Shown here one piece after another: positions 1 through 64,000 of a DNA stretch of 64,000 nt. Each line of letters opens with the position of its first letter. The stretch's first letter is position 1. Location of the stretch: contig NZ_BAAAWU010000001.1 in NCBI RefSeq assembly GCF_039535235.1, positions 434,001-498,000 of the forward strand, given 5' to 3'. The notes below the pieces were generated by a model, which made no database searches, was not told the DNA's origin, and was given only the letters and a program-made list of their open reading frames with translations. This DNA comes from Streptomyces roseoviridis. Lineage in GTDB: Bacteria; Actinomycetota; Actinomycetes; Streptomycetales; Streptomycetaceae. A program made the position numbers and the translations under genes.

Positions 1-116
1 AGGACGGGGCGGCGGTCGGGCCGCCGGGCCGCCCGGTCGCGCTCGTCCGTCCGTTCGTCGACCTGGGGTGCGTCGACCGCTCGGTCGACCGTCCCGCGCG
101 GGGCTGTGGTGGTCAT
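1..116 (-). CDS. Start of an unidentified gene running off the left edge
   Basis: An ATG at 116-114 opens a frame that stays open to the window edge, giving 38 codons beginning MTTTAPRGTVDRAVDA. Nearly all codons end in G or C, as in the neighbouring real genes, and a GAGG lies about ten bases upstream. The fragment is rich in Arg and Asp and shows no recognisable domain, so no function is assigned. It would lie downstream of the CDGSH gene on the same strand and could be co-transcribed with it. Confidence 0.35.
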   Translation of the reverse strand, partial: MTTTAPRGTVDRAVDAPQVDERTDERDRAARRPDRRPV

Positions 117-213
117 GGCAGGGGATCCTCTACGTCTCCGTGGCGTCCGTGTCCGGCTCGTCCGTGTCCGGCGCGTCCGTCGCCTTCCTGTGCGTCGCGT
201 CGGTGTCCGCCGC

Positions 214-708
214 TCACGGTTCGTGCTCGGCGTGCGCGTGCTCGTCGGCACCGTGCTCGTCGGACGCGTGCTCCTCGGCGCCGTGCTCGTCGGCGGCGTG
301 CCCCTTGGCGTCCTCGTCCCCGGCTTCGTCGCGACGCCCCCCGTCCCGGGCGGTCCGCCGCAGGCGGGGGCGGTGGCTCGTGTCGCAGAAGGGCGCGCGG
401 AGACTGCGCCGGCACATGCACAGCGCGACCACGGGACGGTCAGAGCGGCGGACCGTGCCGTCGTCGAGGACGATCTCCACGGGTCCCTCGACCAGCAGCG
501 GGCCGCCCGCGACGGGAGTGACCCGCGCCGCGGCGGGCCGCCGGAGCGTGGCACCTCCGGTGGGGGCCCCCGCGTCCGGGACGTCCCCGTCCGTGGCGCG
601 GTCGAGCGTGGCCCGGCCGGTCGCGGCCCGGCCGGTCATCGGGCGCTCGGTCCCGGCGGTCTCGGTCGGGGCGCGGTCGTTCGTCGCGCTGTCGTCGGAA
701 AAGCTCAC
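214..708 (-). CDS. CDGSH iron-sulfur domain protein with His/Asp/Glu-rich tail
   Basis: Predicted 164-residue protein that binds a 2Fe-2S cluster. The CDGSH signature C-x-C-x8-C-x3-H is present at Cys97, Cys99, Cys108 and His112 (CMCRRSLRAPFCDTSH), after a short beta-rich stretch around residues 63-95. Residues 1-60 are low complexity. The last 34 residues are an unusual run of Asp, Glu, His and Ala with repeats of the type DEHGADEHA, which resembles a metal-binding tail. The GTG start is chosen for the GGAGGTG five to ten bases upstream; longer frames reading into the opposite-strand gene are unlikely. The electron-transfer or sensor role known for the family is inference here. The gene is divergent from the SRPBCC gene. 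Confidence 0.8.
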   Translation of the reverse strand: MSFSDDSATNDRAPTETAGTERPMTGRAATGRATLDRATDGDVPDAGAPTGGATLRRPAAARVTPVAGGPLLVEGPVEIVLDDGTVRRSDRPVVALCMCRRSLRAPFCDTSHRPRLRRTARDGGRRDEAGDEDAKGHAADEHGAEEHASDEHGADEHAHAEHEP

Positions 709-783
709 GGCACACCTCCGCTCGCATCGGCGTGCCAGACGGGTGCCCCGTTCCGCCGCCGGTATGCGGGGTCCGGGCGGAAC

Positions 784-809
784 GCGTGAGCCCCCGGGAT
801 CCGGGGTAG
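784..809 (+). promoter_or_regulatory. Weak SigB-like promoter candidate before SRPBCC gene
   Basis: GCGT (784-787), 16 bases, then GGGTAG (804-809) fits GNNT-N14-16-GGGTAC/T except for the last base. It lies 60 bases upstream of the SRPBCC start. Support comes mainly from the better match in front of the paralogue at 6163. Confidence 0.25.
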
Positions 810-868
810 CCGCAGACGTCCAGCCCCCCACCCGGCCGGACCGCCCGGACCCCTTCGAGGAGGACCCC

Positions 869-1498
869 ATGAGCATGGTGCAGGAAACGATCAGGGTGGA
901 GGCCCCGCTGCGCGCGGTCTACGACCAGTGGACGCAGTTCGAGGAGTTCCCCCGCTTCATGGAGGGCGTGGAGCAGGTACGGCAGCTCGACGACCGGCAC
1001 TGCCACTGGCGGACGAAGGTCGCGGGGGTGGCCCGCGAGTTCGACACGGAGATCGTCGACCAGCTCCCCGACGAGCGGATCTCCTGGCGCACGGTCGGCG
1101 GCGACGTCAAGCAGAAGGGCGTCGTCACGTTCCAGCGCCTCGACGAGACACACACCCGGGTGAGCCTGGCCCTCGACGTCGAGCCGCAGGGCATGGTCGA
1201 GAAGGCCGGCGACGCCCTCGGCTTCCTGGAGAGCCGGGTCCAGGGCGACCTGCAGCGGTTCAAGCACTTCATCGAGGAACGCGACGAGGCCACCGGCGCC
1301 TGGCGCGGCCGGCTGCGGCCCGCGGACAGCACCGGGGCCGGGGCCGGGGGCGCGACGGGCACGGGTCCGGGTGCGGCCACCGGCAGCGGCACCGGCACGA
1401 GCCCCGGCACGGGCGGGATGCCCCGCACGGAGCCCGAGCGGCCGGGCCCCTACGCCGGCCCGCTCCCGACCGACCCCGGTGAGGAGCCCCGGGCCTGA
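869..1498 (+). CDS. SRPBCC / polyketide cyclase-dehydrase family protein
   Basis: A 209-residue protein with an N-terminal SRPBCC (START-like, helix-grip) domain over residues 1 to about 145, beginning MSMVQETIRVEAPLRAVYDQ and containing the family feature of a WTQFEEFPRFMEGV segment. Residues 155-209 are a Gly/Thr/Pro-rich tail with repeats such as GTGPGAATGSGTGTSPG, probably disordered. Such single-domain proteins bind hydrophobic ligands; the ligand here is unknown. The ATG is preceded by GAGGAGG. The core is nearly the same as the protein at 6163-6645, so the two are recent paralogues, and the tail is the main difference. Confidence 0.85.
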   Translation: MSMVQETIRVEAPLRAVYDQWTQFEEFPRFMEGVEQVRQLDDRHCHWRTKVAGVAREFDTEIVDQLPDERISWRTVGGDVKQKGVVTFQRLDETHTRVSLALDVEPQGMVEKAGDALGFLESRVQGDLQRFKHFIEERDEATGAWRGRLRPADSTGAGAGGATGTGPGAATGSGTGTSPGTGGMPRTEPERPGPYAGPLPTDPGEEPRA

Positions 1499-1570
1499 CC
1501 CGGAGGACGGCACGGCGCGGGACGGCGACCGGGGAAACCCGGCGGACGGAGATAGCCGAGGAGGCGGTTC

Positions 1571-2857
1571 ATGCCTGGCGACAACACCCTCGCCCTGCTG
1601 CTCAAGGGCTACGACTGGCTTCCGGACCTGATGCGGCGCCACGGCGGCGACGGCCCGGTGACCACCCGCCTCCTCGGCCGTCCCGTGCGCGTGCTGCACG
1701 GCCCGGAGGCGGTCTCCTTCTTCTACGACGAACACCATGCGCGACGCGGCGGCGCGCTGCCCGGCCCGGTGCTCGACACCCTCTTCGGCCGGGGCGCCGT
1801 GCACACCCTGGACGGCTCGGAACACCGCGCCCGCAAGGCGCTGTTCCTGTCCCGGCTCACCGGGCCGCAGGCCGTCGGAACGCTGACCGCCCGGGTGTGC
1901 GAGGAATTCCGGGAGACCTTCGCCGGGCTCGCCGGACGGGAGGTGTCCCTCTTCGACGAGGGCGCGCTCGTCCTCGCCCGGGCCGTCGGCGACTGGGCCG
2001 GGCTGCCCGGTCTCGACGCCGCGGGCGCCGGGCGGCTGGCCCGGGACTGCGTGGCCATGGTCGACGGCTTCGCGACACCGGGACCGCGCCACCTGCGGGC
2101 CCGGCGGGCCCGGTCGCGGCAGGAGGCGCTGCTGCGCGCGGCGGTCGTGCGCGCCCGCGAGACGGGCTCGTGGGAGACGCGGGCCCGGGAGGGGGCGGCG
2201 GTGCCGCGTACCGCGTTCGAGGCGGTCCTGGCGCACCGGGAGGCGGACGGCTCGCCGCTGGACGCGGCGACGGCCGCCGTCGAGCTGCTGAACATCGTGC
2301 GGCCCACGGTCGCGATCACCTGGTTCACGGCCTTCGCCGCACACGCCATGCGGGACGACCCCGCGCTGCGGCAGAGGCTCGCGGACGACGAGCCGGTCGG
2401 CCTCGCCACGTCCTTCGCCCACGAGGTGCGCCGCTTCTATCCGTTCGTGCCGTTCCTCGGTGCCCTCGCCCCCGACGAGCTGGTGCTCGACGGCGAGCCG
2501 GTGCCGCGCGGCACGATGCTGCTGCTCGACGTGTACGGGCAGAACCACGACCCCGCTCTGTGGGACGAGCCGTTCCGCTTCGTGCCCGACCGGTTCCTCG
2601 GCGCACCGGCGCATCCCCCCGGGCTCATTCCGCAGGGCGGCGGGCCGCGCGACGGGCACCGCTGTCCGGGCGAGGACGTCACGATCGCCGTGCTGTCCGC
2701 TCTGGCCCGCGAACTGGCCCGGCTCGACTTCACCGTGCCCGAGCAGGACCTGCGCGTTCCGCTGCACCGGATCCCCACCCGGCCGCGCGACGGCCTCCGC
2801 CTCGTCGTCGGCGCGGGCGCGCGGCACCGGAGCCGTCCCGAGGAGGTCCTGCCGTGA
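1571..2857 (+). CDS. Cytochrome P450, CYP152-like fatty acid peroxygenase
   Basis: A 428-residue heme-thiolate enzyme. The heme ligand is Cys365 in GHRCPGED, preceded by a QGGGPRDGHR segment, and the I-helix carries Arg244-Pro245 (NIVRPTVAIT) where ordinary P450s have an acid-alcohol pair. Both features are hallmarks of CYP152 enzymes (P450 BS-beta, SP-alpha, OleT), which use hydrogen peroxide to hydroxylate or decarboxylate fatty acids without a redox partner; no ferredoxin gene is nearby. The Arg would bind the substrate carboxylate. The ATG follows GAGGAGG. Its stop overlaps the GTG of the UdgX gene, suggesting co-translation. Whether alpha-hydroxylation, beta-hydroxylation or decarboxylation dominates cannot be told from sequence. 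Confidence 0.9.
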   Translation: MPGDNTLALLLKGYDWLPDLMRRHGGDGPVTTRLLGRPVRVLHGPEAVSFFYDEHHARRGGALPGPVLDTLFGRGAVHTLDGSEHRARKALFLSRLTGPQAVGTLTARVCEEFRETFAGLAGREVSLFDEGALVLARAVGDWAGLPGLDAAGAGRLARDCVAMVDGFATPGPRHLRARRARSRQEALLRAAVVRARETGSWETRAREGAAVPRTAFEAVLAHREADGSPLDAATAAVELLNIVRPTVAITWFTAFAAHAMRDDPALRQRLADDEPVGLATSFAHEVRRFYPFVPFLGALAPDELVLDGEPVPRGTMLLLDVYGQNHDPALWDEPFRFVPDRFLGAPAHPPGLIPQGGGPRDGHRCPGEDVTIAVLSALARELARLDFTVPEQDLRVPLHRIPTRPRDGLRLVVGAGARHRSRPEEVLP

Positions 2858-3591
2858 ACGCCACCCGCGCGCGGGCGACGCGTGACCGCGAGGCCGCGCA
2901 CGGCGACGCGACCGGCTCGGCCGACGCCCCCGAGCCGTACGACGCGACGCCCTTCCTGCCCCGGCGCGGCGGACTGCCGGCCTACCGCCGGGCCGCCGCC
3001 GACTGCCGGGGCTGCCCGCTCCACCGGGACGCGACCGGCACGGTCTTCGGCCGCGGGGACCCGCACGCGCGGCTGATGCTCGTCGGAGAGCAGCCGGGCG
3101 ACCAGGAGGACCGCGAGGGCGTGGCGTTCGTGGGCCCGGCGGGCCGGCTGCTCACCCGGGCGCTGCGGGACGCCGGGATCGACGAGGAGGGCGTGTACGT
3201 CACGAACGCGGTCAAGCACTTCAAGTTCACGCAGGAGGAGACCCGGAAGCGGCGGATCCACAAGGCGCCGAGCCTGCGCGAGGCGCTCGCCTGCCGGCCC
3301 TGGCTGGAGGCGGAACTCCGCCTCGTCTCCCCCGAGCTGATCGTCACCCTGGGCGCCACGGCCGGCCGGGCGCTGCTGGGTCCGTCCTTCCGCGTGGGCA
3401 CCGACCGGGGCGTTCCGAGGCCCCTGCCGCCCGCGGGGGCCAAGGGCGGCTTCGACGAGACGGTGCGCGAGGGGGTGCGGGTCCTCGCGACGGTCCACCC
3501 CTCGGCCGTCCTGCGGGCCCGCGACCAGGACCGGGAGAGCATGTACGCGAGCCTCGTCGCCGACCTGCGGACGGCCGCGGAATCCCTGTGA
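2854..3591 (+). CDS. udgX: UdgX-type uracil-DNA glycosylase
   Basis: A 245-residue DNA repair enzyme of the uracil-DNA glycosylase superfamily. Motif A is GEQPGDQED from Gly78, motif B is ATVHPSAV with His215, and the R-loop KRRIHK carries His136. That loop and His are diagnostic of UdgX, which becomes covalently linked to the abasic site after excising uracil. Cys51, Cys54 and Cys147 are the only cysteines, so the fourth ligand of the expected 4Fe-4S cluster would have to be another residue such as His. The GTG start has AGGAGGT upstream and overlaps the P450 stop. Pairing of a peroxide-using P450 with a DNA repair enzyme suggests joint expression, perhaps under oxidative stress, but that is inference. 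Confidence 0.9.
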   Translation: MNATRARATRDREAAHGDATGSADAPEPYDATPFLPRRGGLPAYRRAAADCRGCPLHRDATGTVFGRGDPHARLMLVGEQPGDQEDREGVAFVGPAGRLLTRALRDAGIDEEGVYVTNAVKHFKFTQEETRKRRIHKAPSLREALACRPWLEAELRLVSPELIVTLGATAGRALLGPSFRVGTDRGVPRPLPPAGAKGGFDETVREGVRVLATVHPSAVLRARDQDRESMYASLVADLRTAAESL

Positions 3592-3719
3592 GGCCAGCTC
3601 TGCGCGAGCCGCTCTCGGAGGATCCTCGTGAGGCCAGGTGTGCCGCGCTCTGATCGGACCGGCGGCAGGGGCCCGGGCGGCGCTCGCCTCCGGCCGTCGT
3701 GGAGGCCCGCGGCGCCCGC

Positions 3720-3743
3720 CTCGGGCCGCGGTGGCGGCCCGAG
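3720..3743. terminator. Hairpin between convergent genes
   Basis: A perfect 10-bp stem (CTCGGGCCGC / GCGGCCCGAG) with a 4-base loop lies between the ends of udgX and the VOC gene. No T-run follows, as is common for high-GC actinobacterial terminators. A GTGAGGCCAG direct repeat also occurs at about 3588 and 3628. Confidence 0.6.
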
Positions 3744-3770
3744 ACGCTCGCGCGGAGGGGTCGGCGCCGG

Positions 3771-4295
3771 TCAGCGCACCGGGCGCCTCGGCGCACTCGC
3801 CACCCCTGAGTCCCGGCCGCTGAGCTCGGCGTCCAGCGTCTCCTGGGCCAGGCGCATCGCCTCGGCGTACTCCGGCTCGGAGAGGCGCGCCCAGGCCCGG
3901 TCCGGCTCGATCTCCTCGACCCGGCTCGTCACCCACCAGATGTTGCCGAACGGATCGCGCACCCGGCCGCCGCGATCCCCCCACGCGCTGTCGGCGACCT
4001 CGGTGACCACCTGCGCCCCGTGCGCGACGGCAGCGGCCACGGCGGCGTCCGCGTCGGGGACGTACACCCGCAGCAGGGAGGGCATCACGGGCCAGTCGGG
4101 CCGCCGGTCGAAGGCCAGTACCACCGTGTCGCCGATCCGGATCTCACCGTGGCCGATGGTGCCGTCCTCGACCGGCACCCGTGCGAGTTCCTCGCCGTCG
4201 AACACGGCGGCGATGAAGTCGAGCAGCGCGCCGGTGTCGTCGGTGACCACCCACGGCGCGACGCTGGTGTAGCCCTCGGGCGCGGTGTGCTTCAT
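3771..4295 (-). CDS. VOC (glyoxalase/PhnB-like) family protein
   Basis: A 174-residue protein with the beta-alpha-beta-beta-beta fold pattern of the vicinal oxygen chelate superfamily: an N-terminal strand (YTSVAPWVVTDD), FDGEELARVPVEDG, a central HGEIRIGDTVVLAF strand, and the C-terminal WGDRGGRVRDPFGNIWWV that is typical of PhnB-like members. Residues 135-174 form an extra charged helix. The substrate cannot be predicted. The ATG is preceded by GAGGGGA. A perfect 8-bp inverted repeat in the promoter region suggests that the gene is repressible. Confidence 0.8.
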   Translation of the reverse strand: MKHTAPEGYTSVAPWVVTDDTGALLDFIAAVFDGEELARVPVEDGTIGHGEIRIGDTVVLAFDRRPDWPVMPSLLRVYVPDADAAVAAAVAHGAQVVTEVADSAWGDRGGRVRDPFGNIWWVTSRVEEIEPDRAWARLSEPEYAEAMRLAQETLDAELSGRDSGVASAPRRPVR

Positions 4296-4339
4296 GATCT
4301 CGTCCCCTCGTGCGGTCCTTCGTGGTGCTCGGTGTGATG

Positions 4340-4374
4340 ACCGTAGGACGCCACTAGGTCAGGTTGTGACCTAG
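4340..4374 (-). promoter_or_regulatory. Promoter with perfect dyad operator
   Basis: The palindrome CTAGGTCA-N5-TGACCTAG (4354-4374) lies 59 bases upstream of the VOC start on its strand. A possible -10, TACGGT, reads from 4345 to 4340, so the dyad would cover the -35 region, as expected for a repressor site. No regulator gene is adjacent. Confidence 0.5.
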
Positions 4375-4462
4375 ATGTGAGCGGGTGAGGCGGGCGGGCG
4401 TGAGGGACGTACCGGCATTGCCGGGCTGCCGGGCTCCGGTGCTGGGCCGCCGGCCGCGCGGG

Positions 4463-5155
4463 TCAGGCCGGAGGCCGGGAGAGCGGGCTGGAGTCGAGGT
4501 GGCGCAGCAGGGTGCGGGCGTCCTCGTAGACGGCGACCGCGCCCGCTTCCTCCAGTTCGCGGCGGGTCCTGCCGCCCGTCAGGAGGCCCACGCAGGGGAC
4601 GCCGGCGCGGCCCGCGGCTTCGACGTCCCAGTTGGTGTCGCCGACGAACACCGCGTCGGCGGGTTCGGCCCCCACGGACTTCAGGGCGCTCTCGACGAGG
4701 TCGGGGGCCGGTTTGGTGGTGTCGACGTCGCCGCCCGAGGTGGCCGCCGTGATGACGTCCTCGGCGTCGAGGCGTCTGCGGATGGCCGCCACCTCCTCCT
4801 CTGCGGCCGAGCTGGCCAGGACGATCCGCCAGCCGCGCGCCGCCACCGCGCGCAGCAGGTCGGCGGCGGCCTCGAAGGGCGGCAGGACGTCGTACCAGAC
4901 GGCGTAGAGGGTGCTGTGCGCGTCGGAGAGGGACGCGTCCTCGTCCCGGCGGCGCTGGGAGCCCAGCACCGCGTCGAGGAGCCGGTCGGAGCCCATGCCG
5001 ATGGCGCGGTGGATCCGCGCCATCGGCACCAGGTGGCCGTGCTGGCGCAGGGCCTGCCACCAGGCGAGGGTGTGCAGGTAGTTGGTGTCGACGAGGGTTC
5101 CGTCGAGGTCGAACAGGGCGGCGCCCCGGTCCGGTCGTCCACCGCGAGCTGTCAT
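4463..5155 (-). CDS. HAD-family hydrolase (phosphoglycolate phosphatase-like)
   Basis: A 230-residue haloacid dehalogenase superfamily phosphatase. Motif I, FDLDGTLVD, is at residues 15-23 with Asp16 the expected nucleophile and Asp18 the acid/base; motif II is the Ser pair in LASSAAEEEV; motif IV is FVGDTNWDVEAA, which would bind magnesium. The helical cap lies between motifs I and II, as in subfamily C1 phosphoglycolate phosphatase and beta-phosphoglucomutase. The ATG follows GGAGGAGG. The substrate is not determined. It is the first gene on this strand here and is followed by the gap in front of the VOC promoter. Confidence 0.85.
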   Translation of the reverse strand: MTARGGRPDRGAALFDLDGTLVDTNYLHTLAWWQALRQHGHLVPMARIHRAIGMGSDRLLDAVLGSQRRRDEDASLSDAHSTLYAVWYDVLPPFEAAADLLRAVAARGWRIVLASSAAEEEVAAIRRRLDAEDVITAATSGGDVDTTKPAPDLVESALKSVGAEPADAVFVGDTNWDVEAAGRAGVPCVGLLTGGRTRRELEEAGAVAVYEDARTLLRHLDSSPLSRPPA

Positions 5156-5210
5156 CGGGTCCGTCCTCCTCCGCTTCGGCCCGCGCCGCGGACCGGGTGC
5201 CGCCGGCCGG

Positions 5211-5969
5211 TCAGGCCGCTTCCGCTTCCTCCTGGCCGCCGCTGCCGTCCGGCGTCACGGGACCGGTCAGGGAGCGGGTGCCCCTCAGGGCCGCCGTCAT
5301 GCGGACGGGCTCGCGGACCGCCTCGCGCACCGCCCGGATCACCACGAGCCGCTCGCTGCGCGTCCCCGGCGGGACCAGTCCCCGCTCCTCGAACCACGCG
5401 GCCCGCTCGCTCATCACCGGGCCGTACGGCTGGGTGCTGCACGCCGCCACGTGGGTCCGCAGTCCCGCGCGGGTCAGCGCGTCCACGCTCGCCCCGACGT
5501 CGCTGAGGGAGGACTGCACGAGCAGCAGCACTCCGTTCGGGGCGAGCAGCGAAGGGGCCTCGCGGCAGATCCGGTCGAGCAGGAGCCGGCCGTCCAGACC
5601 CGCGTCCCAGGCGCGCCGGCGGCCCCGGGCCGGCAGCCGGGGCGAGTCGGCCGGCACGTACGGGGGGTTCACCGTCACCAGGTCGAACCGCTCGCCCGCG
5701 ACGGGTGCCGTCAGGTCCCCGCGGACGGCCCGGATCCGGCAGCGGTGGAGCCATGCGTTGAGCCGTGCCGTCATCACGGAGCGGCCGGAGATGTCGACGG
5801 CCGTCGCGCGGGCGCCCCTGCGGGCGGCGGCCACGGCGAGGACGCCGGTTCCGGTGCACAGGTCGAGGGTGCGGGCTCCCGGTCGAAGCTGCTCGCGGGC
5901 GAGGCTCTCCAGCAGCAGCTCCGTGTCGCCCTGCGGGCCGTACACACCAGGCGCCCTCACCACTCTCAT
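5211..5969 (-). CDS. SAM-dependent methyltransferase, HemK/Mtq2-like
   Basis: Class I methyltransferase of about 252 residues. The SAM-binding loop is DLCTGTG at residues 36-42 and the catalytic NPPY motif is at 101-104, which marks enzymes that methylate a side-chain amide, such as release-factor glutamine methyltransferases, or adenine N6. Size and motif spacing resemble the HemK2/Mtq2-type subgroup often found in actinobacteria. I chose the ATG at 5969 because GGAG lies eight bases upstream; starts at 5975 or 6029 are possible. The C-terminus (from about residue 225) is a low-complexity Arg/Gly/Glu tail. The target is not known. Confidence 0.8.
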   Translation of the reverse strand: MRVVRAPGVYGPQGDTELLLESLAREQLRPGARTLDLCTGTGVLAVAAARRGARATAVDISGRSVMTARLNAWLHRCRIRAVRGDLTAPVAGERFDLVTVNPPYVPADSPRLPARGRRRAWDAGLDGRLLLDRICREAPSLLAPNGVLLLVQSSLSDVGASVDALTRAGLRTHVAACSTQPYGPVMSERAAWFEERGLVPPGTRSERLVVIRAVREAVREPVRMTAALRGTRSLTGPVTPDGSGGQEEAEAA

Positions 5970-6077
5970 CCCCATCGCCTCCGTCCCGGGTTCCCCGTCG
6001 CGTGCCGTGTCGTTCTGGATCGGCTTCATCCCGCGCGGTTACCCGGCAACGGCCGGTACACGCCACCGCCGCCGAAC

Positions 6078-6102
6078 GATTACGCGGGGCGTCGCCGGGT
6101 AC
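6078..6102 (+). promoter_or_regulatory. SigB-type stress promoter
   Basis: GATT (6078-6081), exactly 15 bases, then GGGTAC (6097-6102) is a full match to the SigB consensus GNNT-N14-16-GGGTAC/T described in Streptomyces. It lies about 60 bases upstream of the SRPBCC start at 6163. A SigB-like sigma factor is encoded in the same region (11421-12335). Confidence 0.6.
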
Positions 6103-6162
6103 TCGCGCAGCGGACCGGTTCCGCACCGGCACTGCCGCGCCCGACCGAGGGAGATGACCGCG

Positions 6163-6645
6163 ATGGTGCACGAGACGATCGAGGTGACGGCCCCACTGCG
6201 TGAGGTCTACGACCAGTGGACGCAGTTCGAGGAGTTTCCCCGCTTCATGGACGGTGTCGAGGAGGTCCGGCAGGTCGACGACCGGCACTGCCACTGGCGC
6301 ACCAGGGTCGCCGGGGTGACCCGGGAATTCGACACCGAGATCGTCGACCAGTTGCCCGACGAGCGGATCGCGTGGCGGACGGTGGGCGGCGACGTGCGGC
6401 AGAAGGGCGTGGTGACCTTCGAGCGCGTCGACGACACGCACACGCGCGTGAGCCTGGCCATGGACGTCGATCCGCAGGGCGCGGTCGACCGGACGGGAAC
6501 CGCCCTGGGCGTCCTGGACAGCCGCGTGGAGGGAGACCTGAACCGGTTCAAGGAATTCATGGAGGACCGAGGCCGTGCGACGGGCGGCTGGCGCGGCCGG
6601 CTGAAACCCGCCGACAGCCCGTCCGAGTCGCCTCCCGCGACGTGA
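6163..6645 (+). CDS. SRPBCC / polyketide cyclase-dehydrase family protein, second copy
   Basis: A 160-residue single-domain START-like protein beginning MVHETIEVTAPLREVYDQWT. It aligns along its whole length with the protein at 869-1498 and shares long identical runs (for example WTQFEEFPRFM, DRHCHWRT, REFDTEIVDQLPDERI), but lacks the Gly/Thr-rich tail. ATG 6163 is preferred over 6154 because GAGGGAG is correctly spaced for it. A small hydrophobic protein follows 60 bases later, probably in the same transcript. The SigB-like promoter upstream points to induction by osmotic or other envelope stress; the ligand is unknown. Confidence 0.85.
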   Translation: MVHETIEVTAPLREVYDQWTQFEEFPRFMDGVEEVRQVDDRHCHWRTRVAGVTREFDTEIVDQLPDERIAWRTVGGDVRQKGVVTFERVDDTHTRVSLAMDVDPQGAVDRTGTALGVLDSRVEGDLNRFKEFMEDRGRATGGWRGRLKPADSPSESPPAT

Positions 6646-6704
6646 GGACCACCCCGTACGACCACGTCATCGTCATCGACCCGACCCTTGTCTAGGAGAC
6701 TGTC

Positions 6705-6860
6705 ATGGTCCCGCTTCTCATCGTCCTCCTCGTGATCCTGCTGCTCTTCGGCGGCGGCTTCGCCCTCGACGTGCTGTGGTGGATCGCCATCGCCCTGCTG
6801 GTCGTGTGGCTCCTCGGCTTCCTGATGCGCAGTGGGGGAGGCCGCTGGTACCGGTGGTGA
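6705..6860 (+). CDS. Small hydrophobic membrane protein
   Basis: A 51-residue protein consisting almost entirely of two membrane segments: MVPLLIVLLVILLLFGGGFA and a second beginning LDVLWWIAIALLVVWLLGFL, ending in a basic, Trp-containing tail (MRSGGGRWYRW). AGGAGA lies just upstream of the ATG. It resembles a family of tiny hydrophobic proteins that is widespread in Streptomyces and often found beside stress genes; no biochemical role is established to my knowledge. The position 60 bases after the SRPBCC gene suggests one operon under the SigB-like promoter. Confidence 0.8.
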   Translation: MVPLLIVLLVILLLFGGGFALDVLWWIAIALLVVWLLGFLMRSGGGRWYRW

Positions 6861-7024
6861 CGGCGCGGACTTCGCGCCCCGCCGCCCTCCACCCCCGTCC
6901 GACGCGCGCCCGGCACCTTCCGTGCGGGCGCATCGCGCCCGCCGCTCCTCTCACCGGGGAACGGCGGGCGCCTTCCTGTCCGGCCACGCGTCCGGCTCCG
7001 TCCACGCGCGCCGGCCCCGATCCG

Positions 7025-7342
7025 TCACGCGTCCGGCCGGGACGCCGCCCACCGGCGGCACCAGCGCACGACCAGGGCCGTCAGGCCCGCCAGGGTCGTG
7101 GTCCACGCGCCGGCGAAGGCCCAGACGAAGGCCGGCCGCCCCGTGGTGGTGGCGAGCCCCATCAGGACGGCCGACGCGGTGAACGCCACGGCCACGCCCG
7201 CCGGCAGGAGGAGCCCGCGCACCCCGCCCGGCCGCGGGCGCGGCGACCGCGGCCGGCGGTCGGGGGTCTCGCCCCGGCGGAGCATCTCCTCCATCTCGGC
7301 GAGGATGCGCTGCTCGCGCGGTGAGAGCAGGACATCGTCCAT
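7025..7342 (-). CDS. DUF3040 domain membrane protein
   Basis: A 105-residue protein. The N-terminal LSPREQRILAEMEEML is the conserved DUF3040 amphipathic start, followed by an Arg/Pro-rich linker and two membrane segments (LLLPAGVAVAFTASAVLMGL and WAFAGAWTTTLAGLTALVV). The ATG at 7342 is chosen for the AGGAGGTG upstream. Function is unknown, but the family is abundant in actinobacteria and commonly stress-regulated. A SigB-like promoter about 95 bases upstream supports that here. The gene is transcribed on the opposite strand to the neighbouring SRPBCC pair. Confidence 0.8.
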   Translation of the reverse strand: MDDVLLSPREQRILAEMEEMLRRGETPDRRPRSPRPRPGGVRGLLLPAGVAVAFTASAVLMGLATTTGRPAFVWAFAGAWTTTLAGLTALVVRWCRRWAASRPDA

Positions 7343-7435
7343 TGCGGACACCTCCTGGTGCGGCGGTCCGGCCGGGCCCGGTCACGGGGCCCGACGCCGA
7401 GCCGGTCGGCGGTCATCTCCTCGTGTGGGCTGCGT

Positions 7436-7460
7436 GTACCCGGCCGACGGGGTCGCATCC
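7436..7460 (-). promoter_or_regulatory. SigB-type stress promoter before DUF3040 gene
   Basis: On the minus strand GGAT (7460-7457), 15 bases, then GGGTAC (7441-7436) matches GNNT-N14-16-GGGTAC/T exactly. It is correctly oriented, about 95 bases upstream of the DUF3040 start codon. Confidence 0.55.
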
Positions 7461-7539
7461 TCGCGGGACCGGGTCGGTGAGGCGTGTTCCGCGCCCGCCG
7501 GGGCAGTCGCCCCGGCGGGAGGGAGAAGGAGCGCCGTCA

Positions 7540-7886
7540 TGGGCCGTACGCCGTGGGCCGTCCCGTTCCGGCGGGGACGCGCCGCACCGCCCCGCGCCGG
7601 ACGCTCCGTCGCGTCCGCGGGGCCGGTCGGCCGGATGGCCCCGGCGCTCCCCGGCGGGTACGTTGCCCGTACGGGGTACGACGCACGGCCGGGCGGCGAG
7701 CCGGCGGCCCCGAGCCCGCACCCCCCGTGGAATCCGCCGCAGGGCACCGGTGCCGTGCCGGCGGCGCGCGCGGGGTGTCCGACGACGAGGCCGCAGCCCG
7801 CTCGCCGCACACCGCCGTCTCCCGGAGCGGTCGCCGGGGCCGCTCGGGCCCGCGTGGTGCGTCGATCCCGTGCCGAAAGGCGGTGA
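7540..7886 (+). CDS. Doubtful Pro/Arg/Ala-rich small protein
   Basis: In the otherwise empty 7343-7891 gap, an ATG with GGAGAAGGAG upstream opens a 115-codon frame. Its TGA overlaps a GTG just before the RhoGDI-like gene. The product (MGRTPWAVPFRRGRAAPP...) is low complexity with no domain. Third codon positions are G/C-rich in the first half and less so at the end. It may be a real leader gene or a chance frame in GC-rich DNA. Confidence 0.25.
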
Positions 7887-7891
7887 CCGTC

Positions 7892-8398
7892 GTGAAGGAC
7901 TTCGAACTGCTGGACGTGTCCCTGTACACGGAGGAGCTGGGGCGCCTGGAAGTGCCCCTTCGGGAGGACGGGCCGGGCGGGGATCCCGAGCCGCTGACGC
8001 TGCCCGAAGGGGCGGTGGTGAGCGTCGGCCTGACCTTCCGGCTCGGCCGGGAGATCGACGGCGTCGCCTTCGAGGACTCCCGGTTCCGGGACGGAGCCGT
8101 GCTCGGCAGTACCCGGACGGTGCTGGGCGGCTTCCGGGCCGGCGGCCCGTACGAGGTCCGGCTGCCGGCGGAGCGGCTGCCGGTGGGCCGGGCGCACTGC
8201 GGGATCTACGAGGTGACGGGCCGGTTCACGGACGGCGGGGGCCAGGAGCTGGCCCTGGAGCGCCACCGGGTGCGGGTCGTCCACCAGCCGGCCGCCCACA
8301 AGCGCTGGGTCGGTGACGCGCCCTCCCCGGACCACCCGCCGACCGCCTTCCACGGGGACGCTCCGACGGTTCTGCCCGGGGAGACCCCGGCGGCCTGA
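7892..8398 (+). CDS. Bacterial RhoGDI-fold protein
   Basis: A 168-residue protein whose residues 45-135 follow the immunoglobulin-like domain of eukaryotic Rho GDP-dissociation inhibitors. Human RhoGDI has ISFRVNREI, a tyrosine/arginine segment, then GSYSIKSRFTDDD; here the counterparts are LTFRLGREIDG, DSRFRDGAVLGSTRTV, and CGIYEVTGRFTDGGG, in the same order and spacing. The N-terminal Rho-binding arm of the eukaryotic protein is replaced by a short segment (KDFELLDVSLYTEELGRLEV). The C-terminal 35 residues are Pro-rich. No prenylated GTPase is expected in bacteria, so the fold probably binds another hydrophobic or protein ligand. GTG 7892 is favoured by the AAAGG eleven bases upstream; GTG 7883 is possible. 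Confidence 0.75.
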   Translation: MKDFELLDVSLYTEELGRLEVPLREDGPGGDPEPLTLPEGAVVSVGLTFRLGREIDGVAFEDSRFRDGAVLGSTRTVLGGFRAGGPYEVRLPAERLPVGRAHCGIYEVTGRFTDGGGQELALERHRVRVVHQPAAHKRWVGDAPSPDHPPTAFHGDAPTVLPGETPAA

Positions 8399-8430
8399 GA
8401 CGCGGCTCTCGCGGCCTCGCGCCGTGGGCC

Positions 8431-8450
8431 TGGCCGGCTCGGGCCGGTCA
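8431..8450. terminator. Hairpin between convergent genes
   Basis: An 8-bp stem, TGGCCGGC / GCCGGTCA with one G-U pair, and a TCGG loop lies between the RhoGDI-like gene and the TPP enzyme gene. Confidence 0.4.
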
Positions 8451-8491
8451 GCGCCGCCCGGGGTCAGGCGCCCTGCCGCGGCGCACGTGCG

Positions 8492-10294
8492 TCACCGGCC
8501 GCCGCCCGGCCGGCGCGGCAGCAGCTCCTGTGCCTTCGCCTTGAGCCCCTGCACCACCACATGGCCGCGGTGGCCGTCCCCGTGGACCAGGGAGGCGAGG
8601 GTGGCCTCAATCTGTTCCCAGGTGGAGTGCGGCGGGATCGGCGGTACGTCGGGGTCGGTGCGGAAGTCGAGCACGGTGGGGCCGTCGGCCGCGAGCGCCT
8701 GCCGCCAGGCGTCCTCGACGTCACCGGGGTCGGTGACGCGGATGCCGTTCATGCCGAGGGAACGGGCGAAGTCGGCGTAGGGCACGTCGGGCAGGGCCTG
8801 CGAGGGCTGGAAGGGCGCGGTGCCGCCCATGGCCCGCAGCTCCCAGCTGACCTGGTTGAGGTCCCGGTTGTTCCAGACGGCGACGATCAGCCGGGGGTCG
8901 GTCCACTCGGTGGCGTACTTGGCGACCGTCACGAGCTCGGCCATGCCGTTCATCTGCATCGCCCCGTCGCCGACCAGGGCGATGGCGGGCCGGTCGGGGT
9001 GGGCGAACTTGGCGCCGATCGCGTACGGGACGCCGCAGCCCATGCTGGCGAGGGTGCCGGACAGCGAGCCCCGCATGGCGCCGCGCAGGGTGAGGTGCCG
9101 GGCGTACCAGGTGGCGACGGAGCCGGAGTCCGAGGTGAGCATGGCGTCGTCGGGGAGCAGCGGGTCCAGGGCGTGGGCCACGTACTCCGGGTTGACCGGG
9201 TCCGCCGACAGGGCGGCGCGGCGTGCCATGACCTTCTTCCAGCGGCGTACGCCGTCGGCCACGCCCTCCTGCCAGCTCCGGTCCTCCTTGCGGTCGAGCA
9301 CGGGCAGCAGCCGGCGCAGGGTGGCGGCCGCGTCGCCGACCAGGTTGACCTCGTACGGGTAGCGCAGGCCCACCATGTGCGGGTCGATGTCGATCTGCAC
9401 GGCGCGGGCCTGGCCGTACGGCGGCAGGAACTCGGAGTAGGGGAAGTTCGAGCCGATGGTCAGGAGGGTGTCGCAGTTCTGCATCAGCTCGTACGAGGGG
9501 CGGGTGCCGAGCAGTCCGATGGAGCCGGTCACGTACGGCAGTTCGTCGCTGAGGGCGTCCTTGCCGAGCAGGGCCTTGGCGACGCCCGCGCCGAGGACGT
9601 CGGCGATCCGCTCGACCTCGGGTGCGGCGCCCGCCGCGCCCTGTCCGACGAGGACGGCGACGCGCCGGCCGCTCCGGAGGACCTCGGCGGCGCGGGCGAG
9701 CGAGTCGTCGTCCGGCACGGGCGCCCAGCCGCTGACGTCGAGGCTGGAGGGGACCATCTTGTGGGCGTGCTCCGGTGGGGAGTACGGCAGGTCCTGGACG
9801 TCCGCCGGGATGATGAGCGCGGTGGGGGCGCGGCGGGCGTAGGCGGTGCGGACGGCCCGGTCGAGGACGTTGGGGAGCTGTTCGGGGACGTTGACGGTCT
9901 CCAGGTAGGCGGAGGCCACGTCCTTGAACAGGCTGTGCAGGTCGACCTCCTGCTGGTAGGAGCCGCCCATGGCGCTGCGGGCGGTCTGGCCGACGATCGC
10001 CACGACGGGCACGTGGTCGAGCTTGGCGTCGTAGAGGCCGTTGAGGAGGTGGACCGCGCCGGGGCCGGAGGTGGCGGCGCAGACGCCGACGCGGCCGGAG
10101 AACTTGGCGTGGCCGACGGCTTCGAAGGCGGCCATCTCCTCGTGCCGGGCCTGGACGAAGCGGGGGTCGTCGCCGGCCCGGGCCCAGGCCGAGATCAGGC
10201 CGTTGATGCCGTCGCCGGGGTAGCCGAAGACATGGGTGACGCCCCAGGCGCGGAGCCGGTCGAGGAGGTGGTCGCTGACGGTCTGTTTGGTCAT
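8492..10294 (-). CDS. Thiamine pyrophosphate enzyme, pyruvate oxidase/dehydrogenase-like
   Basis: A 600-residue enzyme of the acetolactate synthase/pyruvate oxidase family with the usual three domains. The N-terminal PYR domain carries GVTHVFGYPGDGING and the catalytic Glu in RHEEMAAFEAVGHAKF; the central domain binds a nucleotide or is structural; the C-terminal PP domain has the TPP/Mg motif VGDGAMQMNGMAE...WNN. The sequence resembles quinone-linked PoxB, which oxidises pyruvate to acetate and CO2. A C-terminal amphipathic segment (GLKAKAQELLPRR) could serve membrane attachment, as in PoxB. Its ATG overlaps the stop of the F420 oxidoreductase gene (ATGA), so both are co-translated. Confidence 0.85.
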   Translation of the reverse strand: MTKQTVSDHLLDRLRAWGVTHVFGYPGDGINGLISAWARAGDDPRFVQARHEEMAAFEAVGHAKFSGRVGVCAATSGPGAVHLLNGLYDAKLDHVPVVAIVGQTARSAMGGSYQQEVDLHSLFKDVASAYLETVNVPEQLPNVLDRAVRTAYARRAPTALIIPADVQDLPYSPPEHAHKMVPSSLDVSGWAPVPDDDSLARAAEVLRSGRRVAVLVGQGAAGAAPEVERIADVLGAGVAKALLGKDALSDELPYVTGSIGLLGTRPSYELMQNCDTLLTIGSNFPYSEFLPPYGQARAVQIDIDPHMVGLRYPYEVNLVGDAAATLRRLLPVLDRKEDRSWQEGVADGVRRWKKVMARRAALSADPVNPEYVAHALDPLLPDDAMLTSDSGSVATWYARHLTLRGAMRGSLSGTLASMGCGVPYAIGAKFAHPDRPAIALVGDGAMQMNGMAELVTVAKYATEWTDPRLIVAVWNNRDLNQVSWELRAMGGTAPFQPSQALPDVPYADFARSLGMNGIRVTDPGDVEDAWRQALAADGPTVLDFRTDPDVPPIPPHSTWEQIEATLASLVHGDGHRGHVVVQGLKAKAQELLPRRPGGGR

Positions 10295-11277
10295 GCCTCG
10301 TCTCCGTTCGGTCCGCCGACGCTCGTCCCGTCGAGGAGCGGCAGGACCTCCTTGCGGTAGAAGTCGAAGAATCCGCGCTGGTCGGGGCCGATCTGGCCGA
10401 TGTGGACGCGGTCGAAGCCGGCCTCGACGTAGGGGCGCAGCCGGCGGACGTGTTCCTCGGGGTCGGGGCCGCAGGCGACGGCGCCCGCGACCGTCTCCTC
10501 GGTCACCAGCTCGCAGGCCTGCTCGAAGTGGCTGGGGGTGGGGAGGATCTGGTTGAGTTCGCCGGGCAGGTGCTCGGTCGGCCACACGCGGTGCGCCGTG
10601 CGGACCGCGTCGTCGCGTGAGGGCGCCCAGCAGACCTTGGTGCCGGCGAAGAGGGGCCGCCCGGGGTCGCGGGCCCGGAAGCGGGCGATCATGCCGGGGT
10701 CCGGCTGGGTGGTGACGAAGCCGTCGCCGATCCGGGAGGCGAGGTCGGCGGCGCGGGGGCCGAAGGCGGAGATGTCGATGGGCGGCGGGGTCTCGGGCAG
10801 GGTGTAGAGCCGGGCGTTCTCGACGGTGTAGTGCCGTCCCCGGTGGGTGACCTCTTCGCCGGTGAACAGCTTGCGGATGACGTCGACGGCCTCCTCCAGC
10901 ATGTCCAGGCGTACGTCGGCGGGGGGCCAGGGGTCGCCGAGGACGTGCTCGTTGAGCGCCTCGCCGCTGCCGAGCCCGAGCCGGAAGCGACCGTCCAGGA
11001 GGACCTGGGAGGTGGCGGCGGCCTGGGCGATCACGGCGGGGTGGACGCGGACGGTCGGGCAGGTCACGGCGGTCTGGACGGGCAGGCCGCAGCTCTTCGA
11101 GAGCGCGCCGATCACGGACCAGACGAAGGGGCTGTGGCCCTGCTCGTCGTTCCACGGGTGGAAGTGGTCCGAGATCCACAGCGAGCGGAAGCCGGCGTCC
11201 TCGGCCATCCTGGCCTGCTCGACCAGCTCGTGGGGCCCGAATTCCTCGCAGGACAGGAAGTAGCCGAACTCGGTCAT
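10291..11277 (-). CDS. F420-dependent LLM-class oxidoreductase, G6PD-like subgroup
   Basis: A 328-residue TIM-barrel oxidoreductase of the luciferase-like superfamily. It starts MTEFGYFLSCEEFGPHELVE and contains SLWISDHFHPWNDEQGHSPF, typical of F420-dependent glucose-6-phosphate dehydrogenase-related proteins, plus RFRLGLGSGEALNEHVLGD for cofactor phosphate binding. Coenzyme F420 use is inferred from family membership. GGAGGTG precedes the ATG. It is the first gene of a two-gene operon with the TPP enzyme; a combined role in redox balance during stress is plausible but unproven. The substrate is unknown, and G6PD activity should not be assumed. Confidence 0.85.
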   Translation of the reverse strand: MTEFGYFLSCEEFGPHELVEQARMAEDAGFRSLWISDHFHPWNDEQGHSPFVWSVIGALSKSCGLPVQTAVTCPTVRVHPAVIAQAAATSQVLLDGRFRLGLGSGEALNEHVLGDPWPPADVRLDMLEEAVDVIRKLFTGEEVTHRGRHYTVENARLYTLPETPPPIDISAFGPRAADLASRIGDGFVTTQPDPGMIARFRARDPGRPLFAGTKVCWAPSRDDAVRTAHRVWPTEHLPGELNQILPTPSHFEQACELVTEETVAGAVACGPDPEEHVRRLRPYVEAGFDRVHIGQIGPDQRGFFDFYRKEVLPLLDGTSVGGPNGDEA

Positions 11278-11420
11278 GACACCTCCATGGGTGCGGGTCG
11301 TCGCTCCGTCCGGTGGTTCCGTCGGTGCGGCTGCCCGGGTGACCGAGAGGGAAACGCGGCCGGGTCGGTCCGGCCGGGACTCCCGGGGCCGGGGGCCCGG
11401 GTCCGGGGGCCGGGCCGCGC

Positions 11421-12335
11421 TCAGCCGTCGGTGGTCGCGGGCTCGTCCCCGTCCTCCAGGAGGCCCGCCCTCAGCTCGTCGAGGATGCGGGTGAGCAGGC
11501 GGGAGATGTGCATCTGGGACAGTCCGAGCCGTTCGCCGATCTCCGCCTGGGTGAGGTCCTCGCCGAAACGCAGCGACAGAATCTGCCGGTCGCGTTCGCC
11601 CAGACGGGCGATGAGCGGCTTGAGCGACTCGAAGTCCTCGATGAGTTCGTAGGCGGGCTCGGCGGTGGCGAGGCGGCGCGAGCTGTCGCGGGGGGCGTCG
11701 TCCTCGGCGACGGTGACGTCGAGGGAGTGGGCGGTGTAGCCGCGGGCGGCGAGCTCGCCCTCGGCGACCCGGTCCTCGGGGAGGTCCAGGTGGGCGGCGA
11801 CCTCGGCGCGGGTCGGGCGGTGGCCGAGCCGCTGTTCGAGCACGTCGGCGGCCTTGGCCATGTCGACGCGCAGCTCCTGGAGCCGCCGTGGGACCCGGAC
11901 GGCCCAACTGGTGTCGCGGAAGAATCGTTTCATCTCGCCCACGACCGTCGGCAGCGCGAACGCCGAGAACTCGATGCCCCGGGTGGGGTCGAAGCGGTCG
12001 ATGGCCTTGATCAGGCCGATGGTGCCGACCTGGACGATGTCCTCCCGCTGCTCGGGGCGGTTCCGGAAGCGACGGGCGGCGAAGCGGACCAGGCTCAGGT
12101 TGAGCTCGATCAGCGTGTTGCGCACGTACGCGTGCTCGGGTGTGCCCTCCTCCAGTTCCCGCAGCCGGGTGAGGAGCGAGGCCGAGAGCGTCTGGGCGTC
12201 GTCCGTGGAGACCTGGGTCGGCCGGTCGATCTCGGGCAGGCCGTGCAGCGCCTGGCGGCGTACGGCCGCGGCCTGTGAGCCGGGCCGGGTGGCGCTGCTG
12301 GTGCTGGTGTCGGTTCGGGCGGTGCGGGTGGACAT
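11421..12335 (-). CDS. SigB/SigF-family RNA polymerase sigma factor
   Basis: A 304-residue group 3 sigma factor. Region 2 is NLSLVRFAARRFRNRPEQREDIVQVGTIG followed by KAIDRFDPTRGIEFSAFALP; region 3 contains RLGHRPTRAEVAAHL; region 4 has the helix-turn-helix DLTQAEIGERLGLSQMHIS. The extended N-terminus (residues 1-45) is Ser/Thr/Ala-rich. Streptomyces carry several such factors, which control osmotic stress and differentiation and recognise GNNT-N14-16-GGGTAC/T. They are usually held by an anti-sigma factor, but none is encoded beside it here. AAGGAG precedes the ATG. Two matching promoters within 6 kb suggest local target genes. Confidence 0.9.
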   Translation of the reverse strand: MSTRTARTDTSTSSATRPGSQAAAVRRQALHGLPEIDRPTQVSTDDAQTLSASLLTRLRELEEGTPEHAYVRNTLIELNLSLVRFAARRFRNRPEQREDIVQVGTIGLIKAIDRFDPTRGIEFSAFALPTVVGEMKRFFRDTSWAVRVPRRLQELRVDMAKAADVLEQRLGHRPTRAEVAAHLDLPEDRVAEGELAARGYTAHSLDVTVAEDDAPRDSSRRLATAEPAYELIEDFESLKPLIARLGERDRQILSLRFGEDLTQAEIGERLGLSQMHISRLLTRILDELRAGLLEDGDEPATTDG

Positions 12336-12684
12336 GAGGCTCCTTCGACGGTGGCGATGGGCCTGCGCCGCGCGCGGGGCGGCGGCGGGGTCCGTCAGTC
12401 GAGCGTCCTGAGGACAGGATTCCCGTTTCAGGATGGTTTGACACGAATCGTTCCACAGGAGGTGCGCGAGGGCTCGCCCGCGGGGACCGCCCGGGGAGGG
12501 CCCTCCGCGAGGGCCCGGCGGTCACGGCGAGGCCGCCGGGGACGGACGGCCGGCCGGTCACGGGCCGCGCATGAAGGCCGCCCGAGCGGGCAGCGGCGTG
12601 GAAAGGCCCCCTCGCCCGGCGGAGGACCGCCGGGCGGCGAGGCGCAATCGCAACGGCATCCGGACCGATGAGGAGTTGTCGACC
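12336..12684. promoter_or_regulatory. Divergent promoter region of sigma factor and PfpI genes
   Basis: This 349-base gap lies between two divergent genes. On the minus strand GTGT (12444-12441), 16 bases and GGGAAT (12424-12419) is an imperfect SigB-like promoter that might give autoregulation of the sigma gene. The part from 12470 to 12660 is very GC-rich without a convincing gene. GAGGAG at about 12670 is the ribosome binding site of the PfpI gene. Confidence 0.3.
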
Positions 12685-13245
12685 GTGACGCTCGACGGAA
12701 TGAACGTGCTCGTCCTCACCACCAACTACGGCACCGAGCAGGACGAACTGAACCAGCCCGTGGCGGCGCTGCGCGAGGCCGGCGCCCGGGTCACGGTCGC
12801 CGCGCAGCGCAAGGAGCCCGTCCTCACGGTGGTGTCCGACCGACGGCCGGGCACGGTCGTCGAACCGGACATGACCTTCGCGGACGCCTCCGCGCAGGAG
12901 TACGACGCGGTCGTCGTGCCGGGCGGCACGCTCAACGCCGACCGGCTGCGCGTCGACGACCGGGCGCAGCGGCTGGTCTCGGCCTTCGCCGAGGCGGGAA
13001 AGCCCGTGGCGGCCATCTGTCACGGCCCGTGGCTCCTGGTGGACAGCGGGGTGGTCCGGGACCGCGAGCTGACCTCGTACCCCTCGCTCCGCACGGACCT
13101 GGAGAACGCGGGAGCCGCCTGGCGCGACAAGGAGGTCGTCGTGGACACCTCCGGCGGACATCCGTTGATCACCTCCCGCAGGCCCGGTGACCTGGAGGCC
13201 TTCTCGGCGGCGATCGTCCGCGCCCTGGAGGACCGCGCCGGCTGA
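12685..13245 (+). CDS. DJ-1/PfpI family protein
   Basis: A 186-residue class I glutamine amidotransferase-like protein. The nucleophile elbow is AAICHGPWLL with Cys112, and the preceding acidic residue (Glu in TTNYGTEQDEL) matches the conserved Glu of DJ-1/PfpI proteins. YDAVVVPGGTLNADRLR is the conserved glycine turn. Related proteins act as proteases, chaperones or glyoxalases against methylglyoxal damage; which applies here is unknown. GTG at 12685 is chosen over the upstream ATG because AGGAG sits nine bases before it. The gene is divergent from the sigma factor and followed by a CBS protein gene 63 bases on. Confidence 0.85.
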   Translation: MTLDGMNVLVLTTNYGTEQDELNQPVAALREAGARVTVAAQRKEPVLTVVSDRRPGTVVEPDMTFADASAQEYDAVVVPGGTLNADRLRVDDRAQRLVSAFAEAGKPVAAICHGPWLLVDSGVVRDRELTSYPSLRTDLENAGAAWRDKEVVVDTSGGHPLITSRRPGDLEAFSAAIVRALEDRAG

Positions 13246-13308
13246 CGGCGCGGCCCGCACGGCGGCGGACCTTCCGAGCCCACCACGACACGAGGAGGGG
13301 CAGCACCC

Positions 13309-13731
13309 ATGACCACCACCGCACGCGACATCATGACCGCGGACGCGACCTGCGTGAAGGCGAGCGAGACCGTCGTCGACGCGGCCCGAAAGATGGTCGA
13401 GCTCGACGTGGGCGCCCTGCCCGTCTGCGGGCCCGACGAACGGCTGAAGGGCATGCTCACCGACCGTGACATCGTCGTGAAGGTCGTCGCCCAGGGCAAG
13501 GACCCCGCGCGGTGCACCGCCGGCGACCTCGCCCAGGGCGAGATCGTCACGGTCTCCGTCGACGACGACGCGAGCGAGGTGCTGCGCGTCATGAGCGAGC
13601 ACAGGATCCGGCGGGTGCCCGTCATCGACGGTCACATCCTGGTCGGCATCATCGCCCAGGCGGACATCGCCCGTACCCTCCCGCACACCCAGGTGGGCGA
13701 TCTCGTGGGCGACGTCTCGCAGGAGTCCTGA
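13309..13731 (+). CDS. CBS-domain pair protein
   Basis: A 140-residue protein made of two CBS domains: residues 6-62 (TARDIMTADATCVKASETVV ... LTDRDIVVKVV) and 70-132 (GEIVTVSVDDDASEVLRVMS ... LVGIIAQADIA). Each shows the usual GxxT/SxxD-type loop that can bind adenine nucleotides, so the pair probably works as an energy or nucleotide sensor. No catalytic domain is fused. The ATG has GAGGAGGGG upstream. It lies in the stress island and is probably expressed with the PfpI gene. Confidence 0.88.
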   Translation: MTTTARDIMTADATCVKASETVVDAARKMVELDVGALPVCGPDERLKGMLTDRDIVVKVVAQGKDPARCTAGDLAQGEIVTVSVDDDASEVLRVMSEHRIRRVPVIDGHILVGIIAQADIARTLPHTQVGDLVGDVSQES

Positions 13732-13761
13732 CAGCTCGCCCGGGACGGGCGGGGCGGAACG

Positions 13762-13792
13762 GGGCGCGCGGCCGGACAGCGGCCGCGCGCCC
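13762..13792. terminator. Strong hairpin between convergent genes
   Basis: A perfect 13-bp GC stem (13762-13774 with 13780-13792) and a GACAG loop lie between the CBS gene and the small antitoxin-like gene, so it can terminate both. Confidence 0.7.
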
Positions 13793-13800
13793 TTCCCGGG

Positions 13801-14001
13801 TCACCGCTGGGGCGGCTCCTCCGGGGGCCGCTGGGGCGTGTCGCCCAGCTGCTGCCTGAGCTTCTCCTGGGCGGTGTCGACATGACCGCTGTACTTGCCC
13901 TGCGTCCTCTTGTCGACGTAGTCACCGCCCTTGTCGACGGCCTTTCCCGCCTGGTCCTCGTGCCCCTTGAGCATCTGCTTGAGCTTGTCCATCACGGACA
14001 T
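13801..14001 (-). CDS. Small Rv0909/MT0933-type antitoxin-like protein
   Basis: A 66-residue hydrophilic protein, MSVMDKLKQMLKGHEDQAGK followed by AVDKGGDYVDKRTQGKYSGH and a Gln/Pro-rich end. The AVDKGGDYVDKRTxGKYSxHVD pattern is that of the Rv0909 (MT0933) family, first listed as an antitoxin in mycobacteria, and also resembles CsbD-type stress proteins in size and charge. No toxin gene is adjacent, so the antitoxin role is doubtful here and a stress-protein role is as likely. GAGGAGGG precedes the ATG. Confidence 0.75.
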   Translation of the reverse strand: MSVMDKLKQMLKGHEDQAGKAVDKGGDYVDKRTQGKYSGHVDTAQEKLRQQLGDTPQRPPEEPPQR

Positions 14002-14065
14002 CGCGGCCCTCCTCGGATGGCCCCCCTGTCCCGTCCAGGATCCCGGAACGGTCCGCGGACCGCAT

Positions 14066-14097
14066 CCGCAGGGCGGAGGGAGACGTCCGCCCTGCGG
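14066..14097. repeat. Perfect 12-bp inverted repeat in divergent promoter region
   Basis: CCGCAGGGCGGA pairs with TCCGCCCTGCGG across an 8-base loop. It lies between two divergent start codons (14001 minus, 14170 plus), so it is not placed as a terminator for either gene. It could be an operator, or a leader hairpin in the minus-strand transcript if that starts upstream. Confidence 0.5.
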
Positions 14098-14169
14098 GTG
14101 ACGGCGCCGCGGCGGGCTCCGACCGTGGTCTGACGCAGGCGCGGTGGGCCGCGCCGTAACGTCCTCGGC

Positions 14170-15435
14170 ATGATCAAGCCGACTCGGGCGGCCGCTGCCG
14201 CCCTTCTCGCCTGCGCGGTCGCGTTACCCCTGACCGCCCTCCCCGCCTCCGCGGCCACCGCGGCGCCGGCCCTGACGCCGGTCCCCGCCCCCGCCCCCTC
14301 CGGCGCCCACTCCTCCCCCGCCGCCTCCTCCGTCACGCCCGTCTCGATCGCAGCCGGCTCCTCCCCCCGGGCGGCCTCCGTCCCGCTCGAACTCCCCGCC
14401 CCCACCGGGCGGTCCGGGGTCGGCGGCACCATCGTCCACCTCGTCGACCGGTCCCGGCCCGACCCCTGGGTGCCCGCGGCGGACGGCCGTGAGCTCATGG
14501 TGACGCTGCACTATCCCGCCGCGCGCCGCGCGTCGGGCCGTCCCGCGCCGTACGCGACCGAGGAGGAGGCCCGGCTGCTCCTGAGCGGCGTGGGCGTGAC
14601 CGACCCCGGCTCCGTACGCGCCCTGGCCGGCATGGGCACGTACACCGCGACGGACGCGCGGCCCGCGCCGGGCCGGCATCCGCTGGTGGTGCTGTCGCCG
14701 GGGTTCGGGGTGCCCCGGTTCACGCTCACGAACGTCGCCGTGGACCTCGCGTCGCGCGGCTATGTGGTCGCGTCCGTCGACCACGCCTACGAGACCTCGG
14801 GCACGGCCGTCCCGGGCGGCCGGATCCTCACCTGTGCGGCCTGCACCGCGCTGGAGGAGGGCCGCGCCGAGGGCCGGGACGTGACGGCCGCGCGGGCGGC
14901 GGACGTCCGCTTCGTCCTGGACCGGCTGACCGGCCCCAGGCCCGCCTGGCGGTACGCGGCTCGGGCGATCGACCGGTCGCGGATCGGCATGGCCGGGCAC
15001 TCCATCGGCGGCGCCTCCGCCGCCACGGCCATGGCCGCGGACCGGCGCGTCGACGCCGGGGTGAACATGGACGGCTCCTTCTGGGAAGCGCTGCCGGCCG
15101 ACGGCCTGGGCGGCCGACCGTTCCTCTTCCTCGGCACGGACGAGTTCCACCGCCCGGGCGGAGAGGACACCAGCTGGGACGAGACCTGGCGGGCACTCGG
15201 CGGCTGGAAGCGCTGGCTGACGGTGTCGGGGTCGGACCACTTCAGCTTCTCGGACGGCCCGGTGATCCAGCACCACTTCGGACTGCCCGCCGGCCCCATC
15301 CCGGCCGGCCGTGCGCTGGGCGTGACGCGCGCCTACCTCGCCGCGTTCTTCGACGAGCATCTGCGCGGCCGTCCGCAGGCCCTCCTGAACGGGCCGAGCG
15401 CGGAGCATCCGGAGGTGGTGTTCCAGCACCCGTAG
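14170..15435 (+). CDS. Secreted alpha/beta hydrolase, PAF-acetylhydrolase/PETase-like
   Basis: A 421-residue exported hydrolase. Residues 1-28 are a signal peptide (MIKPTRAAAAALLACAVALP ... PASA), followed by an Ala/Pro/Ser linker to about residue 75. The catalytic triad can be placed: Ser278 in GHSIGG, Asp324 in FLGTDEF and His357 in SGSDHFSF. The strand PLVVLSPGFGVPR supplies the oxyanion hole. The fold matches the platelet-activating-factor acetylhydrolase/lipase group. Cys in LTCAACTALEEG could form a disulfide. The substrate (lipid, ester or polyester) is unknown. The last codons lie in the first unit of a 37-bp tandem repeat, which duplicates the C-terminal sequence and stop codon downstream. 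Confidence 0.85.
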   Translation: MIKPTRAAAAALLACAVALPLTALPASAATAAPALTPVPAPAPSGAHSSPAASSVTPVSIAAGSSPRAASVPLELPAPTGRSGVGGTIVHLVDRSRPDPWVPAADGRELMVTLHYPAARRASGRPAPYATEEEARLLLSGVGVTDPGSVRALAGMGTYTATDARPAPGRHPLVVLSPGFGVPRFTLTNVAVDLASRGYVVASVDHAYETSGTAVPGGRILTCAACTALEEGRAEGRDVTAARAADVRFVLDRLTGPRPAWRYAARAIDRSRIGMAGHSIGGASAATAMAADRRVDAGVNMDGSFWEALPADGLGGRPFLFLGTDEFHRPGGEDTSWDETWRALGGWKRWLTVSGSDHFSFSDGPVIQHHFGLPAGPIPAGRALGVTRAYLAAFFDEHLRGRPQALLNGPSAEHPEVVFQHP

Positions 15436-15511
15436 CCCGGAGCATCCGGAGACGGTGCTCCAGCAGCCGTAGCCCGGAGCATCCGGAGACGGTGCTCCAG
15501 CAGCCGTAGCC
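15401..15511. repeat. Three 37-bp tandem repeats across the hydrolase stop codon
   Basis: Units begin at 15401, 15438 and 15475, each starting CGGAGCATCCGGAG. Units 2 and 3 are identical; unit 1 differs at a few bases and encodes the hydrolase end (EHPEVVFQHP, stop). Units 2 and 3 would encode EHPETVLQQP plus a stop. Each later unit contains GGAGCA-N11-TGCTCC, so the array forms repeated hairpins between two convergent genes and may terminate both. Confidence 0.85.
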
Positions 15512-15547
15512 CGGCCCGGAGCCACCGTGCCGCGGGCGCGCCCGGCC

Positions 15548-16849
15548 TCAGGCGCGTCCCGCGGCCTTCTGGCTGCGCCGCGACAGCGAGTCGACGACCA
15601 CCGCGGCGAGCAGCACGGAACCGGTGATCATGAACTGGACGGCGTTGCTGACGCCCATGATGTTCATGCCGGACTGGATGGAGCCGATCACCAGGGCGCC
15701 GAGCAGGGCCGACCAGACCGAGCCGCGCCCGCCGAACAGGCTCGTGCCGCCGATGACGGCGGCGGCGATCACGTTCATCAGGAGGTTGCCGCCGCCGGAG
15801 GTCTGGCTCGCGGACTGGATCTGCCCGGCCAGGAAGACCCCGCCGATCGCCGCCATGGTGCCGGCGATGGTGAAGACGCTCATCCGGACGAAGGGCACGC
15901 TGATGCCGGCCCGGCGGGCGCCCTCGATGTTGCCGCCGACCGCGAAGATCTGCCGCCCGTAGCGGGTGCGGCGCAGGACGAAGTCGAGCAGCACCAGCAG
16001 GATCAGGAAGATCAGCAGCGCCAGGGGCAGGCCCTGGTAGCGGTTGAGGATGTAGGCGGCGGCGAAGGCGAGGGCCGCGAGCACGACCGTACGCAGCACG
16101 ATCTCGGCGACCGGCCGGAACGGCACCCGGGCGGCCTGCCGGCGGCGCGCGTCCAGGAGCGAGGCGAGCAGGAACAGTCCGACGCCCACGGCGGCCGTGA
16201 CGTACGCGGCGGCGGGGCTGTGGAAGAGGGTCGAGTACAGCCGGGAGACGACGCTCTCGGCCGGGATGTTGACGGTGCCGGTGGTGCCGAGCACCTGGAG
16301 CATGAGCCCGTTCCAGGCGAGGTTGCCCGCGAGGGTGACGACGAACGCGGGCACGCCCACCTTCGCGAAGAAGAAGCCGTGGATCAGGCCGACGGCCGCT
16401 CCCCCGGCGACGGCGACGAGCAGCGCCAGCCATTCGTTCATGCCGTTCAGGACGTTGAGCACGGCGAAGATCGCCGCGCACAGTCCGCTGACGGAGCCGA
16501 CGGAGAGGTCGATCTCCCCGAGCAGCAGGACGAAGACGATTCCGACGGCGATCATGCCGGTGCCGACGATCTGCTGGCTGAGGTCGGAGAGGTTCTGGGC
16601 GGAGAGGAAGGCGCTGTCCAGGGTGCCGAAGACGGTCCAGATGATGATCACGGCGACGACCACCGGCAGCGAACCCAGCTCGCCGCTGCGGAGCTTGCGC
16701 CGGACCTCGCCGGCGTAGCCGCGCAGGCCCTCCTCCCGGACGATCAGCCGGCTGTCGACGGCGGGCACGGCCTCGGGCGCGGGCTCCTGCGCGGCGCTGC
16801 CGTGCCCGAGCGGGTTCTCGGGGCCCTGGGAGTCCCGGGAGCGTCTCAT
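15548..16849 (-). CDS. Sugar ABC transporter permease, xylose XylH-like
   Basis: A 433-residue inner-membrane permease of the ribose/xylose (BPD_transp_2) family with about ten hydrophobic segments between residues 60 and 420. Recognisable conserved stretches are GIVFVLLLGEIDLSVGSVSG, GVPAFVVTLAGNLAWNG, TRYGRQIFAVGGNIEGARRA and GGTSLFGGRGS. The cytoplasmic N-terminus (1-50) is charged. Its start overlaps the ATPase stop (ATGA), so the order is binding protein, ATPase, permease. It would form the pore as a homodimer for xylose or a related sugar; the exact sugar is inferred from similarity only. Confidence 0.9.
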   Translation of the reverse strand: MRRSRDSQGPENPLGHGSAAQEPAPEAVPAVDSRLIVREEGLRGYAGEVRRKLRSGELGSLPVVVAVIIIWTVFGTLDSAFLSAQNLSDLSQQIVGTGMIAVGIVFVLLLGEIDLSVGSVSGLCAAIFAVLNVLNGMNEWLALLVAVAGGAAVGLIHGFFFAKVGVPAFVVTLAGNLAWNGLMLQVLGTTGTVNIPAESVVSRLYSTLFHSPAAAYVTAAVGVGLFLLASLLDARRRQAARVPFRPVAEIVLRTVVLAALAFAAAYILNRYQGLPLALLIFLILLVLLDFVLRRTRYGRQIFAVGGNIEGARRAGISVPFVRMSVFTIAGTMAAIGGVFLAGQIQSASQTSGGGNLLMNVIAAAVIGGTSLFGGRGSVWSALLGALVIGSIQSGMNIMGVSNAVQFMITGSVLLAAVVVDSLSRRSQKAAGRA

Positions 16850-17646
16850 GGCGTCTCCTCCCCCCGCTGTTCCCGCTCCTCGCGGATCCGGGCCTGGCGG
16901 CGGGTGACGGCGCTCTCGGTGGCCCCGGTGATGGCGGAGATGATCTCTTCGGTGGTGGTGGAGCGCTTGTCGAAGACGCCGTTGTTGCGGCCGAGCCGCA
17001 GCACCGCGATCCGGTCCGCGACGGCCATCACGTCCACCATGTTGTGGCTGATGAGGATGGTGCCCAGACCGTGCTCGCGGAGCCGTTCGACGAGGTCGAG
17101 GACCTGGGCGGTCTGCTCGACGCCCAGCGCGGCGGTCGGCTCGTCGAGGATGACGACCTTCGGGTCGCCGACGAGGGACCGGGCGATGGCCACCGTCTGG
17201 CGCTGACCGCCGGAGAGGGACGCGACGGGGATGCGGACCGACGGGATCCTGATGGACAGGGTGTCGAGCAGCTCGCGGGCGCGCTGCTCCATGCGGACCT
17301 CGTCGAGCACGCCGAAGCGGCGCAGCTCCCGGCCGAGGAAGAGGTTTCCGACGACATCGAGATTGTCGCAGAGCGCGAGGTCCTGGTAGACGGTCGCGAT
17401 GCCGAGGTTCTGGGCGTCGTGGGGCCGGTGGATGGTGACCGGCCGGCCCTGCCATTCGATGACGCCGTCGTCGGGCGGGTTCACTCCGGCGATGGCCTTG
17501 ACGGCGGTCGACTTGCCGGCGCCGTTGTCGCCGACGAGGGCGACGACCTCACCGGGGCGGACCTCGAGGTCGAAGTCCGACAGGGCCTGGACCGCGCCGA
17601 ACCGTTTGGAGACCCCCCGCAGTGTCAGCACTGGTGCTTCCGGCAC
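16846..17646 (-). CDS. Sugar ABC transporter ATP-binding protein, single-domain XylG-like
   Basis: A 266-residue ATPase. Walker A is GDNGAGKST (39-47), the signature is LSGGQRQ, Walker B is VVILDEPTAAL, and the H-loop is in LISHNM. Escherichia coli XylG and RbsA contain two fused nucleotide-binding domains; this protein has only one and should act as a homodimer, a variant that is common in actinobacteria. The GTG start has GAGGAGG upstream. It lies 52 bases after the binding-protein gene and overlaps the permease gene. Confidence 0.9.
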   Translation of the reverse strand: MPEAPVLTLRGVSKRFGAVQALSDFDLEVRPGEVVALVGDNGAGKSTAVKAIAGVNPPDDGVIEWQGRPVTIHRPHDAQNLGIATVYQDLALCDNLDVVGNLFLGRELRRFGVLDEVRMEQRARELLDTLSIRIPSVRIPVASLSGGQRQTVAIARSLVGDPKVVILDEPTAALGVEQTAQVLDLVERLREHGLGTILISHNMVDVMAVADRIAVLRLGRNNGVFDKRSTTTEEIISAITGATESAVTRRQARIREEREQRGEETP

Positions 17647-17698
17647 CGCGACCGCCTCCTCGGCGGGATACGGGTGAGGGCTGTGGCGAGGCTCCGGG

Positions 17699-18787
17699 CT
17701 ACTGGAGTCCGGCCTTCTTGCAGGCGTCGGCGTAGGCGGGCGTGCAGATCTCCTTGACCGTGTACAGCCCGTCCTTGACGACCGTGTCCTTGATGTTGTC
17801 CTTGTCGACCACGACCGGGGTCAGCAGGGTGGCCGGGACCTTCTGGCCGCTGCCGCTGGTGACGGTGGTGGGGGTCAGGTCCTTGGAGAGCGGCTTGCCC
17901 TCGGCGAGTTCGACCGCCATCCGGGCGGCGATGTCGGCCTCCGGCTTGTACGGCTTCTCCACGGTGATGGTCTGGGTGCCGAGCAGGATCCGCTGGATGG
18001 CGTCGAGCTGGGCGTCCTGGCCGGTCAGGGGCACGTTCATGCCGGCGGCCTTGAGGGCGGTCGCGATGCCGGCGGCCAGTCCGTCGTTGGCCGAGTAGAC
18101 GCCGACGATCCGGTCCTTGCCGAGCGCGCTGATGGCTCCGGACATCTGCTGGTTGGCGTTGTTCGGGTCCCAGTTCGGGGTGTCGTACTCCTTGCCGATC
18201 TTCACCTTGCCGTCCAGGACGGAGTGCGCACCGGCCTTGAACTCGGCCGCGTTGGGGTCGGTCGGCGAGCCGTTGTGCATCACGATCTCGCCGTCGCCGG
18301 CGCGGTCGCCGAGCGCGTCGAGGAGCGCCTTGCCCTGCAGTTCGCCGACCTTGCGGTTGTCGTACGAGACGTAGGCGTCGACCGGGCCCTGGGCGAGGCG
18401 GTCGTAGGCGACGACCTTCACGCCGGCCCGCTTGGCCTTGTCCACGGAGGACTGGATGGACTTGGCGTCGACGGCGTCCAGGATGAGGACCTTGTTGCCC
18501 TTGGCGAGGGCGGTGTTGACCTGCTGTTGCTGGGTCGTCGCGCTCTCGGCCGCGTTGTAGTAGTCGATCCGGGCGCCGGGCGCGAGTTCCTTGATCTTGG
18601 CCTCGATGTAGGGCCGGTCGAACTTCTCGTACCGGGTGGTCTTGCTCTCCGGCAGCAGCAGTCCGATCCTCACGTCCTCCTGGGCGGCCGCCTGGCCGGT
18701 CGCCTGCGCGCCGCTGGTGGCGAGCAAGCCCAGGGAGAGGGCGGCGGTTCCGGTGAGGGCGATCGCCGCTCGCACGATTCGGGTCAT
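17699..18787 (-). CDS. Sugar ABC transporter substrate-binding protein, XylF-like
   Basis: A 362-residue periplasmic-binding-type protein with an N-terminal signal peptide (MTRIVRAAIALTGTAALSLG ... GAQATG). It has no clear lipobox cysteine at the cleavage site, unlike most Gram-positive binding proteins. The type I two-lobe fold is indicated by VRIGLLLPESKTTRYEKFDR, GVKVVAYDRLAQGPVDAYVS and IVGVYSANDGLAAGIATALK, which match the xylose-binding protein family. Two cysteines near the C-terminus (EICTPAYADACKKAGLQ) may form a disulfide. GGAAGGAG precedes the ATG at 18787. It is the first gene of the three-gene importer operon. Confidence 0.9.
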   Translation of the reverse strand: MTRIVRAAIALTGTAALSLGLLATSGAQATGQAAAQEDVRIGLLLPESKTTRYEKFDRPYIEAKIKELAPGARIDYYNAAESATTQQQQVNTALAKGNKVLILDAVDAKSIQSSVDKAKRAGVKVVAYDRLAQGPVDAYVSYDNRKVGELQGKALLDALGDRAGDGEIVMHNGSPTDPNAAEFKAGAHSVLDGKVKIGKEYDTPNWDPNNANQQMSGAISALGKDRIVGVYSANDGLAAGIATALKAAGMNVPLTGQDAQLDAIQRILLGTQTITVEKPYKPEADIAARMAVELAEGKPLSKDLTPTTVTSGSGQKVPATLLTPVVVDKDNIKDTVVKDGLYTVKEICTPAYADACKKAGLQ

Positions 18788-18945
18788 GGCGGGCTCCTTC
18801 CGCGCGCCCCGGGTCCCTCCACCGCGGGGCTGTGGGGCTGCGAGAACCGCCAAGCCGCGGGAGCGCCGGCGCACCTATGGCCTATGTATCGACACTAGCC
18901 CCGGGTCGGGGGCGGCGCAGGCCGGGCGTGCGGGCCCGTGGGGAC

Positions 18946-19009
18946 GGGAGCGGCGTACGGGAGCGGCGTACGGGAGCGGCGCCGCGCCCCCGTGGCGCGG
19001 CGCCGCTCC
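18946..19009. terminator. Very stable 16-bp hairpin with 13-bp direct repeats
   Basis: GGGAGCGGCGTAC occurs at 18946-18958 and 18959-18971, and a third partial copy begins the hairpin. From 18973 to 19009 a perfect 16-bp stem closes on a 5-base loop (CCCGT). It follows the aminopeptidase gene (ends 19062) on the minus strand and separates it from the sugar operon. An AT-richer patch at 18877-18898 containing two CATAGG units probably holds the sugar-operon promoter. Confidence 0.7.
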
Positions 19010-19061
19010 GGTGACGCGCCCGCGCCCCGCGGCGGGGGCGGGGCGGCGGGCCGGCCGGTGG

Positions 19062-20471
19062 TCAGCCCGCGGTGCGGGCCATCCATGCCTCGACCTCGTC
19101 GGCGGAGCGCGGCAGCGCGGCCGAGAGGTTCTCGTGGCCGTCCTCGGTGACGAGCAGGTCGTCCTCGATGCGGACGCCGATGCCCCGCCACTCCTCGGGC
19201 ACGGTGAGGTCGTCGGGCTGGAAGTACAGGCCCGGTTCGACGGTGAGGACCATGCCCGGTTCGAGGACGCCGTCGACGTAGTCCTCGTTGCGGGCCTCGG
19301 CGCAGTCGTGGACGTCGAGGCCGAGCATGTGCCCGGTGCCGGCCATGGTGAAGCGGCGCTGGAGTCCCAGGGCGTACGCGCGCTCGGCGGGGCCCTCAAT
19401 GAAGCCCCAGTCGACCAGGCGGGCCGCAAGGTGGCGCTGGGCCGCCTCGTGGAAGTCACGGTAGGCGGCGCCCGGCTTGACCGCGGCCATGCCGGCCTCC
19501 TGGGCCTCGTACACCGCTTCGTACACGCGGCGCTGCACGGGCGTGAAGGTGCCGCTGATCGGGAGGGTCCGGGTGACGTCGGCGGTGTAGAGGGTGTGGG
19601 TCTCCACGCCCGCGTCGAGGAGCAGCAGGTCGCCGGGGCGGACGGGGCCGTCGTTGTCGGTCCAGTGCATGATCGTGGCGTGTTCGCCGGCCGCGCAGAT
19701 GGAGCCGTAGCCGACGGAGTTGCCCTCCAGGCGGGCGCGCCGGAAGAAGGTGCCCTCGATCCAGCGCTCGGAGGTGGCGACGGCGCGGGAGAGCTCCGCG
19801 ACGGCGTCGGTGAAGCCGCGCACGGTGGAGTCGACGGCCTTGCGCATCTCGCCGATCTCCCAGGCGTCCTTGACGAGCCGGAGGTCGCCGAGCGCCTCCT
19901 CCAGCTCGGCGTCGCGCTCCTCGTCGGTGGTGACGGCGGCCTGGAGGGCCGGGTCGATGCCGCGGACGATCCTGGTGGGGACGGTGGAGGCGGCGAGGTC
20001 CTCGGCGGCGGTGCGCACGTCGCGGCAGGCGAGGCCGAGGACGCGCGCGGACTCGGCGAGGGAGCGGCGCCGGCCCGTCCACAGTTCGGCGTGGTAGCCG
20101 ATCCAGAACTCGTCGGTGTCCCGGCTGTCGCGCGGCAGCTGGTAGCAGTACGCGTCGTGTCCGCCGCCGGGGCGCGGCTCCAGGACGAGGGCGCCGTCGC
20201 GGGTCCGGTCGCCGGTCATGTGCACATAGCCCGAGTAGGGCCGGAACGGGTAGGTGTCGTCGTTGGAGCGGGTCTTGAGGTTCCCCGAGGGGATCACGAG
20301 GCGCTCGCCCGGGAAGCGGGCGGAGAGCGCGGCGCGGCGGCGGGCCGCGTACGGGGCCTGCTCGTCGGGCGTGAGGTCGTGCCGCTCGGTGTCGGCCCAG
20401 CCGGTGCGCATGAGGGCGGACAGTTCCTCGGAGATCTCCGTGTACAGACCGTTCTTTCGGCGCTTGGCCAC
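19062..20471 (-). CDS. pepP: Xaa-Pro aminopeptidase (aminopeptidase P)
   Basis: A 469-residue metalloprotease of family M24B that removes the first residue from peptides with proline in position two. The N-terminal domain spans residues 30-200; the pita-bread catalytic domain has the five metal ligands in LLLLDAGVETHTLYTADVTR (two Asp), GHMLGLDVHD (His), VLTVEPGLYF (Glu) and GIGVRIEDD (Glu). The GTG at 20471 follows GAAGGGG and begins VAKRRKNGLY; a longer upstream frame crosses the divergent promoter region and is not credible. The gene is divergent from the regulator at 20629 and followed by a strong hairpin. Confidence 0.92.
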   Translation of the reverse strand: MAKRRKNGLYTEISEELSALMRTGWADTERHDLTPDEQAPYAARRRAALSARFPGERLVIPSGNLKTRSNDDTYPFRPYSGYVHMTGDRTRDGALVLEPRPGGGHDAYCYQLPRDSRDTDEFWIGYHAELWTGRRRSLAESARVLGLACRDVRTAAEDLAASTVPTRIVRGIDPALQAAVTTDEERDAELEEALGDLRLVKDAWEIGEMRKAVDSTVRGFTDAVAELSRAVATSERWIEGTFFRRARLEGNSVGYGSICAAGEHATIMHWTDNDGPVRPGDLLLLDAGVETHTLYTADVTRTLPISGTFTPVQRRVYEAVYEAQEAGMAAVKPGAAYRDFHEAAQRHLAARLVDWGFIEGPAERAYALGLQRRFTMAGTGHMLGLDVHDCAEARNEDYVDGVLEPGMVLTVEPGLYFQPDDLTVPEEWRGIGVRIEDDLLVTEDGHENLSAALPRSADEVEAWMARTAG

Positions 20472-20552
20472 GAGTGCCCCTTCGTCGAGTGGGTGTGTGC
20501 GCTGTGTCGGCCCCCGGACCGTAGCCCGCCGGACGGCCGTGCGGGGCCGGGA

Positions 20553-20602
20553 AGTGCCAGTGGCACTGATCGGCCACACGGGGAGCGGGGCGGGCCGATA
20601 AT
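20553..20602 (+). promoter_or_regulatory. Regulator promoter with 15-bp palindrome
   Basis: AGTGCCA-G-TGGCACT (20553-20567) is a perfect dyad in the divergent region. GATAAT at 20597-20602 is a plausible -10 for the regulator gene starting at 20629, which would place the dyad close to the -35. It could be an autoregulatory site. Confidence 0.4.
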
Positions 20603-20628
20603 GCGGGGCGGGACGAAGGGACGGACGG

Positions 20629-21651
20629 ATGGGGACGGGACGGGCGCGTGAGGAACGCGACGGGCGCATGAGCGACGGGCGGCTCGGGGAGGCGCTGCGG
20701 CTGCTCGGTGTCGGCGAGGCGGCCCGCCGGGTCTATCTGGCCCTGCTCGACGCGGCGCCCGCGCCGCTGGGCGCGATCGGGCGGGCGGCCGGTCTGGCCG
20801 GTGCGGAGCTCACGGCGGCGTACGGGGAGCTGGTCGGCGCCGGCCTGGCGAGCGCCGCCGCCGAGGACGGCGACATGGTGGCGCCGGTGCCGCCGGCGGC
20901 GGGTCTGGAGATCCTGGCCCGGCACCGGGCGGCGGAGCTGGAGGAGTCGAGGATCGCGGTGGGCGGTGCCTTCGAGTCGTTCCGGCGGCATCGGCTCGCG
21001 GCGTACAACGACCACCTCGTGGAGGTCGTCACCGGGGACGCCATCGCTCCCCGGATGCGGCAGGCATGGGCGAGCGCCCGGGAGCAGATCCGGCAGCTGG
21101 ACTCGCCGCCGTACGTCCCGATCGCGGGCGCCACCGAGGACGCGCTGGCGACGCTCGCCCGGGGCGTGACGCAGCGGGTGGTCTACTCGCAGGGTTCGCT
21201 GGAGCACCCGGGGAAGCTGGCCACGGTGATCGAGCCGTGCATCGAGGCGGGCGAGCAGGCGAGGGTGCTGCCGTCGGTGCCGGTCAAGCTGCTGATCATC
21301 GACGAGGCGTACGCCCTGGTGTCGCTGTCGATCCAGGAGGCGGACGTGGTCAACACCGTCCTCGTGGTGCAGCCGTGCGGGCTGCTGTCCGCGCTGGTGG
21401 CGCTGTTCGAGCAGTCCTGGCGGAGCGCCCTGCCCTTCCACGGCCGCACCGCGCGCCCGGCCGGTCTGCCGCCGGCCGACCGGCGGTTGCTGCGGCTGCT
21501 CGCGGGAGGCGCGAGCGACGAGGTCATCGCCCGGGAGCTGGGGATCAGCCGCCGCACCCTGTTCCGGCGCCTCCAGGTCCTGATGGCGCGGCTCGGCGCG
21601 GCGAACCGGTTCCAGATGGCGCTGCAGGCCCAGCGCTCCGGGTGGCTGTGA
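20629..21651 (+). CDS. TrmB/LuxR-like transcriptional regulator of the peptide operon
   Basis: A 340-residue regulator. The N-terminus (residues 14-75) looks like a TrmB-type winged helix (ALRLLGVGEAARRVYLALLD), the middle (110-260) resembles a phospholipase-D-like sensor fold, and the C-terminus has a LuxR-type helix-turn-helix (GASDEVIARELGISRRTLFR). This architecture is common in Streptomyces beside secondary-metabolite and lanthipeptide genes. The nearest downstream genes form the peptide-export operon, so control of that operon is likely but inferred. ATG 20629 has AAGGGA upstream; an internal ATG at 20668 is an alternative. Confidence 0.75.
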   Translation: MGTGRAREERDGRMSDGRLGEALRLLGVGEAARRVYLALLDAAPAPLGAIGRAAGLAGAELTAAYGELVGAGLASAAAEDGDMVAPVPPAAGLEILARHRAAELEESRIAVGGAFESFRRHRLAAYNDHLVEVVTGDAIAPRMRQAWASAREQIRQLDSPPYVPIAGATEDALATLARGVTQRVVYSQGSLEHPGKLATVIEPCIEAGEQARVLPSVPVKLLIIDEAYALVSLSIQEADVVNTVLVVQPCGLLSALVALFEQSWRSALPFHGRTARPAGLPPADRRLLRLLAGGASDEVIARELGISRRTLFRRLQVLMARLGAANRFQMALQAQRSGWL

Positions 21652-22170
21652 CGGCCGCGTCCGGTCCGGGCCGGGTGGCCCGGCCTCGCACGGGCCCCGC
21701 ACCGCCCGCGCCCGCCCCGCCCGCCGATCCCTGCGCCGCCCGCCCCGCCCGCCGGGCCCGCGCCGCTCGCCCCGCCCGCCCCGCCCGCGCCGCTCGCGCC
21801 CGCCCGGTCCGCGCCCGCCCTGCCCCTCGGGTCGCGCGCCGTTCCCGCTCTCTGCCGGGAACCCGCACATTGTGTACGTGCCGCGAAGCCGGCCTCCTGT
21901 GCCGCTCCCCGGTCCGGCACAGCCGGCCGGGCCCTTCTGTCGTGCTTCACCCGATTCCTCCACCGAGCGCAACGGACCGCTGGAATCTGTTACTCCGTTT
22001 CGCGGAGAAGTTGTCGCCATCGCGTGAAACATGCTGCACGCCGGTCTCCCGACGTGCAGGAACGAGCCTGACAGGGCGTCAACCGAAGTGGAACGGCCAC
22101 CCGTTCGCGTGCTTTGATCTGCCGCGCCGCGGCATTCGGATTCCCCCCACCCTGACGAAAGGTGCGCTCC
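21652..22170. promoter_or_regulatory. Gap with hairpins and the peptide gene leader region
   Basis: There is no credible gene in this 519-base gap. The first part (21690-21840) is almost pure C/G with repeated CCCGCCCGCC. Two hairpins follow: GTTCCCG-N8-CGGGAAC at 21841-21862 and TGTGCCG-N10-CGGCACA at 21898-21921, likely terminators for the regulator gene. From 21925 the GC content falls to more ordinary levels up to the peptide start, which suggests a promoter and leader; CTCCG-N5-CGGAG lies at about 21992-22006. No confident -10/-35 pair was found. Confidence 0.5.
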
Positions 22171-22422
22171 ATGCGTAACGACATCGAGACCCTCGAGCTC
22201 GACGACAACGCCCTCGACGCCGTCTCCGGCGGTGTCATCAGCGTGAACGGCGGTCTCGCCGGCGCCGCGACCGGTGACGTCGCCACCCTGCTCGGCACCG
22301 TCGGCTCCCTGCAGTCCGTGCAGGCCGTCGAGGGCATCGCCACCGGCGTCCCGGGCCTGGCCCAGGGCATCACCGGCGTCTCGGTGAACACCGCCGCCGT
22401 GACCGGTCTCGCCGGTCTCTGA
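22171..22422 (+). CDS. Double-glycine leader peptide precursor (bacteriocin/signal peptide candidate)
   Basis: An 83-residue precursor. The leader MRNDIETLELDDNALDAVSG ends in a Gly-Gly at residues 20-21, the site cut by C39 peptidases, with the usual hydrophobic residues at -4, -7 and -12 (V, L, L/A region). The remaining 62 residues are rich in Gly, Ala, Val, Thr and Leu, contain no Cys, Trp, Tyr, Phe or Lys, and are strongly hydrophobic (for example VATLLGTVGSLQSVQAVEGI). A second Gly-Gly at 27-28 is possible. GAAAGG precedes the ATG; a GTG at 22162 would add three residues. The exporter genes follow after a strong hairpin. Without Cys it cannot be a lanthipeptide; it resembles an unmodified class II-type peptide. 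Confidence 0.85.
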   Translation: MRNDIETLELDDNALDAVSGGVISVNGGLAGAATGDVATLLGTVGSLQSVQAVEGIATGVPGLAQGITGVSVNTAAVTGLAGL

Positions 22423-22432
22423 GCAGACCCGT

Positions 22433-22472
22433 CCGTGGACCCCGGGGCGCGGGAGCGCCCCGGGGTCCACGG
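22433..22472 (+). terminator. 18-bp hairpin between peptide and exporter genes
   Basis: A perfect 18-bp stem (22433-22450 with 22455-22472) closes on a GGGA loop, 11 bases after the peptide stop codon. It probably stops most transcripts so that the precursor is made in excess of the exporter, or protects the peptide mRNA from decay. Confidence 0.8.
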
Positions 22473-22526
22473 CCCCCCGCCGCTCTTCACGGCGCAGCGC
22501 AGCACAGGCAGTCGAAGGAACAGTCC

Positions 22527-23297
22527 ATGCAATTCCGCCAGAAGGCCCTGTCCAAGCTGCAGTCGCCCGAAGAACTCGACCTGCCGGTGCGGTTCGCCCG
22601 GCCCCAGGGCCGTCTCGTCCTGGCCGTCACGGTCCTCGTCATGGCCGTCGCCGGCGTGTGGGCCTTCACCGGCACGGTGACGTCCAAGCTGAGCGCGCCC
22701 GGGATCCTCACCCGGCCCGAGGGCCGGTACCTGCTGCAGAGCCCGGTCGCGGGACAGGTGACGGAGCTCCTCGTCGCCGAGGGCGCCCGGGTCTCCCCCG
22801 GTCAGCCGCTCGCCGTCGTCCGCACCGAGCGGGGCGACCGGCCGGTGCGCGTCGTGGCCGGCGGCCGACTGGCCGCGCTGCACGTGGCGCCGGGCGCCGT
22901 CCTGGCGACCGGCGCGGACGTGGCGACCGTCGAACGCGTCACCGGTGGCGACGACCGCCTCGTGGCCGTCCTGTACGTACCGCCCGGCGCGACCGGCACC
23001 GTCCGGACGGGCGCCCGGGTCGACGTCACCCTGCCCTCGGTGGCCGGGGGCGGCGGCGCGGTGCTGCGCGGCCGGGTCGGCTCGGTGGGCCGCGCGCCGC
23101 AGACGCGGGCGCAGATCGGCGGCTTCCTCGGCGACGACGGCCTCGCCGCGCACTTCACGCGGCAGGGCAGCCCGGTGGCGGTGCTCGTGACCCTGGAGCG
23201 CTCCGGCGGCCGCCCCGACGCCGACGACTCCGGCACGCCGGTCACCGGCGCCGTCCACCTCTCCTCGCAACGCCCCGTCGACTGGCTGCTCCCGTGA
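22527..23297 (+). CDS. NHLM-type HlyD-like secretion adaptor
   Basis: A 256-residue membrane-fusion-type protein. Its start (MQFRQKALSKLQSPEELDLP) matches the NHLM bacteriocin system secretion protein family, and a single membrane segment (RLVLAVTVLVMAVAGVWAFT) follows at residues 29-50. Two half-motifs of the lipoyl-like domain are visible: SPVAGQVTELLVAEGARVSP and GGRLAALHVAPGAVLATGAD. It should bridge the ABC exporter and the cell wall space. GAAGGA lies before the ATG. Its stop overlaps the GTG of the next gene, so the two are coupled. Confidence 0.88.
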   Translation: MQFRQKALSKLQSPEELDLPVRFARPQGRLVLAVTVLVMAVAGVWAFTGTVTSKLSAPGILTRPEGRYLLQSPVAGQVTELLVAEGARVSPGQPLAVVRTERGDRPVRVVAGGRLAALHVAPGAVLATGADVATVERVTGGDDRLVAVLYVPPGATGTVRTGARVDVTLPSVAGGGGAVLRGRVGSVGRAPQTRAQIGGFLGDDGLAAHFTRQGSPVAVLVTLERSGGRPDADDSGTPVTGAVHLSSQRPVDWLLP

Positions 23298-25549
23298 ACC
23301 GGCTGAACCCGCGCAAGAAGACCTCCCCGGCCCGCCGCCGCCCCGCGCCCCGCCGCCGCCCCGCGCCCCGGCGCCGTCCCGTCCTCGGGGGCGGCCGTCC
23401 CCGGACCGTCCGCACCCCCACGGTGCTCCAGATGGAAGCGGTGGAGTGCGGCGCCGCAGCGCTCGCGATGGTCCTCGGCCACTACGGCCGCCATGTCCCG
23501 CTGGAGGAGCTGCGGATCGCCTGCGGCGTCTCCCGGGACGGCTCACGGGCCAGCAACCTGCTGAAGGCGGCGCGTGGTTACGGGCTCCAGGCCAAGGGCA
23601 TGCAGATGGACCTGGCGGCGCTCGCCGAGGTCGCGGCCCCGGCGGTGCTGTTCTGGGAGTTCAACCACTACGTCGTCTACGACGGCATGGGCCGCCGCTT
23701 CGGCCGGACCGGGGTCTACGTCAACGACCCGGCCAAGGGCCGCCGCTTCGTGCCCATGGAGGAGTTCGACACCGCGTTCACCGGCATCGTCCTCGTCTTC
23801 GAGCCGGGTGCCGGTTTCCGCCCCGGCGGCCGCAGGCCCGGTGTGCTCGGCGCCCTGCCGGTCCGGCTGCGCGGCACCTCGGGCACGATGGCCGCCGCGG
23901 TGCTCTCCAGCATCCTGCTGGTGGCCGTCGGCGCGTGGGTGCCGGCCCTGAGCCGTACGTACATCGACACCTTCCTCATCGGCGGCCAGGACTCGCTGCT
24001 CGGGGTGCTGTTCGCGGCGATGGCGACCGCGCTCGTGCTCACGGCGGTGCTCACCGCACTGCAGCAGACCAATCTGCTGCGCGGGCGGATCGTCTCCTCC
24101 ACCCTGGGCGGCGCCCGCTTCCTGCGGCACCTGCTGCGGCTGCCCGTGGCCTTCTACGCGCAGCGCAGCCCGGCCGACCTGGTGCAGCGGCTGCGGTCCA
24201 ACGACTCCGTCGCCGAGACCCTCGCCCGCGACCTGTCCGCGGCCGGCGTGGACGCGGTCGTGGTGCTGCTGTACGCGGTGCTGCTGTGGACCTACGACCC
24301 GCAGCTCACCGTCGTCGGTGTCGGTGTCGCGCTGCTCAACGTGGTGGCCCTGCGGATCGCGGTCCGCGTCAGGGCCACCGGCACCCACAAGCTGCGCGCC
24401 GAGAGCGCCCGGCTGACGAACACCTCGTACGGCGGTCTCCAGCTGATCGAGACGATCAAGGCGACGGGCGGCGAGGACGGCTTCTTCCGCCGCTGGTCCG
24501 GGCAGCACGCCGTCACCCTCGACGTGCAGCAGCGGCTCGGGGTGCCGAGCGCGTGGCTGGCGATCGTCGCACCCACCCTCGCCGCGCTGAACAGCGCCCT
24601 CATCCTGATGATCGGCGGACTGCGGGCCGTCGAGGGCCACCTGACGGTGGGTCTGCTCGTCGCCTTCCAGACCCTCGTGACCGGCTTCACCACGCCGATC
24701 GCCCGGCTCGGCGCGGTCGCGGGCCGGGCCCAGGACTTCGCCGCCGACGTCGCCCGGCTGAAGGACGTCGAGAACTTCCCCGTCGACCCCGTCCACACCC
24801 GGCGCGAGCCCGCCGGCGGCGCCCGCCGGCTCACCGGTCACGTCGAACTCGACGCCGTCACCTTCGGCTACAGCCCGCTGGACCCTCCGCTGCTCACCGG
24901 CTTCTCGCTCTCGGTCGGGCCCGGCCGGCAGGTCGCGCTGGTCGGCGGCTCCGGCAGCGGCAAGTCGACGGTGTCCCGTCTGATCGCCGGCCTGTACGCC
25001 CCCTGGGAGGGCACCGTCCGGATCGACGGGATGCGGCTCGCGGACATCCCGCGCGGCGCGCTCGCCGCCTCCGTCGCCTTCGTCGACCAGGACGTCTTCC
25101 TCTTCGAGGGCACCGTCCGGGACAACGTGGCGCTGTGGGACCCGTCCGTGCCGGACGAGGCCGTGGTCGCCGCGCTCGCCGACGCCGCCGTCCTCGACGT
25201 GGTGTCCCGGCGGCCGGGCGGCATCCACAGCCGGGTCGAGCAGGACGGCCGGAACTTCTCCGGCGGCCAGCGCCAGCGCCTGGAGCTCGCGCGGGCGCTG
25301 GTCCGCGACCCGAGCGTGCTGGTGCTGGACGAGGTGACCAGCGCCCTGGACGCGGTGACCGAGCGCGAGGTCATCGACAACCTGCGGCGGCGCGGCTGCG
25401 CGTGCGTGGTGATCGCCCACCGGCTCAGCACCGTGCGGGACAGCGACGAGATCCTCGTCCTCGACCGGGGCACGGTCGTCGAGCGCGGCCGGCACGCCGA
25501 GCTGTTGGCCGCGGGCGGCCCGTACGCCGACCTGGTCAAGGAGCACTGA
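23294..25549 (+). CDS. NHLM-type peptidase/permease/ATPase ABC exporter
   Basis: A 751-residue exporter with three domains. The C39 peptidase (about 35-175) has Cys52 in MEAVECGAAA, His125 in FNHYVVYDG and Asp145 in YVNDPAKG, all needed to cut after Gly-Gly. Six membrane helices span roughly 200-500. The nucleotide-binding domain has Walker A GGSGSGKST (551-559), signature FSGGQRQRLE, Walker B VLVLDEVTSALD and the H-loop VIAHRLS. The first 35 residues are an Arg/Pro repeat (RRRPAPRRRPAPRRRP) absent from typical members. It should remove the leader and export the peptide at 22171. There is no separate ribosome binding site, consistent with GTGA coupling. Confidence 0.93.
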   Translation: MNRLNPRKKTSPARRRPAPRRRPAPRRRPVLGGGRPRTVRTPTVLQMEAVECGAAALAMVLGHYGRHVPLEELRIACGVSRDGSRASNLLKAARGYGLQAKGMQMDLAALAEVAAPAVLFWEFNHYVVYDGMGRRFGRTGVYVNDPAKGRRFVPMEEFDTAFTGIVLVFEPGAGFRPGGRRPGVLGALPVRLRGTSGTMAAAVLSSILLVAVGAWVPALSRTYIDTFLIGGQDSLLGVLFAAMATALVLTAVLTALQQTNLLRGRIVSSTLGGARFLRHLLRLPVAFYAQRSPADLVQRLRSNDSVAETLARDLSAAGVDAVVVLLYAVLLWTYDPQLTVVGVGVALLNVVALRIAVRVRATGTHKLRAESARLTNTSYGGLQLIETIKATGGEDGFFRRWSGQHAVTLDVQQRLGVPSAWLAIVAPTLAALNSALILMIGGLRAVEGHLTVGLLVAFQTLVTGFTTPIARLGAVAGRAQDFAADVARLKDVENFPVDPVHTRREPAGGARRLTGHVELDAVTFGYSPLDPPLLTGFSLSVGPGRQVALVGGSGSGKSTVSRLIAGLYAPWEGTVRIDGMRLADIPRGALAASVAFVDQDVFLFEGTVRDNVALWDPSVPDEAVVAALADAAVLDVVSRRPGGIHSRVEQDGRNFSGGQRQRLELARALVRDPSVLVLDEVTSALDAVTEREVIDNLRRRGCACVVIAHRLSTVRDSDEILVLDRGTVVERGRHAELLAAGGPYADLVKEH

Positions 25550-25550
25550 C

Positions 25551-28523
25551 GTGACCTCGCCGACCCCGTTCCCGGCCCCCTCGCCCGCCACGGCCGCCGC
25601 GACCGCCCCGGCGTCCGACCCGGTGCTCACCGCGCTCGGCGCCCTCGGCGCGCCCGTGGAAGGCTCGGGCCTGCGCAGCCTCCCCCTGGAAGGCCCGTCC
25701 GTGCTGTGGCTGGTCGTCCACGGCAGCCTCGACCTGTTCGCCGTCGACGCCGCCCACGCCGGCGCCTGGCACTTCCTCGGCCGGGTGGAGGCGGGCGCGC
25801 TGCTGCTCGGCCCCGCCGAGGGCCCCCGGCACACCCTGGTCGGCCGGCCCTCCCAGGAGTGCCTGCTGCGCCGGATCGAACTGCGCGAACTGCGGCGGCC
25901 GGAGTACGGGGCCGTGCCCGAGCAGGGCGGCGGCTGGGGCGGGGCCTGGGGCGGTTCCTGGTACGAGGACCAGGGAGGCGGCTACGGGGCGTACGACGGG
26001 TACGGGACGGCCGCGCCGGCCGGCTCCCCGGTCGGCGCGCCGGTCGCGAGCCCGCTGGAGGACGCCTTCGCGCTCGGTATCGGCCGGGGCCTTCGGGTGC
26101 TGTACGAGGCTCCGCTCGACGGCAGGTTCGGGCAGGCGCGGGGCGCCGCCGACGACGAGGTCGTGTGGATGCACGTCACGCCGGGCGGCCTGGCCTACGG
26201 CGCTGCCTACGAGGCGGAGGCGGCCGGCACGCTGCTCGTCGACCCGGTGCTGTGGCAGGGCATGGTCGAGCAGCAGTACCGGCTGCTGTACGCGCTCGAC
26301 GACTGGATCGAGGAGCGTGAACGCGCCCAGGAGGACCGGACGGCCGCCGGCCTCGCGGCGGGCCGCGCGGCCGGCAGCGAGGCGGACCGGGCGCTGCTCG
26401 CCGCCCTCGGCCGTCCGGGCGGGCGGGACCGGCGCGGCGACGGCACCGACGCCACCCTCGCCGTGTGCCGCCTGGTGGCCGCGGAGGCCCGGATCGCGCT
26501 GCCTGACTCGGTCGCCTCGGCCGTCTCCGCGACGGCGGGGACCGGCGAGGAGCGCACCGACCCGGTGGACCGCATCGCGCTCGCCGCCCGGATCCGCACC
26601 CGCGAGGTCGGGCTGCGCGGACGCTGGTGGCGGGAGAACTGCGGGCCGCTGGTGGGCCGCCGCGAGGCGGACGGTGCACCGGTCGCGCTGCTGTGGCGGC
26701 GCGGCCGCTACGTGGCGGTGGACCGCGCCGGCGGGCGCCGGGAGCGGATCGACGAGGCGAACGAGGCCGCCTTCGAGCGGCGCGCCGTGATGTTCTACCG
26801 GCCGCTGCCGGAGGGCCGCCTCGGGCTGCCCCGGCTGCTGCGCTTCAGCCTCCGCGGCACCCGCCAGGAGCTGCGCGACCTGCTCGTGGGCGGTCTCGTG
26901 GCGGTGGTCCTCGGCGCGACGGTGCCGGTGGCGACCGGGCGGGTCCTCGGCGCGTACGTCCCCGCGGCCGAGCGCGACCTGATCGTGCAGACCTCGATGG
27001 CGCTCGTCGCGGCCGCCGTGGTGTCCGCCGCGTTCATGCTGCTGCAGAACGTCTCCCTGCTGCGCATGGAGGGCCGGATCGAGGCCACCCTCCAGCCGGC
27101 GGTGTGGGACCGGCTGCTCAGACTGCCGACGACGTTCTTCACCGGGCGTTCGACGGGCGAGCTGGCCAACGCGGCGCTCGGCATCGGCGCCGTCCGGCGC
27201 ATGCTGGCCGGGGTCGCGCCGGTGTGCCTCCAGGCGAGCACGGTCGGCGTGACCAACCTGGTCCTGCTGTTCGTCCACAGCGTGCCGCTGGCGCTGGTGG
27301 CGCTCGCGCTGCTGCTGGTCGTCGCGACGGTGTTCCTGGGACTCGGCCTGTGGCAGCTGCGCTACCAGAGACGGCTGGTCGAGCTGGGCAACCGACTGGA
27401 CAACCGGGCCTTCCAGACGCTGCGGGGGCTGCCGAAGCTGCGGGTCGCCGCCGCCGAGAGCTTCGCGTACGCGGCCTGGGCGCGGGAGTTCGCCCGTACC
27501 CGGGTGCTCCAGCAGCGGGCCGGCCGGATCCAGAACGCGCTGACGGTGCTCGGCGCGGTGTGCCTGCCGCTGTGCGGCCTGGTGATGTTCGTGCTGCTGG
27601 CCGGCCCGGCCCGCGGCAGCCTGTCCGCGGCCGGGTTCCTCACCTTCTCCACCGCCCTGACGATGCTGCTGTCCTCGGTCACCCAGCTCACCGGGGCGCT
27701 CCTGTCGGTCGCGGCCGTGCTGCCGGTCTTCGAGCAGGTCGAGCCCATCCTGCGGGCGGAGCCCGAGGTGCGCGGCGGGGCGGCGCGGCCCGGCGTGCTC
27801 AGCGGCGCGATCGAGGCCCGGCAGCTGTCGTACCGCTACAGCGAGGACGGCCCGCTGGTCCTCGACGGCATCGACCTGGCGGTGCGGCCCGGCGAGTTCG
27901 TCGCGATCGTGGGGGCGAGCGGCTGCGGCAAGTCGACCCTGCTGCGGCTCCTCATCGGCTTCGACCGGCCGACCGAGGGAAGCGTGCTGTACGACGGCCA
28001 GGACCTGGCCGCCCTCGACCAGGCGGCGGTGCGCCGCCAGTGCGGGGTGGTCCTCCAGCACGCCCGGCCGCTGACCGGGTCGATCCTGGACTGCCTGCGC
28101 GGCGCGGAGGCGTACACGCTGGAGGAGGCGTGGGAGGCCGTGACGCTCGCGGGGCTCGCCGAGGACGTCAAGGCCATGCCGATGGGCCTGCACACGATGC
28201 TGTCGGACGGCGGCGGCACCGTCTCCGGCGGACAGCGGCAGCGTCTGATGATCGCCCAGGCCCTGATCCGCAAGCCGCGGATCCTCTTCCTCGACGAGGC
28301 GACCAGCGCGCTCGACAACGAGGCCCAGCGGGTGGTCATCGAGTCCACGAAGGCGCTGGCCGCGACCCGGGTGGTGATCGCCCACCGGCTCTCCACGGTC
28401 ATGGGCGCCGACCGGGTGATCGCGATGGCGGACGGCCGGATCGTCCAGCAGGGCACTCCCGCGGAGCTCCTCGCGGACGCGGGCGGTCTGTTCCACGAGC
28501 TGGTGCGCCGCCAGCTGCGCTGA
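25551..28523 (+). CDS. NHLM-type second ABC transporter (permease/ATPase) with long N-terminus
   Basis: A 990-residue protein matching the second ABC component of NHLM bacteriocin systems. Residues 1-430 are a cytoplasmic region with a cyclic-nucleotide-like domain at the start (SVLWLVVHGSLDLFAVDA) and a Gly/Tyr/Trp-rich insertion at about 124-170. Membrane helices lie between 445 and 730. The ATPase domain has Walker A GASGCGKST (788-796), signature VSGGQRQRLM, Walker B ILFLDEATSALD and VIAHRLS. It has no peptidase domain. It probably forms a heterodimer with the C39 transporter. The GTG start lies one base after the upstream stop. Confidence 0.92.
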   Translation: MTSPTPFPAPSPATAAATAPASDPVLTALGALGAPVEGSGLRSLPLEGPSVLWLVVHGSLDLFAVDAAHAGAWHFLGRVEAGALLLGPAEGPRHTLVGRPSQECLLRRIELRELRRPEYGAVPEQGGGWGGAWGGSWYEDQGGGYGAYDGYGTAAPAGSPVGAPVASPLEDAFALGIGRGLRVLYEAPLDGRFGQARGAADDEVVWMHVTPGGLAYGAAYEAEAAGTLLVDPVLWQGMVEQQYRLLYALDDWIEERERAQEDRTAAGLAAGRAAGSEADRALLAALGRPGGRDRRGDGTDATLAVCRLVAAEARIALPDSVASAVSATAGTGEERTDPVDRIALAARIRTREVGLRGRWWRENCGPLVGRREADGAPVALLWRRGRYVAVDRAGGRRERIDEANEAAFERRAVMFYRPLPEGRLGLPRLLRFSLRGTRQELRDLLVGGLVAVVLGATVPVATGRVLGAYVPAAERDLIVQTSMALVAAAVVSAAFMLLQNVSLLRMEGRIEATLQPAVWDRLLRLPTTFFTGRSTGELANAALGIGAVRRMLAGVAPVCLQASTVGVTNLVLLFVHSVPLALVALALLLVVATVFLGLGLWQLRYQRRLVELGNRLDNRAFQTLRGLPKLRVAAAESFAYAAWAREFARTRVLQQRAGRIQNALTVLGAVCLPLCGLVMFVLLAGPARGSLSAAGFLTFSTALTMLLSSVTQLTGALLSVAAVLPVFEQVEPILRAEPEVRGGAARPGVLSGAIEARQLSYRYSEDGPLVLDGIDLAVRPGEFVAIVGASGCGKSTLLRLLIGFDRPTEGSVLYDGQDLAALDQAAVRRQCGVVLQHARPLTGSILDCLRGAEAYTLEEAWEAVTLAGLAEDVKAMPMGLHTMLSDGGGTVSGGQRQRLMIAQALIRKPRILFLDEATSALDNEAQRVVIESTKALAATRVVIAHRLSTVMGADRVIAMADGRIVQQGTPAELLADAGGLFHELVRRQLR

Positions 28524-28552
28524 CGCCCTTATGTGGGGGGCTCGACCCGCCT

Positions 28553-28590
28553 GCGGGCGCCTTCCGCGCCTCGACGGCCGAGGCGCCCGC
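28553..28590 (+). terminator. Hairpin at end of peptide-export operon
   Basis: GCGGGCGCCT pairs with AGGCGCCCGC; within it an alternative 8-bp hairpin (28566-28573 with 28579-28586) competes for the same right arm. It lies 30 bases after the exporter stop. Confidence 0.55.
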
Positions 28591-28667
28591 CCGCTCGTTC
28601 CTCGACGGACTGCGCGCGGTCTCCCCTTCGGTGCGCGCGGCGCCCTCCGGCTCGCTCGCCCCCGCGC

Positions 28668-29315
28668 TCAGCGGACCCCGCGCGGGCGGAACTGCACGCT
28701 GATGCGGGGGCCGACGGCGCGGCTGGTCTTGGGGACGGCGTGCTCCCAGGTGCGCTGGCACGAGCCGCCCATGACGAGGAGGTCGCCGTGGCCCGAGGGC
28801 AGGCGGAGGGCCACCGGGCCGCCGCCGCGCGGGCGGAAGGCCAGGTCGCGCGGGTCGCCGAGGGCGAGGATCGCGACCATGGTGTCCTGGGTGGAGGAGC
28901 GGCCGGTGCGGTCGCCGTGCCAGGCGACGCTGTCGCGTCCGTCGCGGTAGAGGCAGAGCCCGGCCGTCACGAACGGTTCGCCCAGCTCGTCGGCGTAGTG
29001 CGCGTCGAGGGCCTCGCGGGCCTCGGTGAGCGCGGGGTGCGGCAGCGGGGCGCCTTCCCGGTAGGACGCGAGGAGCCGTGGGACGGCCACGACGTTGTCG
29101 TACATCGTGCGCTCCTCGGCCTGCCAGGGGACGCCGGTGACCAGCTCCTCGAAGAGGGCGTCGGCGCCGTGGAACCAGCCGGGCAGGTGGTCGACCCAGG
29201 CGCCGTCGCCCAGCTCCGTGCGCCGGACGCCGTCGAGGGGACCGGGTCCGATGTCGGAGCCCTGGTCGAAGAGGGAGCCCTGGAATCCCGGGAGGTGGGG
29301 TCGTACGGCGGTCAT
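28668..29315 (-). CDS. alkB: AlkB-like 2-oxoglutarate/Fe(II) dioxygenase
   Basis: A 215-residue nucleic-acid repair dioxygenase. The iron ligands are in AWHGDRTG (His-x-Asp) and TWEHAVPKT (His), and RISVQFRPR supplies the Arg that binds 2-oxoglutarate; LCLYRDGRDSVAWHGD is the family signature stretch. It would remove methyl groups from N1-methyladenine and N3-methylcytosine by oxidation. The ATG at 29315 begins MTAVRPHLPGFQGSLFDQ; longer frames are unlikely. It stands alone between the peptide operon and an NmrA-like gene. Confidence 0.9.
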   Translation of the reverse strand: MTAVRPHLPGFQGSLFDQGSDIGPGPLDGVRRTELGDGAWVDHLPGWFHGADALFEELVTGVPWQAEERTMYDNVVAVPRLLASYREGAPLPHPALTEAREALDAHYADELGEPFVTAGLCLYRDGRDSVAWHGDRTGRSSTQDTMVAILALGDPRDLAFRPRGGGPVALRLPSGHGDLLVMGGSCQRTWEHAVPKTSRAVGPRISVQFRPRGVR

Positions 29316-29398
29316 GGTTCCAGCGTAGACGACAATCGAACGCGCGAGCGATTCGAGGCGGTGGTGGGTGGTGGTCCGGCGGGCCGCGGGTCGGCGGC

Positions 29399-30265
29399 TC
29401 AAAAGGCGAGGAGGCGCCGGTAGCTCTCCGGGTGGGCCGCGAGGAAGTCCGCGAAGGACTGCGGCGGGTGCCCGGTCAGGGTGCGCACGTCGTCGGACAC
29501 GTCGTCCATCTCCCCGGCGGCCACGGCCTCGTACGAGGTCACCCAGCCCTCGACCTCCCATTCGGGGGCGTCGTAGACCGCGCGCGAGGCGTACGCCTCC
29601 TCGCGGGTCTCCGGGTGGTAGGTGATCGTGCGGCCGCACGCGCGGGTGAGGGCGGCGGCGATCTCGTCGAAGCTCAGCGCCTCGGGACCGGTCATGTCGT
29701 ACGTGGCGCCGTCGTGCCCGTCACCGAGCAGCACCGCCGAGGCCGCGTCGGCGATGTCGTCGTGGGTGACGGCGCCCACGCGCCCGTCCCCGGCCGGACC
29801 GCGCAGGACGCCCTCGGAGGACGTCATGGCGACCAGGTCGGCCTGGTAGGTGCTGTCCCGCAGGAAGGTGAAGGAAAGACCGGTGGAGCGGATGCGCTGC
29901 TCGGTGTGCCAGTGGTCACGGGCGAAGGTGAAGGTGGCGTGCGGAGCGGCGTTGAGGTAGGAGAGGTAGACGATCCGCCGCACCCCGGCGGCCACGGCGG
30001 CGTCCACGGCGGTGCCGTGGGTCCTCACCCGGCCCGGCGCCTCGTGGGCCGACACCAGGAAGAGCGTGGTCGCGCCGTCGAGGGCGGCCCGCATTCCGGG
30101 GGCGTCGTCGTAGGACGCGGTCCGGCCGTCGGCGACCGGCAGCGCGGCCAGTCTCGCCGGGTCGCGCCCCAGCGCGCGGACGTCGGCGCCCGCCTCGGCG
30201 AGGTGCCGCACCACCCGCCGTCCGATCCGCCCGGTGGCCCCGGTGACCGCGATCAGCTCGCCCAT
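29399..30265 (-). CDS. NmrA-like NAD(P)-binding protein, atypical SDR
   Basis: A 288-residue Rossmann-fold protein. The N-terminal VTGATGRIGRRVVRHL binds the dinucleotide, and GVRRIVYLSYLNA marks the strand before the active-site region. The usual catalytic Tyr-x3-Lys of classical SDRs is not evident, and the sequence follows the NmrA/QOR2 group, which act as redox sensors or quinone reductases. The C-terminal third (YHPETREEAYASRAVYDAPE) is typical of that subgroup. GGAGAGG lies upstream of the ATG. It is separated from the upstream oxidoreductase by a strong hairpin. Confidence 0.85.
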   Translation of the reverse strand: MGELIAVTGATGRIGRRVVRHLAEAGADVRALGRDPARLAALPVADGRTASYDDAPGMRAALDGATTLFLVSAHEAPGRVRTHGTAVDAAVAAGVRRIVYLSYLNAAPHATFTFARDHWHTEQRIRSTGLSFTFLRDSTYQADLVAMTSSEGVLRGPAGDGRVGAVTHDDIADAASAVLLGDGHDGATYDMTGPEALSFDEIAAALTRACGRTITYHPETREEAYASRAVYDAPEWEVEGWVTSYEAVAAGEMDDVSDDVRTLTGHPPQSFADFLAAHPESYRRLLAF

Positions 30266-30411
30266 GCCCTGCCGTCCTCTCCGCCGGGTCCCGGCTCGTG
30301 TTCACGTCCGGGCGCCGTGTCCCTGACCCCGCCGCCGCACGGGAGGCCGTACGCCGGTCGGCGCCCGCGTCCTGACCGGCCCGGACCCCCATTCGACCGC
30401 GCCGCCGCGCC

Positions 30412-30452
30412 GCGCGCACCCGGGCGCGGCGCGCCCGCGCCCGGGTGCGCGC
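30412..30452 (-). terminator. 18-bp perfect hairpin after oxidoreductase gene
   Basis: The stem 30412-30429 with 30435-30452 has a CGCGC loop. It starts 10 bases after the end of the phytoene-desaturase-like gene on the minus strand. Confidence 0.75.
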
Positions 30453-30462
30453 CGGCCGCCGA

Positions 30463-32037
30463 TCACCTCCGCGGGAGCCGCGGGTGCGCCCGGAGCGCGG
30501 CGCGGGCCGCGTTGGCGCCGGGGGCGCCGTGGACACCGCCGCCCGGGTGGGCGGTGGCGGAGGCGAGGTAGAGCCCGCGGACCGGCGTACGGGGGCGGCC
30601 GGTGCCGGGCAGGGGGCGGAAGACGAGCTGCTGGTGGAGGTTGGTCGTGCCCTGGTTGACCGCTCCCCCGGTCAGGGCCGCGTTGCGGCGTTCCAGGTCG
30701 GGCGGGGCCAGCACCCGCCGGGCGAGGACGGCGGACCGGAAGCCGGGAGCGAGCCGCTCGATGCCCGCCTCGACGCGGTCGGCGATCGCCTCCTTCTCCC
30801 GTTCGTCCCAGCGGCCCGCGATCCCGTCGGGTCCGGCGTCGGCCCGGACGCGCTGGGGCACGTGGGTGTATCCCCAGGCGGACTCGGTGCCGGCGGGCGA
30901 ACGCGCCGGGTCGGCGGTCGTCATCTGGCCGAGCACGGTGAAGGGCACCTCCGGGACCTGCTCCATGGCCAGCTGTCCCGCGAAGCGGGTGAGCGCGTCG
31001 ACGCCCTCGGCGATGTGAACCGTGCCGGCGCCCCGCGCGCCTGCAGAGGCCCAGGGGACGGGGCGCGCCAGGGCCCAGTCCACCTTGACGGTGGCGAAGT
31101 CCCACTGGAAGCGGGCCAGGTCGGCGCGCACGCGCGCGGGCAGGTGCTCCTCGCCGACCAGCCGCCGGTAGAGCAGGGGTGCGGGGACGTCGGCGAGGAC
31201 GGCCCGCCGCGCCGGCACCTCGGTACCGTCGTCGAGACGGACGGCGACGGCACGGCCGGAGCGCACCAGGACCCGGGTCACGGCGTGGCCGCAGCGCAGT
31301 TCGCCGCCCCGGGCGCGGAACCGGTCGACGAGGGCACGGGTGAGCATCCCGGCGCCGCCCACCGGCACCGGATAGCCGTGGACCTGGCCGAGCATGCTCA
31401 TCAGCCAGCCGAAGCCGCCGCCCAGGGCGGACTCGGGGCCGAGGTCGGCGTGCAGGGCGTTGCCGGCGATCAGGAGCCGGCCGCCCTCGCCCGCGAAGTT
31501 CTCCTCCCCGAAGCGGCGGGCGGGCAGCAGCATGGTCCGGGCCAGGCGCAGCAGGTCGGGGCCCGTGCGGCCGGCCAGGCGCAGCCCGGCCAGTACGGGC
31601 GGGAACGGGGTGAAGAGGCAGCGGACGAGGTCGTCGCCGACGTGTTCCCACAGGCGGTGCAGCCGTTCCCAGGCCGCTCCGTCTCCGGGTGAGAAGCCGT
31701 CGACGGACTCGGCGGTCCGCTTCACGTCCCGGCCCAGGACCGCGCAGCGGCCGTCGGCGAGCGGGTGGGCCACGACGTCGGGGGCGTGGCTCCAGCGCAG
31801 TCCGTGGCGCTCCAGGCGGAGCGCGCCGAGCACGGGCGAGGCGGCGGCCAGCGGGTAGAAGGCGCTGAAGGTGTCGTGGACGAAGTCCGGGTGGACGCCC
31901 CGGTCGCTGCGCACGGCCCCGCCGGGCTCGTCCTGGGCCTCCAGGACCACGACGTGCCAGCCGGCGTCGGCGAGGATGTTGGCGGCGACCAGGCCGTTGG
32001 GGCCCGCGCCGATGACGACGGCGTCAGACGGAGGCAC
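30463..32037 (-). CDS. FAD-dependent oxidoreductase, phytoene desaturase/PYROXD2-like
   Basis: A 524-residue flavoprotein. The N-terminal dinucleotide motif is VVIGAGPNGLVAANILADAG and the FAD-binding EAQDEPGGAVRSD follows; the C-terminal motif GLYLASATAHPGGGVHGAPG closes the FAD domain. The length and motifs match the carotenoid-desaturase-like group that includes PYROXD2. No other carotenoid genes are nearby, so carotenoid desaturation is not supported. Its start overlaps the SRPBCC gene by 14 bases, so it belongs to the minus-strand cluster with the SDR and perhaps the aldehyde dehydrogenase. The substrate is unknown. Confidence 0.85.
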   Translation of the reverse strand: MPPSDAVVIGAGPNGLVAANILADAGWHVVVLEAQDEPGGAVRSDRGVHPDFVHDTFSAFYPLAAASPVLGALRLERHGLRWSHAPDVVAHPLADGRCAVLGRDVKRTAESVDGFSPGDGAAWERLHRLWEHVGDDLVRCLFTPFPPVLAGLRLAGRTGPDLLRLARTMLLPARRFGEENFAGEGGRLLIAGNALHADLGPESALGGGFGWLMSMLGQVHGYPVPVGGAGMLTRALVDRFRARGGELRCGHAVTRVLVRSGRAVAVRLDDGTEVPARRAVLADVPAPLLYRRLVGEEHLPARVRADLARFQWDFATVKVDWALARPVPWASAGARGAGTVHIAEGVDALTRFAGQLAMEQVPEVPFTVLGQMTTADPARSPAGTESAWGYTHVPQRVRADAGPDGIAGRWDEREKEAIADRVEAGIERLAPGFRSAVLARRVLAPPDLERRNAALTGGAVNQGTTNLHQQLVFRPLPGTGRPRTPVRGLYLASATAHPGGGVHGAPGANAARAALRAHPRLPRR

Positions 32038-32488
32038 GGGACGGGTCCTCGTGGGTGCCGGTCTTCTCCTCGACGGCTCGTTCGAGGCGGGCGAGCATCC
32101 GGCGGTGCCGCCACCGGATGAGCGCGTCGAGCGCGGTGTTGTGCAAGGGGGTCGCGGGGCCGGTGAGCGGGTGTTCGTCGACCAGGACCAGACAGCCCTC
32201 GCCCCACCGCAGGGTGCGGAAGCCGATGCGCGCGCTGCCGAGGCCGTTGACCGCCTCCAGCTCCAGGCGGTGTTCCGGCTCGCAGAGCCGCGAGATGGTC
32301 CTGCCCTCGACGGTCCACGGGCCGATCTTGACGGTGTAGCCCAGCTCCGCGCCTTCGGCCGGCCACGCGTCGTCGCGTTCCCAGGTGTCGTGGGTGCCCA
32401 CCACCCATCGGGCGTAGAGCTCCCCGTCGCCGAGGACGGACCAGACGTCCGCCGGGGGCGCCTCGATCAGTCGGTGCCATTGAGCCAT
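32024..32488 (-). CDS. SRPBCC family protein
   Basis: A 154-residue START-like protein beginning MAQWHRLIEAPPADVWSVLG, with the helix-grip pattern (WPAEGAELGYTVKIGPWTVE, HRLELEAVNGLGSARIGFRT). It is unrelated in detail to the two close SRPBCC paralogues at 869 and 6163. It overlaps both neighbours: the start lies inside the end of the SDR frame, and the end lies inside the start of the flavoprotein gene, so the three are translated as a coupled block. It may bind the hydrophobic substrate of that flavoprotein. Confidence 0.82.
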   Translation of the reverse strand: MAQWHRLIEAPPADVWSVLGDGELYARWVVGTHDTWERDDAWPAEGAELGYTVKIGPWTVEGRTISRLCEPEHRLELEAVNGLGSARIGFRTLRWGEGCLVLVDEHPLTGPATPLHNTALDALIRWRHRRMLARLERAVEEKTGTHEDPSRASV

Positions 32489-33548
32489 GAGCGCGGTCTC
32501 CTTACGGGTCGGGCGAACGGACGCGGGAGAGATGAGGCCGGTCGGGAGCGGGTCCGGGCCACCGCTCGGGCGCCTGCGGCGGCCGCCGCGCCGAGGACGG
32601 AGGCGGCGCAGGCGGCGCGTGCCGCCGTGCGCGCGCGGCCGGCGCGCCCGCCCCGTACGGCGGCGGACGCGCCCGACGGGAGGCGCAGGCGGCCCTCGGT
32701 GTCGTCGGCGGATCCCGGTGCGCCGAGGTAGTGGTGCTCGGTCCGCCAGGCGATGAGGCCGAGCAGCGGCCGCCGGGCGACGGCCGTCGCGGCGGGCAGC
32801 AGCCGTGCGCCCGGACCGACGGTCACGCGGCGGCGCGGGCGGGCGGCCGCGTGCACGACGGCGCGGGCCACCCGTTCCGGTGTGGCGACCGCCGGCAGGG
32901 CGCGCAGGCGGCGGCCGGTGTGGTTGGCCGCGTGGTCGAAGAAGGGGGTGTCGACCCCGGTCGGCAGGACGGTGCAGACGGTCACGCCGTGGTCGCCCGC
33001 GAGGGACAGTTCGCGGCGCAGGGTCTCGTCGAGGGTCACGAGCGCGGCCTTGGAGGCGGCGTAGGCGCCCATGTAGGGGGCCTGGACCGCCGCCCCGAGC
33101 ATCGAGGAGATGTCGATGATCACTCCTCGGCCCCGCGCGCGCATCGGGGGCAGGGCGGCCCGGGCGCCGTGGAGGGCGCCCAGCACGTTGACGTCCCACA
33201 GCCGGTGCACGTCGTCGAGCGGCACCTCGCCGAGGCTTCCGAGGATGCCCACGCCGGCGGCGTTCACCAGACGTCGATGCGTCCGTAGCGGGTGAGCGCG
33301 GTGCGGGCGACGCGGTCGACGGCCGCGGCGTCGGTGACGTCGGCGGGCACGGCGACCGCCCCGGCCGCGGGGTGCGCGGACCGGCATGCTCCCGCCACCT
33401 CCTCCAGCGCCTCGCGGCTGCGCGCGGTCACCACGACGTGGGCGCCGCGCCGGGCGAAGGCGAGCGCCGTGGCGCGGCCGATGCCGCTGGAGGCACCGGT
33501 CACGACGGCGACGAGTCCGGGCCGGCTCCCGTGTGCGAGCAGGTTCAC
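32467..33548 (-). pseudogene. Short-chain dehydrogenase split by a one-base frameshift
   Basis: The N-terminal half (33548 down to 33264) reads VAVVTGASSGIGRATALAFA through TRYGRIDVW and then hits a stop. The rest of a classical SDR continues in another frame: LVNAAGVGILGSL, IIDISSMLG, and the catalytic YAASKAALV, ending at 32467. Adding one base near 33270/33271 restores GRIDVLVNAAGVG with no other change. Both halves keep high third-position GC, so the lesion is recent or a sequencing error. If intact, the protein would be about 360 residues with an Arg/Ala-rich C-terminus. The GTG at 33548 is preferred (GGGAG upstream); an ATG at 33581 is possible. Confidence 0.85.
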
Positions 33549-33730
33549 CCCCGGCGTGTCTCCCGTTCGCGGGGGTTTCATGCCTTGCGCGGCGAACCGT
33601 CTGCCGGGCGGTGCGGGCCGTCCGGCCCGGGTGCCGGGCGCGGGAGGGGCGGGCCGGCCGGTCCCGGGGCCGGTCCCGGGCGCCGGCCGTCGGGGGCGCG
33701 TGTCGGGACCGGTGGGGTGGCCGCGGGCCC

Positions 33731-35098
33731 TCAGACCGTCCCGGCCGATCCCAGCGTGTAGGTACGCGATGCGGTGTAGAAGTCCAGGGCGGCGCGGCCC
33801 TGTTCGCGGGGTCCGTAGCCGGAGGACTTGGCGCCGCCGAAGGGGAGGTGGAAGTCGACGCCGGTGGTGGGGGCGTTGACGCGGATCATGCCGGTGTCCA
33901 GGCGGTCGAGGCCGTGCAGGGCGGTGTCCAGGTCGGCGGTGTGGACCGAGGTGACCAGGCCGTAGCGGGCCGCGTTGGTGATCCGTACGGCGTGGTCGAG
34001 GTCGCGGGCCGGGAGCAGGGTGGCGACGGGGCCGAAGACCTCCTCGCGCAGGAGGCGGTGGCCGGGGGCGACCTTCTCGACGAGGGTGGGCGCCGCGTAC
34101 CAGCCCGGCCGGTCGGGCAGGGTGCCGCCGGCGAGGACGGACAGGCCCTGCCAGGCGGCGCCGGTCTCGTTGCGGGCCGTCTCGGTGATGAGCGGGCCGC
34201 ACACGGTCGAGGGGTCGGCGGGGTCGCCGACGGGGACGGCCCGCAGCGCTTCGGCGAGTGCCTCGCGCAGCGGGTCGAGGGCGGCGCCGACGGCGACGAT
34301 CCGGCGGGTGGCGGTGCACTTCTGGCCCGCGTAGCCGGCGACGGAGGCGGCGATGTGCGCAGCCGCCCGGCCGGGGTCGGCGTCGGGCAGCACGATCGCC
34401 GCGTTGAGTCCGCCCATCTCGGCCTGGACGGGGATGCCCCGGGCGGTGGCCGAGCGGACGACGGTCCGGCCGACGGCGGACGAGCCGGTGAAGGAGACTA
34501 CGTCGGCGGCGGAGACGAGCGCCCCGCCCTCGGTGGCGCCGCCGGGCACGACGGTGAACAGGCCCTCGGGCAGGGCGCGTCCGACGAGCTCGGCCAGCCG
34601 CAGGGCGCAGGCGGTGGCCTCGGGGGCGGGCTTGAGGACGACGGCGTTGCCGGTGGCCAGCGCCGGGGCGGCCTTCCAGCTCGGGATGGCGAAGGGGAAG
34701 TTCCACGGCGTGACGAGTCCGGCCACGCCGTGCGGGCGGCGCCGGGTCAGGAGCAGTCCCGGTCCGGCGGCGGTGTCGTGGACGGCGCCGGTGGGCTCGT
34801 AGGGCGCCTGGGCGTAGTAGCGCCAGATCGCGACCGTGCGGGCGAGCTCCGCGCGGGCCTCGACGAGCGGCTTGCCGACCTCGCGGACGGCGAGGTCGGC
34901 GAGGTCGGTGCGCTCGGCCTCGATGGCGTCGGCGACCGCGCCGAGGGCGGCTGACCGGGCGGCGGCGCCTGCGTACGCCCAGTCGGGCTGCGCGGCGCGG
35001 GCGCGTTCGACCGCGTCGGCCGCGGCGAAGGCGCCGGGGGACGGGAGGGCGAGGAGGACGTCGGCCGGGTCGGCGGGGTTGCGGGAGATGACGGTCAT
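33731..35098 (-). CDS. NAD(P)-dependent aldehyde dehydrogenase
   Basis: A 455-residue enzyme that oxidises aldehydes to acids. Active-site motifs are VTPWNFPFAIP, SFTGSSAVGRTV (cofactor loop), the general base Glu in QAEMGG and the nucleophile Cys in AGQKCTATRR; FGPVATLLPA and NAPTTGVDFHLPFGG are also conserved. It resembles succinate-semialdehyde/benzaldehyde-type and alpha-ketoglutarate-semialdehyde dehydrogenases, but specificity is not determined. ATG 35098 has AAAAGGTG correctly spaced; GTG 35107 is too close to it. It heads the minus-strand cluster and is divergent from the oligopeptide importer operon. Confidence 0.9.
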   Translation of the reverse strand: MTVISRNPADPADVLLALPSPGAFAAADAVERARAAQPDWAYAGAAARSAALGAVADAIEAERTDLADLAVREVGKPLVEARAELARTVAIWRYYAQAPYEPTGAVHDTAAGPGLLLTRRRPHGVAGLVTPWNFPFAIPSWKAAPALATGNAVVLKPAPEATACALRLAELVGRALPEGLFTVVPGGATEGGALVSAADVVSFTGSSAVGRTVVRSATARGIPVQAEMGGLNAAIVLPDADPGRAAAHIAASVAGYAGQKCTATRRIVAVGAALDPLREALAEALRAVPVGDPADPSTVCGPLITETARNETGAAWQGLSVLAGGTLPDRPGWYAAPTLVEKVAPGHRLLREEVFGPVATLLPARDLDHAVRITNAARYGLVTSVHTADLDTALHGLDRLDTGMIRVNAPTTGVDFHLPFGGAKSSGYGPREQGRAALDFYTASRTYTLGSAGTV

Positions 35099-35149
35099 GC
35101 GGCGCACCTTTTCTGTGGCGTCCGTGGGCTTGGTGGTGTCCGAGGGCTT

Positions 35150-35192
35150 GCGCAGTACAATTTCACATTACTATTTTACGGGTCACATTTCA
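35150..35192. promoter_or_regulatory. AT-rich divergent promoter with TCACATT direct repeats
   Basis: This is one of the most AT-rich stretches in the window. TCACATT occurs at 35163-35169 and 35183-35189, exactly 20 bases apart (two helical turns). It lies between the aldehyde dehydrogenase (minus) and the importer operon (plus), so one regulator may control both. Confidence 0.45.
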
Positions 35193-35222
35193 GTCTGCGC
35201 CTCGCCACCGGAAGTGACCCTG

Positions 35223-36980
35223 ATGGACAAGCACGCTCGACTCGCCTCCGCCGCCGCCCTGTTGACGGCCCTCACCCTCGCCACCGCCGGGTGCTCCGGC
35301 GCGGGCGGCGGCACCGCCGCGAGCGGCGGACGCACCGGCACCAACCCCGCGACCGGCACCAACGGCACCGTCATCGGCGGCACTCCGGCCAGGGGCGGCA
35401 CCCTCACCGTCCTGTCCAACCAGGACTTCACCCACCTCGACCCCGCCCGCAACTGGGTGATGGGCGACATGGACTTCGGCACCCGGCTGCTCTACCGGAC
35501 CCTGCTCACCTACAAGGCCGAACCGGGCGCGAAGGGCGGCGAGCTGGTCCCCGACCTCGCCGAGGACCTCGGCACCTCGTCCAACGGGGCCAGGACCTGG
35601 ACCTTCCGCCTGAAGAAGGGCCTGAAGTACGAGGACGGCACCCCCGTCACGGCCCGGGACGTCAAGTACAACGTGGAGCGGTCCTTCTCGCCCGACCTGC
35701 CCGGCGGACCCGACTACGCCGCCCGCTACCTCGCCGGCGCCGAGGGCTACCAGGGGCCGGCCGGCGGCAGACACCTGGACTCGATCAAGACGCCCGACGA
35801 ACGCACGATCGTCTTCGAACTGCGCAAGCCCTTCGCCGAGTTCCCCTACGCCACCGTGCTGCCCACCTTCGCCCCCGTGCCCCGGTCCCAGGACAAGGGC
35901 CCGCGGTACGACAACCGCCCCTTCTCCTCGGGGCCGTACCGGATCGAGTCGTACGCCCGCGACAAGCAGCTCGTCCTCGTCCGCAACCCCCACTGGGACC
36001 CCGCCACCGACACGGTCCGCAAGGCCTACCCGGACCGGATCGTCGTGACGATGGGCCTCAAGGGCAACCAGATCGACGACCGGCTGATCGCGGGCGCCGG
36101 CGCGGACGCCTCCGCCGTCGCCTGGGCCAAGCTCCGCCCCGAGTCCACGCCCAAGGTCCTCACCCGGCCCGAGGTCAGGTCGAGGCTGCTCGCCGAGTCG
36201 ACCAACTGCACCGAGATGGTGCAGATGCACACCGGCCGCGCCCCCTTCGACGACATCCGGATCCGCAAGGCCGTGCAGTACGCCCTCGACCGCCAGGCCG
36301 TGCTCACCGCCTCCGGCGGCCCGGCGCTCAACGACCCCGCCACCGCGCTCATGCCCGGCTCCCTGTTCGCCGGCGGCAAGCAGCCCGACACCCTGAGGAT
36401 CCCGCCGACCGGCGACGTGGCCAAGGCCAGACAGCTCCTCGAGGAGGCGGGCAAGGCCGACGGCTTCACCACCGGACTCACCGTCTCCACCGGCGACAAG
36501 GCGGTGGCCGAGGCCGTCCAGCAGTCCCTCGGCCGCGCCGGCATCAAGGTGGTCATCGAGACCGTCGACCCGTCCGCCTTCTACGACACCATCGGCGACA
36601 CGAAGAACCGGACGGACCTCGTCTACACCGGCTGGTGCCCCGACTACCCCTCGGGATCCACCTTCCTGCCCTTCGTCTTCGACGGCCGCTACATCAAGGA
36701 GAAGGGCAACTCCGGCAACCACTCCCTCTTCCGCGACCCGGCCACCATGAAGCGGATGGACGAGATCGCCGCCATGACCGACGCCGCGCGGGCCGACACG
36801 GCGTGGCAGGAGCTCGACGGGCGGATCCTCGCCCAGGCGCCCACCGCGCCCGCCGTCGTCGAGCGGCTGCCCCTCCTCGTCGGCCCCAACGTCGCGGGCG
36901 CCTTCGGCCACACCTCCTTCGGCGGTCAGATCGACTACGCGACCGTCGGCCTCAAGAACCCCGCCGCGAGCGGAAGCTGA
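35223..36980 (+). CDS. Oligopeptide-type ABC transporter substrate-binding lipoprotein
   Basis: A 585-residue family 5 solute-binding protein. The signal peptide ends in a lipobox (LTLATAGCSG), so it should be a lipid-anchored protein on the outer face. Family motifs include GGTLTVLSNQDFTHLDPARN, WTFRLKKGLKYEDGTPVTAR and RIRKAVQYALDRQAV. Ligands in this family are peptides, nickel chelates or opines; the ligand is not determined. ATG 35223 is chosen for the GGAAGTG seven bases upstream. It is the first gene of a five-gene importer operon. Confidence 0.92.
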   Translation: MDKHARLASAAALLTALTLATAGCSGAGGGTAASGGRTGTNPATGTNGTVIGGTPARGGTLTVLSNQDFTHLDPARNWVMGDMDFGTRLLYRTLLTYKAEPGAKGGELVPDLAEDLGTSSNGARTWTFRLKKGLKYEDGTPVTARDVKYNVERSFSPDLPGGPDYAARYLAGAEGYQGPAGGRHLDSIKTPDERTIVFELRKPFAEFPYATVLPTFAPVPRSQDKGPRYDNRPFSSGPYRIESYARDKQLVLVRNPHWDPATDTVRKAYPDRIVVTMGLKGNQIDDRLIAGAGADASAVAWAKLRPESTPKVLTRPEVRSRLLAESTNCTEMVQMHTGRAPFDDIRIRKAVQYALDRQAVLTASGGPALNDPATALMPGSLFAGGKQPDTLRIPPTGDVAKARQLLEEAGKADGFTTGLTVSTGDKAVAEAVQQSLGRAGIKVVIETVDPSAFYDTIGDTKNRTDLVYTGWCPDYPSGSTFLPFVFDGRYIKEKGNSGNHSLFRDPATMKRMDEIAAMTDAARADTAWQELDGRILAQAPTAPAVVERLPLLVGPNVAGAFGHTSFGGQIDYATVGLKNPAASGS

Positions 36981-36986
36981 GACCCC

Positions 36987-37958
36987 GTGACCTCCACCGA
37001 CACCGCACGGAGCGCCGGCAGGCCACCGGCCGCCGACACCGTGAAGCCTCCCGCCACGACGAGCGGCGGCCCCTGGCGGCTCGCCGCCGCAGAACTGCGC
37101 CGCCGCACCTCCGCTCTCGTGGCGCTCGGCGTCGTCGCGCTGTTCGCCGTGATGGCGGCGGCCGCCCCGCTGCTCAGCGCCCTGGGCGGCTGGGGCCCCG
37201 ACGAGTTCGACCCCTCGGCCGTCGACCCCTACCTGGGCGGCCTGCCCATCGGCCCGCTCGGCGGGATGTCCGCCGAGCACTGGCTCGGCGTCGAACCGGT
37301 CACCGGACGCGACCTGTTCGCCCGGGTCGTGCACGGCGCTCAGGTCTCGCTGCTCATCGCCTTCGCCGCGACCGCGATCGTGGTCGTCACCGGGGTCGCG
37401 GCGGGCGTCGCCGCCGGCTGGTTCGGGGGCCGCACGGACACCGTGCTGTCCCGGCTGATGGACCTCACCATGTCCTTCCCCTCCCTCATCTTCATGATCG
37501 CGATGATGTCGGTGGCCCGGGACGTCAACCGGATCGTGCTCATGACCCTGGTCATCGGCCTGTTCGGCTGGCCCGGCATCGCCCGGGTCGTGCGCGGCCA
37601 GACCCTCTCGCTCAAGCACCGCGAGTACGTGGCCGCGGCCCGCGTCAGCGGCGCCTCCCACCTGCGGATCCTCACCCGGGACATCCTGCCCGGCGTCGCC
37701 GGGCCCGTCATCGCGTACACCACCCTGATCATCCCGGGGATGATCGCCACCGAGGCCGCGCTCAGCTACCTGGGCGTCGGGGTGCGCCCGCCGACGCCGT
37801 CCTGGGGCCAGATGATCGCCGAGAGCGTGGCCTTCTACGACACGGACCCGATGTACTTCGTCGTGCCGAGCCTGTGCCTCTTCCTCACCGTCCTCGCCTT
37901 CACCCTCCTCGGTGACGCGCTGCGGGACGTGCTCGACCCCCGCGGAGGCCGGTCGTGA
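36987..37958 (+). CDS. Oligopeptide-type ABC permease, DppC-like
   Basis: A 323-residue membrane protein. The cytoplasmic N-terminus (1-35) is followed by a first helix (LVALGVVALFAVMAAAAPLL), a periplasmic loop with HWLGVEPVTGRDLFARVVHG, typical of DppC, and five more helices. The EAA loop that contacts the ATPase is EYVAAARVSGASHLRILTRD. The GTG start lies six bases after the binding-protein stop. In this operon the C-type permease gene comes before the B-type, the reverse of the usual dpp order. Confidence 0.9.
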   Translation: MTSTDTARSAGRPPAADTVKPPATTSGGPWRLAAAELRRRTSALVALGVVALFAVMAAAAPLLSALGGWGPDEFDPSAVDPYLGGLPIGPLGGMSAEHWLGVEPVTGRDLFARVVHGAQVSLLIAFAATAIVVVTGVAAGVAAGWFGGRTDTVLSRLMDLTMSFPSLIFMIAMMSVARDVNRIVLMTLVIGLFGWPGIARVVRGQTLSLKHREYVAAARVSGASHLRILTRDILPGVAGPVIAYTTLIIPGMIATEAALSYLGVGVRPPTPSWGQMIAESVAFYDTDPMYFVVPSLCLFLTVLAFTLLGDALRDVLDPRGGRS

Positions 37959-38940
37959 TCCTCTACCTCGGCCGCCGGCTGCTCGGCGTGCTCGGTGTCC
38001 TCGTCGCCGTCGCCGCCATCACCTTCGTCATCTTCTACGTGCTGCCCTCCGACCCGGCGGCCGCGGCCTGCGGCAAGTCGTGCAGCGCCGAGCGGCTCAC
38101 GGCGATCCGCGCCCACATGGGCCTGGACCAGCCGCTGTGGCGGCAGTTCACCGACTTCCTGACCGGCGTCTTCACCGGGCGCACCATCGGCACCGGCCCG
38201 TACGCGCTCGCCTGCGACTTCCCGTGTCTGGGCTACTCGTACGAGAACAGCCAGCCCGTCTGGGACCTGCTGGTGGACCGGCTCCCGGTCTCGGTCTCGC
38301 TCGCGGTCGGCGCCGCCGTGATCTGGCTGGCGCTCGGCCTCGGCACCGGTGTCACCGCCGCCCTGCGCAAGGACACGCTCACCGACCGGGCGCTGATGGT
38401 CGGCGCGGTCGCCGCCGCCTCGCTGCCGGTCTACTTCACCTCGGTCATGCTGATCTACGGTCTGATCCGGGTCGCCGGAGTGCTGCCCTATCCCACGTAC
38501 GTGCCGTTCGGCACCGATCCGCTGTCGTGGGCGTCGAACCTGCTCCTTCCCTGGCTGGCCCTGGCGGTCCTCTACGCGGCCATGTACGCCCGGCAGAGCC
38601 GCAGTTCCATGATCGAGTCGATGGCGGAGCCGTACATCCGCACCGCCCGGGCCAAGGGCCTGCCGCGGCGGACCGTGGTGGTCAAGCACGGCCTGCGGGC
38701 CGGGATGACCCCGATCCTGACCATCTTCGGCATGGACCTGGGCGGGCTCCTCGCGGGCGCCGTCATCACCGAGTCGATCTTCGGTCTGCCGGGGGTCGGG
38801 CGGCTCTTCTACGGGGCCCTCGCCACCGGCGACCAGCCGGTGATCCTCGGCGTCACGCTGCTGGCCGCCGCCTTCATCGTCGTCGCCAACCTGTGCGTCG
38901 ACCTGCTGTACGCCGTCGTCGACCCGCGAGTGAGGTACTG

Positions 38941-38941
<1 letters not shown>
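37955..38941 (+). CDS. Oligopeptide-type ABC permease, DppB-like
   Basis: A 328-residue permease with an N-terminal helix (LLGVLGVLVAVAAITFVIFY), a long external loop containing two cysteines (CGKSCSAERL) and a further CDFPCLG pair, then five helices and the EAA loop EPYIRTARAKGLPRRTVVVK. The cysteine pairs in the loop are unusual and could form disulfides. It pairs with the DppC-like protein to form the channel. Its GTG overlaps the preceding stop, and its own stop overlaps the ATG of the first ATPase gene. Confidence 0.9.
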
Positions 38942-39941
<1,000 letters not shown>

Positions 39942-39945
<4 letters not shown>

Positions 39946-40964
39946 CCACACAGCCCACCCCCACCCCGCGGCCCGCACCCTCGGCCGGCCCTGCCGCACC
40001 ACCGCTGCTGTCCGTGCGGGACCTGACGATGACGTTTCCCGGGCGCCGGTCCCGCTCCGCCCGGGTCCGGGCCGTCGACGGCGTGAGCTTCGACATCGCC
40101 GCGGGCGAGACCCTGGGCCTGGTCGGCGAGTCCGGCTGTGGCAAGTCGACGACCAGCCGGATGATCGTGCGGCTGCTCCGGCCGACCTCCGGCAGCGTCG
40201 TGTTCGACGGCCGGGACATCAGCGGGCTGTCCCAGCGCGCCCTCAAGCCGCTGCGGCGCGAACTCCAGATGGTCTTCCAGGATCCGCACTCCTCCCTCAA
40301 CCCGCGCCAGACGGTGGGCAGGATCATCGCCGACCCGCTGCTGGTGCACGGCACTCCCGCCGCCGAGGCGCGCCGGCGCGCGGCGGAGCTGATGGAGCTC
40401 GTGGGGCTGATCCCGGAACACCTGAACCGCCATCCGCACGAGTTCTCCGGCGGGCAGGCCCAGCGGATCGGGATCGCGCGGGCCCTGGCGACCGGACCGC
40501 GGCTCGTGGTCGCCGACGAACCCGTGTCGGCACTCGACGTGTCCGTGCAGGCGCAGATCGTCAACCTGATGGAGCGGCTGCGCAAGGAGCTGGGCCTCGC
40601 CTTCCTCTTCGTCGCCCACGACCTGTCGGTGGTGAAGCGGGTCTGCGACCGGGTGGCCGTGATGTACCTGGGGCGGATCGTGGAGACCGGCCCGAAGGAC
40701 CGGGTGTACGCGGATCCGGCCCACCCCTACACCCGGGCGCTGCTCTCGGCCGTGCCGCTGCCCGACCCGGTGGCCGAGCGGGCCAGGGAGCGGATCACCC
40801 TCCTCGGTGATCCGCCGAGCCCGGCCGCGCCGCCGCCGGGCTGCGCCTTCCACCCGCGCTGTCCGAAGGCGCGGGACGTCTGCCGGACGGAGGCTCCGCT
40901 GCTGCGGATCACCCGGGCCGGGGAGGCGCGGGAGGTGGCCTGCCACTTCCCCGAGTCGGGCTGA
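39942..40964 (+). CDS. Oligopeptide-type ABC ATPase, DppF-like
   Basis: A 340-residue ATPase, partner of the DppD-like protein. Walker A is GESGCGKST, the signature is FSGGQAQRIGIARAL, Walker B is LVVADEPVSALDV, and the C-terminal GCAFHPRCPKARDVC is the oligopeptide transporter domain. The substitution of Ala in SGGQAQ is normal for this subgroup. It ends 18 bases before the convergent LCP gene. With the four preceding genes it completes a full importer. Confidence 0.92.
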
Positions 40965-40982
40965 AGCCGGCCGGCCGGGGCG

Positions 40983-42134
40983 TCAGTTGGTCGCCGGGCG
41001 GAGCCGGTCGACGGGGTGGGTGTTCACGTACGTCGCCAGGTCGTCGTCCTTGAACGCCCGCCACAGCTCCGCGCAGCGCGCCGGGTCGAGGTGGACCACC
41101 GACTGGCCCGCCTGCGTGCCGGTGCCCTTCACCGGGGCGTTCATGAAGGTCATGTCCCCGGCGCGGACCTCCCGCATGTCCCAGATCAGGCGGCGCATCT
41201 CGTCGTCGTCGAAGCGCTCGTCGACGCTGACGGTCTCGGTGAAGATGTCGAGGGTCCGCTTCAGGCCGCGCGGGTCCTTCAGGGACGAGGAGGTCATCAC
41301 CTTCTCCAGGACCGTGCGCAGGTAGTTCTGCTGCCGGTGGGTGCGGTCGAAGTCGCCGTTGGGCAGGTTCCTGCGTTCCTGGACGTAGGCGAGGGCCTGC
41401 TCGCCGTTCATGTGCCGGCGCTCGCCGTCGGCCATGAGGATATCGACGCCGCCGACGGCGTCGGTGAGCTTGCGGAAGCCGCTCCAGTCGATGACGGCGA
41501 AGTGGTCGACGCGGACGTCGGTCAGGCGCTGGACGGTGTCGATGAGCAGCGGCGGCCCGCCCCAGGAGAAGGCCGCGTTCAGCTTGGCCCGGCCCCGGCC
41601 GGGGACGTCGACCCAGGAGTCGCGGGGCAGCGAGACGACGTACGCGGCGGAGTGGTCGTCGGGGATGTGCACCAGCATCATCGCGTCGCTGCGCTGGTCG
41701 CCGTACTTCCACAGCCTGCCCTTGGCGTCGCTGCCGGTCGTGGGCACGTCCGAGCGCGAGTCGAGTCCCATCAGGAGGAAGTTCTGCCCGCCCTTGGAGG
41801 CGGCGGGCACCGGCGCGTTCGTGGGGAAGGTCTGCGGGATCCGCTGGACCCGGCCGGTGTAGTGCTGGTACGCCCAGTATCCCGTGCCCGCGGTGAGCAG
41901 CACGGCCCCGACGAGCAGGGCGAGCGCGGTCAGCAGGACCGTCCTGGCCTTCGGGCGTCGCCGCCCGCGCGTCCGGGCCCCGGCCTGGCCGGTCCCTTCC
42001 GCCGCGTCCTGCCGTTCCTCCGCTGCCTGTGCCCTCGTCGCCCGTGCTTGTGCGGCCCGTGCTTGTGTGGCCCGTTCTTCCGTGGCCCGTTCTTCCGTGG
42101 CCCGTTCTTCGGTGGCCCGTTCCCGCGCGTCCAT
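40983..42134 (-). CDS. LytR-CpsA-Psr (LCP) family cell-wall ligase
   Basis: A 383-residue membrane-anchored protein. A charged cytoplasmic tail of about 70 residues contains tandem pentapeptides (RATEE type), then one membrane helix (TVLLTALALLVGAVLLTAGT) and the extracellular LCP domain with NFLLMGLDSRSD, RSDAMMLVHI, VSLPRDSWVDVPGRG, and RTHRQQNYL. The Arg and Asp residues in these motifs bind the polyprenyl-pyrophosphate donor when wall glycopolymers are attached to peptidoglycan. ATG 42134 is the only start without losing the repeat tail. The gene is convergent with the importer operon. Confidence 0.9.
   Translation of the reverse strand: MDARERATEERATEERATEERATQARAAQARATRAQAAEERQDAAEGTGQAGARTRGRRRPKARTVLLTALALLVGAVLLTAGTGYWAYQHYTGRVQRIPQTFPTNAPVPAASKGGQNFLLMGLDSRSDVPTTGSDAKGRLWKYGDQRSDAMMLVHIPDDHSAAYVVSLPRDSWVDVPGRGRAKLNAAFSWGGPPLLIDTVQRLTDVRVDHFAVIDWSGFRKLTDAVGGVDILMADGERRHMNGEQALAYVQERRNLPNGDFDRTHRQQNYLRTVLEKVMTSSSLKDPRGLKRTLDIFTETVSVDERFDDDEMRRLIWDMREVRAGDMTFMNAPVKGTGTQAGQSVVHLDPARCAELWRAFKDDDLATYVNTHPVDRLRPATN
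42040..42129 (-). repeat. Six 15-bp coding repeats in the LCP gene
   Basis: Six consecutive 15-bp units, each beginning GCCCGT on the plus strand, encode the N-terminal RATEE/RATQA/RAAQA pentapeptides of the LCP protein. Two neighbouring units (42070-42084 and 42085-42099) are identical. The repeat length keeps the reading frame, so copy number can change freely. Confidence 0.85.
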
Positions 42135-42281
42135 CGGCTGCGTCTCCCCCTTCGCTGCCCGCCCCGGCTCCTCCGGCTCCCCGGCCCGCCCCGCCCGAGG
42201 AGTGCTTCAGGCCACCAGGATGCCGAAGACGCGCCCGCCGCGGGGCGACTCCGGGGAAGCCGGACGGGATCGGGCCGGGAG

Positions 42282-42322
42282 CGGGCCGGTGCGGGGGGGG
42301 GTGACGGTCCCGCACCGGCCCG
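42282..42322 (-). terminator. 14-bp hairpin after secreted-protein gene
   Basis: The stem 42282-42295 with 42309-42322 is perfect, with a 13-base G-rich loop. It lies just past the stop of the minus-strand secreted-protein gene. Confidence 0.65.
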
Positions 42323-42327
42323 GGGGA

Positions 42328-43050
<723 letters not shown>

Positions 43051-43297
43051 TCAGGTGGGGGTACGCGCAAAGTGACTTGAGAGTAGAACTGGCCGGTAGG
43101 GGTGTCCAGGAGCGATTCGCGCCAGTACTGACGACTCGTCAGCAAGCTTGGCCGGACCGGGTGCTTGACAGCGACGTGACGACGAATCGGCCTCCTCCTC
43201 GTGAACGCGGATCACCGGGGACCCCGGGCACGGCACCGCCCCCGGAGCGGAGCCTCGATCCGGGGGCGGCGGGAGCGGCGATGTCGGCGCACGACGC

Positions 43298-43357
43298 TCG
43301 GGGTGCGGGGTCCGGGAGCCCCCACGGCTCCCGTTCGGCTGTGACCCCGCACCCCGA
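43298..43357. repeat. Nested inverted repeat (15-bp outer, 8-bp inner stem)
   Basis: The outer arms 43298-43312 and 43343-43357 are perfectly complementary over 15 bp. Between them CGGGAGCC-CCCAC-GGCTCCCG (43313-43333) forms an inner 8-bp hairpin stacked directly on the outer left arm. A 9-base bulge (43334-43342) remains. The structure lies far from both flanking genes, in a divergent gap, so it may belong to an unannotated small RNA. Confidence 0.7.
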
Positions 43358-43567
43358 TCCTGCCGTGTCCCGCGCCGTGTTCGGCGATCTTCCGGCGCGT
43401 CCCACACGATCCGACGAAGGCACGGCCTCCCGCTTGACGGTTCACGCGCCCCTCGCGCGCCTCCCGTCCGCCCGCCGCGCACCGGCCGCACGGGTCACGC
43501 GCACCCCTCCCCCGCCCGCCCCACCCGCGCCGCTCCCCCTGGTCCGCACGCCCGTGCGTCCCGTAAC

Positions 43568-43594
43568 CCACCGTTCTCCGCACGGTGGTTGACG
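43568..43594 (+). promoter_or_regulatory. Dyad and TTGACG box before NPP1-like gene
   Basis: CCACCGT-N7-ACGGTGG (43568-43588) directly precedes TTGACG (43589-43594), a good -35. Eighteen bases on, GAAGGT is only a weak -10. The dyad touching the -35 suggests a regulator site, possibly an activator. Confidence 0.45.
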
Positions 43595-43651
43595 CTCCGC
43601 GCGCCCGGCTGCGAAGGTCTGGCAGCCCTCCCCCACACCCAAGGAGTTGAC

Positions 43652-44428
43652 GTGCACCTGATATTCACGTCGGGGCGCCGGAGGTCGGTGCTCGCCGCCG
43701 TCCTGTGCGCCCTCGCCCTCGTCCTCGGACTTCCGGCGACCGCCCACGCCGCCGTGCTCCAGCCGCTGCCGCAGAACGCCGACGGCCTGGAGCTGACCTA
43801 CGCGCCGGTGTACGACTTCGACACCGACGGCTGCTACATGACGGCCGCCATCGGTGCCGACGGCACGCTCAACCCGGGGCTCAAGCTGGGCGGCACCGTC
43901 AACGGACAGTGCCACGACCCCGCCCAGCTGGCCGCCGCCAACTCCTACTCCCGCGCGAAGTGCAACAACGGCTGGTGCGCCGTCGTCTACGCCGGCTACT
44001 ACGAGAAGGACCAGGCCACCTGGGGACCGCTCGCCCTCGGGCACCGCCACGACTGGGAGCACGTGGTGGTCTGGATCAGCGGTGACCAGGTCCAGTACGT
44101 CTCGGTCTCGCAGCACAGCGGCTACCAGGTGGCCGCCCGGTCGGCGATCCGCTTCGACGGCACCCACCCCAAGATCGTCTACCACAAGGACGGCGCCTCC
44201 ACCCACTGCTACCGCTTCGCCGGCTCGGCCGACGAGCAGATCGAGAACGCCACCGGCGCCTGGTTCCGGCCCCGTCTGGTCGGCTGGAACGGTTATCCGG
44301 CCGGACTGCGCGAGAAGCTCACGGCCGCGGACTTCGGCTCGGCGACCCTCAAGATCCGGGACGCGGACTTCGCGAACGCCCTGGCCCGTTCCGAGCCGGC
44401 GGGCCTTCCGTTCGACCCCTACGCCTGA
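43652..44428 (+). CDS. Secreted NPP1/NLP (necrosis-inducing-like) protein
   Basis: A 258-residue exported protein. A signal peptide covers residues 1-35 (SVLAAVLCALALVLGLPATA), and the mature protein contains the NLP heptapeptide GHRHDWE, which in plant-pathogen toxins coordinates the metal needed for membrane damage. Other NLP features are the conserved cysteines (CYMTAAI, QCHD, KCNNGWC) and HSGYQVA. NLPs from oomycetes and Pectobacterium bind glycosyl-inositol-phosphoceramides and lyse plant membranes; many actinobacterial members have no tested activity. GTG 43652 follows AAGGAG. It is followed by a hairpin and the AfsR-type regulator gene. Confidence 0.9.
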   Translation: MHLIFTSGRRRSVLAAVLCALALVLGLPATAHAAVLQPLPQNADGLELTYAPVYDFDTDGCYMTAAIGADGTLNPGLKLGGTVNGQCHDPAQLAAANSYSRAKCNNGWCAVVYAGYYEKDQATWGPLALGHRHDWEHVVVWISGDQVQYVSVSQHSGYQVAARSAIRFDGTHPKIVYHKDGASTHCYRFAGSADEQIENATGAWFRPRLVGWNGYPAGLREKLTAADFGSATLKIRDADFANALARSEPAGLPFDPYA

Positions 44429-44505
44429 GCCGGGCGGTCCCAGGCGGCCCGCACCGGCCGCGGCCGAAGGCTCCCGGCCGGACCCGCGGACCTTTGCGCT
44501 GGTCC

Positions 44506-44543
44506 GGACCGGTGCCGGACGGACCGGGGTCCGGTGCCGGTCC
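44506..44543. terminator. Hairpin between NPP1-like and AfsR-type genes
   Basis: A 15-bp stem (44506-44520 with 44529-44543) with two G-U pairs. Each arm also contains CCGGTGCCGG, so the site is both an inverted and a direct repeat. It could end the NPP1 transcript or be a binding site upstream of the regulator gene. Confidence 0.45.
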
Positions 44544-44666
44544 GGTTCCGGCCCCGGATCCGTCCGGTTCCGGCCTCTTCCGACGTCTGGAGGGTTCCGA
44601 CAAAGGTCCTGGGCGCGCCGGTGGGGATACTGGGACCCCACGAAACAGAGCGACAGGGAGGGCCGG

Positions 44667-47600
44667 GTGGAGTTCCGCCTGCTCGGGACGGTGTCCATCG
44701 CGGCCGAGACGGGTGAACTGCCGCTCGGCCCCGCCAAGCGGCGCAGCGTGCTCGCCGCGCTGCTGCTGCGCGCCAACTCCGCCGTCCCCGTGGACCGGCT
44801 GATCGACACGGTCTGGGACGAGGACCCGCCCGCGCGGGCCCGCACCGTCGTCCAGGGACACGTCTCCCGGCTGCGGGCGCTCTTCGACCAGGGCGGCGCG
44901 GGCGACTACGGGGTCGAGCTGGCCACGCACACCCAGGCGTACGAGCTGCGCATGCCCGAGCAGCTGCTCGACACCCACCGCTTCGACGAGCTGGTCCAGC
45001 TCGCCGGGCACCAGAAGCACCCGGCGGACGCCGTCCTGATGCTCCGTGAGGCGCTGGCGCTGTGGCGCGGCCCCGCCCTGACCGGGACGGTGGCCAGCGA
45101 GCCGCTGCTCGTCGCGGCCCGGGCCCTGGAGGAGACCCGGTTGGTGACGGTCGAGCAGCTGGCCGCGGCGCACGGGCGGCTCGGCGAGCACGCGAAGGCG
45201 GCGGCCCTGCTGCGCGCGGAGGCGGCGGCGCACCCGCTGCGCGAGTCCCTGGCGGCGGCGTTGATGCTGTCGCTGTACCGGGCGGGGCACCAGTCGGACG
45301 CCCTGGACGTCTACCACCGCACGCGCACCCAGCTGGCGGAGGAGCTGGGCGTGGACCCGGGCCCGGCGCTGCGGGCCGCGTACGAGGCGGTGCTGCGGGG
45401 GCTGGCGCCCGCGGGACAGACCGTGCCCTGGCCCGAGGCCGCGTACGGGGCCCCCGGCCCGCACCCCGGCCCCTGGACCGACGGCACGTCAGGGGCCGCC
45501 GCGACGGGCGCGCCGTACGACGGCCTGCCGGGCGGCGGGCACCGGGAGGACGCTGGCCCGCGCGAGGGCATCCCGCACGCCGGCCCCGCGGGCACCGGCT
45601 CCCCCGGTCCCGCCTCCTCGGGCACCGGCACCCCCGGTCTCCGCTCCCCCGGTCCCGGCTTCCCCGGTGCCGGTCTGCCGGGCGCAGGGGCGTCCCCCGA
45701 CGGCGGCGCGTCCTCGGGCGACGCCGCCTCAGCCGCCGGGCACGAGGACGGCACCGCCGGCCCGGCGGCACCCGCTCCGCCCGCCCTGCCCGCGCCGGAT
45801 CTGCTGCCCCGCACCCCGCGGGGGTTCCTCGGCCGCGAGCGTGAGCTCGCGGCGCTCGACGCGGCGGTCGACACGGCCCGGGTGGCCCTGGTGACCGGCC
45901 CCGCCGGAGTCGGCAAGACCGCGCTCGCCCTGCAGTGGGCGCACCGGCGGGCCGGGGACTTCCCCGACGGCGTGCTCTACGCCGACCTGCGGGGCTTCAG
46001 CGCCGACGACGGGCTCGACGCCCTCGACGTCCTCCGGGAGTTCCTGCCCGCCCTCGGCGTGCCGCCGCGCCGGATCCCGGAGTCGCCGACGGCGGCCGCC
46101 GCGCTGTACCGGTCGCTCACCGAGGACCGGGCGCTGCTCGTCGTCCTCGACAACGTGCGCGGCGCCGACCGGGCCAGGCCCCTGCTGCCCGCCGGGGCGC
46201 ACAGCGCCACCGTGGTGACCTCGCGGCTGCGGCTCGGCGGGCTCGTGGTGTCCGAGCTGGCCCGGCCGGTGCCGCTCGGCGTCCTCGGCCTCGACGAGTC
46301 CGCGGCCCTGCTCGCGGCGGCGGTCGGCACGGACCGGGTCGCGGCGGAACCGGCCGCCGCCAGGCGGCTCGCCGAACTGTGCGACGGGCTGCCGCTCGCC
46401 CTGCGGGTGACCGCTGCGCAGCTGGCCGCCCGCCCGCACTGGCGGCTCGCGGATCTCGCCGACGAACTCGCCGACGAGCAGCGGCGCCTGGCACTGCTGT
46501 CGGTGGGCGGTGCCGAGGAGGACGCCGAGGGCGCGGGCGTGGCCGCCGCGCTGCGGCTGACCGTGCAGGGCCTGCCGGCGGAGGCGGCGCGGCTGTTCCG
46601 GCAGATGGGCGTGGCGCCGGGGACGGACCTGGACCGGCACGCCGCCGCCGCGCTCCTGGACGGTACGCCGGCGGTCGCCGCGGAGGCCCTCGACCGGCTC
46701 TGCGACGCGCACCTGCTCTCCGAGTACGCGCCGGGCCGGCACACCGTGCACGACCTGGTACGGCTGTACGCGCGCAGCCTGGAACCCGACGAGGACGCGC
46801 TGCTGCGACTGCTCGACCACTACACCCTGACGGCCATGGCCGCGGCGCGGGCGGCGGAGCCGGACGACCTGCCGTGCTGCGCGGCTCCGCCGGACGCCAG
46901 GACGCCCCGTACCGCCGTGCGCTTCGCGGGCCGCGACGCGGCGCTGCTCTGGTACGCGGCCGAGCGCGACAACCTGGCGGCGGCCGTCGCCGCCGCCCGG
47001 GCGGCCGGGCACCACGACCGGGCCTGGCGGCTCGCCGTCCTGCAGTGGCCGTACATCCTGTGGAACAGCCACGACGGCTGGGTGCCGCTGCTCGAGGACG
47101 CCGTGGACTCGGCCGCGCGGGTGGACGACCCCGACGCCGAGTCCCGGGCCCGGGCGCTCCTCGGCTGGCTGCTGACCCAGGACGGCCGCCTGGCCGAGGC
47201 CCTGGTGCACCTGCGGCTCGCTCCCGCGCTCGCGGCCCGTGCGGGCGAACGGTCCAGTGAGGCGACGGCCCTGGTCAACCTCGCGGTCGCACTGGACCGG
47301 ACCGGAGTGACCGAGGAGTCCCTCGCCCACACGGCACGGGCCGCCGAACTCGTCCGTGGCAGCGGTGACGTGATGACCGAACTCCTCGCCCTGGAGCACC
47401 GCGCCCGCCAGCTCCTCGCGGTGGGTGACCCGCGCGGGGCCCTCGCCTGTGCGCGCGAGGGCCTGGCGCTGGACGGCGACACCGTCAACGGCCTGGTCGG
47501 CATCCGCCAGAGCGAACTGACCGCCACGGCCGGCGCCGCCCTGCTGGACCTGGGCCGCCCCGCCGAGGCCCGTGCCACCCTCACCCGGGCTCGTGAGCTC

Positions 47601-47675
47601 GGTCTGGCCCACGGGTACCAGGAGAGCGTCCGCCGCGTGGAGACCCAGCTGCTCCGCATCCGCGAGACGGCCTGA
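44667..47675 (+). CDS. AfsR/SARP-type transcriptional regulator with NB-ARC and TPR domains
   Basis: A 1002-residue regulator. The N-terminal OmpR-like winged helix (residues 1-90, VEFRLLGTVSIAAETGELPL) is followed by the bacterial transcriptional activation domain (95-245, HRFDELVQLAGHQKHPADAV). A Pro/Gly linker with repeats such as GPGFPGAGLPGAGAS spans about 255-370. The NB-ARC ATPase has its P-loop in GPAGVGKTALAL and the CDGLPLALRVTAAQLA motif; TPR repeats follow from about 790. In Streptomyces coelicolor the related AfsR integrates signals to switch on secondary metabolism. No biosynthetic cluster is adjacent, so the targets are unknown. GTG 44667 follows GGGAGG. Confidence 0.92.
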   Translation: MEFRLLGTVSIAAETGELPLGPAKRRSVLAALLLRANSAVPVDRLIDTVWDEDPPARARTVVQGHVSRLRALFDQGGAGDYGVELATHTQAYELRMPEQLLDTHRFDELVQLAGHQKHPADAVLMLREALALWRGPALTGTVASEPLLVAARALEETRLVTVEQLAAAHGRLGEHAKAAALLRAEAAAHPLRESLAAALMLSLYRAGHQSDALDVYHRTRTQLAEELGVDPGPALRAAYEAVLRGLAPAGQTVPWPEAAYGAPGPHPGPWTDGTSGAAATGAPYDGLPGGGHREDAGPREGIPHAGPAGTGSPGPASSGTGTPGLRSPGPGFPGAGLPGAGASPDGGASSGDAASAAGHEDGTAGPAAPAPPALPAPDLLPRTPRGFLGRERELAALDAAVDTARVALVTGPAGVGKTALALQWAHRRAGDFPDGVLYADLRGFSADDGLDALDVLREFLPALGVPPRRIPESPTAAAALYRSLTEDRALLVVLDNVRGADRARPLLPAGAHSATVVTSRLRLGGLVVSELARPVPLGVLGLDESAALLAAAVGTDRVAAEPAAARRLAELCDGLPLALRVTAAQLAARPHWRLADLADELADEQRRLALLSVGGAEEDAEGAGVAAALRLTVQGLPAEAARLFRQMGVAPGTDLDRHAAAALLDGTPAVAAEALDRLCDAHLLSEYAPGRHTVHDLVRLYARSLEPDEDALLRLLDHYTLTAMAAARAAEPDDLPCCAAPPDARTPRTAVRFAGRDAALLWYAAERDNLAAAVAAARAAGHHDRAWRLAVLQWPYILWNSHDGWVPLLEDAVDSAARVDDPDAESRARALLGWLLTQDGRLAEALVHLRLAPALAARAGERSSEATALVNLAVALDRTGVTEESLAHTARAAELVRGSGDVMTELLALEHRARQLLAVGDPRGALACAREGLALDGDTVNGLVGIRQSELTATAGAALLDLGRPAEARATLTRARELGLAHGYQESVRRVETQLLRIRETA

Positions 47676-47889
47676 GACCGGCGCGACCTCGGAACGGCGA
47701 CGCACCGGGCAGCGCGCCCCCGGGAAGCGGACCTCGCGCCGTCTGACCCCGGGTCGCGCAGGGCCGGCCGGGGATCGCGCCGGTCTCCGCGCCCGTCCCG
47801 CGCCTGCCCCGCGCCCCGTCGCGCGGCCTTCTCGCGGCCTTCTCGCGGCCCGACGGAGGCCCGAGGGCCCCGGGGGAGGACCGGAGGAC

Positions 47890-48831
47890 TCACCCGGGCC
47901 AGGTCCGGCCCGGCGGGCCCGGTGGCGGCGGGTCGAGGTCCGCCTTCAGGTCGGCGCAGAGGCGGCCGTGCAGGGCACCGGCCGTGGGGCCGGGGGTGAG
48001 GCCGGACGCGAGCTGCCAGTAGCGGCCGATCAGCGGATCGGCGCTCTTCGACAGCAGGCCGGCGAGCCGGCGACGGAAGGCGGGGCTGTCGCGGGTGCGC
48101 AGGGCGGCGGCGTACGCGGCGACGAAGCAGTCCAGTGACTGTCCGGCCCGCGTGCCGGAGGCGTCCGGCTCGGCCACGGCCAGCTCGTACGCCTCGCCCA
48201 GGCCCGCGTACAGCGCGCTCGGCCGGTGTTCGACACCCGCGAGGTGCACGACCGGGGCGGCGGCGCGGGAGACGAGGGCGTGCAGGCGGGCGAAGGCGAG
48301 CACCTGGGCGGGGGTGGGGTCGTCCGGTGGCCGCGGCACGGCCGCGTCGAGGACCGCGGCGGTGAGCGGCGCCGGCAGGCGTACGGGCAGGGTGCGCCGC
48401 CAGAAGCGCGCGAGGGCCGTCGTGTCGGGGGGCAGGGACAGCCCGCCGAGGAGCCGTAGCCGTTGCGCCCGTTCCCCCGGCGCGCAGTCCCGCAGGAGCA
48501 GCAGCGCCGCCTCCCGCCACCGCAGCGCGGCCAGCCGGCCGCGCGTCTCGTCCAGTCGGTGCGCGACGACGTCATCGAGCGCGTCCTCCTCGTCCAGGAC
48601 GCGGGCCACGTCGGGGACCGGCAGGTCGAGGGTGCGCAGCGACCGGATGAGCCGTAGCCGGTCCAGCGCTTCGGGCCCGTACCGCCGGTGCCCGCCGCCG
48701 CTGCGGGCGGCCTCGGGCAGCAGCCCCCGGTCGGAGTAGAAGCGGACGGTCTTCACGGTGACGCCGGCCCGCGCGGCGAGGTCGCCGATGCTCCACGGTC
48801 CGCCGTCGTCGGTGGTGACGTCCAGTCCCAT
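47890..48831 (-). CDS. MerR-family transcriptional regulator
   Basis: A 313-residue regulator. The N-terminal winged helix (WSIGDLAARAGVTVKTVRFY followed by DRGLLPEAARSGGGHRRYG) is classical MerR, then a coiled-coil helix. The C-terminal 190 residues are helical and resemble ligand-binding regions of large MerR proteins but match nothing I can name. No metal-binding cysteine cluster is seen, so an organic ligand is more likely. It is divergent from the double hydrolase gene, whose promoter shows the 19-bp spacer typical of MerR activation. Confidence 0.88.
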   Translation of the reverse strand: MGLDVTTDDGGPWSIGDLAARAGVTVKTVRFYSDRGLLPEAARSGGGHRRYGPEALDRLRLIRSLRTLDLPVPDVARVLDEEDALDDVVAHRLDETRGRLAALRWREAALLLLRDCAPGERAQRLRLLGGLSLPPDTTALARFWRRTLPVRLPAPLTAAVLDAAVPRPPDDPTPAQVLAFARLHALVSRAAAPVVHLAGVEHRPSALYAGLGEAYELAVAEPDASGTRAGQSLDCFVAAYAAALRTRDSPAFRRRLAGLLSKSADPLIGRYWQLASGLTPGPTAGALHGRLCADLKADLDPPPPGPPGRTWPG

Positions 48832-48881
48832 GCCGACCAGCCTACTGAGGGTCCGTCAGCGCTCCGGCGCCGGCTTCCGTG

Positions 48882-48912
48882 TTGAACCTCCCCCAGGGGG
48901 AGTTCCTACGGT
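48882..48912 (+). promoter_or_regulatory. MerR-type promoter with 19-bp spacer and operator dyad
   Basis: TTGAAC (-35, 48882-48887) and TACGGT (-10, 48907-48912) are separated by exactly 19 bases. The spacer holds the perfect dyad CTCCCCC-A-GGGGGAG (48888-48902). Overlong spacers with a central dyad are the hallmark of promoters that MerR proteins activate by untwisting DNA. Confidence 0.75.
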
Positions 48913-48960
48913 TCCGGCGCGACGCGAGGCGACGCGAAGGACAGCGCAGAGGAGAGCGTG

Positions 48961-50451
48961 ATGGCCGTTTTCGTGCTGGTGTCGGGGCCCTTCACCGGAG
49001 GGTGGGTGTGGCAGGAGGTGGTGGGACGGCTGCGGGCGGCCGGGGCCGAGGCGTACGCGGTGACGCTGTCCGGCATGGAGAAGAAGGCGGGGACCGCGGG
49101 CGTCCCGGCCGGGGAGGTGGATCTGGAGGCCCATGTCGAGGACGTGGTGCGGGTGATCGACGGCATCGGGGCCCGTGAACTCGTCCTCGTGGGGCACGAC
49201 TACGGGATCCATCCGGTGCTCGGGGCCGCCGACCGGCGGCCGGACCGGTGCGGGCGGGTGGTGTTTCTGGACGCGGGGATGCCGGCGGACGGCGATCCGG
49301 CGGCGGCATCGCTCCCGGACGGTTCCGTCGCGGGTGCGGCCGACGGTCTCGTCCCGGCCCCCTCGGGCGGGCGGTGGGAGCGTTGGGGCAGCACGGCGGG
49401 CCTGTCGGCCGGGGACCTGGCGCGGCTCGACCGGCTGGCCGTGCCGCAGCCGGTGCGGACGCTGACCCAGCCGCTGCGGCTCACCGGCAGCCCCTTCGAC
49501 CGGCCGGTGACGGGCGTGCTGTGCACCGCGAACGGTTCGGGGATCTCGATGGTGGAGATGCTGGTGGCGTCGGGCCCGCCACGGTTCGCGGTGCTCGCCG
49601 GTCCCCGCGTGGGCTTCTTCGAACTGGACACCGGCCACTGGCCGATGCTCTCCGCGCCCGGCCCGCTGGCCGACGTGCTGCTGCGGGCCGCGATCGGCGA
49701 GGGGACGCGGCTGACCGTCCCGGACGCGGCGACGCCGCCCGCGCACGCGGGGTCCTTCCTCCTCGACGAGCCGGAGCGGCCCCGGGTGCGCCGGGGCCGG
49801 GTCGATCTGCACCTCCCGGAGGCCGGGGGCCCGCGTCCGGCGGTGCTGTTCGTGCACGGCGGCCCCGTGTCCGCGGAGCAGCGGCCCACGCCGCGCGACT
49901 CGGCGACGTTCCTCGGGTACGGGCGTCTCGTGGCGGGCCAGGGCCTGGTCGGTGCCACCCTGGACCACCGGCTGTACGGGCTCGGGGCCTTTCCGCGGGC
50001 GGCCGGGGACCTCGCGGAGGCGGTGGAGCTGGTCCGGGCGGACCCGCGGGTCGACGGGGAGCGGATCGCGCTGTGGTTCTTCTCCGCCGGCGGTCTGCTC
50101 GCGGCGGACTGGCTGGCGCAGGCGCCGCCGTGGTTGCGGTGCGTGGCGCTGACCTGTCCGCTCCTCGCGCCGCCGCCGGACTGGCGCGCGGTGCCCGCCC
50201 GGTTCGATCCGGTGAGGGCGGTGGGGGCGTCGGGCCCGCCGGTCGTGCTGACCCGGGCGGGCCTGGAGAACCCGGTGTTCCAGGCGACGGTCGACGCCTT
50301 CCGTGCCGCCGCCGACCGCTCGGGCGCCACCGTCGACCTGATCGACGTCCCCACGGCCCGCCACGGCTTCGAGACCCTGGACCACACCGAGGAGACCCGG
50401 GCGGCGGTGCGCCGCGCGGCGCGGGCGGTGCGGCGGTACGTGACGGGGTGA
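48961..50451 (+). CDS. Fusion of two alpha/beta hydrolase domains
   Basis: A 496-residue protein. Domain 1 (1-240) resembles plant-type esterase/hydroxynitrile lyase proteins (FVLVSGPFTGGWVWQEVVGR), but the nucleophile elbow is GHDYG with Asp80 in place of Ser; His226 is in TGHWPM. Domain 2 (about 265-496) resembles dienelactone hydrolase-like peptidases, with AVLFVHGG for the oxyanion hole, Ser375 in FFSAGG and His468 in RHGFE. An Asp nucleophile is normal for haloalkane dehalogenases and epoxide hydrolases, so domain 1 may have such activity or may be inactive. Control by the divergent MerR regulator is likely. An AGAGGAG-type site precedes the ATG. Confidence 0.82.
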   Translation: MAVFVLVSGPFTGGWVWQEVVGRLRAAGAEAYAVTLSGMEKKAGTAGVPAGEVDLEAHVEDVVRVIDGIGARELVLVGHDYGIHPVLGAADRRPDRCGRVVFLDAGMPADGDPAAASLPDGSVAGAADGLVPAPSGGRWERWGSTAGLSAGDLARLDRLAVPQPVRTLTQPLRLTGSPFDRPVTGVLCTANGSGISMVEMLVASGPPRFAVLAGPRVGFFELDTGHWPMLSAPGPLADVLLRAAIGEGTRLTVPDAATPPAHAGSFLLDEPERPRVRRGRVDLHLPEAGGPRPAVLFVHGGPVSAEQRPTPRDSATFLGYGRLVAGQGLVGATLDHRLYGLGAFPRAAGDLAEAVELVRADPRVDGERIALWFFSAGGLLAADWLAQAPPWLRCVALTCPLLAPPPDWRAVPARFDPVRAVGASGPPVVLTRAGLENPVFQATVDAFRAAADRSGATVDLIDVPTARHGFETLDHTEETRAAVRRAARAVRRYVTG

Positions 50452-50493
50452 GCGTACGGGTTCGCCGGACGGTCCGGTGCGGGGCGGACCGAA

Positions 50494-50531
50494 GGGGCGG
50501 CGCCGGTGGCCTCGCGGTCCGGTGCCGCCCC
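50494..50531. terminator. 13-bp hairpin between convergent genes
   Basis: GGGGCGGCGCCGG pairs with CCGGTGCCGCCCC (one G-U pair) across a 12-base loop, between the hydrolase and a secreted-protein gene. Confidence 0.65.
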
Positions 50532-50545
50532 GCCCCGCGGGGGCG

Positions 50546-51211
50546 TCAGTTCACGAACACCACCGGGCTGCCGGCCTGGCTGGTGTCGCGCACCGGTCCG
50601 TACTTGGCGCTGAAGTAGCCGTTGGCCGGACAGGTGGACGGGCCGCTGTACTTGGTGAAGAGCTGGTTGGAGAAGGTGAGCGAGTTGTCGGCGTTGTTCG
50701 GCGTGGCCGTGAGGCTGCCGGCCCGGTAGACGCAGGTCGTGACGCCCAGAATGGTGTTGATCTTCAGGGTCGTCTGGATCGGGCCCGCGGCGCCCGCGGA
50801 GACGGTGAGGCCGCTCGCGGAGGCCACGGCCGCGGCGAACGGCAGGTTGTTGACGGTGATGCTCTGCACGCCGGTGGCGCCGGTGATGTTGGTGGTGCAG
50901 CTGCTGAGGGTGTGGGCGGTGACCGTCTCCGTGGCCGTACCGGGGGCGGTCGGGTTGCTGTTCACGGTGGCGGTGAAGGCGGAGCTGTTGCAGGTGATGC
51001 CGGTGCTGCCGCCCAGGGTGGTGGCTATCTTCGCCTGGGACCCGGAGGCCAGGGAGGCGGAGAGCACGTCACCGGCGGCGACGGCGGTGCCGCCCGCGCT
51101 GCCGGTGGTCAGGACGTTGCCGGCGGAGGCGGTCGCGGAGGCGGAGGCGGTCACCGCGAGCACGGTGGCGACGGCGGCTCCGAAGGCCGCGGAGAGAGCA
51201 CGCTTGTCCAT
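50546..51211 (-). CDS. Secreted four-cysteine protein, second member
   Basis: A 221-residue exported protein (signal peptide MDKRALSAAFGAAVATVLAV ... SASA). The mature part is Thr/Ser/Ala/Val-rich and beta-type. Its cysteines in GITCNSS, SSCTTNITG, VTTCVYR and STCPANGYFSAKYG align in order with those of the protein at 42328-42987, including the following C-terminal aromatic segment. No function is known. AAAGGAA lies before the ATG. It is divergent from the TetR gene with 479 bases between. Confidence 0.8.
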   Translation of the reverse strand: MDKRALSAAFGAAVATVLAVTASASATASAGNVLTTGSAGGTAVAAGDVLSASLASGSQAKIATTLGGSTGITCNSSAFTATVNSNPTAPGTATETVTAHTLSSCTTNITGATGVQSITVNNLPFAAAVASASGLTVSAGAAGPIQTTLKINTILGVTTCVYRAGSLTATPNNADNSLTFSNQLFTKYSGPSTCPANGYFSAKYGPVRDTSQAGSPVVFVN

Positions 51212-51690
51212 GGGGGTTCCTTTCGCACGATGGCGGAGGGTGGAAGAACGCGATGGTCGGCGTGGGTGCGGTGGGCGCACGGGGGACGTACGCACACCGC
51301 TGGAGGTACGAGGGGGTGCGCCGTGGTGGGGATCACGCACCGGCACGCGCCGGTCGCGGCTCCGGCGTCGCCGGGGCCGCCGGCGAGGACGCCGGGGGCG
51401 ACGGGGACACCGCTGGAGACGGCGAGAGGCGTGGGCACGGTGGCGTGGTGACACGGCGGCACCATGAGGGCGACGGCCGCCGCCGGAACGATCCGGCGCC
51501 ACGGATCTCCGGCAGCGGTGTCGCGATACGGGGTGGAGCGTAATACTCGGTGTGCGGTGCGCGGCGGCGGCGCATCCCGTCCCACTGGGGTGCGGCTCCA
51601 CCGGATCGCCCGGAGCACCGAGAGGAAAACCCACGAGGGTTGTAATCCTGTCGAGTATGTGACGTCAACAACCGCAGAAGGATGTGGCCG
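51212..51690. promoter_or_regulatory. 479-base divergent gap, no gene seen
   Basis: No frame here looks coding. The part nearest the TetR gene (51540-51690) is less GC-rich, contains GTAATACTCGG and GTTGTAATCC, and carries GTCAACAA at 51665, which resembles the half-site of the dyad downstream of tetR. It probably holds the tetR promoter. Confidence 0.4.
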
Positions 51691-52398
51691 ATGACGAGCG
51701 TTCGCGGCGCCGAGGAGGAACTGGTCCTGCCGGGAGCCCGCACGGGCCGCGAGCCCGAGCGCTCGCTGCGCCCCGGTCCGCGCCGGCTGACCCCCGAGCA
51801 GGTGGCCTCCCGTCAGCGGGAGCGGCTCCTCGACGGTGTGGCCCGCACGGTCGCGGCGAACGGCTACACGGGCGCGCGGATCAGTGACATCTGCCGGACC
51901 GCCGGGGTGACCCGTCCGGTGTTCTACGAGCTGTTCTCCGGCAAGGAGGACGCGGTGCTCGCCGCGTACCGGGGCGGGACGCAGACCGTGGTGCGGGCCA
52001 TGCAGCGGGCCTACGACGAGGCCGGTGGGGCGGGCGACTGGCCGGTGGCGGTGCGGGCCGGGCTGCGGGTGCTGCTGACCCTGCTGGCGCAGACGCCGGC
52101 CTTCGCCACGATGGTGGTGGAGATCGAGTCCGTCGGGCCCGCGGGGCGCCGGGCCCGGACCGAACTTCTGGCCGATTTTCGTCGGTTCTTCGCGGACGCG
52201 CCGCCGGGCCCGCCCGGCGTGGAGCGGGCGGAGCTGGTGGACACGGTGGTCGGCGCGGTGCACGCGGCGGTGCACCGGGCGGTCGACGAGGGCCGGTTCA
52301 CGGAAGCGGGCGCGGGGCCCGGCGGGCTTCCCGGTCTCCTGGACGTGCTCGTGCACGTCGTCGTGACGCCCTTCGCCCGGCCCGATGATCCTGAATGA
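51691..52398 (+). CDS. TetR-family transcriptional regulator
   Basis: A 235-residue regulator. The N-terminal 35 residues are an extension; the helix-turn-helix is ANGYTGARISDICRTAGVTR followed by PVFYELFSGKEDAVL. The remainder is the all-helical ligand/dimer domain. ATG 51691 is preferred over 51682 because GAAGG is correctly spaced for it. The two genes that follow (DUF6230, DUF6114) are commonly found beside such a TetR gene in Streptomyces, and the gap after tetR contains a dyad that may be its operator. Confidence 0.88.
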   Translation: MTSVRGAEEELVLPGARTGREPERSLRPGPRRLTPEQVASRQRERLLDGVARTVAANGYTGARISDICRTAGVTRPVFYELFSGKEDAVLAAYRGGTQTVVRAMQRAYDEAGGAGDWPVAVRAGLRVLLTLLAQTPAFATMVVEIESVGPAGRRARTELLADFRRFFADAPPGPPGVERAELVDTVVGAVHAAVHRAVDEGRFTEAGAGPGGLPGLLDVLVHVVVTPFARPDDPE

Positions 52399-52399
52399 T

Positions 52400-52432
52400 C
52401 GTCAACAGGCTTTTGTTACTGACTAGTTGACG
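52400..52432 (+). promoter_or_regulatory. AT-rich promoter region with CGTCAAC/GTTGACG dyad
   Basis: CGTCAAC (52400-52406) and GTTGACG (52426-52432) form a 7-bp inverted repeat with 19 bases between, inside an AT-rich stretch that starts just after tetR. GTCAAC also occurs upstream of tetR at 51665. It is a likely TetR site controlling the DUF6230 gene. Confidence 0.45.
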
Positions 52433-52577
52433 CGAGTTATAACCGCGCGTACGGTCCGTTTCGGTTCCCTGCGGCACGGCCGCCTCCGCACGAGTCCGGG
52501 AAGACCCAGGTGGATGGGGAACCGTCCGCGCCAGGACGTCGCCGCGCTCTGTTTCCTCATCACGTCAGGAGCACCGC

Positions 52578-53231
52578 ATGGCCCTGTCCGACGACCCCAC
52601 CGACCCCGTCTCCCCGCCCTCCCCGGGCGACGCGGAGCGTGGCGGCGGGGTCCGCTACCGCCGCGCCGCCCTCATGGGCGTGCCCGCGCTCCTCGCCGCG
52701 AGCACCCTGGTGGTGCTCACCGCGCAGGGTGCCCTGGCCGCCCAGTTCGCCATCTCCGGCATGCCGTTCACCGTGACCGCCGACACCCTGGAGGGCACCG
52801 GCTTCGGACAGTTCGGAGCCCTGGACAACATGGCCGAGGGCAGCCCGAACGCCGGTGACACCGGTGGCCAGGTGCTGGTCATCGTGACCGCGATCCGCGA
52901 GGCCAAGCTCACCAACCTGTGCCAGAGCGTGGAGCTCGGCGGCACGCATCTGCTGATCACGGCCGGCAACCGCGGCGTCCCGGTCAAGGCGTCCGGTCTG
53001 ACCACCGACTCGACGGCGATGGCCGCCAAGCTGGCGGAGTTCGACAACATCGAGATCGGCGGCGACGCCAGCACCTTCGACAAGCCACCGGTGAAGGGCC
53101 CGCTGGGCTCGTTCGGCCAGCAGGCGGACACCGTGCGCATCAAGAACGTGCGGCAGACCAACTACGCCACCACGGCGACCCGGTTCACCCTGCCCGACCT
53201 GCACATGGGCTTCAGCTCGAAGGGCTGCTGA
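52578..53231 (+). CDS. DUF6230 family exported/membrane-anchored protein
   Basis: A 217-residue protein with a cytoplasmic N-terminus of about 35 residues and one membrane segment (AALMGVPALLAASTLVVLTA), then an extracellular beta-rich part (AQFAISGMPFTVTADTLEGT). Two cysteines (LTNLCQSVEL and the terminal SKGC) may pair. It matches the Streptomyces family DUF6230, formerly mislabelled cholesterol esterase; no enzyme motif is present. AGGAG precedes the ATG. The DUF6114 gene follows after two bases, so they form an operon. Confidence 0.85.
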   Translation: MALSDDPTDPVSPPSPGDAERGGGVRYRRAALMGVPALLAASTLVVLTAQGALAAQFAISGMPFTVTADTLEGTGFGQFGALDNMAEGSPNAGDTGGQVLVIVTAIREAKLTNLCQSVELGGTHLLITAGNRGVPVKASGLTTDSTAMAAKLAEFDNIEIGGDASTFDKPPVKGPLGSFGQQADTVRIKNVRQTNYATTATRFTLPDLHMGFSSKGC

Positions 53232-53233
53232 GC

Positions 53234-53686
53234 GTGGCGCCGGGCACGGACGGGGCCCTCGCGGCACCGGCGGCGGGCCGCCGCCGGCACCTCTGGCAGG
53301 ACTTCCGGCGGTGGCGGCACCGCCGTCCGTTCGGGGCGGGCCTCGCGCTGGCGCTCGGCGGTGCGGAGATCCTGGTGACCCAGCGGGCCAGCGTGTCGGT
53401 GGTCCTCGCGGCCGGCGCGGACAGCCTGGCGGGCTATGTGCTGCCGATCATGATGGTGGTCTGCGGAGTGCTCATCGTGGTCAACCCCCGCCAGCGGCTG
53501 TTCTATTCGGTGATCGGTGTGCTGGCGTCGCTCGCGAGCTGGGTGACGTCCAACCTCGGCGGGTTCTTCGTCGGCATGCTGCTCGGTCTGGTGGGCAGCT
53601 CGCTGGCCTTCGGCTGGCTGCCCGACCGGCCCCGGCGCCGCTCGTGGCTGCGCCGGGGCCGCCGCCGCACTCAGGAGGCCGGCTAG
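53234..53686 (+). CDS. DUF6114 family integral membrane protein
   Basis: A 150-residue protein with a basic cytoplasmic N-terminus (DFRRWRHRRPFGAGLALALG) and four membrane segments between residues 40 and 130 (for example VLPIMMVVCGVLIVV and FFVGMLLGLVGSSLAFGWL), ending in a strongly basic tail. DUF6114 proteins almost always accompany DUF6230 proteins, so the pair probably form one complex in the membrane. The function is unknown. The GTG start lies just after the DUF6230 stop. Confidence 0.85.
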   Translation: MAPGTDGALAAPAAGRRRHLWQDFRRWRHRRPFGAGLALALGGAEILVTQRASVSVVLAAGADSLAGYVLPIMMVVCGVLIVVNPRQRLFYSVIGVLASLASWVTSNLGGFFVGMLLGLVGSSLAFGWLPDRPRRRSWLRRGRRRTQEAG

Positions 53687-53742
53687 CCGGCCCGCCCCTC
53701 TTGTCGGTCACTGGCGCCCGCCCTTCCCCGGTCGGGCGCCAC

Positions 53743-53760
53743 ACCCACTTTTTTGTGGGT
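53743..53760. terminator. Hairpin with T-rich loop
   Basis: ACCCAC-TTTTTT-GTGGGT lies between the convergent DUF6114 and HxlR genes. It is weaker than the GC-rich hairpins elsewhere, and its six-T loop is unusual in this genome. Confidence 0.5.
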
Positions 53761-53835
53761 ACTTGTGACGCCCCGGCCCCCGGGAGAACCTGGTGGTGGC
53801 CGAGGGAAAGGAGAGGCACGAGGAAAGCGGCCGCC

Positions 53836-54186
53836 TCAGGACACGGCGCGTTCCGCGACGAGCCGGTCCAGCCGGCGGTGGCCCCAGTCCGACAGCGGAG
53901 CCAGCGCCTCGGAGAGCTCGCGGCCCTCGACGGTCAGCGAGTAGACAGTCTTCGGCGGCAGTACGTCGTATACCTCGCGGTGCACCAGACCGTCGTCCTC
54001 CATCTCGCGCAGCGCCTGGGTCAGCACCTTCTCGCTGATCTCCGGGATCCTCCGGCGCAGTTCGCCGGGCCGGTGCGGGCCGGATTCGAGCAGCCACAGC
54101 AGCAGTGTCTTCCACTTGCCGTCGATCACCGCGACGGCGGCGGTGACACCGCACACGTTCGTCTCTCTGCTCCGCATGCGCGCCAT
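53836..54186 (-). CDS. HxlR-family transcriptional regulator
   Basis: A 116-residue winged-helix protein: VCGVTAAVAVIDGKWKTLLL, then PHRPGELRRRIPEISEKVLT, the recognition region, and REVYDVLPPKTVYSLTVEGR, the wing. The single Cys near the N-terminus is conserved in HxlR regulators that sense aldehydes or disulfide stress. ATG 54186 follows AAGGA. It is divergent from the imine-reductase-like gene, with 71 bases between, and probably controls it. Confidence 0.88.
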   Translation of the reverse strand: MARMRSRETNVCGVTAAVAVIDGKWKTLLLWLLESGPHRPGELRRRIPEISEKVLTQALREMEDDGLVHREVYDVLPPKTVYSLTVEGRELSEALAPLSDWGHRRLDRLVAERAVS

Positions 54187-54257
54187 CGTTCGCGTCCTTC
54201 TCTTCTCTCGGTTGCTCACATTCTTCCATCCTGCCTGCACGACAAGGGAGTTCCCTC

Positions 54258-55154
54258 ATGTCCTCTTCCCCGCAGTCCGCGCCGGAGCGGTCCGTCACCG
54301 TGATCGGGCTCGGCCCCATGGGCCGTGCGCTCGCCGGCGCCTTCCTAGCCGCGGGTGTCCGCACCACCGTGTGGAACCGCACCCCGGGCCGGGACCGCGA
54401 CCTGGTCGCGCGGGGCGCGACGGGGGCCGCGAGCGCCGCCGAGGCGGTCGCGGCGAGCCCGCTGACCGTGATCTGCCTGGTCAACTACGACGCCACGGAC
54501 GCCGTGCTGCGCCAGGAGGAGGTGACCGCCGCCCTCGGGGGCCGCACGCTGGTGAACCTGAGCGCGGACGTCCCCGAGCGCGCACGCGACACCGGGCGGT
54601 GGGCCGCCGAGCACGGCATCGCCTATCTCGACGGCGCGATCATGACCCCGACCACGACCATCGGCACCCCCCAGGCCGTGTTCCTGCACAGCGGACCCGC
54701 CGGCCTCTACGGGGAGCACCGCCCGGTGCTGGACGCGCTGGGCGGCACGCACACCCACCTCGGCGAGGACGTCGGCCGGGCGGCGGCGTACGACATCGCG
54801 CTGCTCGACATCTTCTGGACCGCCATGGCGGGCTACGGGCACGCGCTCGCGCTCGCCGCCGCCGAGGGCGTCACGGCCGGTGAACTGGCCCCGTTCGCGC
54901 AGGGCATCGGTGCGATCCTGCCGCCGGTGTTCCAGGAATGGGCGGAGGACGTGGAGAAGGGCACCTTCTCCGGCGAGGGCAATCCGCTCACGTCCGCGGT
55001 GTCCTCGATGGCGCACGTCGTGCATGCCTCCGAGTCGCACGGCATCGACGCGGGCGTGATGCGGGCCGCCGAGGGCCTGGCCCGGCGCGCGGTGGGGCTC
55101 GGCCACGGCGCCGACGGCTTCTCCCGGATCACCGAGGTCCTCGGGCGCCGCTGA
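54258..55154 (+). CDS. Imine-reductase-like NAD(P)H oxidoreductase
   Basis: A 298-residue protein of the beta-hydroxyacid dehydrogenase superfamily. The N-terminal Rossmann motif is VIGLGPMGRALAGAF, with VWNRTPGRDRDLVARGA downstream, where the Arg suggests NADPH preference. AYLDGAIMTPTTTIGTPQAV and AAAYDIALLDIFWTAMAGYG match the imine reductase family, in which the Asp or Tyr in the second stretch is the proton donor; here it is Asp in AYDIAL. Such enzymes reduce cyclic imines to amines. AGGGAG precedes the ATG. It is the only gene in its transcript and is divergent from HxlR. Confidence 0.85.
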   Translation: MSSSPQSAPERSVTVIGLGPMGRALAGAFLAAGVRTTVWNRTPGRDRDLVARGATGAASAAEAVAASPLTVICLVNYDATDAVLRQEEVTAALGGRTLVNLSADVPERARDTGRWAAEHGIAYLDGAIMTPTTTIGTPQAVFLHSGPAGLYGEHRPVLDALGGTHTHLGEDVGRAAAYDIALLDIFWTAMAGYGHALALAAAEGVTAGELAPFAQGIGAILPPVFQEWAEDVEKGTFSGEGNPLTSAVSSMAHVVHASESHGIDAGVMRAAEGLARRAVGLGHGADGFSRITEVLGRR

Positions 55155-55234
55155 GCCGGGGGCTCCTCGTCACCGTCCGGTGCGCGGGGGCGGCCGGGGC
55201 CCGGGACGGCGGGCCGTGACGGGTGACGGGGAGG

Positions 55235-55816
55235 TCAGGCGGCGACGGGGGCGAGGTCCTGGCGGACGACGATCGCGTTGAGCCGGAGGGCGAACGGGGC
55301 GGTGTCGGTCATCCGCAGGGCGCCGACGCGGGCCTTGTCGAGGCCGATGGTGACGTCGATGCAGAAGGCGATGGCGTACAGGTACGCGCCGGTCTCCTCG
55401 TCCTGGAGGGCGAAGAGGAGGTCGCGGTAGTAGCGGGTGCGGTCGGGGGCCTCCTCGTAGTAGGAGAGGCCGGGCATGCCCTCCTGGTCGGCGAGGCCGG
55501 TGAAGGCGGTGACGAGCTCGCGCTCGATGGTGTCCCAGAACGACGCCTCCGCCGACTCGGGCGGCAGGGCCTGGCGTACGGCCTCCTTCAGGGAGAGCAC
55601 CATCACGAGGACGGGAGCCTCCTCCTGGAGGCCCCAGCCGCGCACCATCCTGACGACGGTGCTGTCGGGGACGGCCGCGGCGGCGTCGCGGATGTGGTCG
55701 AAGTCGAAGTTCACGGTGGCGGGGGCGATGGCCTCCTGAAAGGCGCGGCCGAGGGCCTCCGCCTGGGCGAGGTGGGCGGGCCCCACCTCGATGACCGTCC
55801 TGAAGCTCGCGGCCAA
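55235..55816 (-). CDS. Cyt-like pore-forming toxin family protein
   Basis: A 193-residue protein that follows Bacillus thuringiensis Cyt2 toxins along most of its length. Cyt2 has ALHLANAFQGAIDP, SFWNSVEATIKGTFTNL and YNILFSIQNEDTGAVMAVL; here the counterparts are AEALGRAFQEAIAP, SFWDTIERELVTAFTGL and RDLLFALQDEETGAYLYAI, in the same order and spacing, and the end (IGLDKARVGALRMTDTAPFA) fits the Cyt strand that reads VDVEKQKVLFFTIKDSARYE. There is no signal peptide and no long pro-region to be cleaved. The TTG start follows AGGAGGA. A role in lysing target membranes is inferred from fold only; it could be a non-toxic relative. It stands alone. Confidence 0.8.
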   Translation of the reverse strand: MAASFRTVIEVGPAHLAQAEALGRAFQEAIAPATVNFDFDHIRDAAAAVPDSTVVRMVRGWGLQEEAPVLVMVLSLKEAVRQALPPESAEASFWDTIERELVTAFTGLADQEGMPGLSYYEEAPDRTRYYRDLLFALQDEETGAYLYAIAFCIDVTIGLDKARVGALRMTDTAPFALRLNAIVVRQDLAPVAA

Positions 55817-55834
55817 GACTCCTCCTGAGGTTTT

Positions 55835-55849
55835 TCAACATTCTGTTGA
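55835..55849 (-). promoter_or_regulatory. Operator-like palindrome before the Cyt-like gene
   Basis: TCAACA-TTC-TGTTGA lies 19 bases upstream of the TTG start, within an AT-rich patch (55830-55855), where the transcription start or -10 would be expected. It is a typical size for a MarR or similar repressor site. Confidence 0.45.
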
Positions 55850-55929
55850 TTCAAGGAGGCGTCAGTATGTCCGTGCCCGGCGGTCCCCGGCAATCCTGCG
55901 CGTGCCACGGCCGTCGTCCGGGGCACCGA

Positions 55930-55961
55930 CCCCGGGGTCAGCCGATCGGCTGACCCCGGGG
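55930..55961. repeat. Perfect 32-bp palindrome in a divergent gap
   Basis: Each half is 16 bases, CCCCGGGGTCAGCCGA and its exact complement, with no central spacer. It lies about 115 bases upstream of the Cyt-like gene and 90 bases upstream of the beta-propeller lipoprotein gene, both of which point away from it. Confidence 0.85.
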
Positions 55962-56049
55962 CGCCGGGAGCGGACGGAGCATGGGAAGGGGGCGGGCCGT
56001 CCGGTGCGCTCCCGCCGTCCCCACGTCTCGCCCTCCGGGAGCTCCGCCG

Positions 56050-57180
56050 ATGAACCGACCCCGCGCCCTCGCCGTGCTGGCCGCCTCCGCCGCCCTGCTC
56101 GCGGGCTGCGCCCAGGGCGGCGGGGAGCCCGCCCGGTCCGCCGGGAGCCGCCCGGCGACGGCCGCGCCCTCCGCCGTTCACGCGGTTCCCTCGCCGTCGG
56201 GCCGTACCCCCGCCGGCACGCTCCTGGTGACCGACTTCGGCTCCGACACCGTCACCTTCGTGGACCCGGCCAGGGGTCCGTTCGCCTCCGTGGCGGTGGG
56301 CACCGCCCCCTACGGCGTGGCAGTCGGCGCCGACGGCCGCGCCTGGGTGTCCACGGCCGAGGGGGTGGCCGTCGTGGACACCCGCACCCGCACCCGCCTC
56401 GCGCTCGTGCCGTACCGGACCGCGTCGGGCCCCGTAACCGACGGCGAGTACCGGGGCGGCGGCATGGGCATCGCACTCTCCCCGGACGGGCGCCTGGCCT
56501 ACGTCGGCGTCAACGTGCCCGGCGGCAACGGCACCCTGGAGGTGATCGACACCGCCTCGCTGAAGGTCACCGACCGGGTGCCGGTCGGCCGGCGCCCCTT
56601 CGACGTGGACGTCTCGCGCGACGGCGCGGAGGTGTACGCCACCGGCCACGACTCCTTCGACGTGACCGCGGTCCGGGCCGACGGCCTCAGGACCCGCCGG
56701 ATCGAGGTGGCCCCCTACGGCACCGAGGGCGGACTCGGCTCCTGGCTGAAGCCGCACTACGCGGCCGTACGGCCCTCGGACGGACGGCTCCTGCTGCCCT
56801 TCGAGGGCGAACGGCTCGTGGTGGTCGATCCGGGCACCGGCCGCTCGGAGATCCTGCCGATGACGGCGAACACCCACCAGCACGGTGTGACGGTCACCCC
56901 CGACGGCACCCTGCTGACCGTCGGTACGGGTCCCGTCGACCCGGCCACCGACCGCGGGCCCTCGCTCACCGTCCGGGCGCCCGACGGCACCGAGCGCGTC
57001 TTCCCGCTGGAAGGCCCCCACGAGAACGTCGCCGTGTCCCGGGACGGCCGCACCGCCTACGTCACCGGCGGCTTCACCCGCGACGGCTTCTGGGACGGCC
57101 TGACGGTCGTCGACCTGTCGGACGGCTCCGCGCGGCGCCTGCCGGCGGGCTCGCGCCCGCTCGGCGTCGCGGTCCTGTGA
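56050..57180 (+). CDS. YVTN-type beta-propeller lipoprotein
   Basis: A 376-residue exported protein. The signal peptide ends in a lipobox ([11 protein letters not shown]), then a Ser/Pro/Ala linker to about residue 50. The rest consists of repeats of the YVTN/NHL propeller kind, such as [51 protein letters not shown] and [13 protein letters not shown], enough for a seven-bladed propeller. Such proteins bind ligands or surface partners; a precise function is unknown. GGGAG lies before the ATG. The Nudix gene follows 64 bases later. Confidence 0.85.
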
Positions 57181-57244
57181 CGCCCGCGCCGGCGCCATGG
57201 TGTTGGCTGGGACCCGCAGCCGATCCCGCAGGAGGAGAACCGTC

Positions 57245-57769
57245 ATGACCGTCGCCGCCCACCGCAACGCCCAGCCGCCCGACGCGCAGGCATCCCTGGG
57301 CGCGGGCGTGGTGGTGACCGACGGCGCCGGCCGGGTGCTGCTCGGGCTGCACCGCTCGGGGGTGTGGGAACTGCCCGGCGGCAAGGTCGAGCCGGGCGAG
57401 TCCATCGAGCAGGCGGCGGTACGGGAACTCGCCGAGGAGACCACGCTGGTGGCCTCGCCGGACGACGTCTCGGTCATCGGTCTGGTCCTCGACACCGCGA
57501 CCTCCGCCGAGCTGACCCGGCTGACGGCGGCGACGGTCGTCCGCGCCCACACCGGCACGCCGGCCGTGGCCGAGCCCGACAAGATCGACCGCTGGGAGTG
57601 GTTCCCGCCCGACCGGCTGCCGGAGTCGCTCTTCCTCCCCTCGGCCCAGGCCCTGGGTTTCTGGCTGCCCGGACTGCCGCTGCCAGAGGGCCCGTTCCAC
57701 CGGTACGCGATGGACCCGGCCCCCCGTGGGCCGGGGCGGGGACGGGGTCAGGACCCCACGTACTCGTAG
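57245..57769 (+). CDS. Nudix hydrolase
   Basis: A 174-residue Nudix protein. The Nudix box runs from [20 protein letters not shown] to EETTL, at about residues 44-66; the position after EE that is usually Gly is Thr here, a conservative change that should not remove metal binding. The N-terminal [20 protein letters not shown] is the usual first strand. It probably hydrolyses a nucleoside-diphosphate derivative; the substrate is not predictable. GGAGGAG precedes the ATG. Its 3-prime end overlaps the convergent VOC gene by 22 bases. Confidence 0.88.
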
Positions 57770-58095
57770 ACACCGCCGTGCGGGTGCCGCAGCACCGCTC
57801 GGTGCCCGTTCGGGGTCGGTACGGCGGGCGCGACGACCTCCGCGCCGGCCGCCACGGCTTCCGCCACCGCCTCGGACACGTCCGCGACGGTCAGCGTGGC
57901 GGCTACCCGGGCCACCTGGGACACGGCCTCGTCCGGGCCGCTGAAGAGCAGGAAAGGTCCGACGGCGGCCAGGCTGACCCCGGCGAAGGCGAAGCGGTTC
58001 GCGGGCGCGCCGGTCAGCTTCTCGTAGAAGGCCACGGCCGCGTCGAGGTCGTCCACGCGCTGCCGCGTGACCACGGAATCTATACGCATGCCCAT
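57748..58095 (-). CDS. VOC (glyoxalase-like) family protein
   Basis: A 115-residue single-module VOC protein: [20 protein letters not shown] at the start, [20 protein letters not shown], then the C-terminal [19 protein letters not shown]. The size fits a homodimer that builds one metal or ligand site per pair. The ATG at 58095 or 58089 is possible; neither has a strong ribosome binding site. The end overlaps the Nudix gene on the other strand. Function is unknown. Confidence 0.8.
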
Positions 58096-58691
58096 GATCG
58101 TCTCATCGCGTGCCGACCGCCGGGAAGAGCGGCAGGGCGAGGAAGAAGCGGTCGGGGCAGGGCGAGGAGCCGGGTGGACGGGCGGGGCCGCGCCGCGCCG
58201 CCGGTTTCGCGGGCACGCGTCCCACGCTGCCGTTTCAAGCGGACATGAAGTCGAGCGAACAGCCGTGTGTCTCCGCGGTGTTGGAGCATCGGCGCGCCGG
58301 CCGGCCGCTGCGGGCGCGTCCCGCACGTGCCGCGGCACCGGCAGAGCGTCGGGCTGCTGGATCCGGTGCGGGACGCGGCGGGGCGGCGGACGTGGCGCGG
58401 AAGGCGGTGATCCCGCGGGCGACGGAGGCGGGGCTCTCGCTCGCCCCGATCGGCACGCTGCCGGCGGCGCCCGGCCCGGCGGGGAACGGCCCGGCGGGGA
58501 ACGGGAGGCGCTGCGGGCCGCCGTGCGGTGCGCCGATATCGCCGCGGCCCGCGCCCAGTTGGGGCTCGTCGAGTGCGCGCCGGGCTGCGCGCACACCGAC
58601 GTGGCCGGCGGCCCGGACTTCCGCCGTGCGGTCGCCGGGGCTCTGGCAGGGAGGGACGGCCGCTGTCATGATGCCGACGGGGGGATGCGCC
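58096..58691. other. 596-base gap, possible gene remnant
   Basis: No intact gene is convincing here. On the plus strand, coding-like sequence appears in one frame (ADVARKAVIPRATEAGLSLA, about 58388-58450) and continues in another (REALRAAVRCADIAAARAQL, about 58507-58570), which suggests a decayed or frameshifted gene. Two exact 15-bp copies of GGCCCGGCGGGGAAC (58473-58502) lie at the switch. The remnant matches no family I recognise. Confidence 0.35.
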
Positions 58692-59606
58692 ATGGGGGAG
58701 CACGACCGGGTGACGGTGCCTCCGCCGGACGAGACGGCGACGCGGGCCGCGCGGGAGGCGGAGCTCGGGGTCTATCTGCGCGGGTTCCGCGCCCGGCACG
58801 ACGCGGACGACTACGATGAGGACGACCGTGACCAGGACGGCTGCGCCGAGGACGGGCGACGGCCGGGGCGCCGGGGGACCCTGACGCGGCTCTGCGTGCT
58901 CCTGCTCGCCGGCGCGTCCCTGCTGCTGCCCGCCGTGGCGACGCGGCTGGTGGGGCCGGAGCTCGGAGTGCCCCTGCTCCTGGTGCCGTTCGGGGCCCTG
59001 GCCCGGTTCCTGTGGCGGTCGTTCCGCGTCACCACGCCGTCGCTGCGGCCCGGGGAGTACGTGTACCTGTACGAGCGGGGGCTGGTCTGCCCGGGCGAGG
59101 GCGGCACGGCGCGGGCGGTGCCCTGGCGGTCCGTCACCGCCATGCACCAGGACGTCACGCGCACGTACGTGAACGGCGGCTACACCGGCACCCACTACGC
59201 GTACCGGCTGCGCACCGGCGCGCGGTGCGGGGTGACCGTCGGCGGGTTCCTCGACGAGGAGACGGCGGTGCCGCGGGCGGGTGATCCGCAGATCCGCGAG
59301 CTGGCCCAGATCGTCCTGGACGAGACGGTGCGGCGGGCGCTGCCCCCGGCGGTCACGGCCCTGGAGGAGGGCGAGCGGGTCGTGTTCGGCGAGGTGGCGC
59401 TGCACGCGGAGGGCATCGCGCTGCCGTCGGGGACGGCGCCGTGGGAGCGGGTGCGGCGGCTGGAGTGGCGCGGGGACGGGCTGGTCGTGGTGCGGACCGC
59501 GGGGGCCGGGCGCTGGGCGCGCGAGGCGAAGGACATCCCCGATTTCCCGGTGTTCTGGACGCTGGCGAAGGAGTTGTTCCCGCACGCGCGCGAGTTCCGC
59601 CGCTGA
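58692..59606 (+). CDS. DUF6585-like membrane protein
   Basis: A 304-residue protein with a charged N-terminus containing an Asp-rich stretch (RHDADDYDEDDRDQD), two adjoining membrane segments at about 64-110 (LCVLLLAGASLLLPAVATRL and VPLLLVPFGALARFLW), and a cytoplasmic PH-like part. LYERGLVCPGEGGTARAVPW, then a SVTAMHQDVT segment, is typical of the DUF6585 family of actinobacteria. There is no catalytic motif. It may be a membrane-anchored sensor or scaffold. ATG 58692 begins MGEHDRVTVPPPDE. Confidence 0.7.
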   Translation: MGEHDRVTVPPPDETATRAAREAELGVYLRGFRARHDADDYDEDDRDQDGCAEDGRRPGRRGTLTRLCVLLLAGASLLLPAVATRLVGPELGVPLLLVPFGALARFLWRSFRVTTPSLRPGEYVYLYERGLVCPGEGGTARAVPWRSVTAMHQDVTRTYVNGGYTGTHYAYRLRTGARCGVTVGGFLDEETAVPRAGDPQIRELAQIVLDETVRRALPPAVTALEEGERVVFGEVALHAEGIALPSGTAPWERVRRLEWRGDGLVVVRTAGAGRWAREAKDIPDFPVFWTLAKELFPHAREFRR

Positions 59607-59727
59607 GGTGTGTCCGGATCGCGCGTCACTCGAACGGGCGTCTGGCCAACTCCCGCTGTTGTTGGGACATTGGAGGGAGCGCCAGGGGGCCTGGGGTGTC
59701 GGGGACGCCGGTGAGCCGGGGGGATCT

Positions 59728-60945
59728 GTGACGTGTCGACGGACGCGGCCGCGCGAGGTCGTGGCCCTGCTGGTCGTCTGGTGCGCGGTGGCCCTGGGGC
59801 TCGCGCCCGAAGCGGTCGCGGCGCCCCGGCAGGAGCCGGCGCCGGGCGTCGCCTACCGCAGCTTCGAGACCACGGCGGCGCACGGGAGGGTCCGGGTGCA
59901 TCTGCTCTCCGTCGACCTGCGCCACGCGGGCGTCGAGGTCGATCTGCTGCACCCGGGGGTGGTGGCGGCGCGGGCGCCGCTGTCCCGGCTGGCGGACGCC
60001 AGTGGAGCGGTCGCCGGGATCAACGGGGACTTCTTCCACATGTCGGAGACGCAGCACCCGGGCGTGGAGGCGACCGGCGCGCCGGTCGGGCCCGCCGTCG
60101 CCGGCGGGCGCGAGCTGAAGGCGGCGGTGCCGCGGGGACAGCGCTTCGGGCCGGCGCTGCCGACGGGGACGGGGACGCGGGAGGTGCTCGGCGTCGGGAC
60201 CGACCGCCGGGCCCGGATGGACCGGCTGGTCCTGGACGGGGCGGTCGACGCCCCGCAGGGCTCCTTCCCGCTGGGCGGGCTCAACCAGTACGCGCTGCCC
60301 GTGGGGTCCGTCGGCGCGTACACCGCCGACTGGGGCGACGCCTCACGGAAGCGCGCGGTGTGCGGGACGGACACCGACCGGGCGGCGCCCTGCTCCACGG
60401 AGACGTACGAGGTGACGGTGCGCGGCGACCGGGTGGTGGCCGTGTCGGACGCCCCGGGACGCGGCCCGGTCGCGCGGGACACCGAGGTCCTGGTGGGCCG
60501 GGAGGCGGGTGCCCGGCGGCTGCGGGCGCTGGCCGTCGGCGACCGGGTGAAGGTCCGCCACCGCCTGGTCGCGGAGGACTCCCGCGTGCCGTACCGCTTC
60601 GCCGTCGGCGGCCATCCGCTGCTGCGCGACGGCACGCCGCTGTCCGGCCTGGACCGGGTCACCCCGGCGGTGCGGACGGCGGCGGGCATCACGGACGGCG
60701 GCCGGGGACTGCTGCTGATGGCCCTGGACGGCTCGCCGGGCCTCCGGAGCGGGATGACGCTCGCCGAGGTCGCGGAGCTGCTCGCGCGGGAAGGCGCGCA
60801 CGACGGATTCGGGCTGGACGGCGGCGGCTCGTCGACGCTGGTCGCGCGGGCGGCGGGCGAGACGTCGGTGACCGTGCGCAACCACCCGAGCGGAGGCATC
60901 GAGCGGCCCGTGCCGAACGGTGTCGGTGTCTTCTCGCGCCGCTGA
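59728..60945 (+). CDS. Secreted phosphodiester glycosidase (NAGPA domain) protein
   Basis: A 405-residue exported protein. The signal peptide (VVALLVVWCAVALGLAPEAV) is followed by the NAGPA domain named after mammalian N-acetylglucosamine-1-phosphodiester alpha-N-acetylglucosaminidase. Conserved features are GAVAGINGDFFHM near residue 95, YRFAVGGHPLLRDG, TAAGITDGGRGLLLMALDG and GFGLDGGGSSTLVAR near the C-terminus. Bacterial members are thought to cleave sugar phosphodiesters in wall polymers or glycans. The GTG start has a G-rich stretch upstream. Confidence 0.88.
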   Translation: MTCRRTRPREVVALLVVWCAVALGLAPEAVAAPRQEPAPGVAYRSFETTAAHGRVRVHLLSVDLRHAGVEVDLLHPGVVAARAPLSRLADASGAVAGINGDFFHMSETQHPGVEATGAPVGPAVAGGRELKAAVPRGQRFGPALPTGTGTREVLGVGTDRRARMDRLVLDGAVDAPQGSFPLGGLNQYALPVGSVGAYTADWGDASRKRAVCGTDTDRAAPCSTETYEVTVRGDRVVAVSDAPGRGPVARDTEVLVGREAGARRLRALAVGDRVKVRHRLVAEDSRVPYRFAVGGHPLLRDGTPLSGLDRVTPAVRTAAGITDGGRGLLLMALDGSPGLRSGMTLAEVAELLAREGAHDGFGLDGGGSSTLVARAAGETSVTVRNHPSGGIERPVPNGVGVFSRR

Positions 60946-61074
60946 GCGGGCCGGAGGCGAAGCCGCCGGGGCGGGCGGCCCCGGCGGCTGCGGTGGGTCA
61001 CCGAGCGGACCGCGCCGGGCATGGCTAGCGTGGCCGGTGAGACAGAGACGTCATCGATCGGAAGCGAGTACGTC

Positions 61075-61872
61075 ATGCCCTCACGACCTGAAGGCACCCC
61101 GGTCTGGACCGACGCGATGTTCACCGACATCGAGGGCGCGAAGTCGTTCTACGGCGACGTGCTCGGCTGGACCTTCGGCGAGTCCTCCTCGGAGTACGGC
61201 AACTACACCCAGGCCTACAAGAACGGCAAGGCCGTCGCGGCGGTGGTGCCGCCGATGCCCGGCCAGGACGGCGAGCCCAAGTCGGCCTGGTGTCTCTACT
61301 TCGCCTCTCCCGACGTCGCCGCCACGGCCGAGAAGATCCGGCAGGCGGGCGGGGCGGTCCTGATGGAGCCCATGCAGGTGGGCGAATTCGGCTCCATGTG
61401 CCTCGGGCAGGACCCGTCGGGCGTGGTGTTCGGCGTCTGGCAGCCCGGGACCCACGAGGGCTTCGAGCTGGAGGGCGAGCCGGGCAGCTACGTCTGGGCC
61501 GAGGTGTTCACCCGCGAGCCGGAGAAGGCCGACGACTTCTTCACCCGGGTCTTCGGCTTCCACTCGAAGAAGATCAAGGACGAGCACATGGACTACCGGG
61601 TCTTCGACCTCGGTGCCGATCCGCTGCTCGGCCGGATGGTGATGACGGCGGACGACTTCCCGGCCGACATCCCCGCCTACATCCAGATCTACTTCGCCGT
61701 CGACAACTGCGACAAGGCCGTCGAGGCGGCCGAGCGGGCCGGCGGCCGGAAGGTGTTCGGTCCGATGGACAGCCCCTTCGGCCGGTTCGCGGCGCTGCTC
61801 GACCCGCAGGGGGCGGCGTTCGCGGTGATCGACGTGCGGACGACCGTCGGCGAGATGCCCGAGATGGAGTGA
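61075..61872 (+). CDS. Two-module VOC family protein
   Basis: A 265-residue protein with two glyoxalase-like modules, residues 5-125 (PVWTDAMFTDIEGAKSFYGD) and 135-260 (YVWAEVFTREPEKADDFFTR). WTDAMFTD and the repeat end PSGVVFGVWQPGTHEG are typical of Streptomyces proteins often annotated as 27-kDa antigen CFP30B-like or hydrolase-like. The two modules make one intramolecular site. No substrate is known. ATG 61075 begins MPSRPEGTPVW and has only a weak GAAGCGAG upstream; a start at 61021 is less likely. Confidence 0.85.
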   Translation: MPSRPEGTPVWTDAMFTDIEGAKSFYGDVLGWTFGESSSEYGNYTQAYKNGKAVAAVVPPMPGQDGEPKSAWCLYFASPDVAATAEKIRQAGGAVLMEPMQVGEFGSMCLGQDPSGVVFGVWQPGTHEGFELEGEPGSYVWAEVFTREPEKADDFFTRVFGFHSKKIKDEHMDYRVFDLGADPLLGRMVMTADDFPADIPAYIQIYFAVDNCDKAVEAAERAGGRKVFGPMDSPFGRFAALLDPQGAAFAVIDVRTTVGEMPEME

Positions 61873-61896
61873 CCCGCACTCCCCCGTCGTACGCGT

Positions 61897-61929
61897 CGAT
61901 GCCCGGGACCAGGAAGGTCTCGGGCATCG
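61897..61929. terminator. 14-bp hairpin between convergent genes
   Basis: CGATGCCCGGGACC pairs with GGTCTCGGGCATCG, with one G-U pair, around an AGGAA loop. It serves the VOC gene and possibly the small membrane protein gene on the opposite strand. Confidence 0.75.
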
Positions 61930-62016
61930 GCATGGCGCGGCCGTCCCGGCCGAGGGCTACCGGGGAGCGGTCTTCGCGGGGCCGGCGTTCTCCGGGCCGG
62001 GGGCGTCGTGGAACGG

Positions 62017-62211
62017 TCAGGGTCTGAGGCTGGAGACGACGTTGGCGGTGGCGGCCACGCCGTTCTGGATGGTGGGCGCCATGCTGGTGCTCGCCAGGAA
62101 GAAGCCGAGCAGCGCGCAGACGATGGCGTGCGAGAGCTTCAGGCCGCCGCTGCGGAGAAAGATCACGGCCAGGATCAGCAGAAGCAGTACCACGGACACG
62201 GAAATGGCCAT
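62017..62211 (-). CDS. Small conserved-looking membrane protein
   Basis: A 64-residue protein with two membrane segments, MAISVSVVLLLLILAVIFLR and LSHAIVCALLGFFLASTSMA, joined by a short basic turn (SGGLK), and a C-terminal GVAATANVVSSLRP. AAGGAGG lies nine bases before the ATG. It looks like a family widely present in Streptomyces without known role. Its codon bias is normal for the genome. It has no obvious partner gene. Confidence 0.72.
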   Translation of the reverse strand: MAISVSVVLLLLILAVIFLRSGGLKLSHAIVCALLGFFLASTSMAPTIQNGVAATANVVSSLRP

Positions 62212-62336
62212 CGCGCTCACCCTCCTTGCGCCGCACCAGAATTGCGGCGTTCGGCGGACAGTGTGACGTAACGGACGATCCGGACGGAGGCATGGCGGGG
62301 CGGCCATCCGGGTGACTTTCCGGATCCGGCCGTTCC

Positions 62337-62969
62337 TCAGGGCATGCCCAGGGCCTCGGCGATGCTCGGGTGGCGGACCGCCTCCAGCTCCTCGTCGGCG
62401 AGAAGGGCGGCGATCAGCGAAGCGCTGCCGAAGACCTCCGTGGCGCACAGGTCCCAGTCGGTGAGCACGAACCAACTCCCGTCGACCGCCCACCAGTTGG
62501 CCGGGAAGTTCGCTTCTCCCCCGGCGTGGTGGGCGGGGGCGTCGGCGAGCCGTCCGAGGCGGGCCGGGAGCGGCTGCCCGGCCCGCTCGATGCCGGCGTG
62601 GACGGCGTAGCACGGGGTGTCGGGTCCGCCGGGGCCGTGGCGTGCGAGGAGTTCGACGAGCCGTACGAGGCATGCGTGGTCGATCTCGCCGTCGGAGGGG
62701 CCGTCGTGGGCGTCGGCGGCGGCGATGCCCTCGAAGAGCAGGTACGAGGGGGTGTGCGGCCAGTCGGCCAGGCTGCGGCCGGCCTCCGCCAGGACCTCGT
62801 GCCAGCGCAGCCGGCGCCCCCGCTCGTCGCGGATGGTGTGCAGGATCCAGCAGCGGTCCTCGAAGCCCGCGCGCGGCTCGTGGCCGAGTTCGGCGTCGGG
62901 CCCGTCGAGGACGGGCCGCAGCCCGCCGAGGGGGTGGTCGTCGGGCAGCGGCGCCCAGGGACTGGTCAT
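62337..62969 (-). CDS. Conserved protein of unknown function
   Basis: A 210-residue soluble protein beginning MTSPWAPLPDDHPLGGLRPV. It is acidic and rich in Trp, His and Asp; a repeated pattern of conserved-looking segments (RCWILHTIRDERGRRLRWHE, NWWAVDGSWFVLTDWDLCAT) suggests a single folded domain. No signal peptide or membrane segment is present. I do not recognise the family. The ATG overlaps the stop of the ABC ATPase gene (ATGA), so it is expressed with the importer genes to its right, although its role there is unknown. Confidence 0.7.
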   Translation of the reverse strand: MTSPWAPLPDDHPLGGLRPVLDGPDAELGHEPRAGFEDRCWILHTIRDERGRRLRWHEVLAEAGRSLADWPHTPSYLLFEGIAAADAHDGPSDGEIDHACLVRLVELLARHGPGGPDTPCYAVHAGIERAGQPLPARLGRLADAPAHHAGGEANFPANWWAVDGSWFVLTDWDLCATEVFGSASLIAALLADEELEAVRHPSIAEALGMP

Positions 62970-63673
62970 GACGCGTCCTGCACCGGCTCGACTGCCGCCC
63001 CGGGCGACGGAGTTCGGCCGCCCAGGCAGTCGGCCCACTCCACCGTGCGGTCGCACCAGCGCTCCAGGAGCACCCGGTCGTGGCCGACGGCGAGCAGGCC
63101 CGCGCCGGTCTCGGCGCGGTAGGACTCGACGGCCGTCACGAGGGCGGCGGTCGTCGAGGCGTCGAGCATGGCGGTCATCTCGTCGCAGATCAGCCAGCGG
63201 GGCCGCAGGACCAGGGAGCGGGCCAGGCAGGCGCGCTGCAGCTGGCCGTCGCTGACCTCGTGCGGGCGGCGGCCGAGGAGGTCCTCGGTGAGGCCGACGG
63301 CGGGCACGAGCTCGGCGAGCCGGCCGGGGACCTCGTCGCGGCGGCCGGTCGCGCGCAGCGGCTCGGCGATCAGGTCGGCGAGCCGCAGGCGGGGGTCGGC
63401 GGACAGGCGGGGCTGCTGGAAGACGACGCCGACGGCGGTGCGCAGGGCTCGGGGGGCGCGGTGCCGCCAGGCCCGTATCTCGGTGCCGTCGAGGACGACA
63501 CGGCCGGCGTCGGGGCGGTGCAGCAGGGCGGCGACCCGGGCCAGGGTCGACTTTCCGCAGCCGCTGGGGCCGAGCAGGCCGACGGCCTCGCCGGGGGCGA
63601 CGCCGAGGTTCGCGCCGCGCAGGACGGGGTGGCGCCGGTCGTATCCGGCGGTGATGTCGGTGAGTTCAAGCAC
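62966..63673 (-). CDS. ABC transporter ATPase, peptide/nickel type, second subunit
   Basis: A 235-residue ATPase. Walker A is GPSGCGKST, the signature is VSDGQLQRACLARSL (Asp instead of the usual second Gly), Walker B is WLICDEMTAMLD, and the H-loop is AVGHDR. It resembles NikE/DppF but lacks the C-terminal oligopeptide-transporter extension, ending in a short acidic tail. The changed signature may lower ATP hydrolysis. The GTG start overlaps the end of the DppD-like gene by 8 bases. Its substrate is unknown. Confidence 0.85.
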   Translation of the reverse strand: MLELTDITAGYDRRHPVLRGANLGVAPGEAVGLLGPSGCGKSTLARVAALLHRPDAGRVVLDGTEIRAWRHRAPRALRTAVGVVFQQPRLSADPRLRLADLIAEPLRATGRRDEVPGRLAELVPAVGLTEDLLGRRPHEVSDGQLQRACLARSLVLRPRWLICDEMTAMLDASTTAALVTAVESYRAETGAGLLAVGHDRVLLERWCDRTVEWADCLGGRTPSPGAAVEPVQDAS

Positions 63674-64000
63674 GGGGTGCTCCGTCGGGGTGGTGGCAGG
63701 CGACGCCGGCGAGGAGCTCCGGGCGGGTGGCGCAGGCGTCGGTGGCCAGGGGGCAGCGCGGGGCGAAGGCGCAGCCGGGAGGCAGGTTCGACAGTTCGGG
63801 CGGCAGACCGGGGATCGGGGTGAAGCCGCGCTCGGGGAGGGCGTCGAGCAGTCCCCTGGCGTAGGGGTGCCGGGGGCCGGGTTCCCCGAAGAAGCGGTCG
63901 GCGGGTGCGATCTCGACGATCCGCCCCGCGTACATGACGGCCACCCGGTCGGCCACCCGCCGGGCCGCCGCCAGGTCGTGGGTGATGAGCAGCAGGGCCT
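63666..64000 (-). CDS. ABC transporter ATPase, DppD/NikD-like, cut by the window edge
   Basis: Only the C-terminal part (about 111 residues) is present; the gene begins outside the window. Reading inward from the edge, it starts in the H-loop region (LLLITHDLAAARRVADRVAV), continues VMYAGRIVEIAPADRFFGEP, and has the oligopeptide/nickel transporter C-terminal domain GCAFAPRCPLATDAC. It is the partner of the ATPase that follows it. Together they would belong to a peptide or nickel importer operon continuing to the right. Confidence 0.9.
   Translation of the reverse strand, partial: ALLLITHDLAAARRVADRVAVMYAGRIVEIAPADRFFGEPGPRHPYARGLLDALPERGFTPIPGLPPELSNLPPGCAFAPRCPLATDACATRPELLAGVACHHPDGAPRA

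Follow-up and report, generated by a model that had tools for sequence, protein, structure and literature searches.

A four-gene locus of Streptomyces coelicolor, sco0753-sco0756, encodes a Cys-free peptide that was linked to dispersed growth in 2019 (PMC6629963). In the dispersed sco5282-D125G strain, no gene is induced more strongly than sco0753, which is near-silent in the null mutant (PMC6629963). The locus is described as conserved in many Streptomyces, and the authors infer that the HlyD and ABC proteins export the peptide (PMC6629963, PMC5733086). Here we analyse a 64,000-nucleotide stretch of Streptomyces roseoviridis DNA (the window), which contains a locus of the same arrangement. 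The two loci share the four genes, their order, a short Cys-free hydrophobic peptide, an HlyD homologue and two ABC proteins (PMC6629963, PMC5733086). The arrangement is already known from S. coelicolor (PMC6629963), and the window does not represent a new kind of system.

The precursor, HlyD, C39-ABC and ABC genes were all confirmed in the window, and all features described below lie on the forward strand. The precursor gene (22171-22422) encodes 83 residues, with the leader at 22171-22233 and the core at 22234-22419. It is followed by the genes for an HlyD-like membrane-fusion protein of 256 residues (22527-23297), an NHLM-type ABC transporter of 751 residues with an N-terminal C39 peptidase and a GTG start (ABC1, 23294-25549), and a second NHLM-type ABC transporter of 990 residues (ABC2, 25551-28523). 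The preliminary description, which listed an 83-residue precursor with a Gly-Gly leader, an HlyD-like adaptor and two NHLM ABC proteins, is correct on every component. It also placed a regulator in the operon, which is instead a local neighbour. The LuxR-type regulator gene (20629-21651) has a weak TrmB-like start, and its product matches Pfam GerE at the cut-off (23.5 bits) and TrmB under the cut-off (14.1 bits). It occurs at only three of 81 loci (the window, L043 and L089) and at one of 147 loci of the genus sample, the window itself, and was rejected as a part of the system on these counts. The conserved unit therefore consists of four genes without the regulator. The order precursor-HlyD-ABC1-ABC2 is present at 73 of 80 named loci, a recurrence that places the gene arrangement far beyond chance. 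Six of the seven loci lacking the full order stop at a contig end, and the seventh (L088) has no such ABC1 on an uncut stretch.

An ABC1 of the same clade (at least 76% identity) is found in 142 of 199 Streptomyces genomes, with one copy each. All four genes are present at 134 of these 142 loci, and the remaining eight stop at a contig end. The set of 137 loci used below leaves out five loci with an upstream contig end (L231, L261, L267, L276 and L285) and five divergent transporters (L283, L284, L286, L287 and L288), and the candidate nearest HlyD was taken as the precursor of each locus. A Cys-free double-glycine precursor lies upstream of HlyD at all 137 loci that are uncut upstream, so that the precursor is present wherever this region is readable. 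The genome search for similar precursors beside NHLM transporters that the preliminary description proposed thus agrees with it. Two non-Streptomyces transporters also exceed the cut-off (G296 with 55% identity and G303 with 51%), and in neither case did the short stretch examined contain a precursor of this type.

ABC1 and ABC2 score 987.6 bits against TIGR03796 (cut-off 853.3) and 839.8 bits against TIGR03797 (cut-off 709.4), respectively. The C39 peptidase domain of ABC1 comprises residues 41-172 (Peptidase_C39, 1e-34). The catalytic residues Cys52, His125 and Asp145 named earlier are exact, and they are conserved across the 137 aligned ABC1 proteins, window included: His125 and Asp145 are found in all 137, and Cys52 together with Gln46 in 136, with one gap. 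Judged by sequence, both the C39 active site and the ABC motifs are complete. The HlyD-like protein matches TIGR03794 at 107.6 bits (E 6.6e-31), under the curated cut-off of 156.2, and has 256 residues against 421 profile positions. The protein is predicted to lack the coiled-coil hairpin on the basis of an alignment and of an AlphaFold2 model with a pLDDT of 68.6; the best fold match in the PDB is BesA, with a TM score of 0.46. At the sequence level there is good support for export and for removal of the leader, and we infer cleavage at the Gly-Gly as well as a complex formed by ABC1, ABC2 and HlyD.

The leader is composed of 21 residues and ends in LDAVSGG. This first Gly-Gly falls in a single alignment column in 137 of 137 precursors, whereas a second Gly-Gly near the core start (core residues 4-9) is found in 17 of 137 and was rejected as the cleavage site. 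Of the two core lengths considered earlier, the 62-residue form follows the family-wide Gly-Gly and the 55-residue form is unlikely. The window core contains no Cys, Lys, Trp, Phe, Tyr or Arg, and the full 83-residue precursor is likewise free of Cys, Lys and aromatic residues. The computed average mass of the unmodified 62-residue peptide is 5603.29, and that of the 55-residue form 4976.59. Cys and Lys are absent from all 137 cores of the genus sample, in which Arg occurs in nine, Phe in three and Tyr in two; none of 80 named precursors contains Cys, and five contain one Lys. The precursor matches no NCBIfam family at E of 0.1 or less, including the nitrile-hydratase (NHLP) and Nif11 leaders, and no fold could be assigned with confidence to its structure model (pLDDT 54). 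A class II-like Gly-Gly leader on an NHLM-type exporter, with a core free of Cys and Lys, is thus supported as first described. Since the window core lacks Lys, Arg, Cys and aromatic residues, tryptic proteomics and 280 nm absorbance would miss the peptide, which may explain why the literature searched reports no product.

The cores are negatively charged in 134 of 137 cases and neutral in three. They show helical periodicity, with z values of 4.8 at 100 degrees and 6.9 at 110 degrees that are inflated because the 32 thinned cores used are still related. Periodicity is absent at 140-180 degrees, and a beta or amyloid-like core was rejected on this ground. A minor peak is seen at 130 degrees (z 3.5, from the same related cores). 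In addition, small-xxx-small patterns are enriched in these related cores (z 6.3, likewise inflated). The core evolves faster than the leader and the transporter, but dN/dS stays under 1 in each of the four distance bins of equal-length cores (core 0.38-0.74, leader 0.31-0.33, ABC1 0.08-0.14). Positive selection on the core was rejected, as a pN/pS of 1.05 arises in the all-pairs estimate made without a length filter and the binned values are lower.

Several of these features would suit an unmodified class II bacteriocin whose amphipathic helices insert into competitors' membranes. The Gly-Gly leader, the C39 exporter, the lack of a known modifying enzyme at the loci and the fast-evolving core agree with such a peptide, as do the helical periodicity and the small-xxx-small enrichment, a pattern typical of two-peptide bacteriocins. 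However, most class II bacteriocins are cationic, and the cores here are nearly all net negative. Moreover, no neighbour gene is found at all loci, and hence no immunity gene is evident, as far as a crude gene caller that misses ORFs below 60-80 residues can tell; a single copy in 142 of 199 genomes would also be unusual for a bacteriocin. We regard this explanation as unlikely. Among the roles offered in the preliminary description (bacteriocin, morphogen or signal), that of a morphogen stays on the list. The bacteriocin has become less probable, given the negative charge of the core and given that no immunity gene is seen to recur.

NHLM exporters are described with NHLP/Nif11 precursors and modifying enzymes (PMC2887384), and the core could be modified by an enzyme encoded away from the cassette. 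The 11 Ser/Thr residues of the window core, a YcaO protein in the genome and a 2OG-Fe(II) oxygenase gene directly downstream (28668-29639) would fit this explanation. The 24 neighbour families listed (merged by shared 4-mers, the most frequent at 81 of 137 loci and the last at 15) were all scanned with Pfam and include no known RiPP-modifying family, five of them having no Pfam match. Redox or methyltransferase families are minority neighbours, namely Haem_oxygenas_2 (35 of 137 loci), a methyltransferase (28) and FMN_red (26), which counts against an unmodified product. The earlier observation that no known modifying enzyme lies beside the precursor extends to the 137 loci, where none recurs among the listed families. 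The 2OG oxygenase occurs at two of 81 loci (the window and L089) and, in the genus sample, at one of 137 (the window), and was rejected as a modifier for this reason. The YcaO protein is SagD-like (197.9 against a cut-off of 219.25), and its gene is separated from the cassette by about 1 Mb and has other ABC transporters as neighbours.

The search for a LANC_like protein found none in the own genome, with a positive control, and a match in 170 of 199 genus genomes. The transporter clade is present in 25 of 29 genomes without LanC, namely the own genome and 24 others, compared with 117 of 170 with LanC. A working control was available for the LanC and YcaO searches, and the LanB and LanM searches matched no control genome. 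A lanthipeptide was rejected because Cys is absent from the 80 precursors and 137 cores and LanC is absent from the genome. The label 'type A2 lantipeptide', which public records often give to one branch of the family, is contradicted: the core has no Cys for thioether rings and the genome no LanC. In contrast, SagB lies beside four of five divergent NHLM transporters in the genus, two of which also have SagD (TOMM enzymes). A distant modifying enzyme appears quite improbable.

Two non-coding features flank the precursor gene. The conserved element TGG-N16-CGTGCTTTGATC (22089-22119) lies upstream and is a predicted regulatory or promoter site. It is exact in the window and is the sole window match at up to three mismatches (0.91 expected by chance). 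The 12-mer, which was chosen from the same data as those scored, is exact at 91 of 137 loci and is found at 112 with at most one mismatch and at 135 with at most three, compared with 0 and 11 (at most one and three mismatches, respectively) in one shuffle per locus. With at most two mismatches, the whole pattern has one match in the own genome (backwards control, five), 0-8 in each of 24 other genomes of the genus (control 0-6) and 2-15 in 15 genomes of the same order (control 1-11). Between the precursor and HlyD genes, a perfect 18-bp inverted repeat with a 4-nt loop is located at 22433-22472. A stem of at least 12 bp with at most one mismatch follows the precursor at 124 of 137 loci, compared with 4 of 685 shuffles. 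The T content beyond the stem is 26%, so the hairpin is not a classic terminator, and it is predicted to be an attenuation, processing or stability element. Assignment as an RNA element was rejected, as both Rfam matches are far under the gathering score.

The conserved upstream element would also suit a secreted signal for development or aggregation that is not itself surface-active material, and in S. coelicolor both sco5282/5283 and the loss of Aor1 affect expression of the genes. The peptide is nonetheless long for signalling, its cores diverge between species, and there is no receptor gene common to all loci; we give this reading a low probability.

We consider it reasonably probable that the locus is a self-contained cassette of four genes that likely cleaves a Gly-Gly leader and secretes a 62-residue peptide, predicted to be unmodified, with a role at the hyphal surface. 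The C39 domain of ABC1 would cut the leader after the first Gly-Gly, and the core would leave through the ABC1/ABC2/HlyD complex and stay unmodified. The hairpin after the precursor gene may allow more precursor than transporter to be made. The anionic, helical, surface-active peptide would then alter the hyphal surface, leading to dispersal or aggregation. This surface role is the weakest step, suggested by one transcriptome of another species, S. coelicolor, and by the composition of the core. Roughly 70% of the Streptomyces genomes in the sample carry the exporter, so a common function of the peptide at the cell surface is probable. If the surface role is true, the cassette would give a straightforward genetic means of influencing pellet formation, which causes practical difficulty in Streptomyces fermentation. 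It would also be a clear example of an NHLM-type exporter that operates without modifying enzymes.

Orthology with the published sco0753-sco0756 is proposed from the order of the genes, the precursor length and the neighbouring gene. A Ppx-GppA gene lies within 0.6 kb after ABC2 at 19 of 137 loci, the position of SCO0757 (exopolyphosphatase) in S. coelicolor, and the precursors of L147 and L150 have 77 residues from the first start, the printed length of sco0753. The window peptide, with 83 residues and an MRND-type leader, belongs to a branch other than the 71-residue one, to ten members of which it is 40-49% identical. Compared with the NHLM/NHLP systems (TIGR03794/03796/03797; PMC2887384), both ABC proteins of the window exceed the curated cut-offs, whereas the precursor matches no NHLP/Nif11 leader family, no TOMM or LanM gene is seen to recur beside it, and the HlyD is sub-cut-off and predicted to be hairpin-less. 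The Gly-Gly leader, the C39 peptidase and the lack of a known modification enzyme at the locus resemble class II bacteriocins (leader comparison in PMC2887384). Unlike these, the window system has two ABC proteins, an anionic core, no evident recurrent immunity gene and a wide distribution among Streptomyces. SapB is lantibiotic-like and Cys-dependent, and the chaplins are secreted by the Sec pathway and assemble into beta fibrils. The window peptide differs from both in its predicted Gly-Gly/ABC export and its helical periodicity. SapB and the chaplins, both mentioned in PMC6629963, are hydrophobic secreted peptides of Streptomyces, as the window peptide is predicted to be. Tentatively, and with more doubt than confidence, the family may form a third class of Streptomyces surface peptides beside them, unmodified, anionic and amphipathic-helical, with a double-ABC exporter, a hairpin-less adaptor and its own genus-wide promoter element, which sets clumping or dispersal. 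New here are the cis element before the precursor, the hairpin after it, the anionic cores with helical periodicity and the predicted hairpin-less HlyD.

The cassette is located on the plus strand of a genome that forms one contig of 7.45 Mb. A regulator (20629-21651), an 83-residue precursor (22171-22422), an HlyD-like protein (22527-23297), the C39-ABC protein ABC1 (23294-25549) and the second ABC protein ABC2 (25551-28523) are all present in that strand, so the gene content read from the sequence in the preliminary description was right. In profile searches, ABC1 scores above the curated cut-off of TIGR03796 and ABC2 above that of TIGR03797, and the genome contains one TIGR03796 match over cut-off. 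The HlyD-like protein scores below the TIGR03794 cut-off. For the precursor, NCBIfam gave no match at E<=0.1 and Pfam none above a family's cut-off. In ABC2, the segment aligned to TIGR03797 (residues 301-989) is preceded by about 300 N-terminal residues (25551-26450), in which a Pfam scan found no domain. Elsewhere, the window harbors a large BTAD/NB-ARC (SARP-like) regulator (43854-47675, plus strand) and a sigma-70-family factor (11421-12335, minus strand).

The HlyD-like protein is composed of 256 residues, compared with 421 profile positions. In its predicted model (pLDDT 68.6), a short turn links strands 94-100 and 103-109 at the site where other adaptors carry a coiled-coil hairpin. The best PDB match of the model is BesA (TM 0.46), a Borrelia adaptor that is not known to carry the hairpin. 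The predicted absence of the hairpin fits the Gram-positive host, because such a cell has no TolC to reach.

The cassette is real and widespread in Streptomyces. The window precursor as protein query retrieved 29 relatives at E<=10, and a 71-residue member of another branch retrieved 596 at E<=0.001. Among the best 120 of the 596, the named ones are mostly called 'type A2 lantipeptide' or hypothetical protein, the former label being carried by many despite the Cys-free family. A scan of named genomes, from which 80 of 84 loci were kept, showed the order precursor-HlyD-ABC1-ABC2 in 73, and a contig end stops six of the other seven. One locus (L088) contains the precursor and part of HlyD on an uncut stretch, without such an ABC1. 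Cys is absent from all 80 of these precursors and Lys from 75. Searched independently of the precursor, ABC1 is over cut-off in 145 of 199 Streptomyces genomes. All 146 matches outside the own genome, taken with flanks of up to 8 kb, together with the window gave 147 loci, which split into 142 of the window's clade (at least 76% identity) and five divergent ones (49-60%). Within the clade, HlyD is found in 137 loci, ABC2 in 139 and all four genes in 134; the remaining eight stop at contig ends, five just upstream of ABC1 and three within 0.9 kb after it.

At all 137 clade loci uncut on the upstream side, a double-glycine precursor precedes HlyD, the residue after the double glycine is L, V or I, and the core lacks Cys, Lys and Trp. 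One of them (L282) has a tandem pair of same-type precursors before HlyD, the sole such case. The C39 active-site residues of ABC1 are conserved. The peptide is very probably exported with removal of its leader. The window core (62 residues, average mass 5603.29) contains no C, K, W, F, Y or R. Across the 137 cores, A, G, V, L, I or T account for 79% of residues on average, the net charge is negative in 134 and neutral in three, and 113 end in AGL. Selection on the core is purifying, yet weaker than on the leader and transporter. Thirty-two thinned cores, out of 125 distinct ones, show periodicity of the helical type at 100-110 degrees (z 4.8 and 6.9). A smaller peak stands at 130 degrees (z 3.5), there is no periodicity at 140-180 degrees, and small-xxx-small pairs are enriched (z 6.3). 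The AlphaFold2 model of the precursor contains helices, predicted at low confidence.

Upstream of the precursor, a block with the consensus GATTGGA-N15-CGTGCTTTGATCC is found again across the genus. An exact copy of the 12-mer CGTGCTTTGATC stands at 91 of the 137 loci, and the 12-mer is present at 112 with up to one mismatch and at 135 with up to three, versus 0 at <=1 and 11 at <=3 in one shuffle per locus, a contrast somewhat generous because the 12-mer was picked from the data. The window element TGG-N16-CGTGCTTTGATC (22089-22119) ends 51 nt before the precursor start codon, and is the sole match in its genome at <=2 mismatches, compared with five for a backwards control pattern; the pattern has further matches in the other genomes searched. 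Between precursor and HlyD the window forms a perfect 18-bp inverted repeat, and a stem of at least 12 bp follows the precursor at 124/137 loci versus 4/685 shuffles. The hairpin lacks a T-run and may represent a processing or attenuation point favouring the precursor over the transporter.

Crude gene calling and tblastn on the sequence flanking the 137 loci (1.57 Mb with 1094 proteins) gave 24 listed neighbour families, the most frequent of them at 81 loci, and a Pfam scan of all 24 detected no known RiPP-modifying family. They comprise SpoIIE phosphatases (three overlapping entries, 73-81 loci), alpha-lytic-type proteases (two overlapping entries, 74 loci each), subtilisin inhibitor (42), Ppx-GppA (37), Haem_oxygenas_2 (35), a methyltransferase (28), FMN_red (26), MFS, thioesterase, CDGSH, regulators, AHSA1, FMN_dh and ABC gene fragments, and five families without any Pfam family. 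The redox and methyltransferase neighbours may, where present, modify the peptide. None of the window's tested flanking genes recurs in the genus sample beyond the window; a 2OG-Fe(II) oxygenase gene (2OG-FeII_Oxy_2; 28668-29639, minus strand) adjoins the cassette and is not conserved there. At 43 of the 137 loci, an alpha-lytic-type serine protease gene (as in locus L143, 4819-6288, minus strand) lies divergently upstream of the precursor, at most 1 kb away; the enzyme may be a second processing protease that trims the peptide, and is absent beside the window cassette. A search of the own genome for LanC-like proteins, with a positive control that matched, found none, and the transporter clade occurs in 25 of 29 genomes without a LanC-like match versus 117 of 170 with one. 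A single YcaO-type protein was detected in the own genome. It resembles SagD (197.9 bits, below the cut-off of 219.25), and its gene (1453292-1454353) lies about 1 Mb from the cassette, near other ABC transporter genes. We consider it probable that the peptide is unmodified.

The preliminary reading of the system as a double-glycine peptide with an NHLM-type exporter largely holds, and the arrangement had already been described in S. coelicolor. There, sco0753 is reported to encode a 77-residue hydrophobic Cys-free peptide upstream of sco0754-0756; the set is conserved in this order in many Streptomyces, and the peptide is likely exported by the sco0754-0756 products (PMC6629963). In a dispersed-growth strain carrying an activating sco5282 allele, no gene was induced more strongly than sco0753, which was nearly silent in the null mutant; an effect on the hyphal surface was suggested by the authors (PMC6629963). 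Other papers report SCO0753 up in an aor1 mutant (PMC5733086), sco0756 up on loss of Ppm1 (PMC5882110), and SCO0756 tabled under bacteriocin biosynthesis (PMC6414726). A surface role is a tentative reading, somewhat less likely than its opposite. Among the matches listed from a library that lacks many subscription papers, none characterises the peptide by its title or the beginning of its abstract, and as far as these searches reach the product is uncharacterised.

NHLM transporters are described with NHLP precursors and modifying enzymes (PMC2887384); Streptomyces LanT clusters are described in PMC3951391, the consulted passages of which do not mention the cassette. Of the five loci with divergent transporters, two (L283, L284) have SagD-type YcaO and SagB proteins alongside, two (L286, L287) have SagB, and the fifth (L288) is a 3.2-kb fragment. 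L286 also encodes a 117-residue protein that is weakly NHLP-leader-like (27.3 bits, cut-off 50.9), whose L287 counterpart gave no family match. These TOMM enzymes beside divergent Streptomyces transporters indicate that the usual NHLM set-up exists in the genus and that the window-type cassette is separate from it: the former includes TOMM enzymes (SagB in four divergent loci, SagD in two), whereas no known modifier recurs with the latter.
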